From Bradyrhizobium sediminis (GTDB lineage: Bacteria > Pseudomonadota > Alphaproteobacteria > Rhizobiales > Xanthobacteraceae), in the NCBI RefSeq assembly GCF_018736105.1, contig NZ_CP076135.1:1238001-1302000 (forward strand): 64,000 bases of DNA, given 5' to 3'. Under the pieces are notes generated by a model. The model was not told the origin of the DNA. It did no database searches and was given only the letters and a program-made list of their open reading frames with translations. Positions 1 through 64,000 of this stretch are shown piece after piece (positions within the stretch are counted from its first letter, which is position 1; the number at the start of each line of letters is the position of its first letter). The position numbers and the translations under genes are program-made.

Positions 1-308
1 GCCGGACCCAGTTGAAACGCGGCCGTTCGGGACAGCGGAATCCTGGATAGGATCGCCAGCCCATAATATTCCGGTTTGCCGCCGCCCAGCTGCTCCGGAA
101 CAAGGGCAGGCGTGAAGTGCCAGCAATAGCCGGAGGTATTTCCCGGCCCGCCGCCAAACAGGACCGGCAGGTCGGCCGCCGGATCGAGCGATACTTCCTG
201 CAACGCGCCAATATCGATGTCCAACTCCGCCATCCTTGCAGCAATCGCACCGTAGTCCTTGTTCGATGCGATATTCCACGTGGCAATTCGCAGGTTCTTC
301 GCGCTCAC
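1..308 (-). CDS. Endonuclease/exonuclease/phosphatase family protein, N-terminal part
   Basis: The first 102 residues of a protein on the minus strand that continues past the left edge. The start is GTG at 308, preceded by GGAG and by an in-frame stop 15 bases upstream, so no earlier start is possible. The translation begins MSAKNLRIATWNIASNKD and contains LQEVSLDP and LAILSRIPL. These are the TWNI, QE(V) metal-binding and LSR(F/I)P motifs that open the EEP fold (DNase I, exonuclease III, inositol phosphatase and sphingomyelinase relatives). There is no signal peptide. The substrate (DNA, phospholipid or phosphoester) cannot be decided from this part. Confidence 0.85.
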   Translation of the reverse strand, partial: MSAKNLRIATWNIASNKDYGAIAARMAELDIDIGALQEVSLDPAADLPVLFGGGPGNTSGYCWHFTPALVPEQLGGGKPEYYGLAILSRIPLSRTAAFQLGP

Positions 309-580
309 AGTGGCTCCACGTTAAGTCGGCAGGGGCGGTCTTCCCGGACGTCACCACTCACCAGCACGAAGGCGCAGGGCGCAAGAGCGAAGCGCGCGGC
401 GCCCACGGAAATTTCGCCGAATTCCATCGGCTCTGCGATGCGGTGGCATTGGTGCGGCGCAAGATGGTCGCGGCGACGGGGCCGGGAACCTGCGGGCCAG
501 CTCGCGATTATTGTCGATGGGTTGAACCTCGCGCCGCTGGCGCAGACTTAACCACCAGAGGCACCCCCAAGGAGGCTGTC

Positions 581-709
581 ATGACCCACTGGCACGATAC
601 AATGGTGGACAGGCCGGAATCCGATGGTGCGGTTTACGCGACGGGCTGGACGATCTCCGGTCTGGCCGTGCTCGGGACCGTGGTCGCGGTTTGGCTACTC
701 GGGATTTGA
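581..709 (+). CDS. Small single-pass membrane protein, 42 aa
   Basis: A 43-codon reading frame with a very good ribosome site (AAGGAGG, 7 bases before ATG). It starts MTHWHDTMVDRPESDG and ends with one hydrophobic helix of about 20 residues (residues 22-41: WTISGLAVLGTVVAVWLLGI). A TTAACCAC sequence lies about 30 bases upstream. It is too short for family assignment. The start site and the clean transmembrane helix argue that it is translated. Function unknown. Confidence 0.55.
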   Translation: MTHWHDTMVDRPESDGAVYATGWTISGLAVLGTVVAVWLLGI

Positions 710-730
710 CGGCGTAGCCGATCAATTACC

Positions 731-973
731 CTATCTGTGCAGCGCCCGCTTGCCGCCGGTCGCGAGCCATCCCAGCCTGCGGCCGCTCAACAGTCCCGCG
801 ACCACAATCAGGCACCAGACCGGCAGGAAGAACAGCGTCAGGATTCCGGCATCCTCGGGCTCGGTCTGCAGCAGCCATTTCACCACACCCACCGGCGCAA
901 ACAGGCCGATCGCGCCTCCGGTCAGGCTGGCGATGAGAACGACGAGCTTTTGAGGGGGCATCGGATCCGGCAA
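731..973 (-). CDS. Hypothetical two-helix membrane protein, 80 aa
   Basis: The minus-strand frame has two hydrophobic segments (about residues 9-30, LVVLIASLTGGAIGLFAPVG, and 43-63, ILTLFFLPVWCLIVVAGLL), joined by an acidic turn and ending with a basic tail (GRRLGWLATGGKRALHR), as in small inner-membrane proteins. ATG at 973 or the internal Met5 could be the start. It converges on the 42-aa gene and lies just beyond the tRNA-Val. No family recognised. Confidence 0.6.
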   Translation of the reverse strand: MPDPMPPQKLVVLIASLTGGAIGLFAPVGVVKWLLQTEPEDAGILTLFFLPVWCLIVVAGLLSGRRLGWLATGGKRALHR

Positions 974-1021
974 TCGCTTCGCGGCAAATGACTGGCTTCA
1001 GGGAGCAGGCTGCCGACAGAA

Positions 1022-1096
1022 TGGTGGACGCACAAGGGATCGAACCTTGGACCTCTCCCGTGTGAAGGGAACGCTCTCCCGCTGAGCTATGCGTCC
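1022..1096 (-). tRNA. tRNA-Val (anticodon CAC)
   Basis: The minus strand folds as a 75-nt cloverleaf with encoded CCA. The acceptor GGACGCA pairs with TGCGTCC, the D arm is TAGCTCAGCGGGAGAGC, the anticodon stem TTCCC/GGGAG encloses loop TTCACAC (anticodon CAC at positions 34-36), and the T arm carries GGTTCGATCC. It reads GUG valine codons, which are frequent in this GC-rich sequence. Confidence 0.95.
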
Positions 1097-1236
1097 GGGA
1101 TTTTCGTGCAGAATCAAGGGCCGGAACACGGCGCTTGGGCGAACATGACACGCTGTCGCTGCCCGCGATTTACGAAGTGCGGGGCCATAGTGTCAAGCTG
1201 CAAGGGCCGTCCGGCTACCGGCTGAATGACGAAGTT

Positions 1237-2520
1237 TCAGCCCGGCTGCTGCTGGCGGGCGCGGGAGGCGTGGGACTGCAGCGCCCGGATGCGCTCGGCC
1301 AGCGTGCCGCCACCTTCGGAAACGCCGGTATTGGCGGCGGTGCCGTTGGCGGCCTTCGCCGCCTTCGGCTGCGGCTCGGGTTCCGCCGCCAGCATGGCCT
1401 CGATCGGCGAATTCGGCCCCTCGAGCTGCATCGCCAGCTTTGCCACTTCGGCGGCGATATCGTTGATGCGCTCGCGCAGCAGCGCATTTTCCATGCGCTC
1501 GGTCGCCCATGAGCTTTCGGCCTGCTGCTGGATGGCGTTGATGTCGCGCTGCAGCTTGGCGCGTTCGTCGCGCGCGGCGGTGAGCTGTTCCTCGACGGCG
1601 GCCTTTTCGGCCTTCAGCTTTTCCAGCGCCGGCCATTTGCCGCTGTTGGTGGTGTTGAGTTCGTCGCGCGCTTCCTTGGCCGCGTGTTCGGCGGCGGCCA
1701 ACGCCTGGCGCAGCTGGTTGTTTTCGACGTCGCGCTCGGCCAGAAGCTTGCCCTGGGTGGCAAGGCGGGCTTCCAGATCGTTGACGCGGTTGCCGAGCAT
1801 TTCGGCTTCCTTGACCTGGACGATCAGCTGGCGATCGAGATCGGTGACGCGCTGGCTCAAATTCTCGACGCGGCTGCGCGCCTCGGCGAGTTCGCGTGTC
1901 GCCTTCTCGGAGTCGGCGCGCTCCTGTTCGAGCCGGGCTTGGGTGGCGGCAAAATCCTTTTCGGCGTCGCCGACGCGGTTCTTGAGCGCGTCGATCTGGG
2001 TCCGCACCGCCACCAGTTCGACCTGGCGGCTTTCCGCCGTCATCGAACGCTCGGACAGTTCGGTGTTGAGTTTGGCCAGCTCGGTCTGCTTGGCCTTGAG
2101 CGCCTGCTCGGCGTCGCGCAGCGATTCGGTCTTGGCGGTGAATTCCTCTTCGGTCGCCCGCAACTGCTCCTTGACCGCCTTCTCGCGCGCCTCGAGCGAA
2201 AAGATCGTGGCGTTCTTTTCGCCAAGCTCGAGCTTCATGCGATTGATCGCATCGGATTTCTTGCCGAGTTCGGCGAGCTGGCTGGTGGTCTTGTTCTTGA
2301 GCTGTTCGACGCTCATCTCGAGCCGCCGCGCCGACATCGCGAATTCCGCGCGCAGCTGGTCCTTGTCGGCCTGGATTTCGGCCATCGACAGCGGCGTCGC
2401 CGCTTCCAGCCGCCGGGTCGTCAGCCGCACCGCGCGGTTATGCACCAGCGGCACGATCATCAGCCCGAACAGCATCGAGACCAGAAAACCGATCGCCAGA
2501 TACATGATCGGCTCGATCAT
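1237..2520 (-). CDS. Membrane-anchored coiled-coil protein, 427 aa
   Basis: One N-terminal transmembrane helix (about residues 5-26, IMYLAIGFLVSMLFGLMIVPL) is followed by about 320 residues of heptad-rich, charged sequence (Lys, Glu, Ala, Leu, Gln) typical of long coiled coils. A looser Ala/Pro tail ends GGGTLAERIRALQSHASRARQQQPG. No enzymatic motif is visible. The layout, a cytoplasmic rod tethered to the inner membrane, resembles RmuC-like or division/envelope scaffold proteins, but the RmuC nuclease-like domain is absent. It is transcribed towards tRNA-Val. Function unknown; similarity searches with coiled coils will give spurious hits. Confidence 0.8.
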   Translation of the reverse strand: MIEPIMYLAIGFLVSMLFGLMIVPLVHNRAVRLTTRRLEAATPLSMAEIQADKDQLRAEFAMSARRLEMSVEQLKNKTTSQLAELGKKSDAINRMKLELGEKNATIFSLEAREKAVKEQLRATEEEFTAKTESLRDAEQALKAKQTELAKLNTELSERSMTAESRQVELVAVRTQIDALKNRVGDAEKDFAATQARLEQERADSEKATRELAEARSRVENLSQRVTDLDRQLIVQVKEAEMLGNRVNDLEARLATQGKLLAERDVENNQLRQALAAAEHAAKEARDELNTTNSGKWPALEKLKAEKAAVEEQLTAARDERAKLQRDINAIQQQAESSWATERMENALLRERINDIAAEVAKLAMQLEGPNSPIEAMLAAEPEPQPKAAKAANGTAANTGVSEGGGTLAERIRALQSHASRARQQQPG

Positions 2521-2655
2521 GGAGGATACCCCTGCGAGAAAATTCTACTGTTCACAATGCCATGGGGGGCAGGGGAAAGGCCAGCCTATTGCAGCGTTAA
2601 CGTGAATCGGTAACCGGAGCGGCGCTGGCGCGGTAACAGGCAGGAAACAGGCGCG

Positions 2656-3261
2656 TCAGAACGGGTTCCAGGTCGCGCGCGGGGTGAATTTCAGATAGCC
2701 GATATTGGCGCCGAGCCGCAGCCCGATCCCGGAGCGGATCGGCACCAGCACGATGTTGTTCGCGGTCAGCGCGGTCATGCCGAAGCCGCCGATGATATAG
2801 GCGGAGCCGTCGATGCCGACGAAGCGCTGGTAGATCGCGTTGGTTGCGGGCAGGTTATAGACCAGCGTCATGGTGCGTGCGCCGTCGCCGCCCCAGTCGA
2901 AGCCGACCGACGGTCCCTGCCAGTACACCCGCAAGTCGCCGGCATTCTTGGTGTAGAGCGTGCCTTCGCCGTATCGCAGGCCGGCGACAAAGGCGCCGGA
3001 ACCTTCCTCGCCAAGGACGTAACCGTTCGGCAGGCCCCATTGGCTCACCGCGCGCTCGATCACCGAAGCCAGCCCGCGCGAGACGTTGCCGAAGAACTTG
3101 TGTCCGGCGTTGACCAGTTCGTCCGGCCCATAGGTGTTGGGGGTCGGCTGGCGTTGCGGTGGCGGCAATTGCGGCGGCGGCGCCTGCTGCGCGGAAGCAG
3201 GCATGGTCCAGCACATCAGCGCGGCGAGCGCTACCGCGGCGAGGCGTGATGCGAAAATCAT
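2656..3261 (-). CDS. eipA: EipA/DUF1134 periplasmic envelope-integrity protein
   Basis: A 201-aa protein with a signal peptide cleaved near ASA-QQ (residue 24), a Pro/Gln-rich linker, then the conserved DUF1134 body (YGPDELVNAGHKFFG, LGEEGSGAFVAGLRYGEGTLYTK, GPSVGFDWGGDGAR, QRFVGIDGSAYIIGGFGMT). In Brucella this family was named EipA, a periplasmic beta-barrel-like protein needed for envelope stress resistance, and its transcription is activated directly by CtrA. Here a TTAACC half-site lies 37 bases upstream of the start, in the gap shared with the divergent YHS-type gene. Full family length. Confidence 0.88.
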   Translation of the reverse strand: MIFASRLAAVALAALMCWTMPASAQQAPPPQLPPPQRQPTPNTYGPDELVNAGHKFFGNVSRGLASVIERAVSQWGLPNGYVLGEEGSGAFVAGLRYGEGTLYTKNAGDLRVYWQGPSVGFDWGGDGARTMTLVYNLPATNAIYQRFVGIDGSAYIIGGFGMTALTANNIVLVPIRSGIGLRLGANIGYLKFTPRATWNPF

Positions 3262-3297
3262 AAAAGAACCCCTGGGTATCGTATCCCGGCTGCCGCC

Positions 3298-3303
3298 TTA
3301 ACC
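3298..3303 (+). promoter_or_regulatory. Possible CtrA half-site upstream of eipA
   Basis: TTAACC between the divergent eipA and YHS-domain genes, 37 bases before the eipA start. The second half at the N7 spacing reads CCAA, so only one arm matches the CtrA consensus. It is worth noting because eipA is a known CtrA target in Brucella. Confidence 0.3.
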
Positions 3304-3371
3304 TGATGCCAACAGGCATGGATTTAGGTTGCGTCCGGTGTCCCCCGACTCGGATGTTATCGGTACCAACT

Positions 3372-3905
3372 ATGACGGCACAACGGCAGGAAGGAAATGG
3401 CAGCGGCCGCGGAGCGCGTTTTCGCCCCGGAATAGCCTTGATCGGCTTGCTGGCCTGCCTTGCAGGCCTGGTCGCGCTGGCCTGCACGCCGTCGGCGGCC
3501 CGGGCCCAGACCACCGAGCGGGTGATCATGAACCGTTACAGCGGTCTGGCCATCGAGGGGTACGATCCGGTGGCCTATTTCGCCGACGGCCGCGCCGAAC
3601 TCGGCCGGCCGGACTTCGAGGCGTCGGAGGCGGGGGCGGTCTGGCGTTTCCGCAACGAGGGCAACCGCGCTTCCTTTGTCGCCCATCCCGAGATCTACGG
3701 TCCCCAGTTCGGCGGCTATGATCCCACCGGTCTGGCCCGCGGCGTCACCTATGCCGGCAACCCCCGGTTCTGGGCGATTGCGGGACAGCGGCTTTATCTG
3801 TTCGGCCGGGAAGAGAACCGCGACGCGTTCGCCGCCGACCCGGCGCCGATCCTGCGGGAGGCGAAGGCGCGCTGGCCGGCGCTGGAGCAGACTCTCGCGC
3901 AATAG
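3372..3905 (+). CDS. YHS-domain-like exported protein, 177 aa
   Basis: An N-terminal hydrophobic helix (ALIGLLACLAGLVALACTPSAARAQ), probably a signal peptide, precedes a domain with the YHS-fold signature: YSGLAIEGYDPVAYF, WRFRNEGNRASFVAHPEIYGPQFGGYDPTG, WAIAGQRLYLFGREENRDAF. Such secreted YHS proteins are common in Alphaproteobacteria and usually lack a firm function; relatives bind metal or sit beside metal-transport genes. The start is uncertain (ATG at 3306, 3354 or 3372). I chose 3372 because it gives a normal-length signal peptide, though no strong ribosome site is seen. It is followed by a repeat and then by convergent cysQ. Confidence 0.8.
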   Translation: MTAQRQEGNGSGRGARFRPGIALIGLLACLAGLVALACTPSAARAQTTERVIMNRYSGLAIEGYDPVAYFADGRAELGRPDFEASEAGAVWRFRNEGNRASFVAHPEIYGPQFGGYDPTGLARGVTYAGNPRFWAIAGQRLYLFGREENRDAFAADPAPILREAKARWPALEQTLAQ

Positions 3906-3910
3906 GGCAC

Positions 3911-4046
3911 ACGCTGTCATTCCGGGGCGGTGCGCAGCACCGAACCCGGAATCTCGAGATTCTCCGGTGCGCGATTGCGCACCGGAGTTCGCATCCAACA
4001 GGACCGCGCCTTGCGCGGACCCGTTGGATGCGCCCCGGAATGACAC
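3911..4046. repeat. Palindromic intergenic repeat, type A
   Basis: A GC-rich block between two converging genes. CATTCCGGGG at the left pairs with CCCCGGAATG at the right, and inside are CCCGGAATCTCGAGATTC and the hairpin GGTGCGCGATTGCGCACC. The same words (CCGGGGCG, CCCGGAA, GAGATTCCGGGTTCG, GCGCGGACCCGTTGG) recur at 36292-36400, so this is a dispersed family. Confidence 0.7.
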
Positions 4047-4047
4047 C

Positions 4048-4899
4048 TCACGGTTTGCCCGCCACGGCAGGATCGCCCCAGGCGATGAATTCCGGCACGA
4101 GAAAGCCCTCCCGCCCGCCGCCGAATTGCAGCGCCGCACCCCGGCTATCCGTGATCCTGCCGCCGGCCGCGGTAACGACGGCGTGGCCGGCCGCGACATC
4201 CCATTCGCTGGTCGGGGCGAGGCGGGGATAGATGTCGGCGCCGCCTTCCGCCACCCGGCCGAATTTCACCGCCGAGCCCAGCATCTCGCGGACCGCGCCG
4301 GGCCGCGCCGAAATGAAGGCTTCGGTCCGGGGATCGCCATGCGAGCGGCTGACGGCCACGATCCAGGGGGCGCCGGGCGGAGGATGCTTGCGGGTATGGA
4401 TCGGTTCGGCCACTCCCGGCGACGTGCCGCCGACCATCAGCCGCTCCGCGCCCCGGCCGACCAGCCCGCGCCAGATCAATCCCAGCGCTGGCGCGCCGAC
4501 GATGCCCAGCAGCGGCGTGCCGTTGGTCACCAGCGCGAGATTGACCGTGAATTCGTCGCGGCCGGCGACAAATTCCTTGGTGCCGTCGAGCGGATCGATC
4601 AGAAAGAAACTGCCGCCATAGGGCGGCTTCGCCAGTTGGACGCGCTCCTCGGACAGCGCCGGCAGCTCCGGAACAAGCCGCGCGAGCCCTTCGCCGATGA
4701 TCCGGTCGGCGGCGAGATCGGCTTCCGTTACCGGCGATCCATCGAGCTTGCCTTCGATCCTCATCGCGGCCCGGTTGACCGCGAGAATAGCGGCCCCGGC
4801 CCGGACCACGAGATCGGTCAGGGGCTCCATCAGCGCGGCTGCGGCATCGCGATCGATCACGGGGCCTGAGGAACGTGCCTCATTCATGGGCGGTGTCAT
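4048..4899 (-). CDS. cysQ: 3'(2'),5'-bisphosphate nucleotidase CysQ
   Basis: A 283-aa member of the inositol-monophosphatase/FIG superfamily. It removes the 3' phosphate from PAP/PAPS, recycling by-products of sulphate assimilation, with Mg2+ or Li+-sensitive chemistry. Seen here are VTEADLAAD (residues 57-65), the LSEE metal ligand region (82-85), IDPLDGTKEF (101-110) and, near the end, WDVAAGHAVVTAAGG, which together form the two-metal site. Length is normal. It converges with the YHS gene across the type-A repeat and diverges from chpT. No sulphate genes are adjacent, so the name rests on the sequence alone. Confidence 0.9.
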   Translation of the reverse strand: MTPPMNEARSSGPVIDRDAAAALMEPLTDLVVRAGAAILAVNRAAMRIEGKLDGSPVTEADLAADRIIGEGLARLVPELPALSEERVQLAKPPYGGSFFLIDPLDGTKEFVAGRDEFTVNLALVTNGTPLLGIVGAPALGLIWRGLVGRGAERLMVGGTSPGVAEPIHTRKHPPPGAPWIVAVSRSHGDPRTEAFISARPGAVREMLGSAVKFGRVAEGGADIYPRLAPTSEWDVAAGHAVVTAAGGRITDSRGAALQFGGGREGFLVPEFIAWGDPAVAGKP

Positions 4900-4986
4900 C
4901 TACAGTCGTCTTTCCACTTGGGCCGCCTTGTGTTGGCAGCACGCGCGTCCGCAGTGTATCAAGCCAGCGAGCATGCGTGATTCGCC

Positions 4987-5670
4987 ATGTCCGCGTCTGT
5001 CACGGATTTCCAGGAACATCTTATGTCCGGCACCCCGTCTCCCGGTCCCGCCCCCGACGCCCTCGAACTGGCGGCGCTATTGTGCTCGCGGGTTTGTCAC
5101 GATCTCATCAGTCCGGTCGGCGCCATCGTCAATGGGCTTGAGGTCCTCGACGACAATCCCAAACCGGAAGATCGCGAGTTTGCGCTCGAATTGATCCGCA
5201 AGAGCGCCAAGACAGCCTCGGCGCGGCTGCAGTTCTGCCGCCTGGCGTTCGGCGCTGCCGGATCGGCGGGCGCGCAGATCGATCTCGGTGACGCGCAGAC
5301 CATGGCGCGCGGCCATCTCGAGGACGCCAAGACCACGATCGCGTGGAATCTGCCGCGGGTGCTGCTGCCGAAAAACCGGGTCAAGCTGCTCCTCAACATG
5401 ATGGTGATTGCGCAGCAGACCATCCCGCGCGGCGGAGTGCTGACCGTCGATCCGGTCGGCGAAGGCGAGACATCAGGCTTTCGCGTCGCCGCCACCGGGC
5501 TCAACGCCCGCATGCCGCAGAATATCGCGGATATGCTGAGTTCCGGCTCGGCCTCGACCATCGATGCCCATGCCGTGCAGCCTTATTATACCCGGCTGCT
5601 GGCGCAGGCCTGCGGCTTGAATGTGGTGCTCGCACCCGAGGGCGAAGCGGTGGTCGTGACCGCCTCCTGA
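4987..5670 (+). CDS. chpT: Histidine phosphotransferase ChpT
   Basis: A 227-aa protein with the ChpT/HPTransfase layout. It has an N-terminal dimerisation helix carrying the phospho-accepting His (LCSRVCHDLISPVGAIVNGLEVL, His38), then a degenerate ATPase-like domain (PKNRVKLLLNMMVIAQQTIPRGG) that lacks the nucleotide-binding glycine boxes. In Caulobacter, ChpT passes phosphate from CckA to CtrA and CpdR. ctrA is 15 kb away in this window. ATG 4987 or 5023 may be the start. A GANTC site (4979-4983) touches the start region. Confidence 0.88.
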   Translation: MSASVTDFQEHLMSGTPSPGPAPDALELAALLCSRVCHDLISPVGAIVNGLEVLDDNPKPEDREFALELIRKSAKTASARLQFCRLAFGAAGSAGAQIDLGDAQTMARGHLEDAKTTIAWNLPRVLLPKNRVKLLLNMMVIAQQTIPRGGVLTVDPVGEGETSGFRVAATGLNARMPQNIADMLSSGSASTIDAHAVQPYYTRLLAQACGLNVVLAPEGEAVVVTAS

Positions 5671-5692
5671 GGCGTGACGCGCGTAAACATGG

Positions 5693-5707
5693 TTAACCAA
5701 CCGTTTA
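5693..5707 (+). promoter_or_regulatory. Predicted CtrA box between chpT and cheA
   Basis: TTAACCAACCGTTTA: TTAA, seven bases, TTTA, one mismatch from TTAA-N7-TTAA and starting with the preferred TTAACCA. It lies 155 bases before the cheA start at 5862. A 7-bp inverted repeat GTTGAGC/GCTCAAC (5747-5753 and 5770-5776) follows downstream and could be a second operator. Confidence 0.5.
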
Positions 5708-5861
5708 CAGCGGTCCCCGGAATCAATGAAGCCGTCTTATCTCTTTGTTGAGCCCGTTCTTTTCCATTTGCTCAACCAATATTAAACGCTTTGCATAGAA
5801 GCTGGCCAAACTGCGAAAGGCGCGTCGATGTCGCGCGCCGGTGCGTTCGAAGGCCGGTTTC

Positions 5862-8633
5862 ATGGATGATTTGTTGCGGGAGTTCCTGACGGAGACCAGC
5901 GAGAGCCTGGATACGGTCGACAACCAGTTGGTGAAGTTCGAGCAGGATCCGAACAACGCCAAGATTCTGGATAATATTTTCCGCCTGGTTCACACCATCA
6001 AGGGTACCTGCGGCTTTCTCGGCCTGCCGCGCCTCGAAGCGCTCGCCCATGCCGGCGAGACGCTGATGGGCAAATTCCGCGACGGAATGCCGGTCACCTC
6101 CGAAGCCGTCTCGCTGATCCTCTCCAGCATCGATCGCATCAAGGAAATTCTCGCCGGGCTCGAGGCCACCGAGGCCGAGCCCGAGGGCACCGACCAGGAT
6201 CTGATCGATCCCCTGGTCGAACTGAGCATGCGCGCCTTCGAGCCGGGATTGTCAGCGTCGGCTCCGCCGATCGCGCCAGCGTCGGCTCCGCCGATCGTGT
6301 CAGCGTCGGCTCCGCCGGCCGAGCCAGTGCCGGCAGCACCCGCGGTGGCGCAGGGCACGCTGGTGCCGCAGATCCTGGAACGTCCGCTGCGTCCCGGCGA
6401 AGTGTCGCTGGATGAACTGGAGCGCGCGTTCCGCGAGACCGCGATCGAGGCCGCGCCTCCCGTGGCGCCCGCGCCCAAACCCGCGCCCGCGCAGCACGCC
6501 GCGCCAGCGGGAGAGAAGAAGCCGGCGGCGAAGAAAGCCATTGCCGAGAAAAGAACTGCTGCCGATCCCGAAGCAGCCGAGAATTCCGTCGCCAACCAGT
6601 CGATCCGCGTCAACGTCGACACGCTGGAACACCTGATGACGATGGTGTCGGAACTGGTGCTGACCCGCAACCAGCTCTTGGAGATCTCCAGGCGCAACGA
6701 GGACACCGAGTTCAAGGTGCCGCTGCAGCGGCTGTCCAACGTCACCGCCGAGCTGCAGGAAGGCGTCATGAAGACGCGGATGCAGCCGATCGGCAACGCC
6801 TGGCAGAAGCTGCCGCGGATCGTGCGCGACCTTTCCGGCGAACTCAACAAGCAGATCGAACTGGAGATGCACGGCGCCGACACCGAGCTCGACCGCCAGG
6901 TGCTCGACCTGATCAAGGATCCCTTGACGCACATGGTGCGCAACTCCGCCGACCATGGCCTGGAGACCCCGGCCGAGCGCGCCGCGGCCGGCAAGCCCGA
7001 GCAGGGCACCATCCGGTTGTCCGCCTATCACGAGGGCGGCCACATCATCATCTGCATCGCCGACAACGGAAGAGGCCTCAACACCGAGCGGATCAAGGCC
7101 AAGGCGGTCGCCAACGGCCTCGTCAGCGAGGCCGAACTCGAGAAGATGACGGAAGCGCAGATCCACAAGTTCATCTTCGCGCCCGGCTTCTCGACCGCAG
7201 CCCAGGTCACCTCGGTATCCGGCCGCGGCGTCGGCATGGACGTGGTGCGCACCAATATCGACCAGATCGGCGGCACCATCGACGTCAAGTCGGTGGCCGG
7301 CGAGGGCTCAAGCGTCACCATCAAGATTCCCCTGACGCTCGCCATCGTCTCCGCGCTGATCGTGGAAGCCGCCGGCGACCGCTTTGCCATCCCGCAGCTG
7401 TCGGTGGTCGAACTGGTGCGGGCGCGGGCCAATTCCGAGCATCGCATCGAGCGCATCAAGGACACCGCGGTGTTGCGGCTGCGCAACAAGCTGTTGCCGC
7501 TGATGCATCTGAAGAAGCTCCTGAAGATCGACGACGGCTCCTCCTCCGATCCCGAGAACGGCTTCATCGTGGTGACGCAGGTCGGCAGCCAGACCTTCGG
7601 CATCGTGGTCGACGGCGTGTTCCACACCGAAGAAATCGTGGTCAAGCCGATGTCGACCAAGCTGCGCCACATCGACATGTTCTCCGGCAATACCATCCTG
7701 GGCGATGGCGCCGTGATCATGATCATCGATCCCAATGGCATCGCGAAAGCGCTCGGCGCCGCGGGTTCGGCCTCCCACGAAATCGCCGACGAGAACGCCG
7801 CGTCCCGCGCCAACGCCGCCGAGCAGCTGACCTCGCTGTTGGTGTTCCGCGCCGGCTCGACCCAGCCCAAGGCGGTGCCGCTCGGGCTCGTCACCCGGCT
7901 GGAGGAGCTCGCCACCGACAAGATCGAGCTCAGTAACGGCCGCTACATGGTGCAGTACCGCGACCAGCTGATGCCGCTGGTGCAGATGGAGGGCGTCAGC
8001 GTCCAGAGCTCCGGATCGCAGCCGATCCTGGTGTTCGCCGATGACGGCCGCTCGATGGGGCTGGTGGTCGACGAGATCATCGACATCGTCGAGGAACGGC
8101 TCAACATCGAGGTCGCCGGCTCCAGGGACGGCATTCTCGGCTCGGCCGTGATCAAGGGCCAGGCCACCGAAGTGATCGACGTCGGCCACTTCCTGCCGAT
8201 GGCGTTCGCCGACTGGTTCTCCCGCAAGGAGATGCGCCCCTCGGCATCGGCGCAGTCGGTGCTCTTGGTCGACGATAGCGCGTTCTTCCGCAACATGCTG
8301 GCGCCGGTGCTGAAGGCCGCGGGCTACAAGGTGCGGGTGGCGCCCAGCGCCCAGGAGGGCCTCTCCGCGCTGCGTTCGGGCCAGGCCTTCGACGTGGTGC
8401 TGACCGACATCGAGATGCCCGACATGAACGGCTTCGAGTTCGCGGAAGTTATCCGGGCCGACCAGCACCTGAACGCGATGCCGATCATCGCGCTGTCCTC
8501 GATGGTGTCGCCGGCGGCGATCGAGCGCGGCCGGCTGGCCGGCTTCCATGATTACGTCGCCAAGTTCGACCGCCCCGGCCTGATCGCCGCGCTGAAGGAA
8601 CAGACCGCCGAGATCTCCCGGGCCGCGGCCTAA
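5862..8633 (+). CDS. cheA: Hybrid chemotaxis histidine kinase CheA with C-terminal receiver
   Basis: A 923-aa kinase. Domains in order: HPt with phospho-His44 (FRLVHTIKGTCGF); an Ala/Pro-rich linker (about 130-240); P3 dimerisation (VDTLEHLMTMVSELVLTRNQLL); HATPase with N box VRNSADHGLE and G boxes DNGRGLN and GRGVGMDVV; a CheW-like P5 domain; a second, degenerate CheW-like domain (about 650-780); and a receiver (LLVDDSAFF, VLTDIEMPDMNGFEF). It autophosphorylates and feeds CheY/CheB and probably its own receiver. A GTG at 5841 also opens the frame, but ATG 5862 starts the HPt domain as in relatives. First gene of the che operon. The linker contains a 24-bp triplicated repeat. Confidence 0.92.
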   Translation: MDDLLREFLTETSESLDTVDNQLVKFEQDPNNAKILDNIFRLVHTIKGTCGFLGLPRLEALAHAGETLMGKFRDGMPVTSEAVSLILSSIDRIKEILAGLEATEAEPEGTDQDLIDPLVELSMRAFEPGLSASAPPIAPASAPPIVSASAPPAEPVPAAPAVAQGTLVPQILERPLRPGEVSLDELERAFRETAIEAAPPVAPAPKPAPAQHAAPAGEKKPAAKKAIAEKRTAADPEAAENSVANQSIRVNVDTLEHLMTMVSELVLTRNQLLEISRRNEDTEFKVPLQRLSNVTAELQEGVMKTRMQPIGNAWQKLPRIVRDLSGELNKQIELEMHGADTELDRQVLDLIKDPLTHMVRNSADHGLETPAERAAAGKPEQGTIRLSAYHEGGHIIICIADNGRGLNTERIKAKAVANGLVSEAELEKMTEAQIHKFIFAPGFSTAAQVTSVSGRGVGMDVVRTNIDQIGGTIDVKSVAGEGSSVTIKIPLTLAIVSALIVEAAGDRFAIPQLSVVELVRARANSEHRIERIKDTAVLRLRNKLLPLMHLKKLLKIDDGSSSDPENGFIVVTQVGSQTFGIVVDGVFHTEEIVVKPMSTKLRHIDMFSGNTILGDGAVIMIIDPNGIAKALGAAGSASHEIADENAASRANAAEQLTSLLVFRAGSTQPKAVPLGLVTRLEELATDKIELSNGRYMVQYRDQLMPLVQMEGVSVQSSGSQPILVFADDGRSMGLVVDEIIDIVEERLNIEVAGSRDGILGSAVIKGQATEVIDVGHFLPMAFADWFSRKEMRPSASAQSVLLVDDSAFFRNMLAPVLKAAGYKVRVAPSAQEGLSALRSGQAFDVVLTDIEMPDMNGFEFAEVIRADQHLNAMPIIALSSMVSPAAIERGRLAGFHDYVAKFDRPGLIAALKEQTAEISRAAA
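6255..6326 (+). repeat. Three 24-bp in-frame tandem repeats in the cheA linker
   Basis: Three copies (6255-6278, 6279-6302, 6303-6326) each begin GCGTCGGCTCCGCCG and encode ASAPPI(A/V)-type units between the HPt and P3 domains. Because the unit is eight codons, copy-number change would lengthen or shorten the linker without a frameshift. Confidence 0.85.
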
Positions 8634-8645
8634 AGGAAGAAGACC

Positions 8646-9116
8646 ATGACCGACAAGATCCAGAGCACCGAAGGCGCCGTCTCCGAATACGTCACCGCGA
8701 TGATCGGCGGCCAGCTGTTCGGCTTGCCGATCTCCCGGGTCCAGGACGTGTTCATGCCGGAACGGCTGACCCGGGTGCCGCTGTCGTCGAGCGAGATCGC
8801 CGGCGTGCTCAATCTGCGCGGCCGCATCGTCACCGTGGTGGACATGCGCGCCCGGCTCGGCCTGCCGAAGAACGACGACGGCAAGCCGCCGATGGCGGTC
8901 GGCGTCGACCTGCGCGGCGAATCCTACGGCCTCCTGATCGACCAGATCGGCGAGGTGCTCAAGCTCAACGACGACGGCCGCGAGGAAAACCCCGTCAACC
9001 TCGATCCCCGCATGGCCAAGCTCGCCGGCGGCGTGCATCGCCTCGACGGCCAGCTCATGGTCGTCCTCGACGTCGATCGCGTTCTCGAAATCGTGCCCGA
9101 CCTGCTGGCGGCATAG
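8646..9116 (+). CDS. cheW: Chemotaxis coupling protein CheW
   Basis: A 156-aa single-domain CheW that bridges receptors to CheA. Motifs are YVTAMIGGQLFGLPISRVQDVF, VPLSSSEIAGVLNLRGRIVTVVDMRARL (the typical CheW core) and GLLIDQIGEVL. The start follows cheA by 12 bases with AAGGAAGA upstream, so translation is probably coupled in one operon. Full length, no extra domain. Confidence 0.93.
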   Translation: MTDKIQSTEGAVSEYVTAMIGGQLFGLPISRVQDVFMPERLTRVPLSSSEIAGVLNLRGRIVTVVDMRARLGLPKNDDGKPPMAVGVDLRGESYGLLIDQIGEVLKLNDDGREENPVNLDPRMAKLAGGVHRLDGQLMVVLDVDRVLEIVPDLLAA

Positions 9117-9188
9117 TGACCGGCGGCGGGCAAAGCACAGAGCTGAGTGGAAACGTCCCTTTGGGATAGGGAAGAAGTAGAGGCTGAT

Positions 9189-9554
9189 ATGAGAACATGT
9201 CTTGTTGTCGATGACTCCAGCGTCATCCGAAAAGTCGCAAGGCGTATCCTGGAAGGCCTGGACTTCCAGATCATCGAAGCCGAGGACGGCGAGAAGGCGC
9301 TCGAGGCCTGCAAGCGCGGCCTGCCCGATGCGATCCTGCTCGACTGGAACATGCCGATCATGGACGGCTACGAATTCCTCGGCAATCTGCGCCGCATGCC
9401 CGGCGGCGACGCGCCCAAGGTGGTGTTCTGCACCACCGAAAACGACGTCGCGCACATTGCGCGCGCGCTTCACGCCGGCGCCAACGAATACATCATGAAG
9501 CCGTTCGACAAGGACATCGTCACCGCGAAGTTCCAGGAAGTCGGCCTGATCTGA
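9189..9554 (+). CDS. cheY: Single-domain response regulator CheY
   Basis: A 121-aa receiver with the acidic pair DD (LVVDDSSVIRK), the phosphorylation site in ILLDWNMPIMDG, the switch Thr region (VFCTTEND) and the conserved Lys in IMKPFDK. There is no output domain, as expected for a flagellar-motor or shuttle CheY. The frame opens at 9147, but ATG 9189 directly starts the receiver and has AGAGG upstream. Between cheW and cheB in the operon. Confidence 0.92.
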   Translation: MRTCLVVDDSSVIRKVARRILEGLDFQIIEAEDGEKALEACKRGLPDAILLDWNMPIMDGYEFLGNLRRMPGGDAPKVVFCTTENDVAHIARALHAGANEYIMKPFDKDIVTAKFQEVGLI

Positions 9555-9630
9555 TCTGCCTGTTTCGACCCGGCGGCTGAACGGCCCCCGATATTTTTCT
9601 AGTGCCGCTTTCAGTTGCGTCCGGTGATTA

Positions 9631-10809
9631 ATGAGTGTTGCGTTGGCAAGTTCCCCGACTTCGAATTCGACGCAGCAGGAGCCGCTACGGGTGATGGTGG
9701 TCGATGACTCCGTCGTCATCCGCGGACTGATTTCCCGCTGGGTCGGATCCGAACCGGACATGGTGGTCGCGGCATCGCTGCGCACCGGGCTCGACGCCGT
9801 CAACCAGATCGAGCGCGTCAATCCCGATGTCGCCGTGCTCGATATCGAAATGCCCGAACTCGACGGCATTTCCGCGCTGCCCTTGCTGCTGGCGAAGAAG
9901 CGCAACCTCATCATCATCATGGCTTCGACGCTGACCCGCCGCAACGCGGAGATCAGCTTCAAGGCGCTGTCGCTCGGAGCGTCCGACTACATTCCGAAGC
10001 CGGAAAGCACCCGCGAGCAAGCCGCCGCCGAAACCTTTCACCACGACCTGATCCAGAAGATCCGTTCGCTCGGCGCCAAGCTGCGCCGCAACGTTCCGGC
10101 TTCGCCAAATCTTCCCGGGCATGCGACAAATCCGCTTCCGGCGCCGGATCGGCCGCGCGGGCCGTTGTCACGGCCGCTGCAGGCTCCGGTTGCCCCGCTG
10201 GCGCGCCGCGCGTTCAGCAGCCACGCGCCGCGCGCGCTTCTGATCGGTTCCTCGACCGGCGGACCGCAGGCGTTGATGACGCTGGTCGGCGAGATCGGCG
10301 CGGTGATCGATCGTTTCCCGGTGCTGATCACCCAGCACATGCCGCCGACCTTCACGACGATCCTGGCGGAGCATCTGGCCCGTTCGAGCCATCGGCCGGC
10401 GCATGAAGCCGTCGACGGCGAGATCGTCAAGGCAGGCCGGATCTATCTCGCGCCGGGCGGCCGCCATATGCGGGTCGTGCGCCGCGGCACCGATGTCGCG
10501 ATCGCGCTCGATGACGGGCCGCCGGTCAATTTCTGCAAGCCGGCCGTCGATCCGCTGTTCAGCTCCGCGATCGATGTCTGGCAGGGCGGCATTCTGGCCG
10601 TCGTGCTCACCGGCATGGGCTCGGACGGGATGCGCGGCGGCAAGGAGATCGTCGCGGCCGGCGGCAGCGTGATCGCCCAGGACGAGGCTACCAGCGTGGT
10701 GTGGGGAATGCCGGGCGCCGCCGCCAATGCGGGGATCTGCTCCGCCATCCTGCCGCTCGGTCAGATCGCGCCGAAACTGGTCCGGTTGTTTTCGGGAGAT
10801 CGCTCGTGA
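9631..10809 (+). CDS. cheB: Protein-glutamate methylesterase/glutaminase CheB
   Basis: A 392-aa protein with an N-terminal receiver ([23 protein letters not shown]) and a C-terminal methylesterase domain with catalytic Ser in [10 protein letters not shown], His in LITQHMPP and Asp in [11 protein letters not shown] Pro/Arg-rich linker of about 50 residues joins them. It demethylates receptor glutamates and deamidates glutamines. Its stop overlaps the cheR start by 4 bases (GTGA), a sign of translational coupling. Confidence 0.94.
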
Positions 10810-11675
10810 CGCCGTTGGACTATGAGTTTCTGCGCAAGATGCTGAAGGAACGTTCCGGCCTCGACCTGTCCGCCGACAAGCAATATCTGGTTGAAAGCCG
10901 ATTGATTCCGCTGGCGCGAAGGACCGGCCTGCCCGGAATTCCCGAACTCGTGGCCAGGCTCAGGGGCGGGGCCGACCGGCTGACGTCGGACGTGGTCGAG
11001 GCGATGACCACCAACGAGACGTTCTTTTTCCGCGACAAGATTCCGTTCGATCACCTGAAGGAAGCGGTGCTGCCGGCGCTGGTGCAGGCGCGCGCCAGCC
11101 GCCGCGCCTTGCGCATCTGGTGCGCGGCTTCGTCCACCGGCCAGGAACCGTATTCGATCGCGATGTGCGTGAAGGAATTCGCCGGCTTGACGGGATGGCG
11201 GGTCGAGATCGTTGCGACCGACCTGTCGCAGGAAGTGCTCGAGAAGTCGAAGGCGGGAATCTACAGCCAGTTCGAGGTGCAGCGCGGCCTGCCGATCCAG
11301 ATGCTGGTCAAGTATTTCAAGCAGACCGGGGAGCTGTGGCAGCTCAATGCCGACATTCGCGGCATGGTGCAGCATCGACAGTTGAACCTGCTGCAGGACT
11401 TCTCCCATCTCGGAACCTTCGATGTGGTCTTCTGCCGCAACGTCCTGATCTATTTCGACCAGGACACCAAGACCGGCATTTTCGAACGTCTTGCAAGGAT
11501 GCTCGAACCCGACGGCGTGCTGGCGCTGGGGGCGGCCGAGTCGGTGGTCGGAATAACCGACGCCTTCAAGCCCTATCCGGAGCGGCGCGGGCTTTACCGC
11601 CCGAACGCGGCCCGGGCCGTGCGCGCCGGCGCCGCGCCGGCTGCGTTGAAGCTGGTTGCCGCCGCCGCGCGATAG
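10806..11675 (+). CDS. cheR: Chemoreceptor methyltransferase CheR
   Basis: A 289-aa SAM-dependent methyltransferase that methylates receptor glutamates. It has an N-terminal helical CheR domain ([37 protein letters not shown]) and a Rossmann domain ([18 protein letters not shown] as SAM motif [32 protein letters not shown]). The start is GTG 10806, overlapping the cheB stop. The frame stays open further upstream inside cheB, but that extension is a shadow. Last gene of the operon, followed by a palindromic repeat. No receptor gene or cheD is present in the cluster. Confidence 0.93.
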
Positions 11676-11691
11676 AGCCATTTCCACTTCA

Positions 11692-11828
11692 GATGCTCCA
11701 TCCTTCGAGACGCATCGCGGAGCCTGTCATCGGGCGCGCATTCGCGCGACCCGTTGGCGATGCTCCTCAGGATGAGGTCTCAGTCCCTCATGGTGAGGAG
11801 CGCGTCTTCGCGCGTCTCGAACCATGAG
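11692..11828. repeat. Palindromic intergenic repeat, type B
   Basis: A block of nested inverted repeats after cheR. The ends CATCCTTCGAGACGC and GCGTCTCGAACCATGAG pair with each other, and CTCAGGATGAGG/CCCTCATGGTGAGGAG lies inside. An inverted, diverged copy is at 45771-45930. The internal phrase CCTGTCATCGGGC...GACCCGTTGGC also occurs in the type-A block near 36350. Confidence 0.7.
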
Positions 11829-11881
11829 GCCCCGCGAGAAGCGTACTGGTTCGGGCAAGCTGGAAAACGCTCCAGACGGGA

Positions 11882-13039
11882 TTACAGGATCGCATGCGGC
11901 AGGAACCGCGAGGTGTTGCCGGTAATCGGATTTTCGTCCTCGCGGATCGATAATCCGCACGGCGTGTGGTCGATCAGCCAGCTGCCGAGCACCGGATACT
12001 GATCCGAAAAATTCGGCAACGGCGCCAGGGCCTGGCGGACAAATCCCTCGGCGCCGTACGGTCCCTGCTGCTCCACCAGCGTGACGCCGCTTGAGACCAG
12101 CGCCACGTTGGCGCCCTCGCGGGAATACAGCGGTTTGCGCACGAAGGAAGTGCCGAGCCGTGCGGCCTCCGGATCATCCTCGAAATAGGCCGGCAGCAAG
12201 TTCGGATGATGCGGAAACATCTCCCACAGCAGCGGCAGAATGCCCTTGTTGGAAAGGATGGCCTTCCACGGCGGCTCGATCCAGCGGGTCGGCGCCCTGG
12301 CGAGCCCGGCGCCGAACGCATCGTGAAACATCCATTCCCAGGGATAGAGCTTGAACGCCAGCTCGATTTCGCGGTTGCCGAGATCGACGAAGCGGCCGTC
12401 GTCGCGCAGCCCGATGTCCTCGATGTCGATCAGGGTGGTCGGCAGGCCCGCTTGTCGCGCGGTGTCCTCGAGATAGGCCAGCGTGCCGGCATCCTCGGTA
12501 TTTCCGGTAACGCCGGTGAGGTGCAGGTGGCGTCCCGCGGCGAGTTTCTTCCACGCCTCGATCAGGCGCTCGTGGATCGAGTTGAACTGGTCGGCGCGCT
12601 TGGGGATGATGCGCCGCTCGATCGCCTGTTCCAGCCAGCTCCATTGAAACACCGCCGCCTCGAAGATCGAGGTCGGCGTGTCGGCGTTGAATTCCAGCAG
12701 TTTCGCCGGCCCGCGCCCGTCGAAACAAAGATCGAGCCGGCCGTAGAGGCTGCCGGCGTCGTTGCGCCAGCTTTCCGAGATCAGCGGCCAGAACGCTTCC
12801 GGTATCTTCAACCGGCGCAGCATGCGTTCGTCCTCGACCGCATGGCCGACGAGTTCGAGACACATGGCGTCGATTTCGCCGGTAGGGTCTTCGATCCGGC
12901 GTTCGATTTCATCGAGCGTGAACGCATAGTAAGCGCGCTCGTCCCAATAACGCTCGCCATCGATGGTGTGGAAATCAAACCCGGTTGCCTCGGCGGTCTG
13001 GCGCCAGTCGTCACGCTCGGGGCAGGCGATACGCTGCAT
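11882..13039 (-). CDS. Glutathionylspermidine synthase-family ATP-grasp protein
   Basis: A 385-aa protein like E. coli YgiC/YjfC and the synthetase half of Gsp. Landmarks: YYAFTLDEIERRIEDPTGEIDAMCLELV, YGRLDLCFDGRGPAKLLEFNADTPTSIFEAAVFQW (the ATP-grasp LEFNADTPT motif), KAILSNKGILPLLWEMFPHHPNLLPAYF and FVRKPLYSREGANV. The family forms amide bonds with ATP. Whether the substrate is glutathione plus a polyamine is unproved, because the amidase half is missing. Last of three minus-strand genes with the Ser/Gly-rich and DUF350 proteins (gap 9 bases), a grouping also seen with YgiB/YjfM in enterics. Confidence 0.88.
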   Translation of the reverse strand: MQRIACPERDDWRQTAEATGFDFHTIDGERYWDERAYYAFTLDEIERRIEDPTGEIDAMCLELVGHAVEDERMLRRLKIPEAFWPLISESWRNDAGSLYGRLDLCFDGRGPAKLLEFNADTPTSIFEAAVFQWSWLEQAIERRIIPKRADQFNSIHERLIEAWKKLAAGRHLHLTGVTGNTEDAGTLAYLEDTARQAGLPTTLIDIEDIGLRDDGRFVDLGNREIELAFKLYPWEWMFHDAFGAGLARAPTRWIEPPWKAILSNKGILPLLWEMFPHHPNLLPAYFEDDPEAARLGTSFVRKPLYSREGANVALVSSGVTLVEQQGPYGAEGFVRQALAPLPNFSDQYPVLGSWLIDHTPCGLSIREDENPITGNTSRFLPHAIL

Positions 13040-13048
13040 GGCCGGCCG

Positions 13049-13456
13049 CTAGCCGCCGCCGGAAAAATGCGAGCTGAAGGCGTGCGCAAACCCACCGAAG
13101 CCGCCGCGCGTCACATGGCCGGATCCGGAATCGGACGGCGAAGTGCCCGATGACGCATGGCTCGAGGAATCGCTGCTGAAGAAGCCGCTGCGCGACGACG
13201 TCCCGCCTGACGAGCCGCGGCTGGATGAAGATCCGCGCGACCGGCATTCGATGCCGGTCTGCGTTCCCGACGGCGCCGCCATTCCCGGCTGGTTCGGCTC
13301 GCAGTTCTCGCTCGGCATCAGCGCATAGGCGCCACCGCCGACGGCAAGGGTGCCCATCAACAGCAGCGCCACGTGGTTGGAGCGTTTCGCGGGCGGCGCT
13401 GCGGGGACCGCAACCGGCCGGCGCCTCCCGAAATCCTTTTTTGGTTTCTCGGCCAT
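13049..13456 (-). CDS. Ser/Gly-rich membrane or envelope protein (YgiB/YjfM-like)
   Basis: A 135-aa protein with a basic N-terminus, one hydrophobic helix (residues 28-44, VALLLMGTLAVGGGAYAL), a Cys-containing stretch (MPSENCEPNQPG and TGIECRSRG) and a long Ser/Gly tail (SSSSRGSSGGTSSRSGFFSSD, ending GGFGGFAHAFSSHFSGGG). Low complexity prevents certain homology, but position and composition match the DUF1190 proteins encoded beside YgiC/YjfC. ATG 13456 is chosen. The upstream extension to 13636 overlaps the DUF350 gene and has no support. Confidence 0.75.
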   Translation of the reverse strand: MAEKPKKDFGRRRPVAVPAAPPAKRSNHVALLLMGTLAVGGGAYALMPSENCEPNQPGMAAPSGTQTGIECRSRGSSSSRGSSGGTSSRSGFFSSDSSSHASSGTSPSDSGSGHVTRGGFGGFAHAFSSHFSGGG

Positions 13457-13458
13457 GC

Positions 13459-13863
13459 TCAATAGATCATCGAAGCCGCGTTGAGCGCGCCGGCGGCGAG
13501 CGAGGCAAGCCCGAGCCAGATCGCAGGCGCGAGCTCGCCGGCTGCGATCCGCGCCGACAGGTTCGGTACCGGTATCCTGACCATGAAATAGACGACGATC
13601 TGAACGATCAGCGCGATCGCGCTCCAGATCAGGCAATCCACGACATTGGCGGAGTGCGCAATAGCGCTGACCACCGGCAGCACGAAGCCGAGCAGGCTCA
13701 AGCCCAGCGTGATTGCGGCCGACGGCACGTTGTCGCGGATCAGCTGGAACTCATCGTGTTGCGTGACGCGGGTGTAGACGAAGAGATAGGCGAGCACGGC
13801 GACCAGCGCCGTGCAGAAATAGACCAGAAACGCCGGCAATCCGGCGAGAGATTGAAGAATCAT
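13459..13863 (-). CDS. DUF350 (YjfL-type) inner-membrane protein
   Basis: A 134-aa protein with four predicted transmembrane helices: LPAFLVYFCTALVAVLAYLFVY, SAAITLGLSLLGFVLPVVSAI, VVDCLIWSAIALIVQIVVYFMV and AIWLGLASLAAGALNAASMI. This is the two-repeat layout of DUF350/YjfL. It is the first gene of the three-gene module and ends 2 bases before the next start. ATG 13863 has GAGGG upstream; ATG 13887 is the alternative. Function unknown; the conserved linkage to the ATP-grasp enzyme suggests a shared envelope process. Confidence 0.82.
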   Translation of the reverse strand: MILQSLAGLPAFLVYFCTALVAVLAYLFVYTRVTQHDEFQLIRDNVPSAAITLGLSLLGFVLPVVSAIAHSANVVDCLIWSAIALIVQIVVYFMVRIPVPNLSARIAAGELAPAIWLGLASLAAGALNAASMIY

Positions 13864-14099
13864 CCTGGGCGCCCTCAGTCCTGCCATCGCAGGGTTGCAC
13901 GATCCCTCTGTCGGCGCACGCGAGGCCTGCGTTCAATCCCCAAACAAAAACCCGCCATCTGGGCGAGGGTCGGCCGGGCAGGCGGGAGCCTTCTTCTGTG
14001 GGCATGGGAACGGGTAGCTGGGCCGCCCGGAATGCCCTTCCTTGGGCGCGTCACATGGAATAAGAGCGGCGCAACAATTTCCCTTTCCCTCAGGTAAAA

Positions 14100-15722
14100 A
14101 TGATCCGTCTCGACAATATCAGTAAGCAGAATGGCCACCAGATCCTGTTCATCGAGGCCTCCGCGGCGCTCCAGAGGGGTGAGAAGGTCGGCCTCGTCGG
14201 TCCCAACGGGTCCGGCAAGACCACGCTGTTCCGGATGATCACCGGCCAGGAGCAGCCCGACGAGGGCCAGGTGTCCATCGATCGCGGCGTTACCATTGGC
14301 TATTTCAGCCAGGACGTCGGCGAGATGTCCGGCCGCAGTGCGGTGTCCGAGGTGATGGACGGCGCCGGCCCGGTCAGCGCCGTGGCGGCCGAGCTGAAGG
14401 AACTCGAGGCCGCGATGGGCGATCCCGACCGCGCGGACGAGATGGAAGAGATCATCGAGCGCTACGGCGAGGTGCAGGGGCGTTTCGAGGAACTGGACGG
14501 CTACGCCCTGGAGGGGCGGGCGCGCGAGGTGCTCGCCGGGTTGAGCTTCACCCAGGAGATGATGGACGGCGACGTCGGCGCGCTGTCGGGCGGCTGGAAG
14601 ATGCGCGTGGCGCTGGCCCGCATCCTCCTGATGCGTCCCGACGCCATGCTGCTGGACGAACCGAGCAACCATCTCGACCTCGAGAGCCTGATCTGGCTCG
14701 AGCAGTTCCTGAGGGGGTACGAGGGTTTGCTGCTGATGACCTCGCACGACCGCGAGTTCATGAACCGCATCATCGACAAGGTGGTGGAGATCGACGGCGG
14801 TCAGCTGACCACCTATTCGGGCAATTACGAGTTCTACGAGCAGCAGCGCGCCCTGAGCGAGAAGCAGCAGCAGGCCCAGTTCGAGCGCCAGCAGGCGATG
14901 CTCGCCAAGGAGATCAACTTCATTGAGCGCTTCAAGGCGCGTGCCTCGCACGCCGCCCAGGTGCAGAGCCGGGTCAAGAAGCTGGAGAAGATCGAGCGGG
15001 TGGAGCCGCCGCGGCGCCGCCAGACGGTGGCGTTCGATTTCCTGCCGGCGCCGCGTTCGGGCGAGGACGTCGTCAGCCTGAAAAATGTGCAGAAGGGTTA
15101 TGGCAGCCGCAGCATCTATGACGGGCTGGACTTCCAGGTGCGCCGCAGGGAGCGCTGGTGCGTGATGGGCGTCAACGGCGCCGGCAAGTCCACGCTGCTG
15201 AAGCTGGTGGCGGGCTCCACCGAGCCGGACGACGGCACGGTGGCGCTCGGCGGCAGCGTGAAGATGGGTTACTTCGCCCAGCACGCCATGGACCTGCTGG
15301 ACGGCGAGCGCACGGTGTTCGAGTGGCTGGAGGACTCGTTTCCGCAGGCCGGGCAGGGCAGCTTGCGCGCGCTGGCCGGCTGCTTCGGATTCTCCGGCGA
15401 CGACGTGGAGAAGAAGTGCCGGGTGTTGTCGGGCGGCGAGAAGGCGCGGCTGGTGATGGCGAAGATGCTGTTCGACCCGCCGAACTTCCTGGTGCTGGAC
15501 GAGCCCACCAACCACCTGGACATGGCGACCAAGGAGATGCTGATCGGCGCGTTGTCCGAATTCGAGGGCACCATGCTGTTCGTCTCGCACGACCGGCACT
15601 TCCTGGCCGCGCTGTCCAACCGGGTGCTGGAACTGACGCCCGACGGCATTCATCAGTATGGCGGCGGCTACACGGAGTATGTTGCGCGCACCGGCCAGGA
15701 AGCACCGGGCCTGCGTAGCTGA
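14100..15722 (+). CDS. ABC-F family ATP-binding protein
   Basis: A 540-aa soluble protein with two ABC domains and no membrane segment: Walker A GPNGSGKT (about 34-41) and GVNGAGKST (about 356-364); signatures LSGGWKMRVALAR and LSGGEKARLVMAK; Walker B LLDEPSNHLD and VLDEPTNHLD. A charged inter-domain linker (EQQRALSEKQQQAQFERQQAMLAKE) carries the ABC-F P-site-tRNA interaction motif. ABC-F proteins act on ribosomes, as in translational throttling or relief of stalling. The size and linker are closest to the EttA/YbiT/Uup group; a precise subclass needs a tree. Confidence 0.9.
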   Translation: MIRLDNISKQNGHQILFIEASAALQRGEKVGLVGPNGSGKTTLFRMITGQEQPDEGQVSIDRGVTIGYFSQDVGEMSGRSAVSEVMDGAGPVSAVAAELKELEAAMGDPDRADEMEEIIERYGEVQGRFEELDGYALEGRAREVLAGLSFTQEMMDGDVGALSGGWKMRVALARILLMRPDAMLLDEPSNHLDLESLIWLEQFLRGYEGLLLMTSHDREFMNRIIDKVVEIDGGQLTTYSGNYEFYEQQRALSEKQQQAQFERQQAMLAKEINFIERFKARASHAAQVQSRVKKLEKIERVEPPRRRQTVAFDFLPAPRSGEDVVSLKNVQKGYGSRSIYDGLDFQVRRRERWCVMGVNGAGKSTLLKLVAGSTEPDDGTVALGGSVKMGYFAQHAMDLLDGERTVFEWLEDSFPQAGQGSLRALAGCFGFSGDDVEKKCRVLSGGEKARLVMAKMLFDPPNFLVLDEPTNHLDMATKEMLIGALSEFEGTMLFVSHDRHFLAALSNRVLELTPDGIHQYGGGYTEYVARTGQEAPGLRS

Positions 15723-15994
15723 GATGACGGCGCCGGCAGAGGCGTCGGTGAGCTTATTGCGCAATTTTTAGACGAAAATATCGATGATCGTCCGTTCCGG
15801 TTCGGCCAGCCGCAGGACTGCTGGGGAACTTTTTCCCACAGTGAGGTCGCCCCTTGCGCGGCGGCAACGCTGTTTCCCGCCTGTCACACACATGCGAACT
15901 GGCGTCTGGCGGCGACAGGTGGTTTAAAAGCAACAGGAATCGGTCAGCCGGCCACCCACCCACCCTAAGGGCTGCGAGTTCAGGGGCACAGGAG

Positions 15995-17794
15995 ATGGAG
16001 AGACGCCTAGCGGCCATAGTCTGCGCAGACGTTGCCGGTTATTCGCGAATGATGGGGGCCGACGAGGAAGGCACCCACGCCGCGTTCAAGGCCCATCGAA
16101 GCGCGATCTATCCGATCATTCTCAATCACGGCGGCCGGCTGGTGAAGAACACCGGCGACGGCTTCCTGCTGGAGTTTCCGAGCGTCGTCAGCGCGATCGA
16201 GTCCGGGATCGCCATGCAGGCGCTGATGGTGGAGCGCAACGACCAGCTCCCTTCGGATCGGGTGATGCAATTCCGTCTCGGCGTTCACATGGGAGATGTG
16301 ATCGCCGACGAGGACGAGGTGTTCGGGGACGGCGTCAACATCGCCGTCCGCCTCGAGGCGATTGCCGCGCCCGGCGGGGTGGCCGTTTCGGCCAAGGCCT
16401 ACGATGAGGCCAGCAAGCACCTCAGCGCTCCCTTCGTCGATGCCGGTACGCACCGTTTCAAGAACATCGCCGAACCGGTGCATGTCTGGACCTGGAAGCC
16501 GGTCGGATATGACGACGCCGGCAGCGAGCAGAAGACCGCGACCAACCTGCCCGCTCAATACCGAACAGCGATCGTCGGCGTGCTGCCATTTGCGAATCTC
16601 AGTGACAGCGCCGACGAGTATTTCTCCGATGGTCTCACCGAGGACCTGATCCACGCCCTGTCGCTGCAGTCGTTTTACCGGGTGCTGAGCAGGAACTCGA
16701 CCTTCGCCTTCAAGGGCAAGAGCCTGAGCACCCGCCTGATCGCGCGGGAAATCGACGCAACCTATCTGATCCAGGGTTCGGTGCGCCGCGCCGGAAGCAA
16801 GGTTCGCGTCACCGCCGAGCTGATCGCTCCCGAGAATGGCGAGCAAATATGGGCCGGCCGCTATGACCGCGACATCGGCGATCTGTTCGCCATGCAGGAC
16901 GAAATCACCACCAATCTCTGCGCGGCATTGGCCCCGGAGATCTATCGCGCCGAAGCTTCCGCGCCGGCGCGGTCGTCGTCCACCGATCTGACTGCGTGGG
17001 ACCGGTTCCTGCGCGGGCTCTCTCATTACTACAAGCCGACCAAGGCGGATTACGAAGCCTCGATCGAATTGTTCCGGGAGGCGATCGCGCTCGATCCGGC
17101 GCTTTCGATCGCGCGCGCCTATCTCGCCACCATCCTGGTGCAGGGCGTGCAGTTCGGCTGGATCAAGAGCACCAGCGAATTATGGCGCGAGGCGATGGAA
17201 CTGGCGGAAAGCAGCGTCCGGCTCGATCCGCGTTCGTCGTTCGCATTTTCGATTCTGGCCTATGTGCAGGCGATGGAGGGCTATCACGACGCCGCCATGG
17301 ACGCCGCGCGCAAGGCGGTCGAATTGAACCCCTACGACATGGGCGCGCGCGGCGTGCTCGGCATCTGTCACCTCGTGATCGGCGAACATCGGCAGGCCAT
17401 CGAACTGTTTTCGACGGCCGTGCAGCGCGGCAACAGCGACCCGCGGTATCAGTGGCCGGCCTTGAGTGCGTTCAGCCACTACCTGCTCCGGCAATATGAT
17501 GCGTCGCTGTCCTGGGCCCGCGAAGCCCTGTACATGAACCCCAATCATCTTCAGGTGCTCTGTGTCCGGGCGGCGGCGCTGGCGCAATTGGATCGGACCG
17601 AGGAAGCAGCCAAGGCCGTCCAAGTCCTGCTCGGCAGCTTTCCGGGCCTCACCGTCGAACGGCACCTGAAGAATTTCCGCTGGAAATCCCCGGCCGACAC
17701 CGCCCACTACCGGGACGGGCTTCTGAAAGCCGGCGTTCCCCTGCGCAACCTGACCCTCGTCGGGTCCGGCTCGAAGCGGACCGCCAATACCTAA
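15995..17794 (+). CDS. Class III adenylate cyclase with TolB-like and TPR regions
   Basis: A 599-aa protein. The cyclase domain (1-170) keeps both metal Asp residues (IVCADVAGYS and NTGDGFLLEF) and the transition-state Asn/Arg (VNIAVRLEAIAAPGG), so it should be active in making cAMP. A TolB-N-like segment follows (GVLPFANLSDSADEYFSDGLTEDLIHALS, about 190-310), then TPR-type helices to the C-terminus (LAESSVRLDPRSSFAF, ARKAVELNPYDMGARGVLGI). This architecture is very common in Bradyrhizobium. No membrane segment. ATG 15995 follows AGGGGCACAGGAG and starts the cyclase motif; the open frame back to 15854 is probably untranslated. Confidence 0.9.
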   Translation: MERRLAAIVCADVAGYSRMMGADEEGTHAAFKAHRSAIYPIILNHGGRLVKNTGDGFLLEFPSVVSAIESGIAMQALMVERNDQLPSDRVMQFRLGVHMGDVIADEDEVFGDGVNIAVRLEAIAAPGGVAVSAKAYDEASKHLSAPFVDAGTHRFKNIAEPVHVWTWKPVGYDDAGSEQKTATNLPAQYRTAIVGVLPFANLSDSADEYFSDGLTEDLIHALSLQSFYRVLSRNSTFAFKGKSLSTRLIAREIDATYLIQGSVRRAGSKVRVTAELIAPENGEQIWAGRYDRDIGDLFAMQDEITTNLCAALAPEIYRAEASAPARSSSTDLTAWDRFLRGLSHYYKPTKADYEASIELFREAIALDPALSIARAYLATILVQGVQFGWIKSTSELWREAMELAESSVRLDPRSSFAFSILAYVQAMEGYHDAAMDAARKAVELNPYDMGARGVLGICHLVIGEHRQAIELFSTAVQRGNSDPRYQWPALSAFSHYLLRQYDASLSWAREALYMNPNHLQVLCVRAAALAQLDRTEEAAKAVQVLLGSFPGLTVERHLKNFRWKSPADTAHYRDGLLKAGVPLRNLTLVGSGSKRTANT

Positions 17795-18048
17795 GGCGCG
17801 GCCGGCGCGCGCAAGCATTAGGAATCCGGCCCGGTGAGGCCGAAGCAGTCCCCGGCCGACGCACGAGGCCCGTGGGCAACGCTGTTCCGGCCCATGCCTC
17901 TGGTTGACTCGGATTCGGATTCCGCCAAAACTCCGTTGCAGCCTAAGGTAGCGTGCCGCAGGGCGAATTCGCCTTTTCAAATCAGGGCGAGGCAGTTTCA
18001 TATTTTCATAATGCGTTTCAGGAATTCGACTTTTCAGGATTCAGATCC

Positions 18049-20856
18049 ATGCAAGACGACAGCCTTCATAGGGCGGGCGGCGCCGCTGTTTCGCAGCTTG
18101 CGGTTTCGCCCAACAATCCGTGCCCCTTCCTGCGCGCCGTCGTGGCGGAAGGATTCGTCGGCGGCCACATCGTGCCGATCCCGGAGCTGTGCAGGACCGT
18201 CGAGGCCGCCAGCGGCAAGACCGGACTGCAGAAGACACTGGTCGGCCTGAAGACCTACCCGGTCGCCCTGATCGCCAACGGCCTCAGCCCCTTGCGCCTG
18301 TTGCGCAGCTGGTGGTCAGGCGCAGTGCTCGACGCGCTCCGCAATGGTCCCCTGGACAAGCATGGCGTCGGTTCGCGCATCCTCGACGCGAACGCCAAGG
18401 TGCATGAGAGCGAAATCGCCCGTCTCGCCGGATTCGGAAAGGAACGGCAGGATCCGTCCGGCGGAGTCGAGGTCGGGCTGACGAGCAGCGAGATCACGAC
18501 CTACATGAACGCGAATTTCGCGCGCGCCAAGGGGCACCGGCGCTGGTTCGACCGGCTGCTGATGAACGGCGAATGGCCGGTCTTGCTCGATATCATGGGC
18601 AAGGGTGAGGGCAAGGGCCGCTACCTCAGCGTGGCGGAGGTCAGGACGCTGTTCGTCGACCGCCGGCTGCCCGACCGCATCAACGCGCGCCTGGCCTCGC
18701 AGCCGGCAACGGCGCCGGCTCACGGTCCGTTGCGCAAGGCCCTCAAAGTCGCGGTTTGGCTGGCGGCATTGGCGATCGCGGCGATCGTGGCGATCGTGGC
18801 GATCGCCGAATTTCCCAACCAGGTCGGCAAGATCGTGCCGCCGCTGGCGCAGGTGCTGCCGCCGCCGCTGCCGGACAGCGCCCCGGCGAAGGAAGCGCAT
18901 TGGCTCGACCAGAACTGGCCGACGGAGAGGAGGCACTGGTTCCACCATGCAAGCCAGGGCACGGCGACCTTCCCGGTGCCCTATGCCTGGTTTCTCGCGC
19001 TGGAACAGCCAGGCATTCATTTGTTCACCCGGCCCGGCATGCTCGCCGACAGCGCTTACCTCGAGCGGTTCGGCTTTCTTCCAAGCCCCAAATCCGTCGA
19101 TACCGACGCCGCGAGCCTGCGCCGCTTTGGCTATTCAGCCGCGTTCGATGCCAGGACCGAGCCGGCGCCGAAATTGGCGGCGGGTTTGCAGCCGACGCCA
19201 GCGGAGAATTTCGACGGCCTGCCGGTCGGTTTCGCGCGAATGAACGGGGTCACCAACCCCGGCACCGGCGCCCCCGAGGCCGACAAGATCGGGCTGACTT
19301 GTGCGGCCTGTCACACCGGGCATATCAATTACAAGGGCGTCAGCGTGCGCTATGACGGCGGCCCGGCCACGGTGAACCTGAAAAAGCTCGAGCTCGCGAC
19401 CGGCCTGTCCATTGCCTACACCACGTGGGTGCCCGGCCGCTTCAACCGCTTCGCGACGCGGGTACTCGGTCCCGACGCCGGCAAGGACGAGCGTGACAAG
19501 CTCAAGAAAGAGCTGACGCAGATTCGCGACTTCCTGCTTGCCCAGATCAAGATCTATCAGAAGGCGATCGACAGCAGGAAAGGGTTCGACGGCAACAAGC
19601 AGAAGGATACCGAGGAAGGATTCGGGCGGCTCGACGCGCTGAACCGGATCGGCAATCAGGTCTTCTACACCGACCTCGTGATGTCGGGTCTCGCCGGATA
19701 TGAAAAGAACCTTTACGCGGTTGATGCGCCGGTCAGTTTCCCGCCGATCTGGACCGTGCCGTGGTTGTGGTGGGCGCAATACGACGCCTCGATCGAGCAG
19801 CCTCTGATCCGCAACGCCGGCGAGGCGCTCGGCGTTTCCGCGCTGGTCAATCTTTCGCCCAATCCTCCGCCGGAGGCGTTGTTCCGCTCCTCCGTCGCCC
19901 TCAACAATCTCGTCTACATCGAAGACATGTTGCGCGGTCCCGATCCTCTTCGCCAAAATCCCAAAGGTTTTGCCGGGCTGAAATCGCCGGAATGGCCGGC
20001 AAAAATCTTCGCCAGCGATCCGGCATGGAAGATCAAACCCGAGCGCGTCGCCAGGGGCCGCGCGATTTACGCGGAGATCTGCGTCGAGTGCCATCTCGGA
20101 CCGGTCGCCGACCCCGTATTCGACACGCAATTCCCGGACAAGAGCTTCTGGACCTCGGATCGCTGGAGGAACCGCGACAGCGCCAATCCCGTGCTGAACC
20201 CGGTCCAGAAGGGCGTGGCCGGCATGGGAACGGATCCCGCCCAGGCCAATGTTCTCGCAAAGCGGTCGGTCGAGATTCCCGGCTTCTTAAACCTGCAGCC
20301 CGCACGCGACCTCGACTCGCGGGGGAAATGTGCCGATCTTCCCGCCTATTCTTCGACGGAGATGCCGTTCGCCATCGCGCTGATGATCGTGGTGGACAAG
20401 GTCAGCGACAAATGGATGAAGGACCGCAAGCTTTCGGAGGCGGATCAGGCCGCGCTGTGGGGGCCGCGTAAGAATTGTCCCAATACCGCGCCAAACGGAC
20501 CGCATTATCGTGCGCGCCCGCTGAACGGCGTCTGGGCGACCGCTCCCTATCTCCACAACGGTTCGGTGCCCTCGTTGTACTGGATGCTCAAGCCCGCGGC
20601 CGAGCGTCCGAAGCAGTTCTGCATGGGCGCCCGCGACTTCGATCCGGAGCACGTCGGTTTTCGCGTCGCCACATCCTGCAAGACCGGCGAAACCCTGTTC
20701 TCGATGACGGACGGCGACGGCAAGCCGATCCACGGCAACAGCGTTCTCGGCCATTCGCTGGAGGGAACGCCGGGGCCGGGCAAGAACGGCGTGATCGGCC
20801 GGATGCTGACCGAGGACGAGCGGTTCGACCTGATCGAGTATCTGAAGACGCTGTAG
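18049..20856 (+). CDS. Large di-haem cytochrome c (peroxidase-like) with N-terminal extension
   Basis: About 935 aa. Residues 1-225 form a soluble region beginning near NNPCPFLRAVVAEGF, resembling the opening of chloroperoxidase-type haem-thiolate proteins. A transmembrane helix follows (about 230-255, VAVWLAALAIAAIVAIVAIAEF), then a periplasmic portion with c-type haem motifs CAACH (about 418) and CVECH (about 678) and the late RPLNGVWATAPYLHNGSVPSLYWML motif of di-haem cytochrome peroxidase relatives. It should be an inner-membrane-tethered periplasmic redox enzyme. The frame opens at 17953; ATG 18049 is an alternative start with no clearly better ribosome site. No partner genes. Confidence 0.8.
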   Translation: MQDDSLHRAGGAAVSQLAVSPNNPCPFLRAVVAEGFVGGHIVPIPELCRTVEAASGKTGLQKTLVGLKTYPVALIANGLSPLRLLRSWWSGAVLDALRNGPLDKHGVGSRILDANAKVHESEIARLAGFGKERQDPSGGVEVGLTSSEITTYMNANFARAKGHRRWFDRLLMNGEWPVLLDIMGKGEGKGRYLSVAEVRTLFVDRRLPDRINARLASQPATAPAHGPLRKALKVAVWLAALAIAAIVAIVAIAEFPNQVGKIVPPLAQVLPPPLPDSAPAKEAHWLDQNWPTERRHWFHHASQGTATFPVPYAWFLALEQPGIHLFTRPGMLADSAYLERFGFLPSPKSVDTDAASLRRFGYSAAFDARTEPAPKLAAGLQPTPAENFDGLPVGFARMNGVTNPGTGAPEADKIGLTCAACHTGHINYKGVSVRYDGGPATVNLKKLELATGLSIAYTTWVPGRFNRFATRVLGPDAGKDERDKLKKELTQIRDFLLAQIKIYQKAIDSRKGFDGNKQKDTEEGFGRLDALNRIGNQVFYTDLVMSGLAGYEKNLYAVDAPVSFPPIWTVPWLWWAQYDASIEQPLIRNAGEALGVSALVNLSPNPPPEALFRSSVALNNLVYIEDMLRGPDPLRQNPKGFAGLKSPEWPAKIFASDPAWKIKPERVARGRAIYAEICVECHLGPVADPVFDTQFPDKSFWTSDRWRNRDSANPVLNPVQKGVAGMGTDPAQANVLAKRSVEIPGFLNLQPARDLDSRGKCADLPAYSSTEMPFAIALMIVVDKVSDKWMKDRKLSEADQAALWGPRKNCPNTAPNGPHYRARPLNGVWATAPYLHNGSVPSLYWMLKPAAERPKQFCMGARDFDPEHVGFRVATSCKTGETLFSMTDGDGKPIHGNSVLGHSLEGTPGPGKNGVIGRMLTEDERFDLIEYLKTL

Positions 20857-20900
20857 GGCAAAGCTGGCTGCCGCGTCCATCCGCGCTTCTGACCCCCACA

Positions 20901-20929
20901 AACAAAAACCCCGCCATTTGCGGCGGGGT
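20901..20929 (-). terminator. Rho-independent terminator of ctrA
   Basis: Read on the minus strand, ACCCCGCC-GCAAAT-GGCGGGGT is followed by TTTTGTTTG: an 8-bp GC stem and a U tract, 50 bases after the ctrA stop. Confidence 0.85.
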
Positions 20930-20978
20930 CCAGTCGGGGAGGAGAGAGCCAGACGGGCCCTCGGGTAGAACTCTTCGA

Positions 20979-21680
<702 letters not shown>

Positions 21681-21755
21681 GCCAGTCCCCTATAGTCGCC
21701 GCTCCGGGCGTCAGGTCGGCCGCACTTGCGGCACTCAAAACGCCTTTGAACAACT

Positions 21756-21924
21756 GATTCGGATCCTGACGACATATGGTTAACAAAATCTGATTCCTGT
21801 TCGCAAGGTCTTTCAGTGCAATTTTCATCGAATCGCCCTAAGATATTGCGGTGAAGCAGGTTTTCGTAACCACTCCCGTTCAGTTTTCACATTAAGAGAC
21901 GGGCCTAACCGACTCTTGCGACTC
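21756..21924. promoter_or_regulatory. Cluster of five CcrM (GANTC) sites in the ctrA-fliI gap
   Basis: GATTC at 21756 and 21792, GAATC at 21830, and GACTC at 21911 and 21920. About one is expected by chance in this length. In Caulobacter, methylation of GANTC at the ctrA promoter links its firing to replication-fork passage. Confidence 0.55.
21776..21783 (-). promoter_or_regulatory. CtrA half-site TTAACCAT upstream of ctrA
   Basis: TTAACCAT on the minus strand, 96 bases before the ctrA start. It matches the 8-base CtrA half-site exactly. The distal TTAA is not conserved (TCGT). It is consistent with the autoregulation known in Caulobacter. Confidence 0.45.
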
Positions 21925-22045
21925 GTCCTTCTTCTGATGGGCGAGCGCTCTCAGTCACCAAAGACAGTGACGCAATGATTAACGATGCGGGTAAACACGA
22001 AGTTAAGGGCAGGGCCCTAAAGCGCTTAAACTTAAGGTTTTCGCA

Positions 22046-23371
22046 ATGAAGGCCCTCGCCGAACAGATCTGCGACATCGACGGCGTCAATATATATGGCC
22101 GGGTTGTGGGCGTCCGCGGCCTGATGGTCGAGATCGCGGGGCCGATCCACGCGATGTCGGTCGGCGCCCGCATCGTCATCGATACCGGCGGCAACCGTTT
22201 CATTCCCTCCGAGGTCATCGGCTTTTCCGGCAACAACGCCGTGGTGATGCCGTTCGCCGGCCTCGAAGGTGTGCGCCGTGGCTGCCGGGCGGTGATCGCC
22301 AATGCCGCAAGCCAGGTGCGGCCTTCGCCGTCCTGGCTCGGCCGCGTCATCAACGCGATGGGCGAGCCGATCGACGGCAAGGGGCCGTTGGCGCAGGGCG
22401 CCTCGCCAATGCCCTATCGCAACTCGCCGCCGCCGGCGCATTCGCGCAAGCGGGTCGGTGCGCCGCTCGATCTCGGCGTGCGCTCGCTCAATACCTTTCT
22501 CACCTGTTGTCGTGGCCAGCGGCTCGGCATCTTCGCCGGCTCCGGCGTCGGCAAATCGGTGCTGCTGTCGATGCTGGCGCGCAATGTCGACGCCGACATC
22601 ACCGTGATCGGCCTAGTCGGCGAACGCGGCCGCGAGGTGCAGGAATTCCTGCAGGATGACCTCGGCGAGGAGGGCCTGGCGCGCTCGGTGGTGGTGGTGG
22701 CGACCTCGGATGAGCCTGCGCTGATGCGGCGGCAGGCGGCCTATCTGACCTTGGCTATCGCGGAATATTTCCGCGACGAGGACAAGGACGTGCTGTGCCT
22801 GATGGATTCGGTGACGCGCTTTGCCATGGCGCAGCGCGAAATCGGCCTGTCGGCGGGCGAGCCGCCGACCGCCAAGGGCTATACGCCGACCGTGTTCACC
22901 GAGCTGCCGAAGCTGCTCGAGCGGGCCGGACCGGGGATCGGCGCCGGCACCATCACCGGCATCTTTACGGTGCTGGTGGACGGCGACGATCATAATGAGC
23001 CGATCGCCGACGCGGTCCGCGGCATTCTCGACGGCCATATCGTGATGCAGCGCGCGATCGCCGAGCGCGGCCGCTATCCGGCGATCAACATTCTCAAATC
23101 GGTCTCCCGCACCATGCCGAAATCGGCCGATCCGGCCCATCTGCCTGCCATTACCCGGGCCCGCCAGGTGATGGCGACCTATGCCGACATGGAGGAACTG
23201 ATCCGGCTAGGGGCCTATCGCCAGGGCTCCAGCGCCGAGGTCGACGAGGCGATCCGGCTGCACGAACCCCTGGAAAGCTTCCTGCGCCAGGCCAAGGACG
23301 AGACCACCGGCCTGAACGAGGGCTATCGGCAGCTTGAGCAAATCCTGAAGGACTTGGAAACGGAACGCTAA
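22046..23371 (+). CDS. fliI: Flagellum-specific ATPase FliI
   Basis: A 441-aa relative of F1-ATPase beta that energises flagellar export. Seen are Walker [12 protein letters not shown] (about 162-172), [27 protein letters not shown] (Walker B and the type III ATPase signature) and [19 protein letters not shown]. Length is normal. It is divergent from ctrA, and fliJ follows 110 bases downstream after a stem-loop. Most export genes lie elsewhere, but flhA is at 34-36 kb. Confidence 0.96.
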
Positions 23372-23409
23372 CTTTGTCAGGCCATCATCCGCGCCACACA
23401 ACGAGTTGC

Positions 23410-23437
23410 ACCGGCGGGGCCCCTGAGGGGTGCCGGT
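23410..23437 (+). other. Stem-loop between fliI and fliJ
   Basis: ACCGGC and GCCGGT (23410-23415, 23432-23437) enclose a second pairing of CCCCT with AGGGG. There is no U tract, so it is more likely an mRNA processing or stability element than a terminator. Confidence 0.4.
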
Positions 23438-23480
23438 TCCGTCCCGCATTCAGGCCGGGACTTCTGGGGAGTATGAGTCG

Positions 23481-23900
23481 ATGAAGTCACGTGAAACGCT
23501 GATCCGCCTGAAGAAATTTCAGGTCGACGAAAAGCGCCGAAGGGTCGCCCAGATCGAGGGCATGATCGCCGATTTCCAGCGGATGTCGGTCGACCTGGAG
23601 CGCGAAATCCAGACCGAACAGGAGCGCGCCGGGATCAACGATCCCACGCATTTCGCCTATCCGACCTATGCCAAGGCCGCGATCCAGCGGCGTGAAAACC
23701 TGACCCGCTCGGCCGACGAATTGCGGATCCAGCTCGAAGACGCCAAGAGCCTGTTGGGCGAGGCGTTCGACGAACTCAAGAAGGTCGAGCTCCTGGACGA
23801 GCGCGACCAGGCCCGCGAACGGGCCGAGGAGAAAGCCCGGGAACAGGCCGATCTCGACAGTATCGGCCTGATGCGCGCCCGCATCGGGGCGGTTGCCTGA
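23481..23900 (+). CDS. fliJ: Flagellar export protein FliJ
   Basis: A 139-aa, almost wholly helical, charged protein (MKSRETLIRLKKFQVDEKRRRVAQIEG...) forming the antiparallel coiled coil that sits in the FliI hexamer. FliJ proteins are recognised mainly by size, coiled-coil pattern and position after fliI, all met here. ATG 23481 starts at the conserved MKSRETLIRLKKF. The upstream extension to 23430 covers the intergenic stem-loop region and is unlikely. A strong terminator follows. Confidence 0.9.
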   Translation: MKSRETLIRLKKFQVDEKRRRVAQIEGMIADFQRMSVDLEREIQTEQERAGINDPTHFAYPTYAKAAIQRRENLTRSADELRIQLEDAKSLLGEAFDELKKVELLDERDQARERAEEKAREQADLDSIGLMRARIGAVA

Positions 23901-23933
23901 CGGCTTCGATTCCGACATTTCGGCAAGATCCAG

Positions 23934-23966
23934 AACCCGGGCCGCAAGGTCCGGGTTTGTCGTTGG
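23934..23966 (+). terminator. Terminator of fliI-fliJ
   Basis: AACCCGGGCC pairs with GGTCCGGGTT around a GCAA loop (10 pairs, one G-U), followed by TGTCGTTGG. The U tract is short. A 15-base direct repeat CGGGTTTGTCGTTGG (23952-23966, 23967-23981) overlaps its 3' arm. Confidence 0.6.
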
Positions 23967-24106
23967 CGGGTTTGTCGTTGGAATGTCCACAGGCCTGTGA
24001 GCGGCGACTTGGTGGCCCGCTCCGGCGCGAGGTATGATACTGACATGTCAGGACTGCCGCTCCGGTATGTGAGAAGCGATGGGGCATCGCGATTTGGGGA
24101 CGCTGA

Positions 24107-24652
24107 ATGCTGACGCCGGCTGAGTTGGTCTGGCTGATTGCCGCCGTTGCCAAGGGGGATCAGGCCGCTTTCGAGCGGCTCTACGCGGCGACGCGCGCGA
24201 AACTCTTCGGCGTGGTGCTGCGTATCTTGCGGCGACAGGATCTCGCCGAGGAGGTGCTCCAGGAGGCTTACGTCAGGATCTGGAACGGCGCCGGGCAATT
24301 CAATCCCGGCCTGTCGTCGCCGATCACGTGGATGGCGTCGATCGCCCGCAACCGGGCCATCGACATCGTGCGCAAGCGCAGCGAAGTCTCGATCGAAGAG
24401 GAGCCGTCGGCCATGGAAGTGGCCGCCGACAGCCCGGATCCGCTGGCGCGCCGGGAGATGACGGAGGAGCTGAAGCGACTCCTGGAATGCGTCGGCCGGC
24501 TCGAGCCGGACCGGCAGAAGCTGGTGCTGCTGGCCTATTACAACGGCTGGAGCCGCGAGCAGCTGGCGGCGAAGTTCGAGACGCCGGTGAATACGGTGAA
24601 GACATGGCTGCGCCGCAGCATGATGGATATCCGGGAGTGTCTCGGTCTTTAG
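24107..24652 (+). CDS. ECF-type RNA polymerase sigma factor
   Basis: A 181-aa sigma-70 family protein with region 2 (AAFERLYAATRAKLFGVVLRILRRQDLAEEVLQEAYVRIW, ITWMASIARNRAIDIVRKR) and region 4 (LEPDRQKLVLLAYYNGWSREQLAAKFETPVNTVKTWLRR). Regions 1 and 3 are missing, as in ECF factors. The next gene, 33 bases on, encodes a membrane anti-sigma factor, so the pair resembles SigK/RskA systems in which signal-driven release of the sigma factor activates a small regulon, often including its own promoter. The inducing signal is not visible. Confidence 0.92.
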   Translation: MLTPAELVWLIAAVAKGDQAAFERLYAATRAKLFGVVLRILRRQDLAEEVLQEAYVRIWNGAGQFNPGLSSPITWMASIARNRAIDIVRKRSEVSIEEEPSAMEVAADSPDPLARREMTEELKRLLECVGRLEPDRQKLVLLAYYNGWSREQLAAKFETPVNTVKTWLRRSMMDIRECLGL

Positions 24653-24685
24653 AGGATTTGGGCTTTAGGAGATCTTGGACTTTAG

Positions 24686-25564
24686 ATGATGGCCTACAGC
24701 GAAGACCATATCGCGCTCGCCGCGGAATATGCCCTCGGCACCCTCGATGCCGACGAGCGCGCGCAGGTCGAGACCATGATGTCCGTCGACAAGGACTTCA
24801 CGGCGATGGTCGAGGCGTGGCAGCAGAAGCTCGGCGTCCTCAACCAGATGGTCGGATCGATCGAGCCGAGGCCCGAGGTCTGGGACAAGATCAAGACCGC
24901 GATAGGACATTCCGAGCCGCAGTCGCCGCTGGTGCTTCCCGAAGCGCCGCCACCGCCGGCGGCGCCCGAGGTCAGCGCGCCCGCTGCACCCGTCGACACC
25001 TCCAACGTCATCCGGCTGTCCGCACAGGCCCGGCGCTGGCGCAACATCGCGACGCTCACGACCGCGATGGCCGCGGCATTGGTGGCGATGATCGCGACCC
25101 AGCTTTACCAGCCGGATCTGCTGCCCGACGGCCTGCGCCCGAAGGTGCGGACCCGGGTCGTCGAAGTGAAGACGCCGGTTGCCCCGACGCCGTCGGCGCA
25201 ATATGTCGCCCTGCTGCAGAAGGACAGCGGCTCGCCCGCCTTCATCCTCACGGTAGACGGCACCACCAAGAACTTCACGGTGCGCCGGGTCGGCGCGACC
25301 CCCGAGCCCGGCAAGAGCTATGAGCTGTGGCTGGTTTCCGACAAGCTGCAGCGGCCGCGTTCGCTGGGCGTGATCGGCGGCAACGATTTCACGATGCGGC
25401 CGGCGCTGGCGTCCTACGACACCGACACGGTGAACAAGGCGACCTATGCCGTGACGGTCGAGCCGGAAGGCGGCTCGCCGACCGGCGTCGCCACCGGCCC
25501 GATCGTGTTTACCGGCAAGCTGATCGAGAGCGTGCCGCCGGCGGCACCCGCGCCGCCGCGCTAG
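24686..25564 (+). CDS. Membrane anti-sigma factor (RskA type)
   Basis: A 292-aa protein. An N-terminal cytoplasmic anti-sigma domain (HIALAAEYALGTLDADERAQVETMMSVDKDF) is followed by a Pro/Ala linker, one transmembrane helix (about 114-133, IATLTTAMAAALVAMIATQLY) and a periplasmic RskA domain (GKSYELWLVSDKLQRPRSLGVI, NKATYAVTVEPEGGSPTGVATGPIVFTGKL). There is no HxxxCxxC zinc motif. Two ATGs lie in tandem at 24686 and 24689. Directly downstream of its sigma factor, with which it should form an inhibitory complex at the membrane. Confidence 0.9.
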   Translation: MMAYSEDHIALAAEYALGTLDADERAQVETMMSVDKDFTAMVEAWQQKLGVLNQMVGSIEPRPEVWDKIKTAIGHSEPQSPLVLPEAPPPPAAPEVSAPAAPVDTSNVIRLSAQARRWRNIATLTTAMAAALVAMIATQLYQPDLLPDGLRPKVRTRVVEVKTPVAPTPSAQYVALLQKDSGSPAFILTVDGTTKNFTVRRVGATPEPGKSYELWLVSDKLQRPRSLGVIGGNDFTMRPALASYDTDTVNKATYAVTVEPEGGSPTGVATGPIVFTGKLIESVPPAAPAPPR

Positions 25565-25901
25565 AAGCGACGAAGTCCTTTGCAGACCTGCGTCGCGGGT
25601 CATGGCGGACTGCTTCGCGCCCGCGGTCGGTGATGTCCGCTATCAGGGATAAAGTGGAGATCGGGCGTTTGCCCAGACGCGGCCCCAAGCCCGGTTGTGG
25701 CACATTTGAGATTTGACGGCCCATCCTGAGAATGTCCGTTTACCGGGGGTAGATCGGAAGTGGCTGGCCCAAGGTCGAAACGACGCGATGACCCTGAGCG
25801 GACATTCGCTCTCTGTTGTTAAAATGCCGGATCAGCGGCGCTTGCAATTGTGCCGGATCGCGGCCTGAATGGCGTGGTCAACACTACGCCAAGGAGCACA
25901 A
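25565..25901. other. 337-base gap, no gene recognised
   Basis: Nothing coding is evident between the anti-sigma gene and the ligase gene. ATGTCCGCT (about 25632) and AGCGGACAT (about 25797) form a wide inverted pair, and GAATGTCCGTTTACC lies between; such GTCCGCT words are frequent in intergenic relics of this group. AAGGAGC just before 25902 is the ribosome site of the next gene. Confidence 0.4.
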
Positions 25902-27323
25902 ATGGGTTTCGTCGATACGCTGCTCTACCATGCTCGTGTCGAGCCTGAACGGCCTGCCGTTGTCCTCGTCGACCGGGTCGTAACCTACGGCATGCTGGCG
26001 CGCGTGTTGAGAGCGATCGAAATACGGCTCGCGCAGGCGGAACTCGCCAAGGGTGATGTCGTCGGCATCCGTGTCGGTAATCCCACGCGACATCTTGCCA
26101 TGCTCATCGCCCTTCAACGCTCAGGATTGGTATCGGTCGCGTTGGGGGACGACGTGAGCGTGACGGCAGCGCTGCCTCTTAAGGCGATCGCATCGGAGCG
26201 GATCGAGCCTCCCCGCCCTGGCGTGAAGCAGTTCCTCGTCACGGACGATTGGTTCGCCGGCGGGGCGGACATGGCGACGCCGCGACCGCCGGTGTTCGAC
26301 GATGACGATGAATGCTGCATCATGATGTCCTCGGGCACGACCGGACGACCGAAGCCGGTCTGGCTGTCGCCGGGAGTGCTGGAGCAGTGGATTTCCCAGT
26401 TGACGATGTCGATGGCCGGCGGAAACTTCGAGATCGTAATGTGCGGTATGAGCGTTGCTGGCGCCTGGGGCTACGCGGTCGCCCTGACAGCGCTTTGGGG
26501 CGGAAAGACGTTGCTGCTCTCGGACGTGGCCCGGGAGACGCTGCATATGATCTCGCTCTATCGCGCCGAATATCTGGTGTGTTCGGGGCATCAGTTGCGG
26601 ATGCTGGTCGAATGCCAGAACGAGCACTTCGTACCATGTGGCTCGCTGCGCCACATCGAGGTCGGCGGCAGTCTCTTGACGTCCGAACTTGTAGCCACCG
26701 CTCGGGCAAAGCTCGGCGGGCGTATTATTTCGGAATATGGCACGACCGAGGCTGGGCAAATCGCCCGGTCGCCGGTGGACCGGCTGCCGGCGGTTGAGGG
26801 CGCGGTCGGCCAAGTGCTGCCCTGGGCCACTATCGAGGCATTGGACGGGGCCGGGCGGGCGCTACCGCAGGGTCATGAGGGAATCCTGCGATTGCGGTCG
26901 ACGGCACAGGGACGCTGGGAGGACATAGGCCATCGAAACGCATCGGACGCTGGAGAGCGTTGGTTCTATCCGGGAGACGTCGGCTTCGTGAGGCCCGATG
27001 GCTGCCTGGTGATCACGGGACGCGTGGGCGATCTCATCAACATCGGAGGGGTCAAGATAGCCCCTGATAGGATCGAGCAGGTGCTCCTGGCGCACCCGCA
27101 GGTGAAAGACGCGGGTGTGACCAGCTTTGCGGGCGCCGGCGGACTGGAAGAGGTCAGGGCGGCGGTCGTCCTGCGCGAACCCGTGGAAAGCGAGGAGCTG
27201 ATCGCGTTCTGCGCAGCGCGACTCATCGACGGGACGCCGCGGCTTATCCGGACCGTCGACGAAATTCCCCGCAATGTCGGCGGCAAGATAGTCCGTGAGC
27301 GAGTGAGGGATTTGCTGACCTGA
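25902..27323 (+). CDS. AMP-forming acyl-CoA synthetase-like enzyme (ANL superfamily)
   Basis: A 473-aa adenylating enzyme with the P-loop-like MSSGTTGRPKPVWLSP, the core ISEYGTTEAG, the hinge ITGRVGDLINIGGVKIAPDRIE and the C-terminal PRNVGGKIVRERV with the catalytic Lys. All steps of carboxylate adenylation therefore look possible. It is somewhat shorter than typical CoA ligases (about 500-550). The carboxylate cannot be told. ATG 25902 has AAGGAGC upstream, so the 11-codon extension from 25869 is rejected. No carrier protein or CoA-pathway gene is adjacent. Confidence 0.85.
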   Translation: MGFVDTLLYHARVEPERPAVVLVDRVVTYGMLARVLRAIEIRLAQAELAKGDVVGIRVGNPTRHLAMLIALQRSGLVSVALGDDVSVTAALPLKAIASERIEPPRPGVKQFLVTDDWFAGGADMATPRPPVFDDDDECCIMMSSGTTGRPKPVWLSPGVLEQWISQLTMSMAGGNFEIVMCGMSVAGAWGYAVALTALWGGKTLLLSDVARETLHMISLYRAEYLVCSGHQLRMLVECQNEHFVPCGSLRHIEVGGSLLTSELVATARAKLGGRIISEYGTTEAGQIARSPVDRLPAVEGAVGQVLPWATIEALDGAGRALPQGHEGILRLRSTAQGRWEDIGHRNASDAGERWFYPGDVGFVRPDGCLVITGRVGDLINIGGVKIAPDRIEQVLLAHPQVKDAGVTSFAGAGGLEEVRAAVVLREPVESEELIAFCAARLIDGTPRLIRTVDEIPRNVGGKIVRERVRDLLT

Positions 27324-27489
27324 TTCACCGAATGACGGCAAAATAATCTATATCCATTTTCCGTCTGTATTAAAATTGCAACACTCACGGGTATTCCTCA
27401 TTCGGCAAGATTATTGGCGGCGTAACCGATTGAATTCCAAGGGCGGCAGGTATCACTTATCGCGGTAATGGCTAGCGGCGGAGGCAGAT

Positions 27490-28209
27490 ATGCGCGCGGA
27501 GTATCTAACATCGGTGGCTGCGGTCGCCCTGCTCAGCATTGGCGCGGCTTCCGCGGCCGACCTGCCTGTGAAGGCGTTGCCTCCCGCCGCACCTGTTTTT
27601 AGCTGGACCGGTTTTTATGTCGGCGCAAACATCGGCGGCGTACGCGCCGACAACAGCAGTCAGGAAATTGGTCCAAATTTCTGGTTCGACTTCCCGGCCC
27701 ACCCTGTTTATGGCGCCAGCGCCACCGGCGCGATCGGCGGCATCCAGGCCGGGTACAATTGGCAATTCCGGCAGCTCGTATTGGGCGTCGAGGGCGACCT
27801 ATCTTTGGCGTCGGCCGACGCCACCACCCCTCACGTAACGTCCTTTAACACTGGGTTGGCTCAAACAGCGAGTCTGACGGGACTCGCGACCTTGCGTGGG
27901 CGGGCGGGCTTCGCGCTCGACAACGCCCTGATTTACTTGACCGCTGGCGTCGCCACGGGGCGCATCCACGACCGGGTGATCGAGCCGGGACAGCCCAACA
28001 TCGTCTTTGACACCAGCGGTTGGCGCACTGGATGGACCGCGGGTGGTGGTGTCGAATACGCGGTCGCCAAAAACTGGACCGTTAAGGCTGAGGCGCTTTA
28101 TGTTGACTTTGGCAACACCGATGCGCCGATGCTAGTCGACAATACCTACCGTTTCCGCTTCAAGGACACGGCGACCATCGGTCGCGTCGGCTTCAATTTC
28201 AAGTTCTGA
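27490..28209 (+). CDS. Outer-membrane beta-barrel protein (Omp31/Omp25 type)
   Basis: A 239-aa protein. A signal peptide ends at ASA-ADLPVKA, followed by the Pro-rich PPAAPVFSWTGFYVGANIGG that opens this rhizobial small porin-like family. Alternating strand patterns follow (GGIQAGYNWQFRQLVLGVEGDLS, LRGRAGFALDNALIYLTAGVA, WTAGGGVEYAVAKNWTVKAEALYVDFG). It ends in IGRVGFNFKF, with the terminal Phe of BAM-inserted barrels. A single gene with its own terminator 33 bases downstream. Probably a structural outer-membrane protein. Confidence 0.92.
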   Translation: MRAEYLTSVAAVALLSIGAASAADLPVKALPPAAPVFSWTGFYVGANIGGVRADNSSQEIGPNFWFDFPAHPVYGASATGAIGGIQAGYNWQFRQLVLGVEGDLSLASADATTPHVTSFNTGLAQTASLTGLATLRGRAGFALDNALIYLTAGVATGRIHDRVIEPGQPNIVFDTSGWRTGWTAGGGVEYAVAKNWTVKAEALYVDFGNTDAPMLVDNTYRFRFKDTATIGRVGFNFKF

Positions 28210-28241
28210 TCTGCGTCTACGACCATCAGAATAGAATTGAG

Positions 28242-28266
28242 AGCCGCCTTCGGGCGGCTTTTTCTT
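28242..28266 (+). terminator. Terminator of the beta-barrel gene
   Basis: AGCCGCC-TTCG-GGCGGCT followed by TTTTCTTT: a 7-bp stem with a stable UUCG loop and a U tract, 33 bases after the stop. Confidence 0.93.
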
Positions 28267-28328
28267 TGTGCAATTTGCACCTCGATGTCTGTTCATGAGG
28301 TTAAGCTGCGAATTGCGGGGGCCTCTGC

Positions 28329-29552
28329 TTAGAGACTTGCTCCCTCGATGATATTGCCGAACCGAATATAGCCCTGTCCCTCCCAGCGTTGCAGTTGCAT
28401 CTGCTGCAGCGGACGGTGGTTGGTCGGGCTGGTGTTGACACGGACACCCGGCAACAGCGTTGGAACTTCGACATTCCGGAGATTGTTGGCCTCCCGCATG
28501 ATGCTTTCTCTGGCAAAATTTCCATTGCACTGCTCAAGCAACCTGCGCAGCACGGAAGTAACCGTGTACGCATAGACATTGAGGAACTCCTTCGGGTTCC
28601 CGTCGCTGAAGTACTTCGCCATGAATTTCAAGTAGTTTTTCATCCCGGCGTCGTCGGTCCATGCTGGATCAGACGGATCCTTGAGGTACACCGAGGTGAT
28701 CAGGCCCTGGGCACGCTCGGGCCCGACGGGAATGATCGTGGAAGATGCCGATGCCGCGCCGCTGGTCACGAAATGCATCGGCTTCCAGTCAAGTTCGTAG
28801 ACCTTGCGGATCGCTTGCGCGGCAAATTTTGCGGTGACGCCGGAAATAAGAACATCGGCGTTGCTCGCGCGTAAGGTGACAATTTGTGAATCGATCGTCG
28901 GATCGGTGAATTCGTAGGAAACCGCCTTCACGAGAGTTTCATATCGATCGCCCAAGACGTCACGCAGGCCGTTGACGAAATCCTTGCCGAGATCGTCATT
29001 CTGATACAGCAAAGCAAACTTGGCGCCCGGCTTCTGACTTAATGCGTATTTGGCAAAAATCTGGGCTTCGCTCCTGGAGCTCGGCGGAAAGCCCATGGTC
29101 CACGGATAGGTCTGGTAATCACCCCACTTGTCGCCGTTCACTGTCAGGAGAAGGTGAGGCACCTTGTTTAAGTTGATGTACTTGACCACCGCTGAATTCG
29201 GCGCTGTTCCCAGCATGGAAAACAGAAAAGCGACGTTGTCGCTTTCGATCAGCCGTCGCGTTTGCTCGACTGTTTTCGCCGGGTTGAAGGCGTCATCATA
29301 ATAGATGAAATTGATCTTGCGGCCAGCGATACCGCCCTGGTCGTTCATCATCCGGAAATAGGCATCCGAGCATTTCGCGATGGTACCCATCCCAGAGGCT
29401 GGGCCACTCAGCGACGTGGTGGATCCGATCTTGATCTCGGTGGCGGTAACTCCCGGAGTATCTTGAGCACGTGATGTGCGGGTACCGGCCAGAGCCATAG
29501 CACTGGCCGCGGCCATGCCAGCCAAAAGGGAACGACGGTTGAACGAAGTCAT
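28329..29552 (-). CDS. ABC transporter periplasmic substrate-binding protein (branched-chain amino acid type)
   Basis: A 407-aa type I binding protein with a twin-arginine-like signal (FNRRSLLAGMAAASAMALAG, cleavage near SRA-QDT), ITEIKIG-like first strand (VTATEIKIGSTTSLSGPASGMG) and NLNKVPHLLLTVNGDKWGDYQTYPWTMGF. The family binds amino acids, amides or aromatic acids. No permease or ATPase gene is adjacent, so it is an orphan or works with a remote transporter. ATG 29552 follows GGGAGGAAAGC. It converges with the beta-barrel gene. Confidence 0.9.
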   Translation of the reverse strand: MTSFNRRSLLAGMAAASAMALAGTRTSRAQDTPGVTATEIKIGSTTSLSGPASGMGTIAKCSDAYFRMMNDQGGIAGRKINFIYYDDAFNPAKTVEQTRRLIESDNVAFLFSMLGTAPNSAVVKYINLNKVPHLLLTVNGDKWGDYQTYPWTMGFPPSSRSEAQIFAKYALSQKPGAKFALLYQNDDLGKDFVNGLRDVLGDRYETLVKAVSYEFTDPTIDSQIVTLRASNADVLISGVTAKFAAQAIRKVYELDWKPMHFVTSGAASASSTIIPVGPERAQGLITSVYLKDPSDPAWTDDAGMKNYLKFMAKYFSDGNPKEFLNVYAYTVTSVLRRLLEQCNGNFARESIMREANNLRNVEVPTLLPGVRVNTSPTNHRPLQQMQLQRWEGQGYIRFGNIIEGASL

Positions 29553-30568
29553 GCTTTCCTCCCAGGTTAGCCGAGTTCCCCCAGCTGTCCGCGGCATTCT
29601 CGAAGTGCTCGCCGCAGTATAGCGCTATCGGCACCGACATAGCACCCATCGACAAGTACATCATGGCCTGCACAGCCGCGGGCGTTACCGAGATCGTCAC
29701 GTAGCTGTTTTAGTTCGGGGCCTGTCACTGGGGCTGATCCTGCGCGCGCCTGTTGGCACTTTTCGGACATGGCTCTGCATCCGAGTTGAGTTCGTTGTGC
29801 CCAACTAGAGCGGACGTTTGCCGACGCGTCTCGCTTAATGGGTTCACGCCCTAACTACCCGCGCCGCCTGCATCGCAGTCGCAGCTAGCTGCTGATAGCC
29901 GAGGTGCACCAAATTGCTTTGCGGGCAGAGGCGCCCCTTCTGCTGTCCGTGGCTGCGGCAAGACAACCCGACGGGCAAAATTTCGCTTTCGTCGTCGGGC
30001 AAATCACTTTTAGGACTCCCGCCATCCTGTCCCCGAGGAAGGGGCGTTGGTCATCGTCACGAACGTTGGGATGGGATGCGGTGGACGCGGCGGCATCGTG
30101 CGCGCGATGGGATGGCAGGGCGGGCTTCACGGTCCGTGAGCGGTCACAGGGCGTGCTGACGAGCGGTGCTGAAGCGTACGGTAAAGTCGTGTGGTCCTGA
30201 CAGCCTCTGGGTTGGCGTCAAGTCTTGCGGAGGTGCGGAAAGCCCGACCGGGCCGAGGTGCCAAATTCCGTGAGGCGACGGAGACAACAAAGCCCGATTC
30301 TCCGGGGAGAGCGCGCAGTAAGCCGTAAAGCCATTGCGCAGGGAATGTCGGAGTGCCTCCGCTGCCCTGTGTGCTCGTGTGCGTTTTTTACTCGTGCATC
30401 TTGCACATGAGACCGCGGGTGCAGCGCGCATCCGGCATTCCCTGCTCCCTCTTTCGAGGGACAATGTCATGCAAACCTCGGGCGAAACGCGCCGCGAGAT
30501 CGCGAAACTGTGTTTGTGAGGTCATCGTGCGCGCAGGCGCCATATCCCCCACGCTGTCATCGCTTGGC

Positions 30569-30623
30569 AAAAGCGCAAAGCGCGTCTTCGCGCCACAAAA
30601 GCGCGAAGCGCGTCTTCGCGCCA
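30569..30623. repeat. Two tandem 27-bp GC-rich palindromic units
   Basis: Copies at 30569-30595 and 30597-30623 differ at one base and share AAGCGCGTCTTCGCGCCA. Each contains the hairpin GCGCG-TCTT-CGCGC, so the pair could form two adjacent stem-loops. Confidence 0.8.
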
Positions 30624-30631
30624 AGTGACCG

Positions 30632-30690
30632 GGCGACCCAGTATTCCGAAGCCGCCAGTCATCAACCGAGAAGTCCCGGAGTATTGGGTC
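30632..30690. repeat. Inverted repeat around GGCGACCCAGTATTCCG
   Basis: GGCGACCCAGTATTCCG at the left is answered by CGGAGTATTGGGTCGCC at the right, with two mismatches across 17 bases and about 25 bases between the arms. Part of the composite repeat block. Confidence 0.65.
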
Positions 30691-30732
30691 GCCGGTCAAG
30701 CCGGGCGCTGACGGCACGACTATCCCACAAAA

Positions 30733-30762
30733 AGAAAACGCCCGTGGGGAGCGGGCGTTTTC
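30733..30762 (-). terminator. Terminator of the 66-aa membrane protein gene
   Basis: On the minus strand AAAACGCCC-(GCTCCCCAC)-GGGCGTTTT is followed by CTTTTTG. It lies about 95 bases after the stop of the small gene at 30857. Confidence 0.8.
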
Positions 30763-30856
30763 CATAGTCAACTTGGGGGTAGTTGGGGTCTTCTAAATAT
30801 CCACGTGGCGACTTTGGGGGGCTGGTTAAAGAGCCGCGTGAATTCCGTGAATTCCG

Positions 30857-31057
30857 TTAGCGAACCGTCGAGGTGGTCGCGCTGGTGATCGCCACCGGCT
30901 TGCCGGCTTTGATGACGCGCGCGGTCTGGGTGTATCCTTCGTCTGACGTGGTTCGTGCCAAGACGCTGAAGCCCGCCACCGCGATACCAGCAACCAGCGC
31001 CACGACCACGATCTTCAGATGGGTCGAGCGATCTGCGCTGTAGATCGAATGGTTCAT
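30857..31057 (-). CDS. Small single-pass membrane protein, 66 aa
   Basis: MNHSIYSADRSTHLKIVVVALVAGIAVAGFSVLA: a short basic cytoplasmic start, one transmembrane helix (about 15-34), then a polar 30-residue tail ending AITSATTSTVR. AGGAGG lies 6 bases before the ATG, and a terminator follows the gene, so it is a well-formed single-gene unit despite its size. Proteins of this layout are frequent, unnamed members of Bradyrhizobium genomes. Function unknown. Confidence 0.75.
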   Translation of the reverse strand: MNHSIYSADRSTHLKIVVVALVAGIAVAGFSVLARTTSDEGYTQTARVIKAGKPVAITSATTSTVR

Positions 31058-31370
31058 GGAAGCCTCCTGCCGCCTTCCTGCTTACGGAATTTGTCTGGTG
31101 CATCCGCTGACAGGTTCAACGTCCTCGGACTGGAAACGTAGGGATTCGGCTTTTGGTTCCTAAGAGGCGATCACAAGGCAGTGAAAAGACTTGAACGCCC
31201 GCGATCGGGTTGCAGGGCAGCAATCGTCAAAATCGAAGATTATTAAATTACTGCAGTAGGTTATGGCTTTTACGCATCCCGCAGCGCGAAGGGACGATGA
31301 ATCGGCGCCGGCCAAGAAAACAGTTGCCTGTGGCGGAAAAGTCCATCCCTTCCGCACTGATTTGCGCCGC
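31058..31370. other. 313-base gap with a stem-loop at the ubiV end
   Basis: No gene is seen. GCGCCGC-TCAGT-GCGGCGC (31364-31382) is a perfect 7-bp stem whose loop holds the ubiV stop codon; without a U tract it is not a classical terminator. An AT-richer patch near 31230-31260 may be a promoter, but no clear elements could be assigned. Confidence 0.4.
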
Positions 31371-32300
31371 TCAGTGCGGCGCCGTGCCGGTGAGGGCGGT
31401 CCAGCCGTAGCCGGGGCGGCCGTGATGGAAACCGTTCGAGAACGGTGCATCGAGCGGCAGTTCCTCGAGGCAGGCCAACGCTTCCGCGACCGTCAGGTCG
31501 CCGTCGAGCACGCTGCGAAAGGTGGTCGCCACCCGGACCATGTCGCAGCTGTGCGGCGACAGCCGGTAGCGGGAAACGCCGGCAGCCTTCAGAGCCGGGA
31601 TCTCCTGGACCAGGTTCAGGTATTCCCACGACAAGGTCTGCACGCCGTTGGCGACAAGAAACGGCTTCCGCTCCAGCGTCGACAGCACCAGCCCGTCGGG
31701 ATCGTTCTCGCAGACGAACAGGCAGGTGTCCTTGGTGCGGCCGTGCGCCCGGGCGTGATAGCACCGCGCCGAGAGCGCCAGCGACTGGCGGCCGAACACC
31801 TGAACCTCGATCGTCACCTTCGCAGGTTCTGCGGCCGCGCAGATCACGCCGATCGCGGAAGACGGCAGTTCGATCGGCAGGCAGATATTCCGGGCGCCCT
31901 TGCCTGCGAGAAAGCGCAGGGTCTCCTCGTTATAGACGTTCATCAGCGGGCCGATGCAATGCGGTCGACCGCGCAAGTGGAACGCCGCCGAGGCATCGTT
32001 GGCTTCGACCAGATCCGACGTCCGCTCGCAGACGTCGCTGACCAGCCGACGATCGAGCCGCGAAGCGGTTTCGCCGAGGGTGGAATGCACCACGGTCTTG
32101 CCGGCCGCGCGGAGGCGTTCGGCAACCGCCTCGTAATGATCCCGGAACAGCGGCGCGCGCTTGGAGCAGATGGCTTCGCCGAGATAGACCACGGATACCG
32201 GCGCTTCGTCGGCGATCCGGAAATAGAAGTCGCGCCAGGTCTCGGGGGCCCAGTTGAACAGGTTCGGGCCAAGCGTCAGTTCGGTTCGCGCGCCGCTCAT
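31371..32300 (-). CDS. ubiV: UbiV, O2-independent ubiquinone hydroxylation protein (U32 family)
   Basis: A 309-aa peptidase-U32-family protein. It retains the UbiV cluster cysteines: one in GEAICSKRAP and C-X12-C-X3-C in RCYHARAHGRTKDTCLFVCENDPDG, the spacing described for the 4Fe-4S cluster of E. coli UbiV. With UbiU it hydroxylates the quinone ring without O2, probably using prephenate as oxygen donor. Last gene of ubiT-ubiU-ubiV, starting 6 bases after the ubiU stop. It implies ubiquinone production under anoxia, for example during denitrification or anaerobic phototrophy. Confidence 0.92.
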   Translation of the reverse strand: MSGARTELTLGPNLFNWAPETWRDFYFRIADEAPVSVVYLGEAICSKRAPLFRDHYEAVAERLRAAGKTVVHSTLGETASRLDRRLVSDVCERTSDLVEANDASAAFHLRGRPHCIGPLMNVYNEETLRFLAGKGARNICLPIELPSSAIGVICAAAEPAKVTIEVQVFGRQSLALSARCYHARAHGRTKDTCLFVCENDPDGLVLSTLERKPFLVANGVQTLSWEYLNLVQEIPALKAAGVSRYRLSPHSCDMVRVATTFRSVLDGDLTVAEALACLEELPLDAPFSNGFHHGRPGYGWTALTGTAPH

Positions 32301-32306
32301 GTCCGG

Positions 32307-33323
32307 TTATCTCCAGCTCTTGCTCTGAAAGGCGCCCTGGGTCTCCTTGTGGCCCTCGGTCAGCGCGATCAGGTCGGTCAGCGACGGTTGTTTGCCCGTC
32401 ATGATCTCGTCGACCGCCTTGCGAAAGGCGGCGACCACGGACCTGACATAGGCGCGGCTGCGCTGGCGTCCCTCGATCTTCAGGGCGGTGACCCCGGCGC
32501 GCATCAGATCGGGCAACAGCGCCGAGAGGTTCAGCGAGCGCGGCTCCTCGAAGGCGTAATAGGGCTCGGGCTGCGCCGAGCAGGAATACCGTCCCTTGCA
32601 GATGGTCGGATAGCCGCCGTTGTCGCCGCAGCCATAGCGGTCGATGACGAACGATCCGAGCTTCGTCGTCAGCGTGCCGTCGGCTTCTTCTTCATAGTGG
32701 ACGTCGGCCGCCGGCGAACACACGCCGTCCATGTTGGTCGAGACGCCGGTCACGTAATTGGTCAGGCTGCAGCGGCCCTCGGCCATCATGCCGATATTGC
32801 CGAACACGAACGCCTCGATCTCGCAAGGGATCTGCCGGTGAATGTCGGCGATCTCCGCCACCGTGAGGATGCGCGGCAGCACCACGCGCCTGACGTTGAA
32901 TTCCTCGCAGTGGAAGCGGATCGCCTCCGGCGACGACGCGCCGGCCTGCACCGACAGATGCAGGCGCAGTCGCGGATATTCGCGGGCGGCATAGGCCGCA
33001 ACCCCCATGTCGGCGACGATGATTGCATCCGCCGCGACGGAAGCCGCAACTGCAATGGCGTCCTTCCAGAGCTGGAACTGGCCGGCCGGGGGAAAGGTGT
33101 TGACGGCGAGCAGAACCTTGGCTCCGCGGCCATGGGCATAGTCGACCGATTTTCCGAGCTCGTCGGGCGAGAAATTCAGTCCGGGAAAGTTCCGCGCATT
33201 GGTCGCGTTCTGCAGGCCGCAATAGACGGCGTCGGCCCCGGCATCGACCGCGGTGCGCAGGCTCGCCGGCGTGCCGGCCGGACAGACCAGTTCGGGGCGG
33301 CGGGGGGCGACAGGGTCATTCAT
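32307..33323 (-). CDS. ubiU: UbiU, O2-independent ubiquinone hydroxylation protein (U32 family)
   Basis: A 338-aa U32 protein with ELVCPAGTPASLRTAVDAGADAVYCGL at the start, FGNIGMMAEGRCSLTNY (Cys185), then Cys202, Cys232 (YGCGDNGGYPT), Cys242 and Cys248 (ICKGRYSCSA), and the U32 segment ITALKIEGRQRSRAYV (read here as VTALKIEGRQRSRAYV). These supply the 4Fe-4S ligands. Partner of UbiV. Its start overlaps the ubiT stop by 8 bases, which suggests coupled translation. Confidence 0.93.
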   Translation of the reverse strand: MNDPVAPRRPELVCPAGTPASLRTAVDAGADAVYCGLQNATNARNFPGLNFSPDELGKSVDYAHGRGAKVLLAVNTFPPAGQFQLWKDAIAVAASVAADAIIVADMGVAAYAAREYPRLRLHLSVQAGASSPEAIRFHCEEFNVRRVVLPRILTVAEIADIHRQIPCEIEAFVFGNIGMMAEGRCSLTNYVTGVSTNMDGVCSPAADVHYEEEADGTLTTKLGSFVIDRYGCGDNGGYPTICKGRYSCSAQPEPYYAFEEPRSLNLSALLPDLMRAGVTALKIEGRQRSRAYVRSVVAAFRKAVDEIMTGKQPSLTDLIALTEGHKETQGAFQSKSWR

Positions 33324-33840
33324 GGTTTCTTCCTCTGCCGCCGAGCGTGCGCATGTGGGAGACCGTCATCGCGGCGACGCCGGAGAGCGGACCGAAAGCC
33401 CTGGTGATGCTTTCCACCACCCCGCCGTCGACGTCGTCGAGCGCGTTGCGCAAGGCGACGACGGCTTCGGTGTCGCCGGTGACGCGGAGCTTGCGCGAGA
33501 AGAACAGGGCGTCGCCGTCGAGCGAGCCGTCGATCAGGTCGAACAGATTGAGAAACGAGCCCGCGATCCGCGCGTGCGAATGAGGTGCGCTGTCGCGGCG
33601 CCAGGCGCTGAGCGCGGGAGCCTCGGGTTTCGGTTTCAGCACCAGCACGAACGGAAGATCGGTCGGATCGATGACGAAGGATTTCTGCGCGTGCGGCCCG
33701 AGGCGCGAGAACACGTCAGGCTGGGCCTTCGCAACCTGGGTGCCGATGAGACTGAGAATAGGTTGCAGGAGCGGAAGTGGCACCAAGCGAAGCAGCGGAA
33801 GAGGCCAGGGAAGATCGGGTGCGCGCGGCGAAGCCAACAT
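33316..33840 (-). CDS. ubiT: UbiT, SCP2-domain accessory protein for anaerobic ubiquinone synthesis
   Basis: A 174-aa protein with an SCP2 sterol-carrier-like domain: ALSAWRRDSAPHSHARIAGSFLNLFDLIDGSLDGDALFFSRKLRVTGDTEAVVALRNALDD. In E. coli the lipid-binding UbiT takes over the scaffolding role of UbiJ under anoxia. Here it is the first gene of the operon and overlaps ubiU. A hydrophobic N-terminal part (LPWPLPLLRLVPLPLLQPILSLIG) could be membrane-associated. No convincing FNR/FixK box was found in the 120 bases upstream. Confidence 0.9.
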   Translation of the reverse strand: MLASPRAPDLPWPLPLLRLVPLPLLQPILSLIGTQVAKAQPDVFSRLGPHAQKSFVIDPTDLPFVLVLKPKPEAPALSAWRRDSAPHSHARIAGSFLNLFDLIDGSLDGDALFFSRKLRVTGDTEAVVALRNALDDVDGGVVESITRAFGPLSGVAAMTVSHMRTLGGRGRNHE

Positions 33841-33963
33841 GGCGCTTCAGTAGCGCCGCGATGTTTCGACAGCAAGCGTGTCACCCGCAGCCTTGAACAA
33901 TTCTAGCAAAGAAATTTTCTGCGCATGACACGCAACTTCAATCGCACGAAATCAACGCGAAGT

Positions 33964-36090
33964 TCAGACGCTGCCGACGGTCTTCAGCCGCGCGCGCGGG
34001 TGGATTTCCGCCTGCGACAACACGGTGGTTTGCGAGCGGAAGCGTTCCACCAGCGAACGCACGAACGGCCTGATCGCCGCCGAGGTCACCAATACCGGCG
34101 CCTCGCCTTCGCGCGCGGCCTGCTCGAAGCGGTCGCGCACCACAGTCATGAATTCCGACAGTTTCGACGGCTGCATCGCCAGGCTGCGCTCCTCGCCGGT
34201 GCCGATCATCGACTCGGCGAAGGCCTGCTCCCATTTTGCCGACAGCGCGATCAGCGGCAGGTAGCCGTTGTGGGAAGTGTTCTGCGCGCAGATCTGCCGC
34301 GACAGCCTGGCGCGGACGTGTTCGACCATGGTCGCCGGGTTGCGCGAGAACGCCAGCGCGTCGGCGATGCCCTCGAGAATGGTCGAGAGATCGCGGATCG
34401 AGATGCGCTCGGCCAGCAGCATCTGCAGCACGCGCTGGATGCCGGAGACCGTGACCTGGCCCGGCACGATGTCCTTGACCAGTTCGCCCTGCTCCTTCGG
34501 CAGATCCTTCAACAGCTTCTGCACCTCGCCATAGGACAACAGGTCCGACATGTTGTTCTTGAGCAGTTCGGTGAGGTGGGTCGAGAGCACGGTCGCGGCG
34601 TCCACCACCGTATAGCCCTTCAGCGAGGCTTCCTCCTTCAGGCTGGCGTCGACCCAGGTCGCCGGGAGTCCGAAGGTCGGCTCGATGGTGTGAATGCCGG
34701 GCACCCCGACCTGGTTGCCGGCGGGGTCCATGACCATGAACTGGTTCGGCCAGATCCTGCCGGTGCCGGCATCCACCTCCTTGATCTTGATGACGTAGGT
34801 GTTGGCTTCCAGCTGCACGTTGTCGAGGATGCGCACCGCCGGCATCACGAAACCCATTTCGATCGCGAGCGAGCGGCGCAGCGCCTTGATCTGTTCGGTC
34901 AGGCGGTCGGTGCCGTCGGGCCCATTGACCAGCGGAAGCAGCGCGTAGCCGAGTTCGATCTTGAGATCGTCGATCTTCAGCGCTGTCGAGATCGGCTCTT
35001 CCGCCGCCGCGGCCGCGGCGGCGGCATCCGGAGCAGCGGTCGCGACAGCTTCGGCTGTCGCGGCTGCATGTCTCTTCTTGCGGGCCGACAGCGCCAGGTA
35101 GGCAGCGCCGCCGCCCAATGCGAGGAAGGGGATCATCGGAATGCCCGGCAGCATCGCCAGCACCAGCATGACGCCGGCCGACATGCCCATCGCCTGCGGA
35201 TAGCCGGATAACTGCTTCATCAGCGCCTTGTCGGCGGCGCCGGTGACGCCGGCCTTCGAGACCAGGAGGCCCGCCGCGGTGGAGACGATCAGCGCCGGGA
35301 TCTGCGTCACCAGGCCGTCGCCGACGGTGAGCAGCGTGTAGGTGCGCGCGGCATCGCCGAAGCCCATGCCCTGCTGGGCGACGCCGATGATGATGCCGCC
35401 GATGACGTTGATGAACACGACCAGGAGGCCCGCGACCGCGTCGCCGCGCACGAACTTGGAGGCGCCGTCCATGGCGCCGAAGAAGCCGCTTTCGTCCTCC
35501 AGCGCCTTGCGGCGCTCCTTGGCGGTCCGCTCGTCGATCAGGCCGGCGCCGAGGTCGGCGTCGATCGCCATCTGCTTGCCCGGCATGGCGTCGAGGTGGA
35601 AGCGCGCCGCGACTTCCGCGATGCGGCCGGAACCCTTGGTGATGACGACGAAATTCACGATCACCAGAATCGCGAAGACGATAATTCCGATGACGAAATT
35701 GCCGCCCATCACGAAATTGCCGAAGGCCTCGATGACGTGGCCGGCGGCGGCGGTGCCCTCATGCCCCTTCGACAGGATCAGCCGGGTCGAGGCCAGATTG
35801 AGCGACAACCGCAGCATGGTCGAAATCAGCAGGATGGTCGGAAACGACGAGAATTCCAGCGGCGCCTGGATGAACAGCGACGTCATCAGGATCAGGATCG
35901 ACAGCGTGATCGAGATCGCGAGAAACAGATCGAGCACGACCGAGGGCAGCGGCAGGATCAGCACCACCAGAATGGTGAGGATGCCGAACGCCAGCCCGAG
36001 ATCGCCGCGCTTCAGGATTCGGCCCATTTCGCCAAAACTGGGAAATCCGCCTGTTGCGCCCGCGCCGTGACCCGCCGTGACATCGACCAT
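33964..36090 (-). CDS. flhA: Flagellar export gate protein FlhA
   Basis: A 708-aa protein with about eight N-terminal membrane helices (from LAFGILTILVVLILPLPSVVLDLFLAIS), the FHIPEP core (GRIAEVAARFHLDAMPGKQMAIDADLGAGLIDE, with FHLDAMPGKQ) and a C-terminal cytoplasmic ring domain (PAVRILDNVQLEANTYVIKIKEVD, PTFGLPATWVD). It forms the nonameric export gate driven by FliI/FliJ and the proton gradient. ATG 36090 follows GGGGGAAG; the frame continues 34 codons upstream but lacks a ribosome site. No flhB or fliR is beside it. A CtrA-like box lies 174 bases upstream. Confidence 0.95.
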   Translation of the reverse strand: MVDVTAGHGAGATGGFPSFGEMGRILKRGDLGLAFGILTILVVLILPLPSVVLDLFLAISITLSILILMTSLFIQAPLEFSSFPTILLISTMLRLSLNLASTRLILSKGHEGTAAAGHVIEAFGNFVMGGNFVIGIIVFAILVIVNFVVITKGSGRIAEVAARFHLDAMPGKQMAIDADLGAGLIDERTAKERRKALEDESGFFGAMDGASKFVRGDAVAGLLVVFINVIGGIIIGVAQQGMGFGDAARTYTLLTVGDGLVTQIPALIVSTAAGLLVSKAGVTGAADKALMKQLSGYPQAMGMSAGVMLVLAMLPGIPMIPFLALGGGAAYLALSARKKRHAAATAEAVATAAPDAAAAAAAAEEPISTALKIDDLKIELGYALLPLVNGPDGTDRLTEQIKALRRSLAIEMGFVMPAVRILDNVQLEANTYVIKIKEVDAGTGRIWPNQFMVMDPAGNQVGVPGIHTIEPTFGLPATWVDASLKEEASLKGYTVVDAATVLSTHLTELLKNNMSDLLSYGEVQKLLKDLPKEQGELVKDIVPGQVTVSGIQRVLQMLLAERISIRDLSTILEGIADALAFSRNPATMVEHVRARLSRQICAQNTSHNGYLPLIALSAKWEQAFAESMIGTGEERSLAMQPSKLSEFMTVVRDRFEQAAREGEAPVLVTSAAIRPFVRSLVERFRSQTTVLSQAEIHPRARLKTVGSV

Positions 36091-36263
36091 GGTAGCTGCT
36101 TCCCCCCGCGAATGCCGGTCCCGGGCGCCAAACGTCTGCGCGGCGGCCGAAGGACCACCGTTTCGAAAGTGAGGCACCGCACTGGCGTCCACGGGGGCTC
36201 TCCCGTCTTACGCGGCTGACGACACTCGACTTCTTCACTCGGCAATTCTTGCCGGGTATATGG

Positions 36264-36278
36264 TTAGGAAAGGGTTAA
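36264..36278 (-). promoter_or_regulatory. Predicted CtrA box upstream of flhA
   Basis: On the minus strand TTAACCCTTTCCTAA: TTAA, seven bases, CTAA (one mismatch). It is 174 bases before the flhA start. flhA (flbF) is a CtrA-dependent class II flagellar gene in Caulobacter. Confidence 0.45.
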
Positions 36279-36291
36279 CGCGGTGACCTGA

Positions 36292-36400
36292 CGTCGTTCC
36301 GGGGCGCGAAGCGGACCCGGAACTTCGAGATTCCGGGTTCGATGCGGAGCCTGTCATCGGGCCGCGCTTTGCGCGGACCCGTTGGCATCGTCCCCCCGTC
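36292..36400. repeat. Palindromic intergenic repeat, type A (second copy)
   Basis: It contains CGTTCCGGGGCGCG, CCCGGAACTTCGAGATTCCGGG and CCTGTCATCGGGCCGCGC...GCGCGGACCCGTTGGC, sharing words with the block at 3911-4046 and, in its second half, with the type-B block at 11692-11828. It lies between the divergent flhA and MFS genes. Confidence 0.65.
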
Positions 36401-36421
36401 GCCCTGTTGCACCGCATCTGC

Positions 36422-37714
36422 ATGCCCAATATCGCGCCATGTGGCTTGACCCCGTTGCGGGGGCCGACGAAGTTGCGGCCCGTGCACGCTCCCTCCAGCC
36501 ACAGAGATTCGCGCCGCTTCACCCCCGACTCCGGTCAGGCCTGGGTGAGGCTCACGCTCGCGGTTTTGATCGGCTCGATCGGCAGCGTCGGCATGTGGTC
36601 GGTGGTGGTGGTGCTGCCGGTGGTGCAGACCGAATTTGCGGCCACCCGCGGCGCGGTGTCGCTGGCCTTTACCCTCACCATGCTCGGTTTCGGTCTCGGC
36701 GGCGTCGCCACCGGACGGATCACCGACCGCTTCGGCATCGTGGCGGCGATGGCGCTCAGCATCGGCTTTCTGGGAACAGCCTATGTGCTTGCCGGCCTCT
36801 CCAGCACGCTGTGGCAATTCATCGCGGTGCACGTCCTGATCGGGCTCGGCACCTCGGCGACGTTCGGCCCGCTGATGGCGGAAGCCTCGCACTGGTTCGA
36901 GCGCTATCGCGGGCTGGCGGTGACCATCGTCGCCAGCGGCAACTATGTCGGCGGCACGATCTGGCCGCCGCTGGTCAATTGGGGCATGCAGACCTGGGGC
37001 TGGCGCACCACCCATATCGCCATCGGCATCTTCTGCGCGGTGGCAATGACGGCCGTGCTCCTGGTGCTGCGCGCGCAGATCGGCGGCGCCGTGGCGCACG
37101 ATCACGCGAATGCGCCGCCGCCGCGGGTCGATCTGCAGCTGTCGACCAATACGCTGACGGCGCTGTTGTGCATCGCCAGTATTTCCTGCTGTGTGGCGAT
37201 GGCGATGCCGCAGGTCCACATCGTCGCCTATTGCGGCGATCTCGGCTACGGCGTGGCGCGCGGCGCCGAGATGCTGTCGCTGATGATGGCATTCGGCGTC
37301 GTCAGCCGGATCGGCTCGGGATTTCTCGCCGACAAGATCGGCGGCATCCGCACCCTGTTGATCGGGTCGGTGGCGCAGGGCTTTGCGCTGTTCTTCTACT
37401 TGTTCTTCGATGGCCTCACCTCGCTCTACGTGATCTCGGCGATGTTCGGCCTGTTCCAGGGCGGCATCGTGCCGAGCTATGCCATCATCGTGCGTGAATC
37501 GATGCCGGCGCGCGAGGCCGCGACCCGCGTCGGCATCGTGATCATGGCCTCGGTGGTCGGCATGTCCGGCGGCGGCTGGGTCTCCGGCGTGATCTTCGAC
37601 GCCACCGGCTCCTATGCCGCGGCGTTCCTCAACGGCGTCGCCTGGAACGCCGTCAACGTCGCCATCGTGGTGGCGTTGCTGCTCCGGGCGCGCTCGCGGC
37701 TGGCGCTGGCGTAG
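36422..37714 (+). CDS. Major facilitator superfamily transporter
   Basis: About 430 aa with 12 predicted membrane helices. Seen are the loop 2-3 signature GRITDRFGIVAAMALSIGF and its half-repeat SGFLADKIGGIRTLLIG, and GLGTSATFGPLMAEASHWFERYRGLAVTIVASGNYVGGTIWPP, which resembles monocarboxylate/oxalate-formate antiporter types. The substrate cannot be told. The start is uncertain: TTG 36407, ATG 36422 or GTG 36482 all lead into a long polar N-terminus before the first helix. It converges with the rhodanese gene. Confidence 0.88.
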   Translation: MPNIAPCGLTPLRGPTKLRPVHAPSSHRDSRRFTPDSGQAWVRLTLAVLIGSIGSVGMWSVVVVLPVVQTEFAATRGAVSLAFTLTMLGFGLGGVATGRITDRFGIVAAMALSIGFLGTAYVLAGLSSTLWQFIAVHVLIGLGTSATFGPLMAEASHWFERYRGLAVTIVASGNYVGGTIWPPLVNWGMQTWGWRTTHIAIGIFCAVAMTAVLLVLRAQIGGAVAHDHANAPPPRVDLQLSTNTLTALLCIASISCCVAMAMPQVHIVAYCGDLGYGVARGAEMLSLMMAFGVVSRIGSGFLADKIGGIRTLLIGSVAQGFALFFYLFFDGLTSLYVISAMFGLFQGGIVPSYAIIVRESMPAREAATRVGIVIMASVVGMSGGGWVSGVIFDATGSYAAAFLNGVAWNAVNVAIVVALLLRARSRLALA

Positions 37715-37727
37715 CGGCGTCGCGCCA

Positions 37728-38105
37728 CTACCCCTTCTCGACCTCGCCGCCGGCATCGAGCCAGCCCTTGAAGCCGCCGAGGTTGCGGACGTTTTCGTAG
37801 CCCATTTCCTTCAGCGTCTTGAGGACCAGCGCCGACCGTCCGCCCGACGCGCAGTAGGCAACTACGGTCTTGGCCCGGTCGAACGCCGCATCGTGCAAAG
37901 CGGAAGCCGGATCGGCGCGAAATTCCACCAGTCCGCGCGGGATGGCGAGGGCGCCCGGGACCTTGCCCGATGCCGCGACCTCGGCCGGTTCGCGGACGTC
38001 GAGAAACAACACGTCGGGCCGGCCGACCAGTCCCTTGGCTTCCTCGGGACTGATCCGCGGAACCACGGCTTCGGCCTCGGCGAGCATTGCCTGCACTGTT
38101 TTCAT
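37728..38105 (-). CDS. Single-domain rhodanese-like sulfurtransferase
   Basis: A 125-aa rhodanese domain with the CH2A-like LFLDVREPAEVAASGKVPGALAIP and an active-site loop CASGGRSA (Cys85), six residues from Cys to the closing Ala as in active sulfurtransferases of the GlpE/PspE type. No signal peptide, so cytoplasmic. ATG 38105 is preceded by GGGAGAAG. The frame to 38183 is an unneeded extension. No sulphur genes beside it; the physiological acceptor is unknown. Confidence 0.88.
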   Translation of the reverse strand: MKTVQAMLAEAEAVVPRISPEEAKGLVGRPDVLFLDVREPAEVAASGKVPGALAIPRGLVEFRADPASALHDAAFDRAKTVVAYCASGGRSALVLKTLKEMGYENVRNLGGFKGWLDAGGEVEKG

Positions 38106-38208
38106 TTGATTCTTCTCCCGGATAGGCACGCACATGCGCGGTTGCGGGCAACTAACGCCCAACTCTCGACCAATGCAATTCAAAAAGATTTGGTGCCGGG
38201 AAAGCGCC

Positions 38209-38616
38209 TCACACCGCCCGGCCGGCCTTCAGCAGCGAGCAGCCGGTGATCTTCAGGCTGCCGTCGGGCTGCCGCTCCAGCGTATACAGGGCCTCCCAGG
38301 CCACACCGTCGCCGTCGACGATGTGAACGCGTTGGGCGATCCTGCCGTCCGCGGCGCGCGCCTTGCCGAACTCGAAACTCCTGTGGCGATAGACCGGCGC
38401 ATAGCTGCCGCGAACCATCGCCATGAAGATGTCGGCTTGCGGGAAGATTTCCCGAATCGCGGGCGCGGCATGGGAATAGGCTGCCGCCGCATCGCCGCGG
38501 CCGAGCGCCTCGACCTGGGAGCGGATCACGCCCTGCGCGGTCGCGACATCGTCGGCGGCGCCGGCAGGAGAGGCAAGGCCGATCAGGAAGGCGACCAGCA
38601 GGAGGAAGGCGCGCAT
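38209..38616 (-). CDS. Exported DUF4864 protein, 135 aa
   Basis: A signal peptide (MRAFLLLVAFLIGLASPAGAA-DD) is followed by a compact NTF2-like domain: VIRSQVEALGRGDAAAAYSHAAPAIREIFPQADIFMAMVRGSYAPVYRHRSFEFGKA, WEALYTLERQPDGSLKITGCSLLKA. This is the DUF4864 pattern of periplasmic proteins with no assigned activity. ATG 38616 is the start that makes the signal peptide. It lies upstream of, and reads with, the rhodanese gene, about 100 bases apart. Confidence 0.85.
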   Translation of the reverse strand: MRAFLLLVAFLIGLASPAGAADDVATAQGVIRSQVEALGRGDAAAAYSHAAPAIREIFPQADIFMAMVRGSYAPVYRHRSFEFGKARAADGRIAQRVHIVDGDGVAWEALYTLERQPDGSLKITGCSLLKAGRAV

Positions 38617-38914
38617 GACGGTGCTCCGCTTGGCGGTTATCGTACCCTTCAGATACGCGGAAGCCCCACGCAAGGTTCAACGATGCTCCACGACGGCTGC
38701 TTCGTTCCGTCGGAGGCAATGCATAAAAGGGGGCATTCCGCGGGAAATGTGCGGCAGCTTCTGCGATGAATCAAATGCCGCGAGCACGAGGTCGATAAAT
38801 TTTCTGTCACCCGGCGGGAGTTCGGTCATGGTCCCTTCCGAACTTCCTGTAGCATCCCGGGTACGATCCCGCCCAAAGTCCAAATGAATACCCAGCAAAT
38901 ACCCAGCAGGTGAA

Positions 38915-41491
38915 ATGCCCGACGAAACGCCATCGCCCGCCCCGGTACCCGGCCTCAGCGAGGCAGATGCCCAGGTCAGACTGAAGACCGAAGGTTATAA
39001 CGAGCTGCCGAGGCCGGACCGGCGCACGCCGCTGCGCATCCTGCTCGAGGTGGTGCGCGAACCGATGCTGGCGCTGTTGCTCGGCGGCGGCGCGATCTAT
39101 CTGCTGCTGGGCGACCTGAAGGAAGCCGTTATCCTTGCCGTCTTTGCGACGCTGTCGGTGGCGATCACGGTGATCCAGGAAACCCGCACCGAGCGCGTGC
39201 TGGAGGCGCTGCGCGATCTCACCAGTCCGCGCGCGCTGGTCATCCGCGACGGCGTGCGCAAGAGGATCACCGGCCGCGAGGTCGTGCGCGGTGACGTCCT
39301 CGTGCTGGCCGAAGGCGACCGGGTGCCCGCCGACGCCGTGATCATCGAATGCCGCGACCTGCAGACCGATGAATCGCTGCTGACGGGAGAATCGGTCCCG
39401 GTGCGCAAGACCGCCCGCGCCGAGGCCGTCCGTTCGGATCCCCGGCGGCCCGGCGGCGATGATCTTCCTTACGTGTTCTCCGGTTCGCTCGTGGTGCGCG
39501 GGACCGGAATGGGCGAAGTGGTGGCGACCGGCATCCGCAGCGAGATCGGCAAGATCGGTCATTCGCTCTCGACGTTGGAGACCGAACCGCCGCGGCTGCA
39601 GGCGCAGACCCGGCGTCTGGTGCGCGTTTTCGCCGTGTTCGGAGCTGCGGTCAGCATTCTGGCGGTGCTGCTCTACGGCACCATGCGCGGCGGCTGGCTG
39701 GATGCTGTGCTGGCGGGCATCGCGCTCGGCATGTCGATGCTGCCCGAGGAGTTTCCGGTCGTGCTCGCCGTGTTCATGGCGATGGGCGCGTGGCGGATCT
39801 CGCAGGCGAGGGTGCTGACCCGGCGCGCCGCCGCCATCGAAACCCTCGGCTCCGCCACGGTGCTCTGCTCCGACAAGACCGGGACCTTGACCGAGAACCA
39901 GATGACCATCGCCGAATTGCGACTCCGCAACGACGAGACCTTCCGGCCGAGGGAGACCTCAGGCGCAGCCATGCCGGAGCGCTTCCATGCCCTGGCCGAA
40001 TGCGGAATCCTTGCCAGCGCGCGCGATGCCTTCGATCCGATGGACAAGGCGTTCCATCTGCTCGGCGGCGAGCGGCTGGCCGGCACCGAACATCTGCATG
40101 ATCCCCGGTGGAAGCTGGTGCACACCTATGGGCTGCGCCCCGGGCTGCTGGCGATGTCGCGGGTCTGGCAATCATCCGGGGACGACCGGCCGTTCGTCGT
40201 CGCGGCCAAGGGCGCGCCGGAAGCGATCGCCGAACTTTGCCACCTCGGCCCCGCCGAGCTTGCCGCGCTGAAGCGCTCGGGGGACGCGATGGCCGCCGAA
40301 GGCCTGCGCGTCCTCGGCGTCGCCCGCGCCAGCTTTGCAGGCCACACCTGGCCTGCCTCGCAGCATGAGTTTGCGTTCGAGTTCGCAGGACTGGCCGGCC
40401 TTGCCGATCCGCTGCGCGGCAGCGTGCCCGCCGCCGTCGCCGAGTGCCGGTCGGCCGGCATCCGAGTGGTGATGATTACCGGCGACTACCCGGCGACCGC
40501 CAAGGCCATCGCCGGGCAGGCGGGCCTCGACACCAGCGACGTCGTCACCGGGGAAGAGCTCGAAACGCTCGGTGAAGAGGAACTGGCGCAGCGCGTGCGG
40601 ACTGCGACGGTGTTCGCGCGGATCATGCCCGACCAGAAACTTCGCATCGTCGAGGCGCTCAAGGCCAATCGCGAAATCGTCGCCATGACCGGTGACGGTG
40701 TCAACGACGCACCGTCGCTGAAGGCGGCGCATATCGGCATTGCGATGGGCGGCCGCGGCACCGACGTCGCGCGCGAGGCGTCTTCGATCGTGCTGCTCGA
40801 CGACGATTTCGGCTCGATCGTGCGGGCGGTCCGGCTCGGCCGCCGCATCTACGACAATCTCCTCAAGGCGATGGGGTTCATCTTCGCCGTGCATGTGCCG
40901 ATCGCGGGACTGGCGCTGCTGCCGCTGCTGTTCGGCCTGCCGATCATATTCGGGCCGATTCACATCGCGTTTCTGGAGATGATCATCGACCCCGTATGCT
41001 CGCTGGTGTTCGAGGCCGAGACCGAAGAGGACGACGTCATGCGCCGTCCGCCGCGTCCACCCGAGCAGCCGCTGTTCTCGGCCAACCTGATCGGTTGGAG
41101 CCTGGTGCAGGGAACGCTGGCGTTTGCACTCGTCGCCGTCATCTACCTGGTTGCGCTCGGTCGCGGCATGCCGGAAGCGGAGGTGCGGGCGCTGACGTTC
41201 TTCTCGCTGGTGCTGGCCATTGTCAGCCTGATTTTCGTCAACCGGTCCTTCAGCGCGTCGCTGATCACGGCGCTGCGGCGGCCGAACTCCGCGCTGGCAT
41301 GGGTGCTGCTGGTGGTGCCCGTGATGCTGGGCGTGACGCTACTGGTCCCTTCCATCAGCGCGCTGTTCCGTTTCGCACCCTTGCAGTTCGACGATCTCGC
41401 CTTGACGCTGGGGGCGGGCATTGTAGTGCTTGTTGCCCTGGAGGCCCTGAAGTCCGTCTCGCGCGGTCGGCTCAGTCTCACGTTGCGGTGA
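38915..41491 (+). CDS. Cation-transporting P-type ATPase (P2-type layout)
   Basis: An 858-aa protein with an N-terminal cation-ATPase domain (LSEADAQVRLKTEGYNELPRP), an actuator TGES-like motif (LQTDESLLTGESVPV), PEEFP in the ion-binding helix 4, phosphorylation site CSDKTGTLT (Asp320), and MTGDGVNDAPSLKAAHIGIAMG. It has the length and order of Ca2+-type P2A pumps, but helix 4 reads PEEFP rather than PEGLP and helix 6 FLEMIIDPVCSLVFEAE lacks the usual Asn-Asp-Gly ligands, so the ion is uncertain. A 200-aa membrane protein gene follows after 2 bases. Confidence 0.9.
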   Translation: MPDETPSPAPVPGLSEADAQVRLKTEGYNELPRPDRRTPLRILLEVVREPMLALLLGGGAIYLLLGDLKEAVILAVFATLSVAITVIQETRTERVLEALRDLTSPRALVIRDGVRKRITGREVVRGDVLVLAEGDRVPADAVIIECRDLQTDESLLTGESVPVRKTARAEAVRSDPRRPGGDDLPYVFSGSLVVRGTGMGEVVATGIRSEIGKIGHSLSTLETEPPRLQAQTRRLVRVFAVFGAAVSILAVLLYGTMRGGWLDAVLAGIALGMSMLPEEFPVVLAVFMAMGAWRISQARVLTRRAAAIETLGSATVLCSDKTGTLTENQMTIAELRLRNDETFRPRETSGAAMPERFHALAECGILASARDAFDPMDKAFHLLGGERLAGTEHLHDPRWKLVHTYGLRPGLLAMSRVWQSSGDDRPFVVAAKGAPEAIAELCHLGPAELAALKRSGDAMAAEGLRVLGVARASFAGHTWPASQHEFAFEFAGLAGLADPLRGSVPAAVAECRSAGIRVVMITGDYPATAKAIAGQAGLDTSDVVTGEELETLGEEELAQRVRTATVFARIMPDQKLRIVEALKANREIVAMTGDGVNDAPSLKAAHIGIAMGGRGTDVAREASSIVLLDDDFGSIVRAVRLGRRIYDNLLKAMGFIFAVHVPIAGLALLPLLFGLPIIFGPIHIAFLEMIIDPVCSLVFEAETEEDDVMRRPPRPPEQPLFSANLIGWSLVQGTLAFALVAVIYLVALGRGMPEAEVRALTFFSLVLAIVSLIFVNRSFSASLITALRRPNSALAWVLLVVPVMLGVTLLVPSISALFRFAPLQFDDLALTLGAGIVVLVALEALKSVSRGRLSLTLR

Positions 41492-41493
41492 CC

Positions 41494-42096
41494 ATGACAA
41501 CCGGAAACACAAACGATGCTATCGAGCTGCGTGTCGACGAGATCGCGCAGCTCTTCGACACCCTGGACCCGTTTCCGTTTCGGGAGCGCGACCTCGACCG
41601 CGAGGCGGAGGAATTCATCGTCGGCTGGGCGCGCGAACTGCCGGTCGATCAGCCGATCCGAATTGTCGTTCATTTCCCGGAAAGCGACCTTCAGCGCAAG
41701 GCGGCGCAGGATTTGGCCGAAGCCTTCCGCAGGTATTTTTCCTACAGGTCGACCGTCCTGCAGCGCGACCTGACCGAATTGCTCCGGATCGGCCGTCGTT
41801 CGCTCGGCATCGGCGTGATCGTGCTGATGGCGTGCTTCGCCATCGCTCACTTCGCCAGCGGTTTTGTCGACAGGCCGCTCAGCCGCATGATCGAGGAGAG
41901 CTTCCTGATCCTGGGCTGGGTCGCGAACTGGCGCCCGCTCGAAATCTTCCTGTACGACTGGTGGCCGATCGCCCGGCGACGCGATCTGTATCGCCGTCTT
42001 TCCGGCGCGGTCGTCGAGCCCCGGCCGTTCCCGGCGGGCCAATCGGGCGCCGATGCTGCCGGCAAGCCGGCGCCGGGCGTGGTTCCGCCGCATTAG
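41494..42096 (+). CDS. Hypothetical protein with one or two membrane segments, partner of the P-type ATPase
   Basis: A 200-aa protein: acidic N-terminal part (IELRVDEIAQLFDTLDPFPFRERDLDREAEEFIVGWARELP), then IVVHFPESDLQRKAAQDLAEAFRRYF, a hydrophobic helix (LGIGVIVLMACFAIAHFASGF) and LEIFLYDWWPIARRRDLYRRLS. It starts 2 bases after the ATPase stop (a GTG at 41488 would overlap it), so the two are surely cotranscribed. The frame in this phase extends far into the ATPase gene but is not coding there. No named family recognised. Confidence 0.8.
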   Translation: MTTGNTNDAIELRVDEIAQLFDTLDPFPFRERDLDREAEEFIVGWARELPVDQPIRIVVHFPESDLQRKAAQDLAEAFRRYFSYRSTVLQRDLTELLRIGRRSLGIGVIVLMACFAIAHFASGFVDRPLSRMIEESFLILGWVANWRPLEIFLYDWWPIARRRDLYRRLSGAVVEPRPFPAGQSGADAAGKPAPGVVPPH

Positions 42097-42156
42097 CCGC
42101 GCATCAGGTTGATTCATATCAACCGCATTCCCGCCGTCTTTGGCTATTGGACAGCC

Positions 42157-42732
42157 ATGCAGATTTTCAATTCACCGACACGCTATGGCGCCATCGCACA
42201 GTCGCTGCACTGGTTTGTGGTGGTGCTGGTGATCCTGGCCTGGGTGCTCGGCGTATCCGACGACCTGTTGCCGAAGGGCCCGGCCCGGGAGGCGGGACTT
42301 TACATTCATATCACCGCCGGACTGCTGGTGATCGTGTTGACATTCGTGCGCCTGCTGTGGCGCACGGTGGATCCGTCGCCGCCGGCCGAGAGCACTGAAT
42401 TCGGCGACTGGTCGTTTGCCGGCTGGATGGGGCTCGGCGCCGGGCTGGCGCATGTCGGGCTGTACGTGCTGCTGGTGGCGGCTCCCGTGGTCGGCATCGC
42501 GGTGCAGTTCGCCCGGGGGAAGGGCTTGCCGGTGTTCGGGCTGTTCGAGATCGCTTCGCCGTGGCCCGCCGACCGCGCTTTCGCGCGCGATCTGAAGGGA
42601 ATTCACGAATTGCTGGCGCATGGGTTGTTGGCATTGGCAGCCCTGCACGCTGCGGCGGCGCTGGTGCATCATTGGGTGTTCGGCGATCGCACGCTGGCCC
42701 GAATGCTGCCGGGATCGGATTCCGACCGATAG
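42157..42732 (+). CDS. Cytochrome b561-family protein
   Basis: A 191-aa protein with four membrane helices and the conserved His pattern of bacterial cytochrome b561: RYGAIAQSLHWFVVVLVI (first haem His), LYIHITAGLLVIVLTFVRLLWR, and IHELLAHGLLALAALHAAAALVHHWVFGDRTLARML. It carries two b haems and moves electrons across or from the membrane, for example from quinol to superoxide or cytochrome partners. ATG 42157 is the start giving the usual short N-terminus. It follows the ATPase pair on the same strand and precedes an AI-2E transporter. Confidence 0.9.
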   Translation: MQIFNSPTRYGAIAQSLHWFVVVLVILAWVLGVSDDLLPKGPAREAGLYIHITAGLLVIVLTFVRLLWRTVDPSPPAESTEFGDWSFAGWMGLGAGLAHVGLYVLLVAAPVVGIAVQFARGKGLPVFGLFEIASPWPADRAFARDLKGIHELLAHGLLALAALHAAAALVHHWVFGDRTLARMLPGSDSDR

Positions 42733-42793
42733 GCAGGCGGATTCCGCATCACATTGGATAGACACCCGCCGTGGAATCCCTCGGAAACATGCC

Positions 42794-43846
42794 ATGCCCA
42801 TAAGCCGTTCGCTCACCCGCCAAGCCATTTCGAATATCGCGCTGGCGCTGGGCCTCGCGCTCGGTGCCGTGCTTTGCTATCTGCTCGCGGTCCCGTTTCT
42901 TGCCGCGATTGTCTGGTCGGTAACGCTTGCGATCCTGTTTTCGCCGCTCGACGCGAGAATCGGAAAGAAAATCAGATTTCCCGGTCTGTCCGCGGCCGCG
43001 ACGCTCGCCATCACGGCGATCATCGTCGTAGCTCCGGCCATTCTCGTCGCCGGTACCCTGATCAACGAGGCGGTGCGCAGCACGCCCGTCATCAACGGCT
43101 TGATAGATGCGCACGGCTGGACGCGGGCGATGGAGGCTCATCCACGGCTCGCGCCGGTGCTGCAATGGATCAGCGAGCGGCTCGACATTCCCGATCTGGT
43201 CAAGGCGCTGGCTTCTTGGCTCGCGGGCTGGAGCGGATCGGTGGTGAGCGCCTCGTTTTCCGGCGTGGTCAGCCTGTTCCTGACTTTTTACTTGCTGTTC
43301 TATCTGCTGCGCGACAGGTCGGAAGCCGTCGCGGTCATCCAGCAGAATTTGCCCTTGTCGGAAAGCGAGTTCGCACGAGTGGCCGACCGGGTCGTCGACA
43401 CCATCTTCGCCACGGTGCTGGGGACGGCGGCCGTGGCCGCGCTGCAGGGCGGGCTCGGTGGCGCGATGTTCTGGTGGCTGGGATTGCCGGCGCCGGTGTT
43501 CTGGGGCGTGCTGATGGGAATGCTCGCCGTCGTTCCATTCCTCGGGGCGTTTGTGATCTGGGCGCCGACGGCGGCATTCCTCGCGCTCAGCGGCAACTAC
43601 TCCTCCGCCATCATTCTGGCGGTCTGGGGCACCATTGTCGTCGGCCTGGTCGACAATGTCGTCTACCCGATACTGGTCGGCAACAAGCTCAAGATGCACA
43701 CCGTGCTTTCGTTCATCGCCGTGGTCGGCGGCCTGATGCTGCTGGGCGCGCCCGGCGTCGTACTGGGCCCTCTCATCATCGCCATCTCCCTGACGTTGAT
43801 CGAGATCTGGCGGCAGCGCGCCGCGGACCGGGTCGAGGCGGCTTAG
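42794..43846 (+). CDS. AI-2E (PerM) family transporter
   Basis: A 350-aa inner-membrane protein with about eight helices, including LGLALGAVLCYLLAVPFLAAIVWSVTLAILFSPL, the C-terminal family signature GVLMGMLAVVPFLGAFVIWAPTAAF and NVVYPILVGNKLKMHTVLSFIAVVGGLMLLGAPGVVLGPLI. The family includes the autoinducer-2 exporter TqsA and Na+/H+ antiporter-like members, so the name does not fix the substrate. ATG 42794 is chosen; the upstream open frame overlaps cytochrome b561. Confidence 0.9.
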   Translation: MPISRSLTRQAISNIALALGLALGAVLCYLLAVPFLAAIVWSVTLAILFSPLDARIGKKIRFPGLSAAATLAITAIIVVAPAILVAGTLINEAVRSTPVINGLIDAHGWTRAMEAHPRLAPVLQWISERLDIPDLVKALASWLAGWSGSVVSASFSGVVSLFLTFYLLFYLLRDRSEAVAVIQQNLPLSESEFARVADRVVDTIFATVLGTAAVAALQGGLGGAMFWWLGLPAPVFWGVLMGMLAVVPFLGAFVIWAPTAAFLALSGNYSSAIILAVWGTIVVGLVDNVVYPILVGNKLKMHTVLSFIAVVGGLMLLGAPGVVLGPLIIAISLTLIEIWRQRAADRVEAA

Positions 43847-44057
43847 CGCGCGGGCGGGTGCCAGACATGCGGCGGCGACGGCCAGTGCCGCAGCGTCTCG
43901 CTTTCAAACAATGTTTTACGGCTGATTTTCACGCTGCAATCCTGGCGTCCTGACGCAAGTGCAAAGTGCGGATTGCTGGTATAGTGACCACAAAAAGCGC
44001 CAAAGCGCCGATGTCGTCTGTCGTTGACGTCAAAAAAGACATGGACCGGAGTGGAGC

Positions 44058-45737
44058 ATGACCGAGGAAACCAAGTCACACTACGAGGTCATCGTCATTG
44101 GCGCGGGTGTGGCTGGGATCTATCAGATCAAGCGTCTCGCCGACCTCGGGGTGGATGCCTTGGTGCTCGATGCGGCCTCCGACCTCGGCGGCACCTGGTA
44201 CTGGAACCGCTACCCGGGCGCCCGGTTCGACTCGGAAAGCTACACCTACGGCTATTCGTTCTCCAGGGAAGTGCTCAACGAGTGGCACTGGAAGGAACGG
44301 TTTTCGAGCCAGCCGGAGAACCTGCGCTATCTCAACTTCGTTGCCGACAAGTTCGGCTTGCGCAAATACATGCAGTTCAACTGCAAGGTTGAGGCGGCGC
44401 ATTTCGACGAGGCGCGCGACCTGTGGCGACTCCGGATCAATGACGGCCGCGAACTGACCTGCCGCTTCGTCATCATGGCAGTCGGGCTGCTCTCGGCGCC
44501 GACGCTGCCGCGGATCGAGGGCATGGACCGCTTCAAGGGCCGCTCGTTCCACACCTTCTACTGGCCGCACCAGCCGGTCGAGATGGCCGGCAAGAAGGTC
44601 GCCATCATCGGCACCGGCGCCACCGCCATCCAGATCATCGGCGAGATCGCCGACAAGGTCGGCGAACTGACGGTGTTTCAGCGCCGGCCCAACTGGAGCG
44701 CGCCGCTCAACAACTCGCCGATTTCGGATGCGGAGATGGCCGACATCCGCTCGCGCTACGACGAAATCTGGGCGACCTGCGCCCGCACCCCCGGCGGCTT
44801 CGAGCATGAGCCCGATCGCCGCGGTTTCTACGAGGTGACGCGCGAGGAACGGCTGAAGCTGTGGGACCGGCTCTACGACGAGCCCGGTTTCGGAATCTGG
44901 CTGAGCAATTTCCGCGAGATCTTTACCGACGAGGCGGCCAATGCGGAGTTCTCCGCCTACATCGCCGACCGCATCCGCCGCCGCGTCAGGGATCCCGTGG
45001 TCGCGGAGAAGCTGATCCCCAGGGATCACGGCTTCGGCGTGCAGCGGGTGCCGCTGGAGACCAATTATTTCGAGGCCTATAACCGCAGCAACGTGCACCT
45101 CGTCGATATCAGCGAGACGCCGATCGAGCGGATCACCGAGACCGGCCTGCGCACCAGCGCGCGCGACTACGACTTCGACATCATCGTCTATTCCACCGGC
45201 TTCGACGCCATCACCGGCGCGTTCGACCACATCGACATCAGCGGGGTCGGCGGCGAGAAATTGTTCGACAAATGGAAGGACGGCCCGTCGACCTTTCTCG
45301 GCATGCTGGTGCACGGCTTCCCGAACCTGCTGATGCCGACCGGGCCGCAGAGCGGCTCGGCGTCGACGAACTTTCCGCGCGGCATCGAAACCGGCGTCAA
45401 CTGGTGCACCGCTCTGCTCCAGCACATGTGGGACCGCGGCTATGCGCGCGCCGACGCGACGGCCGCGGCCGAGGCGCGCTGGACCGCCCACGTCACCAAG
45501 ATGTATTCGATCATGCTGATGCGAAAGGCCAAGTCCTGGTTCACCGGCTACAACTCCAACGTCCCCGGCCACGAACAGGGCAAGGTCCGCTACTTCGTCT
45601 ACAATGGCGGCGCGCCGAAATACGTCGCCGCCATCAGCGAGGTCGCCGCCATGGGCTATGAGGGGATCGTCCTCACCCCGGAGGCGCGGTCCGCGGCGAG
45701 GCCGCTGGCCGCGAGCGTCGATGCCAAGGCGGGCTAG
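44058..45737 (+). CDS. Flavin-containing Baeyer-Villiger-type monooxygenase
   Basis: A 559-aa protein with an FAD Rossmann motif (VIVIGAGVAGIYQIKRL), WYWNRYPGARFDSESYTYGY, the BVMO fingerprint FKGRSFHTFYW (F-x-G-x-x-x-H-x-x-x-W), the NADPH Rossmann motif (VAIIGTGATAIQII) and IVYSTGFDAITGAF. These show a type I Baeyer-Villiger monooxygenase that inserts oxygen next to a ketone using NADPH and O2. Substrate unknown (cyclic, aryl or steroid ketone). It is a single gene with no visible catabolic partners. Confidence 0.93.
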   Translation: MTEETKSHYEVIVIGAGVAGIYQIKRLADLGVDALVLDAASDLGGTWYWNRYPGARFDSESYTYGYSFSREVLNEWHWKERFSSQPENLRYLNFVADKFGLRKYMQFNCKVEAAHFDEARDLWRLRINDGRELTCRFVIMAVGLLSAPTLPRIEGMDRFKGRSFHTFYWPHQPVEMAGKKVAIIGTGATAIQIIGEIADKVGELTVFQRRPNWSAPLNNSPISDAEMADIRSRYDEIWATCARTPGGFEHEPDRRGFYEVTREERLKLWDRLYDEPGFGIWLSNFREIFTDEAANAEFSAYIADRIRRRVRDPVVAEKLIPRDHGFGVQRVPLETNYFEAYNRSNVHLVDISETPIERITETGLRTSARDYDFDIIVYSTGFDAITGAFDHIDISGVGGEKLFDKWKDGPSTFLGMLVHGFPNLLMPTGPQSGSASTNFPRGIETGVNWCTALLQHMWDRGYARADATAAAEARWTAHVTKMYSIMLMRKAKSWFTGYNSNVPGHEQGKVRYFVYNGGAPKYVAAISEVAAMGYEGIVLTPEARSAARPLAASVDAKAG

Positions 45738-45770
45738 GAGGCGGGCTGAGAGCGCATTGCGCTTGTGATA

Positions 45771-45930
45771 TCTCATGGTTCGAGATGCGCGGCGTTGCCG
45801 CGCTCCTCACCATGAGGGTCCGAGACCTCATCCCCGCGTGAGCGCAAATGCGCTCATCGCTGGAGGAGCGCGCACTCCCGGCAGCGCACTTGCGCTGTCC
45901 GGTGCGCGCGTCTCGAAGGATGAAGCCCCG
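45771..45930. repeat. Palindromic intergenic repeat, type B (inverted copy)
   Basis: It begins CTCATGGTTCGAGATGCGCGGC and ends CGCGTCTCGAAGGATGAAG, the reverse orientation of the block at 11692-11828, with extra GCGC hairpins inside (GCGCAAATGCGC, GCGCACTTGCGC). It lies between convergent genes. Confidence 0.65.
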
Positions 45931-45986
45931 ATCCAAATGCGCTAGAAAAACGCTCTGGCAGGGTTCGGCTACCCGGAGCGCTTCAC

Positions 45987-47579
45987 CTATCCCTCCGCCA
46001 CTGCATCGCCCCAGGGCTGCGCGATTTCGGTCGCGCCTGAGTTGGTCTCGCCGTTGCGCAGCACCACGCTCGGGCAGGCGAACTTCATCGGGAACGTCTG
46101 CACCCGGGCTTCCTCGTAATCGAAACGCCCGCGCAGGGTTTCACGCACCTGCGCCGGCAGGCGGACGTCGCCGATCACGACCGCGCCTTCGCTGGCGTCG
46201 ATGCGCGGGGTGTGGATCGCGGCTTCCAGGTCCATGCCGTAGTCCATCACGAACGACAGCAATTGCGTCACCGCCGGCAGGATGCGCCGTCCGCCCGAAG
46301 CGCCGACCGCGAGCCGCCGGCCGTCGGCGGCCTCTGCCAGTACCGGCGTGTAGTTGGTCAGGCAGCGCTTGCCCGGCTCCAGCGAGTTCGGCTGGCCCGG
46401 CGTCGGATCGAACCACATGATGCCGTTGTTCATGGTGATGCCGCTCTGCGGCGTCACGAATTTCGAGCCGAAGGTCGACAGCAGGGTTTGCGTCACCGCG
46501 GCCATGTTGCCTTCGCGGTCGACGATCGAGAAATGCGTGGTGCAGCTGGGGGCCAGATGCTCGGCGCCGAGCGCGCGGCGGCCGTCGGCGTCGCCCATGT
46601 CCTGCAGGCGTTCGCGGTAGGCCGATTGCAGCGCCAGCGCATATTCGGCGTAGGCGGCAGCATCGGGCCCATCGCGCCCGGGTTTCAGGTTCTGCTGCAG
46701 CAGGCGCAGCGTATGCGCCAGCGTCGGGCCGCAGGTAAGCTCCGGCGTCGCGTAGACCTTGCCGCCGCGATAGGGAATGGCCAGCGCTTCGCGCCCGTAG
46801 GCGCGGAACGCGGCAAGGTCTGCGGCCGACAACGAACCGCCGGCGGCCTGCACGTCGGTCGCGATGCTGCGTGCGAGGTCGCCCTGGTAGAAATCGCGCG
46901 GGCCTTCGGCGGCGAGGTAGGACAGCGTCGCTTTCAGCCGGTCCTGCGGCAGCCGCACCGTCGACTTGATGCCCCATTGCGCGTTCGGCGGCAGGCCGTC
47001 TTTGAGATAAGCGGCGGCGCTGGCCGGGTAGCGGCGCAGGTCCGCTGCGGTGCTCGCAATCATCAACGTGGTCCACCAGTCCACCGAGAGGCCCTGGCCG
47101 GCGAGATCGATGGCGGGCGCCAGCAGGTCCTGCCACGGCATCCTGGCATGGCGGCGATGCGCCTCCTCCATGCCGGCGACCACGCCGGGCACGGCGATCG
47201 AGCCGGGGCCGTGCAGGTTGCGATCATCCTTGACCCGCGGCCAGGGGAAGATGTCGGAAGCGGCACCTTCGCCGGTCAGCGGATAGTCTTGGGGACGAAG
47301 GCTGTTCGGCGCGCGCATGCCGTAGTCGATCACCTCGTAGCGGTTGTCGCGGGCGCGGTAGAGCACCATCACCCCTCCGCCGCCGACGCCGCTCATCCAG
47401 GGCTCCAACACCCCGAGCGCAAACGTGGTCGCGATCACGGCGTCGACGCAGTCGCCGCCATCAGCCAGCACCGCGGCGCCGACTTCGGCGGCCTTGCGCG
47501 ACTGCGCGGCGACGATGCCGCCTTTGGAGGATATGGCGGGTTTGCGGATCTGCTGGGCGTTGGAGAACTGGTCGCTCAT
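45987..47579 (-). CDS. Gamma-glutamyltransferase family protein
   Basis: A 530-aa Ntn-hydrolase-fold protein with GGIVAAQSRKAAEVGAAVLADGGDCVDAVIATTFALGVLEPWMSGVGGGG at the start and CTTHFSIVDREGNMAAVTQTLLSTFGS, whose Thr is where the family self-cleaves and acts. Also seen is MWFDPTPGQPNSLEPGKRCLTNYTP. No signal peptide, so it may be a cytoplasmic homologue acting on gamma-glutamyl compounds or related amides. ATG 47579 starts next to the divergent enoyl-CoA hydratase gene, 99 bases away. The first 36 codons recur, mutated, at 55.1 kb. Confidence 0.9.
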   Translation of the reverse strand: MSDQFSNAQQIRKPAISSKGGIVAAQSRKAAEVGAAVLADGGDCVDAVIATTFALGVLEPWMSGVGGGGVMVLYRARDNRYEVIDYGMRAPNSLRPQDYPLTGEGAASDIFPWPRVKDDRNLHGPGSIAVPGVVAGMEEAHRRHARMPWQDLLAPAIDLAGQGLSVDWWTTLMIASTAADLRRYPASAAAYLKDGLPPNAQWGIKSTVRLPQDRLKATLSYLAAEGPRDFYQGDLARSIATDVQAAGGSLSAADLAAFRAYGREALAIPYRGGKVYATPELTCGPTLAHTLRLLQQNLKPGRDGPDAAAYAEYALALQSAYRERLQDMGDADGRRALGAEHLAPSCTTHFSIVDREGNMAAVTQTLLSTFGSKFVTPQSGITMNNGIMWFDPTPGQPNSLEPGKRCLTNYTPVLAEAADGRRLAVGASGGRRILPAVTQLLSFVMDYGMDLEAAIHTPRIDASEGAVVIGDVRLPAQVRETLRGRFDYEEARVQTFPMKFACPSVVLRNGETNSGATEIAQPWGDAVAEG

Positions 47580-47785
47580 GGTGTCGCCTTGTTGTTCTTG
47601 ACGTTGCGCCGAGTTGGCGAAGCGCTGCCAACAATGGCACATTGCGAACGATCAAGACAAACGCGAAGGAGAGCAAGCATGGCCGGTGTGAAGCAGACGC
47701 GGGACGGCGCCGTCGGCCTCTTGACCCTGAGCGAGCCGGCGAGCCTGAATGCCATGACGCCCGATCTGCTCGGTGCCTTGGCTGC
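47473..47785. repeat. Source copy of a duplicated ggt/ech junction
   Basis: This 313-base segment covers the 5' ends of the divergent gamma-glutamyltransferase and enoyl-CoA hydratase genes and their shared promoter. It is repeated in the same orientation at 55101-55412 with about 93% identity (some 21 differences counted by eye, net one-base length change). Confidence 0.9.
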
Positions 47786-48452
47786 GGCCATCGCCGAGAT
47801 GACCGCTGACGCTGATGTGCGGGCGCTGGTGCTGACCGGCGAGGGGCGCGGTTTCTGCTCGGGCCAGAATCTCAAGGCGTCGGAGGCGCTGGGCAGCGAC
47901 ATCGCCGCTGGCGTGATGCGTTTCTATTGGCCGGCGTTCCGGGCGCTGCGCGAATGCCGCGTGCCGGTCGTGGTCGCGGTCAACGGCGTTGCGGCCGGCG
48001 GCGGCTTCAGCCTGGCGATGGCAGGCGACATGATCGTGGCGGCGCGTTCGGCGAGCTTCATCCAGGTCTTCAGCCGCATCGGCCTCGTGCCCGATCTCGG
48101 CTCGACCTGGCTGCTGCCGCGCCTGATCGGCCGCCAGCGCGCGCTCGAACTGATGCTCTTGAACGAGCCGCTCTCCGCCGAGCGCGCCCATGAATGGGGC
48201 CTGGTGCGGCAGGTCGTCGACGACGCAAACCTGCTCGACGAGGCGGTCAAGCTGGCCCAGCGCCTCGCCGCCGGGCCGACCCGGGCGCTGGTCGCGACGC
48301 GCGCGCTGCTCGAGGAAAGCGAGCATGCGACTTACGCCGCACAGTTCCGCCGCGAAATCGAGACGCAGGCCGAAATTCGCCGCAGCGAGGATGCGCTGGA
48401 GGGCCGACAGGCGTTCGTGGAAAAGCGCGCGGCAAGGTTCAGCGGGCGGTAG
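47679..48452 (+). CDS. Enoyl-CoA hydratase/isomerase family protein
   Basis: A 257-aa crotonase-fold protein. The oxyanion-hole regions are GRGFCSGQNLKA and VNGVAAGGGFSLAMAGDMIVAA, followed by FIQVFSRIGLVPDLGSTWLLPRLIG, whose Asp in LVPDLGS is where some members place a catalytic acid, as in PaaG-type isomerases. Likely acts in beta-oxidation or aromatic-acid breakdown. ATG 47679 follows AAGGAGAG. The open frame extends upstream antisense to ggt but is not coding there. Its first 36 codons are duplicated at 55.3 kb. Confidence 0.92.
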   Translation: MAGVKQTRDGAVGLLTLSEPASLNAMTPDLLGALAAAIAEMTADADVRALVLTGEGRGFCSGQNLKASEALGSDIAAGVMRFYWPAFRALRECRVPVVVAVNGVAAGGGFSLAMAGDMIVAARSASFIQVFSRIGLVPDLGSTWLLPRLIGRQRALELMLLNEPLSAERAHEWGLVRQVVDDANLLDEAVKLAQRLAAGPTRALVATRALLEESEHATYAAQFRREIETQAEIRRSEDALEGRQAFVEKRAARFSGR

Positions 48453-48471
48453 TGTTCTTTGCTCTGCGAGT

Positions 48472-48522
48472 CCCAGTCCGGTCTTCGCTTTTGCTTTGCT
48501 CGAGCTGCGTCGGACACGCTTC
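48472..48522 (+). repeat. Short repeat shared with the tRNA flank at 57300
   Basis: CCAGTCCGGTCTTCGCTTT...GCTCGAGCTGCGTCGGACACGCTTC, about 50 bases, matches 57300-57353 at roughly 80% in the same orientation. It begins 19 bases after the hydratase stop and marks the left edge of the accessory region. Confidence 0.6.
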
Positions 48523-48544
48523 TAACGTTCTCGCGTCGAGACCC

Positions 48545-48575
48545 ATGAGCTATCGAATTTGTTGCTATAACTCAT
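48545..48575. promoter_or_regulatory. Operator palindrome 1 upstream of the Fic gene
   Basis: Arms ATGAGCTATCG and CTATAACTCAT (9 of 11 positions pair) around a 9-base spacer. Same arm sequence, arm length and spacer length as palindrome 2; starts are 44 bases apart, about four helical turns. Confidence 0.75.
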
Positions 48576-48588
48576 TTTTTACGTAATA

Positions 48589-48619
48589 ATGAGCTATAGA
48601 AGAGGCGCCTATAGCTCAT
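48589..48619. promoter_or_regulatory. Operator palindrome 2 overlapping the Fic start codon
   Basis: Perfect 11-base arms ATGAGCTATAG and CTATAGCTCAT with a 9-base spacer. The right arm includes the first two bases of the Fic ATG. A dimeric regulator bound here would block both transcription and ribosome access. Confidence 0.82.
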
Positions 48620-49748
48620 GAGTTGGAACTGGCAAAGGCCGGATTGGCCAAATTTCACATATGATTCAACGGCTTTGGCGCCGCTGGAAAGGCGGTTCCT
48701 GCTCCAGTCCGGAGAGTTCATCGGCGCTTTCAAGCATATCGGGGCCGATGACCAGGATACCCTCAAAATCGAGCTCATCAGCGACGAGGCCGTAAAAACC
48801 TCCGAAATCGAGGGCGAAATCCTCAACCGCGACAGCGTTCAATCGTCGCTGCGCCATCAGCTTGGGTTGGGAGCAGAAAGGCCGGGCATAACACCGGCTG
48901 AACGCGGCATCGCGAAAATGATGGTCGATCTCTACCGCAGCTTTGCGGACTCACTTGCCGACAAGACGATGTTCGACTGGCACCGCATGTTGCTGAGCGG
49001 CGATACATCCATCCAGGTTATCGGCGGCTACCGGACGCACGCCGAAGCCATGCAGGTCGTCTCGGGCCCGATCCATGAACCCACGGTGCATTTCGAGGCT
49101 CCGCCGTCCAGACGTGTGCCGGACGAGATGAAGCAGTTCGTCACTTGGTTCAACGATACTGCGCCCGGAGGCAAGAATCCGTTGTCGCCGCTGACGCGCG
49201 CCGGCGTTACCCATCTGTACTTCGTGTGTATTCACCCGTTCGAAGACGGCAACGGCCGCATAGGCCGTGCCCTCGCGGAAAAATCCCTCGCGCAAAATCT
49301 TGGTCAGCCCAGCCTGATCGCGCTCGCCTATACGATTGAGCGGAAGCGTAACGATTACTACGCCTCCTTGGAGCGCAATAACAAAGAGACCGAGATCACC
49401 AGCTGGCTCAAATATTTTGCGAACACGATTCTGGAAGCCCAGAACAACACCATCAGGCGCGTGGATTTCTATGTCGCCAAGGCGAAGTTCTACGAGAAGC
49501 ATCGCGGCACGATCAACAAGCGTCAGGAGAAAGTCATCGCCCGGATATTCCGCGAAGGCATCGACGGCTTCAAGGGCGGCTTGAGCGCAGAGAACTATAT
49601 CAGCATAACCGGAACGTCCCGTGCCACGGCGACAAGAGATTTGCAGGACCTGATCGAGAAGGGCGCATTGACCAGGACCGGAGAGCTGCGTCACACCCGG
49701 TATCAGCTTAATTTGGCCAAGCCGCGTGAACTGCATGGGCGCGCGTAG
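48618..49748 (+). CDS. Fic-domain AMPylase with DUF4172 head and C-terminal winged helix
   Basis: A 376-aa protein. The N-terminal DUF4172 domain (MSWNWQRPDWPNFTYDSTAL) carries the inhibitory motif T61-xxx-E65-G66 (TSEIEGEIL), so this is a class II self-inhibited Fic. The active loop HPFEDGNGRIGR (206-217) is complete, predicting transfer of AMP or another nucleotide part to a protein hydroxyl. A winged-helix segment ends the protein (EKVIARIFREGIDGFKGGLSAENYISITGTSRATATRDLQDLIEKGAL). Two matching palindromes cover its promoter and start codon, suggesting autoregulation. No antitoxin gene is adjacent. It is the first gene of the accessory region. Confidence 0.92.
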   Translation: MSWNWQRPDWPNFTYDSTALAPLERRFLLQSGEFIGAFKHIGADDQDTLKIELISDEAVKTSEIEGEILNRDSVQSSLRHQLGLGAERPGITPAERGIAKMMVDLYRSFADSLADKTMFDWHRMLLSGDTSIQVIGGYRTHAEAMQVVSGPIHEPTVHFEAPPSRRVPDEMKQFVTWFNDTAPGGKNPLSPLTRAGVTHLYFVCIHPFEDGNGRIGRALAEKSLAQNLGQPSLIALAYTIERKRNDYYASLERNNKETEITSWLKYFANTILEAQNNTIRRVDFYVAKAKFYEKHRGTINKRQEKVIARIFREGIDGFKGGLSAENYISITGTSRATATRDLQDLIEKGALTRTGELRHTRYQLNLAKPRELHGRA

Positions 49749-49919
49749 CTAGAGTCGTGTTCGCTGTCGGACGAAAAGCGGAAGTAACCTGCTCAAGTTG
49801 AGCTTTTCGGCTCGTGACCCAGCGCCGGCGAGAGAATGCTCTGATCCTTTCGTGTGTACGATAAGTCAGGCAGCGTCAGGCAGGGGGTCAAGCGTTTGCT
49901 GGCCTTCGCCGATGTCCCG

Positions 49920-50285
49920 GAACGTGTACAGCGATTGGTGAGCGATAAATCACAACCTGGTCGCCGTGATATATATCCCGCTCCTCTCGAGGATAAATTC
50001 TGCTCTTTCCAGAACGTGCCGGGACTCCGTATTCTCGACAGCGACCACGCCGACCAGGGACGGCAACTTGAGCTGCACCAGACCGAGGTTCATCAGTGCC
50101 TTCGTGATTTCGCTCGCCAATCCCTGGCCCCAAAGTGCGCGCTTGAACGTGTAGGCAATCTCGACCTCGTTTACGCCATCGAGGACGAGATGTCGGATCC
50201 CCGCTCGCCCGGCGGTGGCCTCGCCGCCGCCATTCCGGGAAGCCCTTGGCACCTCTACTCCCCGACCAGGCACCGATGCTGTTGA
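49920..50285 (-). pseudogene. GNAT acetyltransferase remnant
   Basis: A minus-strand frame contains NEVEIAYTFKRALWGQGLASEITKALMNLGL (motif A with the acetyl-CoA loop WGQGLASE) and NTESRHVLERAEFILERSGIY, the usual C-terminal GNAT pattern. The frame then stops early, while a neighbouring frame carries on with IYHGDQVVIYRSP, the expected ending. That suggests a one-base frameshift. The N-terminal half is also not recognisable. Probably a decayed gene; a sequencing error could give the same picture. Confidence 0.5.
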
Positions 50286-50288
50286 TCG

Positions 50289-50741
50289 CTATGCACGCAG
50301 GTCATTGTCGTGAAGAGCAATCCGCGCCTCGCGGGCCAAATCGAGGAGCGATAGGCTGAACGTCAGGAGCGCGGCGATGAACAGCAGCGCCACCCCATAT
50401 TCGTGGGCGATGTTGAAAAGTGCACTGATGAAAGCAACGATGATGATGAGAGCGGTGAGTATCGCCGACAGGATGGAGCAAAACAGCGACCGGTTCAGAA
50501 GGGTGGCCCGGCGCCGCAGGCGGGGAATGTCGGCCTTGAGGTAGGCCTTCGGGACATCATCTTCCGCGAGGCCGTGAAGGAACTGGGCCCGGTCAATCAC
50601 CCGGTTGATTCGGGAAATGAGCACCGAGATGAACGACGCGACCGCCCCCAAAAGAAAAGCCGGAGCGGCTACGTTGCCGATGATTCGCGCCAGTTGGTCG
50701 ATCGAAGGCGTAACCGGCATCAACTGGACCACACTTTCCAT
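50289..50741 (-). CDS. DUF2721 membrane protein
   Basis: A 150-aa protein with three membrane helices: IIGNVAAPAFLLGAVASFISVLISRINRVIDR, LFCSILSAILTALIIIVAFISALF and GVALLFIAALLTFSLSLLDLAREARIAL. The ISRINRVIDRAQFLHGL and RRRATLLNRSLFCSI segments are typical of DUF2721, a family of unknown role. ATG 50741 has GGAGC upstream; ATG 50762, overlapping the DUF1254 stop, is an alternative that would couple translation. Last of three same-strand genes after the arylsulfatase and DUF1254 protein. Confidence 0.82.
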   Translation of the reverse strand: MESVVQLMPVTPSIDQLARIIGNVAAPAFLLGAVASFISVLISRINRVIDRAQFLHGLAEDDVPKAYLKADIPRLRRRATLLNRSLFCSILSAILTALIIIVAFISALFNIAHEYGVALLFIAALLTFSLSLLDLAREARIALHDNDLRA

Positions 50742-50761
50742 GCCCGATGCTCCGGATCTCA

Positions 50762-52243
50762 TCAGCTGTCGCGAACGCGACGAACGGGCGGGATCTTGAA
50801 CGTGCCATCCTTCAGCACAGCCTTTGGCTGATAGACCCGGATGCTGAGGTTGAAGGGAAGGCTCGGTGGGCAAGGAAGCCAGTTCGCTTCCTTCTCGGGC
50901 CCCGGTGAATGCGCCTGAATGTAGATGTCCAGTGAACCATCCGGATTGTACTTGAGCGGCATCGCCGAAGTTATTCCGTAGCGATTGATCGCGTTCCTGA
51001 CGTAGAAATTCTCGCGATAGGGTGAAATGGACCACACGCCGCTTTCCGACGGGAATATCTGATCCTTCTCAAGATGGAGAACGTATTTCGCCGCGCCGTC
51101 CAGCACCTTGCCGTCGCCGTCGACGAAGGCGCTCGGATAGACCGCGTCATCTGCCGTCAACGCGCCAAGTCCGAACCAGGCGACGAATGCCCGCGTCGTG
51201 TAGTCGGTGCCGAAGCGCCCGATGTTGAGGACGTTCTGCCAGCCGTTCACGGTGGGAGCCGTGTAGGGCCCTGTCTCCAGCTTGTACCAGACCTCGGCCG
51301 GCGCCCTGTTGATTCCGCGGAGGACCGCCGGATCGACCTTGGACGGATCGAAGTCCTTGCCGACCTCGATGCCGATCCGCTTCAGCTTGTCGATGATCCT
51401 GGTGTCGTCCGCATAGGGCGGATTGTCCTTGAGCGTCGCCGCCAGGCGCTTGAAGAACATCTCGCCGGTCATCAGCCGCACCTGGTCATAGGGCGTCGCC
51501 GTAGTGTCTACACTGCTGTCGATCGGAACGTTCGAAGGCGGCGTATAGGGCTTGCCCCAGGCGCTGAGCGGGGTGAGTTGCAGTTGATCCTGCAACTTGT
51601 TGATCGCGGCAAAGTCCTTTGGGCTGTCGCATGCGATCTGGACCAGGACGGATGCATAGCGGGTCGTCGAACGGAACGTCTGCTTGATGCCGCTTGGCGC
51701 AACGCCGTTCCATTTCGGTCCGACGATGAGAAAGTCGCCGGCACCGGTCCCCGTGGTCCGCCTGCCCGCCGAGGCAAAATCGTCGGTCCACATGTTGAGC
51801 GCCTGCATCACTACATAGCGCCCCTGGGTATCGGGCTGCGAATAGACGAAGGGCTCCTTCTCCAGGTCGATAAACGAGAACGCCCAGAGGGAGCTGACAC
51901 TGATGCGGACGCAGTCCTTGAAATCCGGGTCGACATAAGTCCGCATCCTGCCGAACTGATTGACTGGCGCCTTGTACTGTTCGGATTTGGACGTGGCGGT
52001 CATTACCGCTTTCGTCACGTCCATCATGACGAGAGGAAAGCCATAGACGTAGCATTCCAGCGCAAGGACGTAGGCCAGTTCCTCTTCCACGTCGCCCTTC
52101 AGATCGCCCAGTGCCCGCAGCAGGGGGCCGGCAGCCTGGCTGGTGGTCGGTGCCAATACGGCGCCGAGGCCTGCACCGAATGCGGTCGTGATCAGGTCGC
52201 GGCGATGAAGTGAAATTCTTTCCTGTCCGGCAAATGATTTCAT
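50762..52243 (-). CDS. DUF1254/DUF1214 exported protein
   Basis: A 493-aa protein with a twin-arginine-like export signal (LHRRDLITTAFGAGLGAVLAPTTSQAAG), a DUF1254 domain (ALECYVYGFPLVMMDVTKAVM, VNQFGRMRTYVDPDFKDCVRISVSSLWAFSFIDLEKEPFV) and a C-terminal DUF1214 domain (RENFYVRNAINRYGITSAMPLKYNPDGSLDIYIQAHSPGPEKEANWLPCP). The family is widespread, periplasmic and unassigned. ATG 52243 follows GGGAGATCGATC. It lies 172 bases downstream of the arylsulfatase stop on the same strand. Confidence 0.9.
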   Translation of the reverse strand: MKSFAGQERISLHRRDLITTAFGAGLGAVLAPTTSQAAGPLLRALGDLKGDVEEELAYVLALECYVYGFPLVMMDVTKAVMTATSKSEQYKAPVNQFGRMRTYVDPDFKDCVRISVSSLWAFSFIDLEKEPFVYSQPDTQGRYVVMQALNMWTDDFASAGRRTTGTGAGDFLIVGPKWNGVAPSGIKQTFRSTTRYASVLVQIACDSPKDFAAINKLQDQLQLTPLSAWGKPYTPPSNVPIDSSVDTTATPYDQVRLMTGEMFFKRLAATLKDNPPYADDTRIIDKLKRIGIEVGKDFDPSKVDPAVLRGINRAPAEVWYKLETGPYTAPTVNGWQNVLNIGRFGTDYTTRAFVAWFGLGALTADDAVYPSAFVDGDGKVLDGAAKYVLHLEKDQIFPSESGVWSISPYRENFYVRNAINRYGITSAMPLKYNPDGSLDIYIQAHSPGPEKEANWLPCPPSLPFNLSIRVYQPKAVLKDGTFKIPPVRRVRDS

Positions 52244-52415
52244 GATCGATCTCCCATTCATTGGCGCGCCGCTCGACCCTGCTCATTTGACCGAAGCCCG
52301 AAACGTTCGTCTTTCGGTCGCAAGCTGTGGGAGGGGTGCGGCGAAGCTTTGGAACATCTCGTGTTCGGGAGCGGGGAGCTTGCGCTCCCCGCTGTTCTGC
52401 TGTGCCTGACTCGGG

Positions 52416-54899
<2,484 letters not shown>

Positions 54900-55099
54900 T
54901 GCAGGCCTCCCAGGAAAAGCAGACGCGCGTAAAATTATGTTGGAGAATTTTACAAAGCGAAGCGTTGAGGCAGATCAACGATGCTTCGCCTTCGCGCGAA
55001 AAATGCGCCCCAACTGGACTTGCCGTGCTAACCGCCAGAAAACACTCAGAGATTGTGAGCGGTCCAAACGTCCAAATCGTCAGATATGACGACATGCAG

Positions 55100-55209
55100 T
55101 GCGGCGCCGACTTCGGCGGCCTTGCGCGACTGCGCGGCGACGACGTCGCCCTTGGAGGATATCGCGGGCTTGCGGATCTGCTGGGCGTCGGAGGACTGGT
55201 CGCCCATGG
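55100..55209 (-). pseudogene. Truncated gamma-glutamyltransferase 5' end
   Basis: MGDQSSDAQQIRKPAISSKGD followed by VVAAQSRKAAEVGAA corresponds to the first 36 residues of the protein encoded at 45987-47579. After that the frame continues into unrelated HVVISDDLDVWT. No catalytic part remains. Confidence 0.85.
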
Positions 55210-55412
55210 TGTCGCCTGTTGTTCTTGACGTTGCGCCGAGCTGGCGAAGTGCCACCGACAATGGCACACCGCCAACGATCAAGACAAACGCGAAGGAGAG
55301 CAGGCATGCCGGGTGTGAAGCAGACGCGGGACGGGGCCGTCGGCCTCTTGACCCTGAGCGAGCCGGCGAGCCTGAATGCCATGACGCCCGATCTGCTCGG
55401 CGGCTTGGCCGC
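55101..55412. repeat. Degraded second copy of the ggt/ech junction
   Basis: About 93% identical to 47473-47785. It still carries both start codons and the shared promoter, then similarity stops inside each gene. The left end runs into unrelated sequence after 36 ggt codons, and the right end stops after 36 ech codons. Confidence 0.9.
55305..55412 (+). pseudogene. Truncated enoyl-CoA hydratase 5' end
   Basis: MPGVKQTRDGAVGLLTLSEP then ASLNAMTPDLLGGLAAS matches the first 36 residues of the hydratase at 47679-48452. The frame then runs into a tRNA fragment. Both oxyanion-hole motifs are lost. Confidence 0.87.
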
Positions 55413-55431
55413 TTCGCGAGCGAAGGCTGGC

Positions 55432-55476
55432 GTGGCCCGGCAGGAATCGAACCTGCAGCCAGACCGCTATGAGCGG
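55432..55476 (-). pseudogene. 3'-half tRNA fragment (from a CAT-anticodon tRNA)
   Basis: This 45-base stretch matches the anticodon-to-acceptor half of the intact tRNA at 57406-57481 with three substitutions and one deletion. The 5' half (D arm, acceptor strand) and the CCA end are missing. It has the same orientation as the intact tRNA and begins 19 bases after the truncated hydratase. Confidence 0.82.
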
Positions 55477-55492
55477 CTGTCGCCCGAATGTG

Positions 55493-56116
55493 TCAGCGGG
55501 AAATCACGCGCGATCCTGCAGGCCACTGGCGTTGTCCTTGCACCGGGCTCGCTCCGATTTCCCATCCTGCGCCGGCCCAGACCGCGTCTACCGCGCCGAG
55601 CACGCCTGCGGCGTCCTGCACAAAGAAAATGTTTGGAACGGCATTGGTCTGCAGCGCTCCGTCTTCACCGTTGGCCTGGAGTTTCAAGAGGCACCAAAGG
55701 TTGGTTAGTTTGGTCTCATGGCGATCATCGAGTTCGGCGATGATCTGGGTGTTGCTCGATGATCTGCTCAAAGCGTGAGTTTGAAACGTCACATCATCTG
55801 TATCGTCTTCGACCTTGACGGCGAAGCGGCGCATGAAAGTCGCGCCAAGCCAGGAAATTCTGGCGTCGGCCCCCGGTGAAATGTTCTCTTTGAAATGCTC
55901 GCCGGCCACGAACTTTTCATGGCGAGGGAGTGCGGATGTCGCCGGGGGATCGAATGGTTCTGCGGGCGGCGGCCGGTGGTGGCAGGTGCCCCTGAGGCCT
56001 GGAACCAGCGCCTCAAGGCCGGCGCGTGTCGGTTGGTTTTCAATCGCTGCCGAGCCGCTGTTTCCGACTGCGAGAAAGAGCAAGGCTGAGGAGATTAGGC
56101 TTAGCGGCTGGCGCAT
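55493..56116 (-). CDS. Hypothetical secreted protein, 207 aa
   Basis: A signal peptide (MRQPLSLISSALLFLAVGNSGSAA-IE) precedes a soluble domain with FKENISPGADARISWLGATFMRRFAVKVEDDTDDVTFQTHALSRSSSN, LWCLLKLQANGEDGALQTNAVPNIFFVQDAAGVLGAVDAVWAGAGWEIGAS. AAGGGAAACC lies before the ATG. No family recognised. Upstream is a very AT-rich stretch and, 69-83 bases before the start, a perfect TTAA-N7-TTAA sequence. Its C-terminus ends 16 bases from the tRNA fragment, so the true C-terminus may have been lost in that rearrangement. Confidence 0.65.
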   Translation of the reverse strand: MRQPLSLISSALLFLAVGNSGSAAIENQPTRAGLEALVPGLRGTCHHRPPPAEPFDPPATSALPRHEKFVAGEHFKENISPGADARISWLGATFMRRFAVKVEDDTDDVTFQTHALSRSSSNTQIIAELDDRHETKLTNLWCLLKLQANGEDGALQTNAVPNIFFVQDAAGVLGAVDAVWAGAGWEIGASPVQGQRQWPAGSRVISR

Positions 56117-56184
56117 TTTGGTTTCCCTTGAATCTGATCGATGAGATCAAGGTAAACCAGAAGTTGAGCATGTAAATCTATTCA

Positions 56185-56199
56185 TTAACGCTTGGTTAA
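56185..56199 (-). promoter_or_regulatory. Perfect CtrA-type box before the secreted-protein gene
   Basis: On the minus strand TTAACCAAGCGTTAA, an exact TTAA-N7-TTAA starting with TTAACCA. It matches the box before cheA (TTAACCAACCGTTTA) at 13 of 15 positions. The local AT richness raises the chance of a random match. Confidence 0.5.
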
Positions 56200-56442
56200 G
56201 CATAAAAAGTAACAATAATTACATTATAATTTTATGCTAATACATAAGAATACTATATTTATATTTGTATATATTTGAATTTTCGAAATTACCGGGCCAG
56301 AATATTGGATTTACTGGTGTTTTGGGGTGCGGCGCGGCGATTCCAGTAGCTCTCGTTCGCCTATGGCGTCGCGCAACTGGACGAGAGGCGAGTTCGAGTC
56401 GGCGAGGTACATCCGCACGGCGGACGTTTCGCATCGATCGCT
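56200..56442. other. AT-rich gap with no recognised gene
   Basis: 56200-56285 is mostly A and T, unlike anything else in the window, and could hold the promoter of the leftward gene. The remainder (to 56442) has no supported coding frame. Confidence 0.5.
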
Positions 56443-56769
56443 TCAATGAGCGGGAGACGATCCGCTGCGAATCAGTCTGACGATTTGAACAGTGCAGCGT
56501 TGCAGAGTTTGTGCGCCCTCCCTGGCTCGCCGGCTGGGCTCTGCCGGCGAACGGATGATGGGGGAGAGAGCAGCCAACTCCTCGGCCGCGCCTTCCGCGG
56601 CACCCGGCCCTGCGTGAACAACAACTTCTTTGGCGTGGATCGGCTCGCCACATTCAGAACAGACGGTTACCGGATCGAACAGCTTGCCGCACGTCTTGTG
56701 CTCATGAAGCAAGGGGCGGCCGCGTTCATCCACCATGCATCGCATCGCGATCGGCGACCCCCAATGCAT
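56443..56769 (-). pseudogene. Possible C-terminal remnant with CGK...CSECGEP motif
   Basis: The frame encodes RGRPLLHEHKTCGKLFDPVTVCSECGEPIHAKEVVVHAGPG followed by an unconserved tail. A Cys/His-containing segment of this type ends some HxlR-type regulators, after the winged helix. Here no winged helix precedes it, so it would be a fragment. An adjoining frame (to about 57184) with ALGEQLMADALGVADRDAMHG may be a piece of another broken gene. Weak evidence. Confidence 0.3.
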
Positions 56770-57299
56770 CAGCCATCAGCTGTTCGCCGAGCGCCGGATC
56801 CGCATGGTCGATCGCGAATCCGTGTGGCGAGAGTTTTACCTGCAGGGGCGAGCATCGCCCTTCGGTGCTCGCCCGCCCGCTACGCACAGCGCCTGCGGCA
56901 GCCCTGGTTTGACCGGTTGCGGCCAGTGCCGTTGCCTCGTCGTGATCGGAAATTGTGTTCACGTCGATTTCTCCTCGGGCACGCGCACGGCAAGCGCGCG
57001 GGTTGCGGCAACGCGCAGGCAATCGTTCGCTGCGGCGAGCCGGTGCAACTTCAATTGTCGGGATTTTTAGCCTGCAATCGCGCCGAACAGCCGTTTGGCG
57101 GGGCCATGAGCGGCCTGAAAGTCGTGCGATGTTGAAAGTGTGCCGGTGATTTGCCCGACGTGTCAAAATGTTTTTGCCGGTCAAGCATCCATGCCGGCGA
57201 CCCCCTTGTTACTTTGCATGGGGTTGTTTTCGATATTTTGGTTGGGAGCCCTTCGGAGCCGTAGCTCGCGGGCCGAGGAGCCCGCTTTGGCCCGTAGCT

Positions 57300-57353
57300 T
57301 CCAGTCCGTCTTCGCTTTCGCTGCGCTCAAGCTACGCCGGACACCACGCTTCG
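57300..57353 (+). repeat. Short repeat matching 48472-48522
   Basis: TCCAGTCCGTCTTCGCTTT...GCTCAAGCTACGCCGGACACCACGCTTC. It lies 53 bases from the tRNA 3' end and marks the right edge of the accessory region. Hairpin-rich sequence (GCGTGGCTGCGCCACGC) follows to the tRNA. Confidence 0.6.
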
Positions 57354-57405
57354 TCCTTCTGGTCTCCGCGTGGCTGCGCCACGCGAAGCCCGTCAGGGCG
57401 AAGCG

Positions 57406-57481
57406 TGGTGGGCCCGGCAGGACTCGAACCTGCAACCAGACCGTTATGAGCGGCCGGCTCTAACCATTGAGCTACAGGCCC
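57406..57481 (-). tRNA. tRNA with anticodon CAT, probably tRNA-Ile2 (or elongator tRNA-Met)
   Basis: A 76-nt cloverleaf with encoded CCA: acceptor GGGCCTG/CGGGCCC, D arm TAGCTCAATGGTTAGAGC, anticodon stem GGCCG/CGGTC with loop CTCATAA (CAT), T arm GCAGGTTCGAGTCCTGC. The variable region resembles the lysidine-modified Ile2 species more than elongator Met, but the distinction needs a TilS-identity check. It is the intact version of the fragment at 55432-55476. Confidence 0.93.
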
Positions 57482-57574
57482 CGCCGCAGGAGTGCCGCCG
57501 CGGGCGGCACGCAACGGTGCCGCCACCGTTTACAGGGACCGCCGCGATCCGGCAATGCCGGGCGTCCCTCTCGC

Positions 57575-57600
57575 CGTCATGCCCCGCGAAAGCGGGGCAT
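57575..57600. repeat. Palindrome GCCCCGC-GAAA-GCGGGGC
   Basis: A short GC hairpin within GTCATGCCCCGC, the kind that opens many intergenic repeats in this group; a related CCCGGCGAACGCCGGG lies at about 62253-62268. It is about 50 bases past the stop of the binding-protein gene and could act as a weak transcript end without a U tract. Confidence 0.55.
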
Positions 57601-57650
57601 CCGGTGCGCCGCGGCAAGCCCGGCCATGACGACGTGTTTGCTGATCCGGG

Positions 57651-58865
57651 CTACTTCTTCACCAGCGAACAGGCCGGATCGGGCGGGCCGAACGCTTCCT
57701 GTCCGGAAATCTTCGCCAGGATCTTGTAGTAGTCCCACGGATATTTCGACTCCTCCGGCTTCTTGACCTCGACCAGCATGAGGTCATGAACCATCAGATT
57801 GTCCTCGCGCAGCTTGCCGTTGCGGGAAAAGAAATCCTCGATCGGCTTCTCGCGCATCTTCGCCGCCACCTTGAGCGGTTCGTCGGTGCCGCTCTCCTTG
57901 ATGGCGTTGAGGTAATACATCACGGATGAATAGACGCCGGCCTGCCACATCGTCGGCATCCGGTTCATCTTGGCGAAGTAGCGCTTCGACCATTCGCGGG
58001 TCTTGTCGTCCATGTCCCAGTAGAACGAGGTCGTCAGCAGCAGGCCCTGCGCCGCCGGCAGGCCGAGCGAATGGATGTCGGTGATCAGCGCCAGCAAGGC
58101 CGCCATCTGCTGGCCGCCCTTGAAGACGCCGAACTCGGCGCCGGTCTTGATCTCGTTCATGTTGTTCGGCGGCCCGCCGGCGATGCCGATGATCTTGGCC
58201 TTCGAGGCCTGGGCCTGCAGCACGAAGGACGACAGGTCCGGCGTCGCCAGCGGCGGGCGCACCGATCCCAGCACCTTGCCGCCGCTCTTGGTGACGACGC
58301 TGGCGGCGTCACGCTCCAGCGAATGCCCGAACGCGTAGTCGTCGGTGATGAAGAACCAGCTGTCGCCGCCGCGCTTCACCACCGCCTGCGCGGTGCCGAC
58401 CGCGAGCGCACGGGTGTCGAACACCCACTGCATCGCATAGGGCGAGCAGAATTTGCCGTGGAAGTCGGCGGTGCCGGTGGAGTGAACGATCAGCAGCTTC
58501 TTCTTTTCGGTGGCGATGTTCTGCACCGCCAGCCCCACCGCCGACACCGGCACGTCCACGATCAGGTCGACCTGATCGACATCGTACCAGCGCCGCGCAA
58601 TGGCGCCGCCGATATCCGGCTTGAGCTGATGATCGCCGACGATCACGCTGATCGGCTTGCCCAGCACCTTGCCGCCGAAATCGTCCACCGCCATCTGCGC
58701 CGCGGTCACCGAGCCCTGGCCGGTCGGCGTCGATGCCGGTCCATTCATGTCGGTGAGCACGCCGATCTTGACCACGTCGTCCGACACCTGCGCCAGCGCC
58801 GATGCCGATGACAGCACCACGGCCGCGAATGCGCCGAGCATGGATATTGTTCTGGCTGAAATCAC
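57651..58865 (-). CDS. ABC transporter periplasmic substrate-binding protein (branched-chain amino acid type)
   Basis: A 404-aa protein: signal peptide (ISMLGAFAAVVLSSASALA-QVS), VKIGVLTDMNGPASTPTGQGSVTAAQMAVDDFGG, DLIVDVPVSAVGLAVQNIATEKKKLLIVHSTGTADFHGKFCSPYAMQWVFDT and YYKILAKISGQEAFGPPDPACSLVKK. This is the LivK/urea-amide-type fold common in rhizobia; ligand unknown. GTG 58865 is the start, with GGGAGG upstream. No permease or ATPase genes adjoin, so like the one at 28.3 kb it is an orphan. Confidence 0.92.
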   Translation of the reverse strand: MISARTISMLGAFAAVVLSSASALAQVSDDVVKIGVLTDMNGPASTPTGQGSVTAAQMAVDDFGGKVLGKPISVIVGDHQLKPDIGGAIARRWYDVDQVDLIVDVPVSAVGLAVQNIATEKKKLLIVHSTGTADFHGKFCSPYAMQWVFDTRALAVGTAQAVVKRGGDSWFFITDDYAFGHSLERDAASVVTKSGGKVLGSVRPPLATPDLSSFVLQAQASKAKIIGIAGGPPNNMNEIKTGAEFGVFKGGQQMAALLALITDIHSLGLPAAQGLLLTTSFYWDMDDKTREWSKRYFAKMNRMPTMWQAGVYSSVMYYLNAIKESGTDEPLKVAAKMREKPIEDFFSRNGKLREDNLMVHDLMLVEVKKPEESKYPWDYYKILAKISGQEAFGPPDPACSLVKK

Positions 58866-58978
58866 TCTGGTCCTCCCATGACCGTTTCGGCGCGTTGGCC
58901 GTCATTGCTTGTTTCGGCGCTCGATAGCGCCAATTGGTCGCAATTGCAACTATTGGAAGGTCCGCGTCGGCCGGCCGC

Positions 58979-59863
58979 TCAGGCGGCGAAGCGGATTTGG
59001 CCCGCGGGAGCAGGGTCATATCCGCCGAGTTCGGCGGCCCGCTGCGCCAGCCGCTTCTGCCCGATGAAACCGATCAGCGCCTGAACAGAGGGGCGGAAAT
59101 AGCTGCGCTGCCGCATCAATAGGTCGAAATTCTCCCAGAGCAGCGGGACGAAATCGAGACCCGCCGATTTCGCCGCGGCGCGGGTGGCAACGCCGCAGTC
59201 GGCCCTGCCGGCGCGGATCGCGGCCGCGAGATCGGGGCCGGTGAGACATGGCGGCTCGAGCCGGCGCAGGTCCTTGAGGCTGGCGCCGGCGCGCCTCAGC
59301 AGCACATCGAGCAGCATCTGCGCGCCGGCGCCGGGCTGCCGGACGGCCATCTGCGCGCCTGCAGCGACAACATCCGTCAGGCTGTGCAGCTGTTTGGGAT
59401 TACCTGATGGAACCAGCAGGCCCTGTTCGCGTCGCGCCAGTCCGACCAGCACGGCATCGTGCAGCCCCGGCATTGCGCGCACTGCCGCGACATTGGCGTC
59501 TTCGCCGGTAACGTCATCGTTGTGGAAATGCACCGCCGCGGCGATCACCTCGCCGCGCTGCAGGCGATCGACGCCGCGCGCGGTGCCCTCGGTCAGCGAC
59601 GCCAGGCCGGAGCCGGATTCGCGCAAGGTCCATTCCAGCAGATCGTCCTGGCTGCCGCCGACAATGGGCGGCGGGTCCGCCGCGATCATGCCGGCGGGAC
59701 GTGCCAGTCCCGCAAGTACCCAGAGATCCAGCTCCTGGCGCGGAAACAGCCACTTGCCGGTCACCTTGCTGCAGGGGATCGCGCCCGAGGTCACGAGTTC
59801 GTAGAGCTTGCGCTCTCCGAGCCGGACATAGTCGGCAGCCTCGCTGGTGGTCAAAAACTCCAT
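58979..59863 (-). CDS. One-component regulator: HTH plus periplasmic-binding-protein-like domain
   Basis: A 294-aa protein. An N-terminal excisionase/MerR-type helix-turn-helix (LTTSEAADYVRLGERKLYELVTSGAIPCSKVTGKWLFPRQELDLWV) is followed by a PBP-like ligand domain (AAVHFHNDDVTGEDANVAAV, VVAAGAQMAVRQPGAGAQMLLDVLL, LAAAIRAGRADCGVATRAAAKSAGLDFVPLLWENFDLLM). This layout senses oxyanions or molybdopterin-related ligands in several bacteria. It is divergent from tupB (85-base gap) and probably controls tungstate uptake. ATG 59863 starts the HTH directly; the frame further upstream overlaps tupB. Confidence 0.88.
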   Translation of the reverse strand: MEFLTTSEAADYVRLGERKLYELVTSGAIPCSKVTGKWLFPRQELDLWVLAGLARPAGMIAADPPPIVGGSQDDLLEWTLRESGSGLASLTEGTARGVDRLQRGEVIAAAVHFHNDDVTGEDANVAAVRAMPGLHDAVLVGLARREQGLLVPSGNPKQLHSLTDVVAAGAQMAVRQPGAGAQMLLDVLLRRAGASLKDLRRLEPPCLTGPDLAAAIRAGRADCGVATRAAAKSAGLDFVPLLWENFDLLMRQRSYFRPSVQALIGFIGQKRLAQRAAELGGYDPAPAGQIRFAA

Positions 59864-59872
59864 CCTGCACTC

Positions 59873-59882
59873 ATATGCATAT
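59873..59882. promoter_or_regulatory. Palindrome ATATGCATAT in the regulator-tupB gap
   Basis: A perfect 10-base palindrome 9 bases before the regulator start, on the side of the gap where it could repress its own gene. TTGACA at 59903-59908 may be the -35 element towards tupB. Confidence 0.4.
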
Positions 59883-59948
59883 TTCTGCTTCTGTTCAATG
59901 AGTTGACATAAGCGGAATTGATGCGGAACAAGGCGGGTGGAGGGAGCA

Positions 59949-60641
59949 ATGTCCGACCAGTCCAGCGCCTGGGAACTGATCCTGAACGGCGATGCCGCGC
60001 TGTTCGCGATCGTGCGGCTTTCGCTTGCCGTCAGCCTGTCCGCGGTGGCGCTGGCCGCTCTCGTCGGCATGCCGCTTGGCGCGCTGCTCGCCCTGAGCCG
60101 CTTTCCCGGACGATCCGTCCTGGTGGTGCTGCTCAATGCGCTGATGGGGTTGCCGCCGGTCGTGGTCGGGCTCGCGGTCTACCTGCTGCTGTCGCGATCC
60201 GGGCCGCTCGGGGCGATGGGCATCCTGTTCACGCCGACCGCCATGACCATCGCCCAGACCATCCTGATCGTGCCGATCATCGCGGCGCTGGCGCGCCAGA
60301 CCATCGAGGATCTCTGGGTCGAGTATCGCGACGAGTTGACGGCGATGGACGTCAGCCCGGCCGGCCGCATGATGACGTTGTTGTGGGATGCGCGCTTCAG
60401 CCTGCTCACGGCGCTGCTGGCGGGTTTCGGGCGGGCCGCCGCCGAAGTCGGCGCGGTCATGATCGTCGGCGGCAATATCGACGGATTTACCCGCACCATG
60501 ACCACCGCGGTGGCGCTGGAGACTTCCAAGGGCAATCTGCCGCTGGCGATGGGACTGGGGCTCGTTCTGGTCGCCATCGTCCTGGCGATCAATGCCGCCG
60601 CGTGGGGAACGCGCGTCTGGTCGGAACGGCAGGTGGGCTGA
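59949..60641 (+). CDS. tupB: Tungstate ABC transporter permease TupB
   Basis: A 230-aa permease with about five helices and the binding-protein-dependent transport signature (EYRDELTAMDVSPAGRMMTLLWDARFSLLTALLAGFGRAAAEVGAVMIVGGNIDGFTRTMTTAVALETSKGNLPLAM). The AxEVGAVxIVGGNI stretch is typical of TupB/WtpB-type permeases. ATG 59949 follows GGAGGGAGCA. First gene of tupB-tupC-tupA; tupC starts 2 bases after its stop. Confidence 0.9.
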   Translation: MSDQSSAWELILNGDAALFAIVRLSLAVSLSAVALAALVGMPLGALLALSRFPGRSVLVVLLNALMGLPPVVVGLAVYLLLSRSGPLGAMGILFTPTAMTIAQTILIVPIIAALARQTIEDLWVEYRDELTAMDVSPAGRMMTLLWDARFSLLTALLAGFGRAAAEVGAVMIVGGNIDGFTRTMTTAVALETSKGNLPLAMGLGLVLVAIVLAINAAAWGTRVWSERQVG

Positions 60642-60643
60642 CG

Positions 60644-61366
60644 ATGCGCGCACCCTCCAGCGATCTTCCCCTCGTGCTCGATGGCGTCACGCTGCAGGCG
60701 GGCGCGACCGTGATCCTCGACCGGTTGAATCTCGCGATCACGCCGGGCGCGCCGACGCTGATCGTCGGGCCGAACGGCTCGGGCAAGAGCACCCTGCTGC
60801 GGATCTGCATGGGGCTGGCGGCGCCGTCGGCAGGCCGCGTCACCTGGGGCGGCCGGCCCGCGAGCCCGCCGGTGCGGCGCGCGATCCTGTTTCAGCGCCC
60901 GGTCATGCTGCGCAGAACCGCTGCGGCCAATGTCGCCTATGCGCTGGCGCAGGCCGGCATGCCGCACAGGGAACGCGCGGCGCGTGTCGCGTCATTGCTG
61001 GAACGCGTTGGGCTCGCCGATCTGGCGCAACGCCCGGCGCGGCGGCTCTCCGGCGGCGAACAACAGCGGCTGGCGCTGGCCCGCGCCCTGGCGCGCGATC
61101 CCGAGATCCTGCTGCTCGACGAACCCACCGCCAGCCTCGATCCGGCGGCGACGCGCGGCGTCGAGGAGATCGTGCTGATGGCGGCGCAATCCGGCATCAA
61201 GATCGTGATGGCCTCGCACGATCTCGGCCAGGTGCGCCGGCTCGCCGGCGAGGTGATTTTCATGGTTCGCGGCGCGCTGTGCGAGCGCGGCGCTGCCGCT
61301 GACTTTCTCGACCACCCGACGACGCAGGAAGCCGCCGCATTCCTGCGCGGCGATCTCGTGATCTGA
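60644..61366 (+). CDS. tupC: Tungstate ABC transporter ATP-binding protein TupC
   Basis: A 240-aa ATPase with Walker A VGPNGSGKST, signature LSGGEQQRLALARAL, Walker B ILLLDEPTASLD and the switch His (VMASHDLGQ). There is no C-terminal oxyanion-binding TOBE domain, unlike ModC, in keeping with TupC. ATG 60644 lies 2 bases after tupB. Powers uptake of tungstate delivered by TupA. Confidence 0.92.
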   Translation: MRAPSSDLPLVLDGVTLQAGATVILDRLNLAITPGAPTLIVGPNGSGKSTLLRICMGLAAPSAGRVTWGGRPASPPVRRAILFQRPVMLRRTAAANVAYALAQAGMPHRERAARVASLLERVGLADLAQRPARRLSGGEQQRLALARALARDPEILLLDEPTASLDPAATRGVEEIVLMAAQSGIKIVMASHDLGQVRRLAGEVIFMVRGALCERGAAADFLDHPTTQEAAAFLRGDLVI

Positions 61367-61388
61367 TTTGCCGCAACAGGAGTTCCCG

Positions 61389-62225
61389 ATGACGTTTCGC
61401 TTTTCCTCATTCGCCTCGGCCATCTTGCTCGGCACGCTCGCCAGTCTCGCGCCGGGCCATGCGCAGGATCGCTCGATCGTGGTGGCCTCGACCACGTCGA
61501 CCGAGGATTCCGGGTTGTTCGGCCATCTCCTGCCGATCTTCAAGGCCAAGACCGGCATCGAAGTAAAGGTGATCGCGCAGGGCACCGGCCAGGCGCTCGA
61601 CACCGCGCGGCGCGGCGATGCCGACGTGGTGTTCGTCCACGCCAAATCGCAGGAGGAGAAATTCATCGCCGACGGTTTCGGCGTGAAGCGATTTGACGTG
61701 ATGTATAACGATTTCGTGCTGATCGGCCCGAAGAGCGATCCGGCGGGAATCAAGGGCACCAAGGATATCGTTGCAGGGCTGAAGGCGATCCAGGCCAAGA
61801 GCGCGCCGTTCGTTTCGCGCGGCGACAGATCCGGCACGCACTCCGCCGAACTCGCGCTGTGGAAACAGGCCGGTATCGATATCGCGGCCGCCAGGGGCCC
61901 GTGGTATCGCGAGATCGGGCAGGGCATGGGCCCGGCGCTCAATACCGCCGGCGCCATGAACGGCTATGTGCTGTCCGACCGCGGCACCTGGATCTCCTTC
62001 AAGAACCGCGGCGAGCTCGAGATCGCGGTCGAAGGCGACAAGCGGCTGTTCAATCAATACGGCGTCATGCTGGTGAACCCCGAGAAATTTCCGAGCGTAA
62101 AGAAGGAATTCGGCCAGGCCTTCGTCGACTGGCTGGTCTCGGCCGAAGGCCAGGCGGCGATCGCGGCCTACAAGATCGACGGCCAGCAGCTGTTCTTCCC
62201 CAATGCGGAGAAGAAGGGGAGCTGA
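61389..62225 (+). CDS. tupA: Tungstate-binding periplasmic protein TupA
   Basis: A 278-aa protein: signal peptide (FSSFASAILLGTLASLAPGHA-QD), then SIVVASTTSTEDSGLFGHLLPIFKAKTGIEVKVIAQGTGQALDTARRGDADVVFVHAKSQEEKF and FVSRGDRSGTHSAELALWKQAG. TTSTxxSGL and SRGDxSGTH are the oxyanion-ligating motifs that set TupA (tungstate-selective) apart from ModA. AGGAG lies before ATG 61389. Placed last, after tupB and tupC, where the binding protein is often first. Confidence 0.93.
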   Translation: MTFRFSSFASAILLGTLASLAPGHAQDRSIVVASTTSTEDSGLFGHLLPIFKAKTGIEVKVIAQGTGQALDTARRGDADVVFVHAKSQEEKFIADGFGVKRFDVMYNDFVLIGPKSDPAGIKGTKDIVAGLKAIQAKSAPFVSRGDRSGTHSAELALWKQAGIDIAAARGPWYREIGQGMGPALNTAGAMNGYVLSDRGTWISFKNRGELEIAVEGDKRLFNQYGVMLVNPEKFPSVKKEFGQAFVDWLVSAEGQAAIAAYKIDGQQLFFPNAEKKGS

Positions 62226-62333
62226 GCACGGCAGTGAGCCGAATCCATCATGTCGTCCCGGCGAACGCCGGGATGGCGCAAGTTTGGTGAGCGATGGTTG
62301 CCAAGGTAGCGATGAGTGGTCCACCATTGTCCC

Positions 62334-63455
62334 ATGACTCCACCTCAGCGCCTGCCGGCCTCGCTCACCCCGCTCGACGTCGCGCTCGCGGCGCTGCTCG
62401 ATGGCCTTGCGCCGGTTGCGCCTGTCGAGCTTCCGCTGACGCAGGCGCTCGGCTGTATCGCCGCGGACATGCCGCTGCTGCAAGCGCAGCCGCAGCATGA
62501 CATCGCAGCCGGCGACGGCTGGGCCTTGCGCGCCCGCGACCTCGTCGGCGCGTCCTCTTATTCGCCATTGCCGCTGGCGACGCCGCCGGTCTGGGTCGAA
62601 GCCGGCGATTCACTGCCTGAGGCTTGCGACTGCGTGCTCGATTCCGACTCGGTCGATCAGGCCGGACCGCTCGTTCAGGTGCTTTCGGAGGCGATACCGG
62701 GGCAGGGGGTGCGCAGGGCGGGCGGCGACATCGCCGCTGGAACCGCTGTCGTAGAGGTCGGACGGCGCGTGCTGCCGCGCGATCTGCTGATCGCGCGTGC
62801 CGCCGGAATGGAGAAGTTGAGCGTACGGCGGCCTCGCCTGCGCCTCGTCAATATTCCCGCGGCCGGCCGGTCCGTGACGGCGCAACTGATCGCGGAGAGC
62901 GCCCGCAACGCCGGCGCCGACGTCGTTTGCGTCGAGGCCGCCGGCCGCGACGCGGCGTCGATCGCCAAGGCGCTCGACGCCGAGGCAGCCTGCGATCTGC
63001 TGCTGACGACAGGCGGCAGCGGCGTCGGCCGCACCGATGCGACCGTGACGGCGTTGGCGCAGCGCGGGAAACGCATCGCGCACGGCATCGCCCTGCAGCC
63101 CGGCCGCACCTCCGCCGTCGGCCGGATCGGCCAAACGCCGGTCGTTGCGCTGCCGGGCGCGCCGGACCAGGCGTTCGCGGCGTGGTGGACGCTGGCGCTT
63201 CCCGCGCTGGATCGGCTGTCGGGGCGGCGGCCGCGCAAGACGCTCAATTTGCCGCTGGCGCGCAAGATCGCCTCCGGCGTCGGCATCGCCGAAATCGTGC
63301 TGCTCAGACGGGAGCAGGGCGTCTGGGTGACGCTGGCGGCGGGCAATCTGTCGCTCGATGCCATCGCCCGCGCCGAAGCCTGGCTCGTGGTATCAGGCGG
63401 CGCCGAAGGTTTTGCTGCGGGCGCGCCGGTCGATGCCTATATGCTGCGGGAATGA
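62334..63455 (+). CDS. MoeA-like molybdopterin molybdenumtransferase paralogue
   Basis: A 373-aa MoeA-fold protein: VELPLTQALGCIAADMPLLQAQPQHDIAAGDGWALRARDLVG (the family's MDGYA loop reads GDGWA), the beta-rich linker domain, and the MogA-like domain LLLTTGGSGVGRTDATVTALAQRGKRIAHGIALQPGRTSAVGRIGQTPVVALPGAPDQAF. The Asp of the loop and TTGGSGVG are kept, so metal insertion into adenylylated molybdopterin is plausible. It lies directly after tupA and before a second moeA-type gene, suggesting that one paralogue handles tungsten. ATG 62334 chosen over 62316. Confidence 0.85.
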   Translation: MTPPQRLPASLTPLDVALAALLDGLAPVAPVELPLTQALGCIAADMPLLQAQPQHDIAAGDGWALRARDLVGASSYSPLPLATPPVWVEAGDSLPEACDCVLDSDSVDQAGPLVQVLSEAIPGQGVRRAGGDIAAGTAVVEVGRRVLPRDLLIARAAGMEKLSVRRPRLRLVNIPAAGRSVTAQLIAESARNAGADVVCVEAAGRDAASIAKALDAEAACDLLLTTGGSGVGRTDATVTALAQRGKRIAHGIALQPGRTSAVGRIGQTPVVALPGAPDQAFAAWWTLALPALDRLSGRRPRKTLNLPLARKIASGVGIAEIVLLRREQGVWVTLAAGNLSLDAIARAEAWLVVSGGAEGFAAGAPVDAYMLRE

Positions 63456-63468
63456 TAAGAGCCCCAGC

Positions 63469-64000
63469 ATGAGCAACGCCAAAGCCCCGCTGCCGAATAA
63501 CCCCGAAGGGATCGATCAGGACCAGTTCCTGACCGTGCTGTCGCGCGAACAGGCGCTGGCTCGTTTCGAGGCGGCGTTGTTTCCGCGCCCTGTTCCTGCC
63601 GAATCACAACTGCTGGCCGACGCGCTCGGCCGTGCGCTGGCAGAGGACATCGTGGCGCCGATCGACGTGCCGCCGTTCGACCGTTCCAATGTCGACGGTT
63701 TTGCGGTTCGCTCTGCCGATCTGGCGATGGCGGGAGAAGCCACGCCCGTTCGGCTGATGCTGAATGACGAAGTGATCGCCTGCGGCACAGCACCTGTGCG
63801 GCCGGTGCTGTCGGGGACCGCGACCTCGATTGCGACCGGCGGGCCGGTGCCGCGCGGCGCCGACGCCATTGTCATGGTCGAGCACACCCAGCCCGCGGGC
63901 CCGCGCGCGATCGAGATCCGCCGCGCCGCTTCGCCCGGGCAATTCGTGTCCTATGCCGGCTCCGACATCGCGCGCGGCGAAGCCTTGCTGCGGGCCGGCA
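63469..64000 (+). CDS. Second MoeA-type protein, N-terminal part (runs off the window)
   Basis: The first 177 residues, starting MSNAKAPLPNNPEGIDQDQFLTVLSREQALARFEAALFP, then ESQLLADALGRALAEDIVAPIDVPPFDRSNVDGFAVRSADL (NVDGFAV is the MDGYA-type loop), TSIATGGPVPRGADAIVMVEHT and QFVSYAGSDIARGEALLRAG. These are MoeA domains I-II. It starts 13 bases after the first moeA-like stop. In some bacteria such MoeA proteins carry a C-terminal PBP-like domain; the edge hides whether this one does. Confidence 0.88.
   Translation, partial: MSNAKAPLPNNPEGIDQDQFLTVLSREQALARFEAALFPRPVPAESQLLADALGRALAEDIVAPIDVPPFDRSNVDGFAVRSADLAMAGEATPVRLMLNDEVIACGTAPVRPVLSGTATSIATGGPVPRGADAIVMVEHTQPAGPRAIEIRRAASPGQFVSYAGSDIARGEALLRAG

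What the first reader, a model, noticed from the sequence alone, without database searches (positions are those of the whole stretch)
48545..48619. Two matched 31-bp operator palindromes over the promoter and start codon of a Fic AMPylase
Both sites have 11-base arms of the form ATGAGCTAT(A/C)G and exactly 9-base spacers, and they start 44 bases apart. The right arm of the second overlaps the Fic ATG. The Fic protein ends in a winged helix and is self-inhibited by an N-terminal TxxxEG motif, with no separate antitoxin. The inference is a one-gene system in which the AMPylase represses itself, and AMPylation or nucleotide level sets repression.
Basis: partly seen in the sequence, partly recalled or inferred. 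Interest (0 to 1): 0.72.

Follow-up and report, generated by a model that had tools for sequence, protein, structure and literature searches.

The report
Self-operators of a DNA-binding Fic enzyme
A bacterial AMP-attaching enzyme carries its own DNA-binding tail, and its gene starts inside a matched pair of DNA palindromes that seem to have evolved in step with that tail, so the enzyme very probably switches its own gene off.

Summary
In detail: two palindromes (48545-48575, 48589-48619), 44 bp apart, lie over a sigma70-like promoter and the Fic start codon. Conservation shows they are not chance: a finder that does not know the consensus sees such tandem pairs before 182 of 221 DUF4172-Fic genes, against 1 of 663 shuffles; in the own genome the pattern (up to 3 mismatches) occurs only here. 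Operator letters change on the same tree branches as residues 336, 335 and 339 of the Fic's recognition helix, which rank 1-3 of 359 columns. So the Fic protein is the likely reader: an autorepressor. The 51 later loci alone did not confirm the columns fixed in advance (p=0.21). Dyad distances form three classes, means 33.9, 44.3 and 54.8 bp, one helical turn apart, hinting at cooperating dimers. That AMPylation or nucleotide level sets repression is untested; published CccR data speak against its simple form. CccR is a proven autorepressing relative, so this is a family-wide variant of a known kind. New here: the paired geometry, the residue-to-base map and a candidate native DNA site for CbFic2-type enzymes.

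The parts
48545..48575 (.). Operator site 1: imperfect dyad ATGAGCTATCG-N9-CTATAACTCAT (9 of 11 pairs), overlapping the -35 element
   Evidence: conserved before homologues
48589..48619 (.). Operator site 2: perfect dyad ATGAGCTATAG-N9-CTATAGCTCAT, from the end of the -10 to the start codon
   Evidence: its 10-bp-arm form ends on the first base of the start codon in 91 of 121 loci of the 44-bp class
48562..48590 (+). sigma70-like promoter TTGCTA-17-AATAAT, between and over the two operators
   Evidence: 9 of 12 matches, 1 found where shuffles give 0.2; a consensus match only
48600..48605 (+). AAGAGG, weak Shine-Dalgarno candidate 12 nt before the ATG, in the spacer of site 2
   Evidence: read; inference
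48618..49748 (+). Fic gene, 376 aa: DUF4172-Fic-winged helix
48624..48869 (+). DUF4172 domain (residues 3-84); the corresponding domain holds the dimer helix in CbFic2 (PMC10628234)
   Evidence: PF13776, 105.5 bits (cut-off 25)
48798..48815 (+). Inhibitory motif TSEIEG (residues 61-66)
   Evidence: S62, I64, E65, G66 invariant in 38 sequences, T61 at least 90%
49233..49268 (+). Catalytic Fic motif HPFEDGNGRIGR (residues 206-217)
   Evidence: H206, D210-R214 and R217 invariant in 38 sequences
49620..49658 (+). Recognition helix, residues 335-347 (R335, A336, T339 co-change with the operator)
   Evidence: helix; co-change; table:
49668..49709 (+). Wing, residues 351-364 (L357, R358, H359 track operator positions 8 and 10)

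Best explanation
The Fic protein represses its own gene. Its C-terminal winged helix, working as a dimer, reads each palindrome: the recognition helix (R335, A336, T339) reads the TGAGCT part of a half-site and the wing (357-359) its other end. Two dimers sit one behind the other, probably in contact, over the -35 and from the -10 to the start codon, and so keep RNA polymerase off. Shown here: the sites, their family-wide conservation, their presence only at this gene in the own genome, and co-change with the winged helix in the pooled data. Inferred: binding itself, the sign (repression), cooperation of the two dimers, and the use, namely keeping a potentially harmful AMPylase low without a separate antitoxin.
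For: Tandem palindromes in 182 of 221 loci vs 1 of 663 shuffles; with the TG register fixed 175 of 221 (score at least 36) vs 0 of 1105. Own genome: two sites, both here; reversed-pattern control 0. In 149 genomes of the family all 19 with a full-length homologue of at least 60% identity (three of them with one stop inside) carry the site, against 6 of 130 others (Fisher p=3.7e-19). Tree-aware co-change (171 loci, 340 branches): operator position 3 with residue 336 p=2e-7, position 6 with 335 p=5e-6, position 10 with 358 p=8e-6; columns 336, 335, 339 rank 1-3 of 359. Position 3: A336 with A 103 of 103, D with C 36 of 36, P with A 17 of 17, R with T 3 of 3, T with G 2 of 2. The model puts these residues in the recognition helix and wing. 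Promoter under both sites. Relative CccR is a proven autorepressor (PMC9755527).
Against: No binding or expression data exist for this protein. The hold-out fails: in the 51 later loci alone, with the five columns fixed (335, 336, 322, 339, 359), p=0.21; with 335, 336, 339, p=0.11; only 335 and 336 alone give 0.016, a choice made afterwards. The p=0.019 printed used a set of columns (358 included) that I had picked after seeing this set, so it is no clean test. 335 ranked 6, 336 ranked 41, 339 ranked 273 of 358; the winged helix as a whole p=0.82. This set has few operator changes (position 3 changes once). In the first set the single best pairs included residues far from the helix (132, 242, 71), and only 8 of the top 30 pairs lay in 290-376. 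Residue 359 ranks only 87 in the full set, and columns 39 and 75, outside the winged helix, rank 6 and 7. 39 of 221 loci show no tandem pair at the threshold. In the 34-bp class the best promoter-like match does not put its -10 on site 2 in any of 10 loci. Because of the hold-out I set confidence at 0.87, not 0.9.
Confidence: 0.87

Rival explanations
1. Repression is coupled to catalysis: AMPylation state, ATP level or the operator-bound dimer state switches the enzyme between AMPylase, deAMPylase and repressor. This is an addition to autorepression, not an alternative to it.
For: CbFic2, the closest solved structure (TM 0.84, 35% identity), is an AMPylase as monomer and a deAMPylase as dimer, and DNA makes it dimerise, needing its HTH (PMC10628234, passages). 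Same domains, inhibitory glutamate and Fic motif here.
Against: CccR H192A still represses and its authors call toxicity and regulation independent. CbFic2 was tested with random DNA. Nothing tested here bears on it directly.
Confidence: 0.3
2. Another regulator of the host binds the palindromes; the Fic protein does not.
For: Sequence alone never names the binder; 6 of 130 family genomes without a full-length close Fic still hold a site; the hold-out co-change test failed.
Against: In the pooled data operator letters co-change with the Fic's own recognition helix and wing; pairs follow the gene across phyla; four of those six sites belong to Fic remnants, a pair without a gene, or a contig edge.
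Confidence: 0.06
3. The palindromes act as RNA hairpins (attenuator or start-codon masking).
For: Inverted repeats over a start codon can form mRNA stems.
Against: Site 1 lies upstream of the predicted transcript, whose start (about 48597, inferred) falls inside site 2, so the leader lacks most of its left arm; the leader folds no better than shuffles (z 0.15). Arm mismatches give A.C pairs as often as G.U (109 vs 98 of 558), not what RNA pairing selects. No Rfam match at gathering scores.
Confidence: 0.02
4. The Fic protein binds the sites but activates, or only anchors itself there.
For: Sites near -35 can serve activators.
Against: Sites cover the -35 and the stretch from the -10 to the start codon; CccR represses from sites near -35 and -10.
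Confidence: 0.05

Closest known systems
CccR of Yersinia pseudotuberculosis (PMC9755527; section 10 part 1 and passages seen)
   Same: Class II Fic protein with a C-terminal HTH that represses its own gene through inverted repeats near -35 and -10; a dimer is needed
   Different: CccR's footprint is given as two 10-bp boxes 26 bp apart, facing outward relative to the half-sites here; here each site is an inward-facing dyad with a 9-bp spacer and two sites stand in tandem. CccR is a secreted effector; secretion was not looked for here
CbFic2 (CBU_0822, PDB 8CIL; PMC10628234, abstract and passages seen)
   Same: DUF4172-Fic-winged helix, TSxIEG and HPFxDGNGRIGR; best fold match and best PDB sequence match, 224.7 bits
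   Different: Its natural DNA site is unknown (random DNA was used); studied as a histone AMPylase. Here a candidate native site for the family is found
SoFic (PDB 3EQX; PADLOC model SoFic; EcSofic in PMC12249575, abstract and passages seen)
   Same: Fic with C-terminal winged helix; PADLOC SoFic model hits with 149.9 bits
   Different: NCBIfam SoFic equivalog far below its cut-off (61.7 of 550); DNA binding of SoFic not shown according to PMC10628234; EcSofic has a 47-residue downstream antitoxin, AS1, none seen here; weaker fold match (TM 0.61)
Type II toxin-antitoxin autoregulation such as Phd-Doc (recalled; titles and abstract starts seen)
   Same: Toxin gene held down by its own product on promoter palindromes
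   Different: Here toxin-like enzyme, inhibitory motif and DNA-binding domain are one protein; no second gene was seen to recur next to it

Membership tests
DUF4172-Fic proteins (Pfam PF13776 + PF02661) | Both Pfam domains above cut-off | tested here: met
   105.5 and 59.3 bits vs cut-offs 25 and 24
Class II Fic AMPylase | HxFx(D/E)GNGRxxR motif | tested here: met
   HPFEDGNGRIGR 206-217; H206, D210-R214, R217 invariant in 38 sequences
Class II Fic AMPylase | Inhibitory (S/T)xxxE(G/N) helix N-terminal to the Fic motif | tested here: met
   TSEIEG 61-66; aligns with TSAIEG of CbFic2
Class II Fic AMPylase | AMP transfer to a protein | not testable with these tools
   needs an assay
CccR-like autorepressing Fic | C-terminal HTH that reads its own promoter palindromes | tested here: inconclusive
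   palindromes conserved and co-changing with the helix in the pooled data, but the hold-out failed and binding is not shown
CccR-like autorepressing Fic | Operator geometry box-N26-box | tested here: not met
   inward-facing dyads with N9 spacer, tandem, 44 bp apart
CccR-like autorepressing Fic | Expression rises when the gene is deleted | not testable with these tools
   reporter assay needed
CbFic2-like DNA-switched (de)AMPylase | Same fold and domain order | tested here: met
   TM 0.84 over 377 alignment columns, 35% identity to 8cil_A
CbFic2-like DNA-switched (de)AMPylase | DNA binding changes enzyme direction | not testable with these tools
   biochemistry needed
SoFic anti-phage protein | NCBIfam equivalog SoFic above its cut-off | tested here: not met
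   61.7 bits, cut-off 550, although the PADLOC model matches
Two-gene toxin-antitoxin module | Recurrent adjacent antitoxin gene | tested here: not met
   80 loci, up to 3 kb each side: ORFs of at least 90 aa shared with at most 4 other loci; open frames of 25-160 codons within 700 bp downstream shared with at most 4 near-identical loci. The frames shared by up to 13 loci run antisense across the operator and start codon

The most novel reading that the evidence does not exclude
The operator is the antitoxin. When two Fic dimers occupy the tandem palindromes they are both the repressor and the safe, deAMPylating form; when the sites are lost, diluted or cleared, for instance by a replicating phage or during plasmid loss, monomers are freed, the gene fires and the enzyme AMPylates its target: a one-gene toxin-antitoxin system in which a piece of promoter DNA plays the antitoxin.
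Probability: 0.15. Interest if true: 0.88.

Novelty: new variant of a known kind. Interest (0 to 1): 0.62.

Why it matters
DUF4172 proteins are common (PF13776 in 69 of 299 genomes sampled in the phylum; 52 of 385 in the class), yet the natural DNA partner of their winged helix seems unknown outside CccR: the CbFic2 authors used random DNA and named a specific sequence as a goal (PMC10628234). A family-wide operator with a residue-to-base map offers that partner, so the proposed DNA-driven switch between AMPylation and deAMPylation becomes testable with the right DNA. It also offers a large natural set of operator-specificity pairs in one fold, with spacing classes one helical turn apart.

Tried and rejected
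RNA hairpin: rejected. Wider regulon or phage decoys: the A-type palindrome occurs in 15 viral stretches, but only one (L120) has a Fic gene after a tandem pair; the other 14 are single palindromes without a second site of at least 15 of 20, so no decoy claim is made. Other genes under the operator: one candidate, G657 (L246), not pursued. First co-change test on the larger set with an unconstrained register dropped 14 of 179 loci (12 of them from the 56 new ones) and did not put the recognition helix first in the new loci; repeated with a register constraint and with columns fixed alone: p=0.21. Helical phasing by a pooled periodicity score does not single out 10.5 bp (R 0.86-0.92 for 9.5-11.5) because one class dominates; only the three class means speak for it. 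Of six inferred spacing-class changes one (L047) is a register error, since one search gives 45 bp there; L098 reads 54 bp and 34 bp, so single assignments in the TGCGG class are not firm. Short partner gene: none found.

Literature: six searches of the held open-access library; in the listings shown I saw CccR and CbFic2 but no report of this tandem operator. Subscription papers and preprints are not in that library.

Full report
What is there. The Fic ORF runs 48618-49748 (376 aa) and carries DUF4172 (PF13776), Fic (PF02661) and a C-terminal winged helix (a sub-threshold Pfam match; clear in the AlphaFold2 model, mean pLDDT 91.5, recognition helix 335-347, wing strands 351-354 and 361-364). 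A sigma70-like promoter TTGCTA-17-AATAAT (48562-48590) lies under them: site 1 overlaps the -35, site 2 begins at the end of the -10 and ends on the first two bases of the ATG.

Is it more than chance? In this window alone the pair is unusual but not unheard of: 4 of 100 shuffled windows hold some tandem pair of score at least 40, the real one scoring 54. Comparison settles it. One scan of species genomes kept the best 80 of 154 related loci (89-53% identity; alphaproteobacteria, Verrucomicrobiota, Acidobacteriota, Bacteroidota and others by record title, many of them metagenome bins). Together with the window, 81 of 81 show a palindrome scoring at least 15 of 20 near the start, against 9 of 2143 control stretches; 61 of 81 show a second one, against 0 of 2143; the spacing of the best pair is 44 or 45 bp in 72 of 81. 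A finder that does not know the consensus, run on 221 loci (6 duplicates dropped among the later loci; near-identical loci remain in the earlier ones), finds tandem palindromes of score at least 42 in 182, against 1 of 663 shuffles. With the half-site register fixed, 175 of 221 reach 36, against 0 of 1105. Left out of the 221: one locus whose match starts late (L137), 14 viral stretches and the orphan-site loci without a full Fic gene.

Where else? In the own genome (one contig, 5.45 Mb) the pattern with up to 3 mismatches occurs only at these two sites. In 149 genomes of the family all 19 with a full-length homologue of at least 60% identity (three with one stop inside) have the site at up to 2 mismatches, and 6 of 130 others do (p=3.7e-19). 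Those six: G726 keeps a Fic remnant by profile; G289 keeps a 45-bp tandem pair and a short remnant that I read by eye, the profile search reporting none; G674 keeps a 44-bp pair, second site with an 8-bp spacer and read by eye, no gene found; G793 is cut by the contig end (by eye); G657 has a perfect site and half of a second one before another ORF; G676 has one lone palindrome. A reversed control pattern hits 19 of the 149 genomes by my count of the table, so one lone site is within chance.

Who reads it? The operator letters differ between subfamilies and track the winged helix. On a FastTree tree with Fitch parsimony, operator changes were compared with changes of each protein column. First set (95 loci): pooled over operator positions, residues 335 and 336 were the top two of 366 columns (p=2.6e-6 and 2.9e-6), while the list of single pairs was led by residue 132 and only 8 of its top 30 lay in 290-376. 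Full set (171 loci, register fixed): position 3 with residue 336 p=2e-7, position 6 with 335 p=5e-6, position 10 with 358 p=8e-6; columns 336, 335 and 339 rank 1, 2, 3 of 359 by summed score, 358 ranks 10, 359 ranks 87, and columns 39 and 75 outside the domain rank 6 and 7. Later loci alone (51): not confirmed. With the five columns fixed, p=0.21; with 335, 336, 339, p=0.11; 335 and 336 alone p=0.016, chosen afterwards. The p=0.019 used columns picked after I had seen this set. That set has few operator changes, one at position 3, so its power is low, but it is a failed hold-out. The p-values assume independent branches and are uncorrected; the best three survive correction for the 2872 column-position pairs. 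The residue table is nearly a map: at position 3, A336 goes with A (103 of 103), D with C (36 of 36), P with A (17 of 17), R with T (3 of 3), T with G (2 of 2), S with A or G (8 and 2); at position 10, H or Y359 goes with G (77 of 79) and S with A or T (64 of 64); at position 8, L or R357 goes with T (114 of 114) and G with A (51 of 52) (these counts include shared descent). That the columns are the recognition helix and the wing comes from the model, collected afterwards.

Geometry. Within the 30-64 bp searched, dyad-centre distances fall in three classes with none between: 15 loci at 33-34, 121 at 43-45, 35 at 52-56.5 bp; means 33.9, 44.3 and 54.8, steps of 10.4 and 10.5 bp, the helical repeat. 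This points to two dimers touching on one face of the DNA. It rests on few events: six inferred class changes, of which one (L047) is a register error and two are large clades of 49 and 37 loci. Letters and spacing are partly separable: four loci with TGAGSCGAAT letters have the 44-45 bp spacing. Promoter-like matches of score at least 9 exist in 29 of 121, 17 of 35 and 10 of 15 loci of the 44-, 55- and 34-bp classes. The -10 starts 5 bp before site 2 in 15 of the 29 and 16 bp into site 2 in 16 of the 17; in the 34-bp class it overlaps site 2 in 0 of the 10. So a promoter constraint is a rival reason for spacing within a class, and promoter overlap is not shown for the 34-bp class.

Alone and mobile. 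Among ORFs of at least 90 aa within 3 kb, the most widely shared neighbour occurs in 4 other loci (a transporter-like ORF at 27-36% identity, or neighbours of near-identical strains), and 46 of 80 loci share none. A search for a short partner, prompted by the 47-residue antitoxin AS1 downstream of EcSofic (PMC12249575, abstract and passages), finds no short open frame downstream shared with more than 4 near-identical loci. The gene is patchy (2 of 7 genomes of its genus). Plasmids often carry relatives: 1021 of 72,556 records match, but 130 of these at 60-80% identity and the rest lower. This fits a free-standing, toxin-like gene with built-in control.

How it works. Best reading: negative autoregulation by Fic dimers on two operators. 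CccR, another class II Fic protein with a C-terminal HTH, does this, with footprint, reporter, ITC and dimer-mutant data (PMC9755527, section 10 part 1). Whether catalysis is tied in is open. CccR argues no (H192A still represses; activities called independent). CbFic2 argues that DNA state can steer the enzyme (monomer AMPylates, DNA-bound dimer deAMPylates; passages), but with random DNA. The present protein's best structural match is CbFic2. A prediction from the geometry: enzymes of this kind should show their DNA-driven switch best on their own tandem dyads.

Verdict. Observation confirmed; autorepression very likely (0.87, lowered from 0.9 after the hold-out); control by AMPylation or nucleotide unproven. 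A family-wide variant of a known kind, valuable because it offers the native DNA for a class of enzymes.

Noticed in passing
L256, L259, L262, L264, L272, L274, L276, L279 (Fic_N-Fic genes, SoFic side of the superfamily): Tandem palindromes with quite different letters, 41-42 bp apart in five of the eight, also stand before 8 of 27 Fic_N-type Fic genes (score at least 44, against 0 of 540 shuffles; 3 of 30 loci had no usable Fic ORF); autorepression may extend to SoFic-type genes.
   Followed up: partly
L246 (G657), about position 2507, read on the minus strand: A perfect palindrome, with half of a second one at the contig end, stands before an ORF that looks like a DNA glycosylase (by eye, not searched) and not before a Fic gene: possible capture of the operator, or a deletion of fic.
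   Followed up: partly
L250, L254 (G726, G659), L253 (G733), L249 (G289), L247 (G674): Decayed or vanished Fic genes whose tandem operators are still readable (L247 and L249 partly by eye); G659 carries a full-length and a decayed copy.
   Followed up: partly
L116, L117, L124 and L114, L119 (viral stretches): Single palindromes matching the A-type operator in phage-like contigs with no Fic gene in the stretch held; function unknown, perhaps hairpins.
   Followed up: no
Class with TGCGGAGAAT operators, e.g. L091, L095: Extra half-sites between and after the two dyads (one next to the start codon) suggest a longer lattice of binding sites; read by eye only.
   Followed up: no
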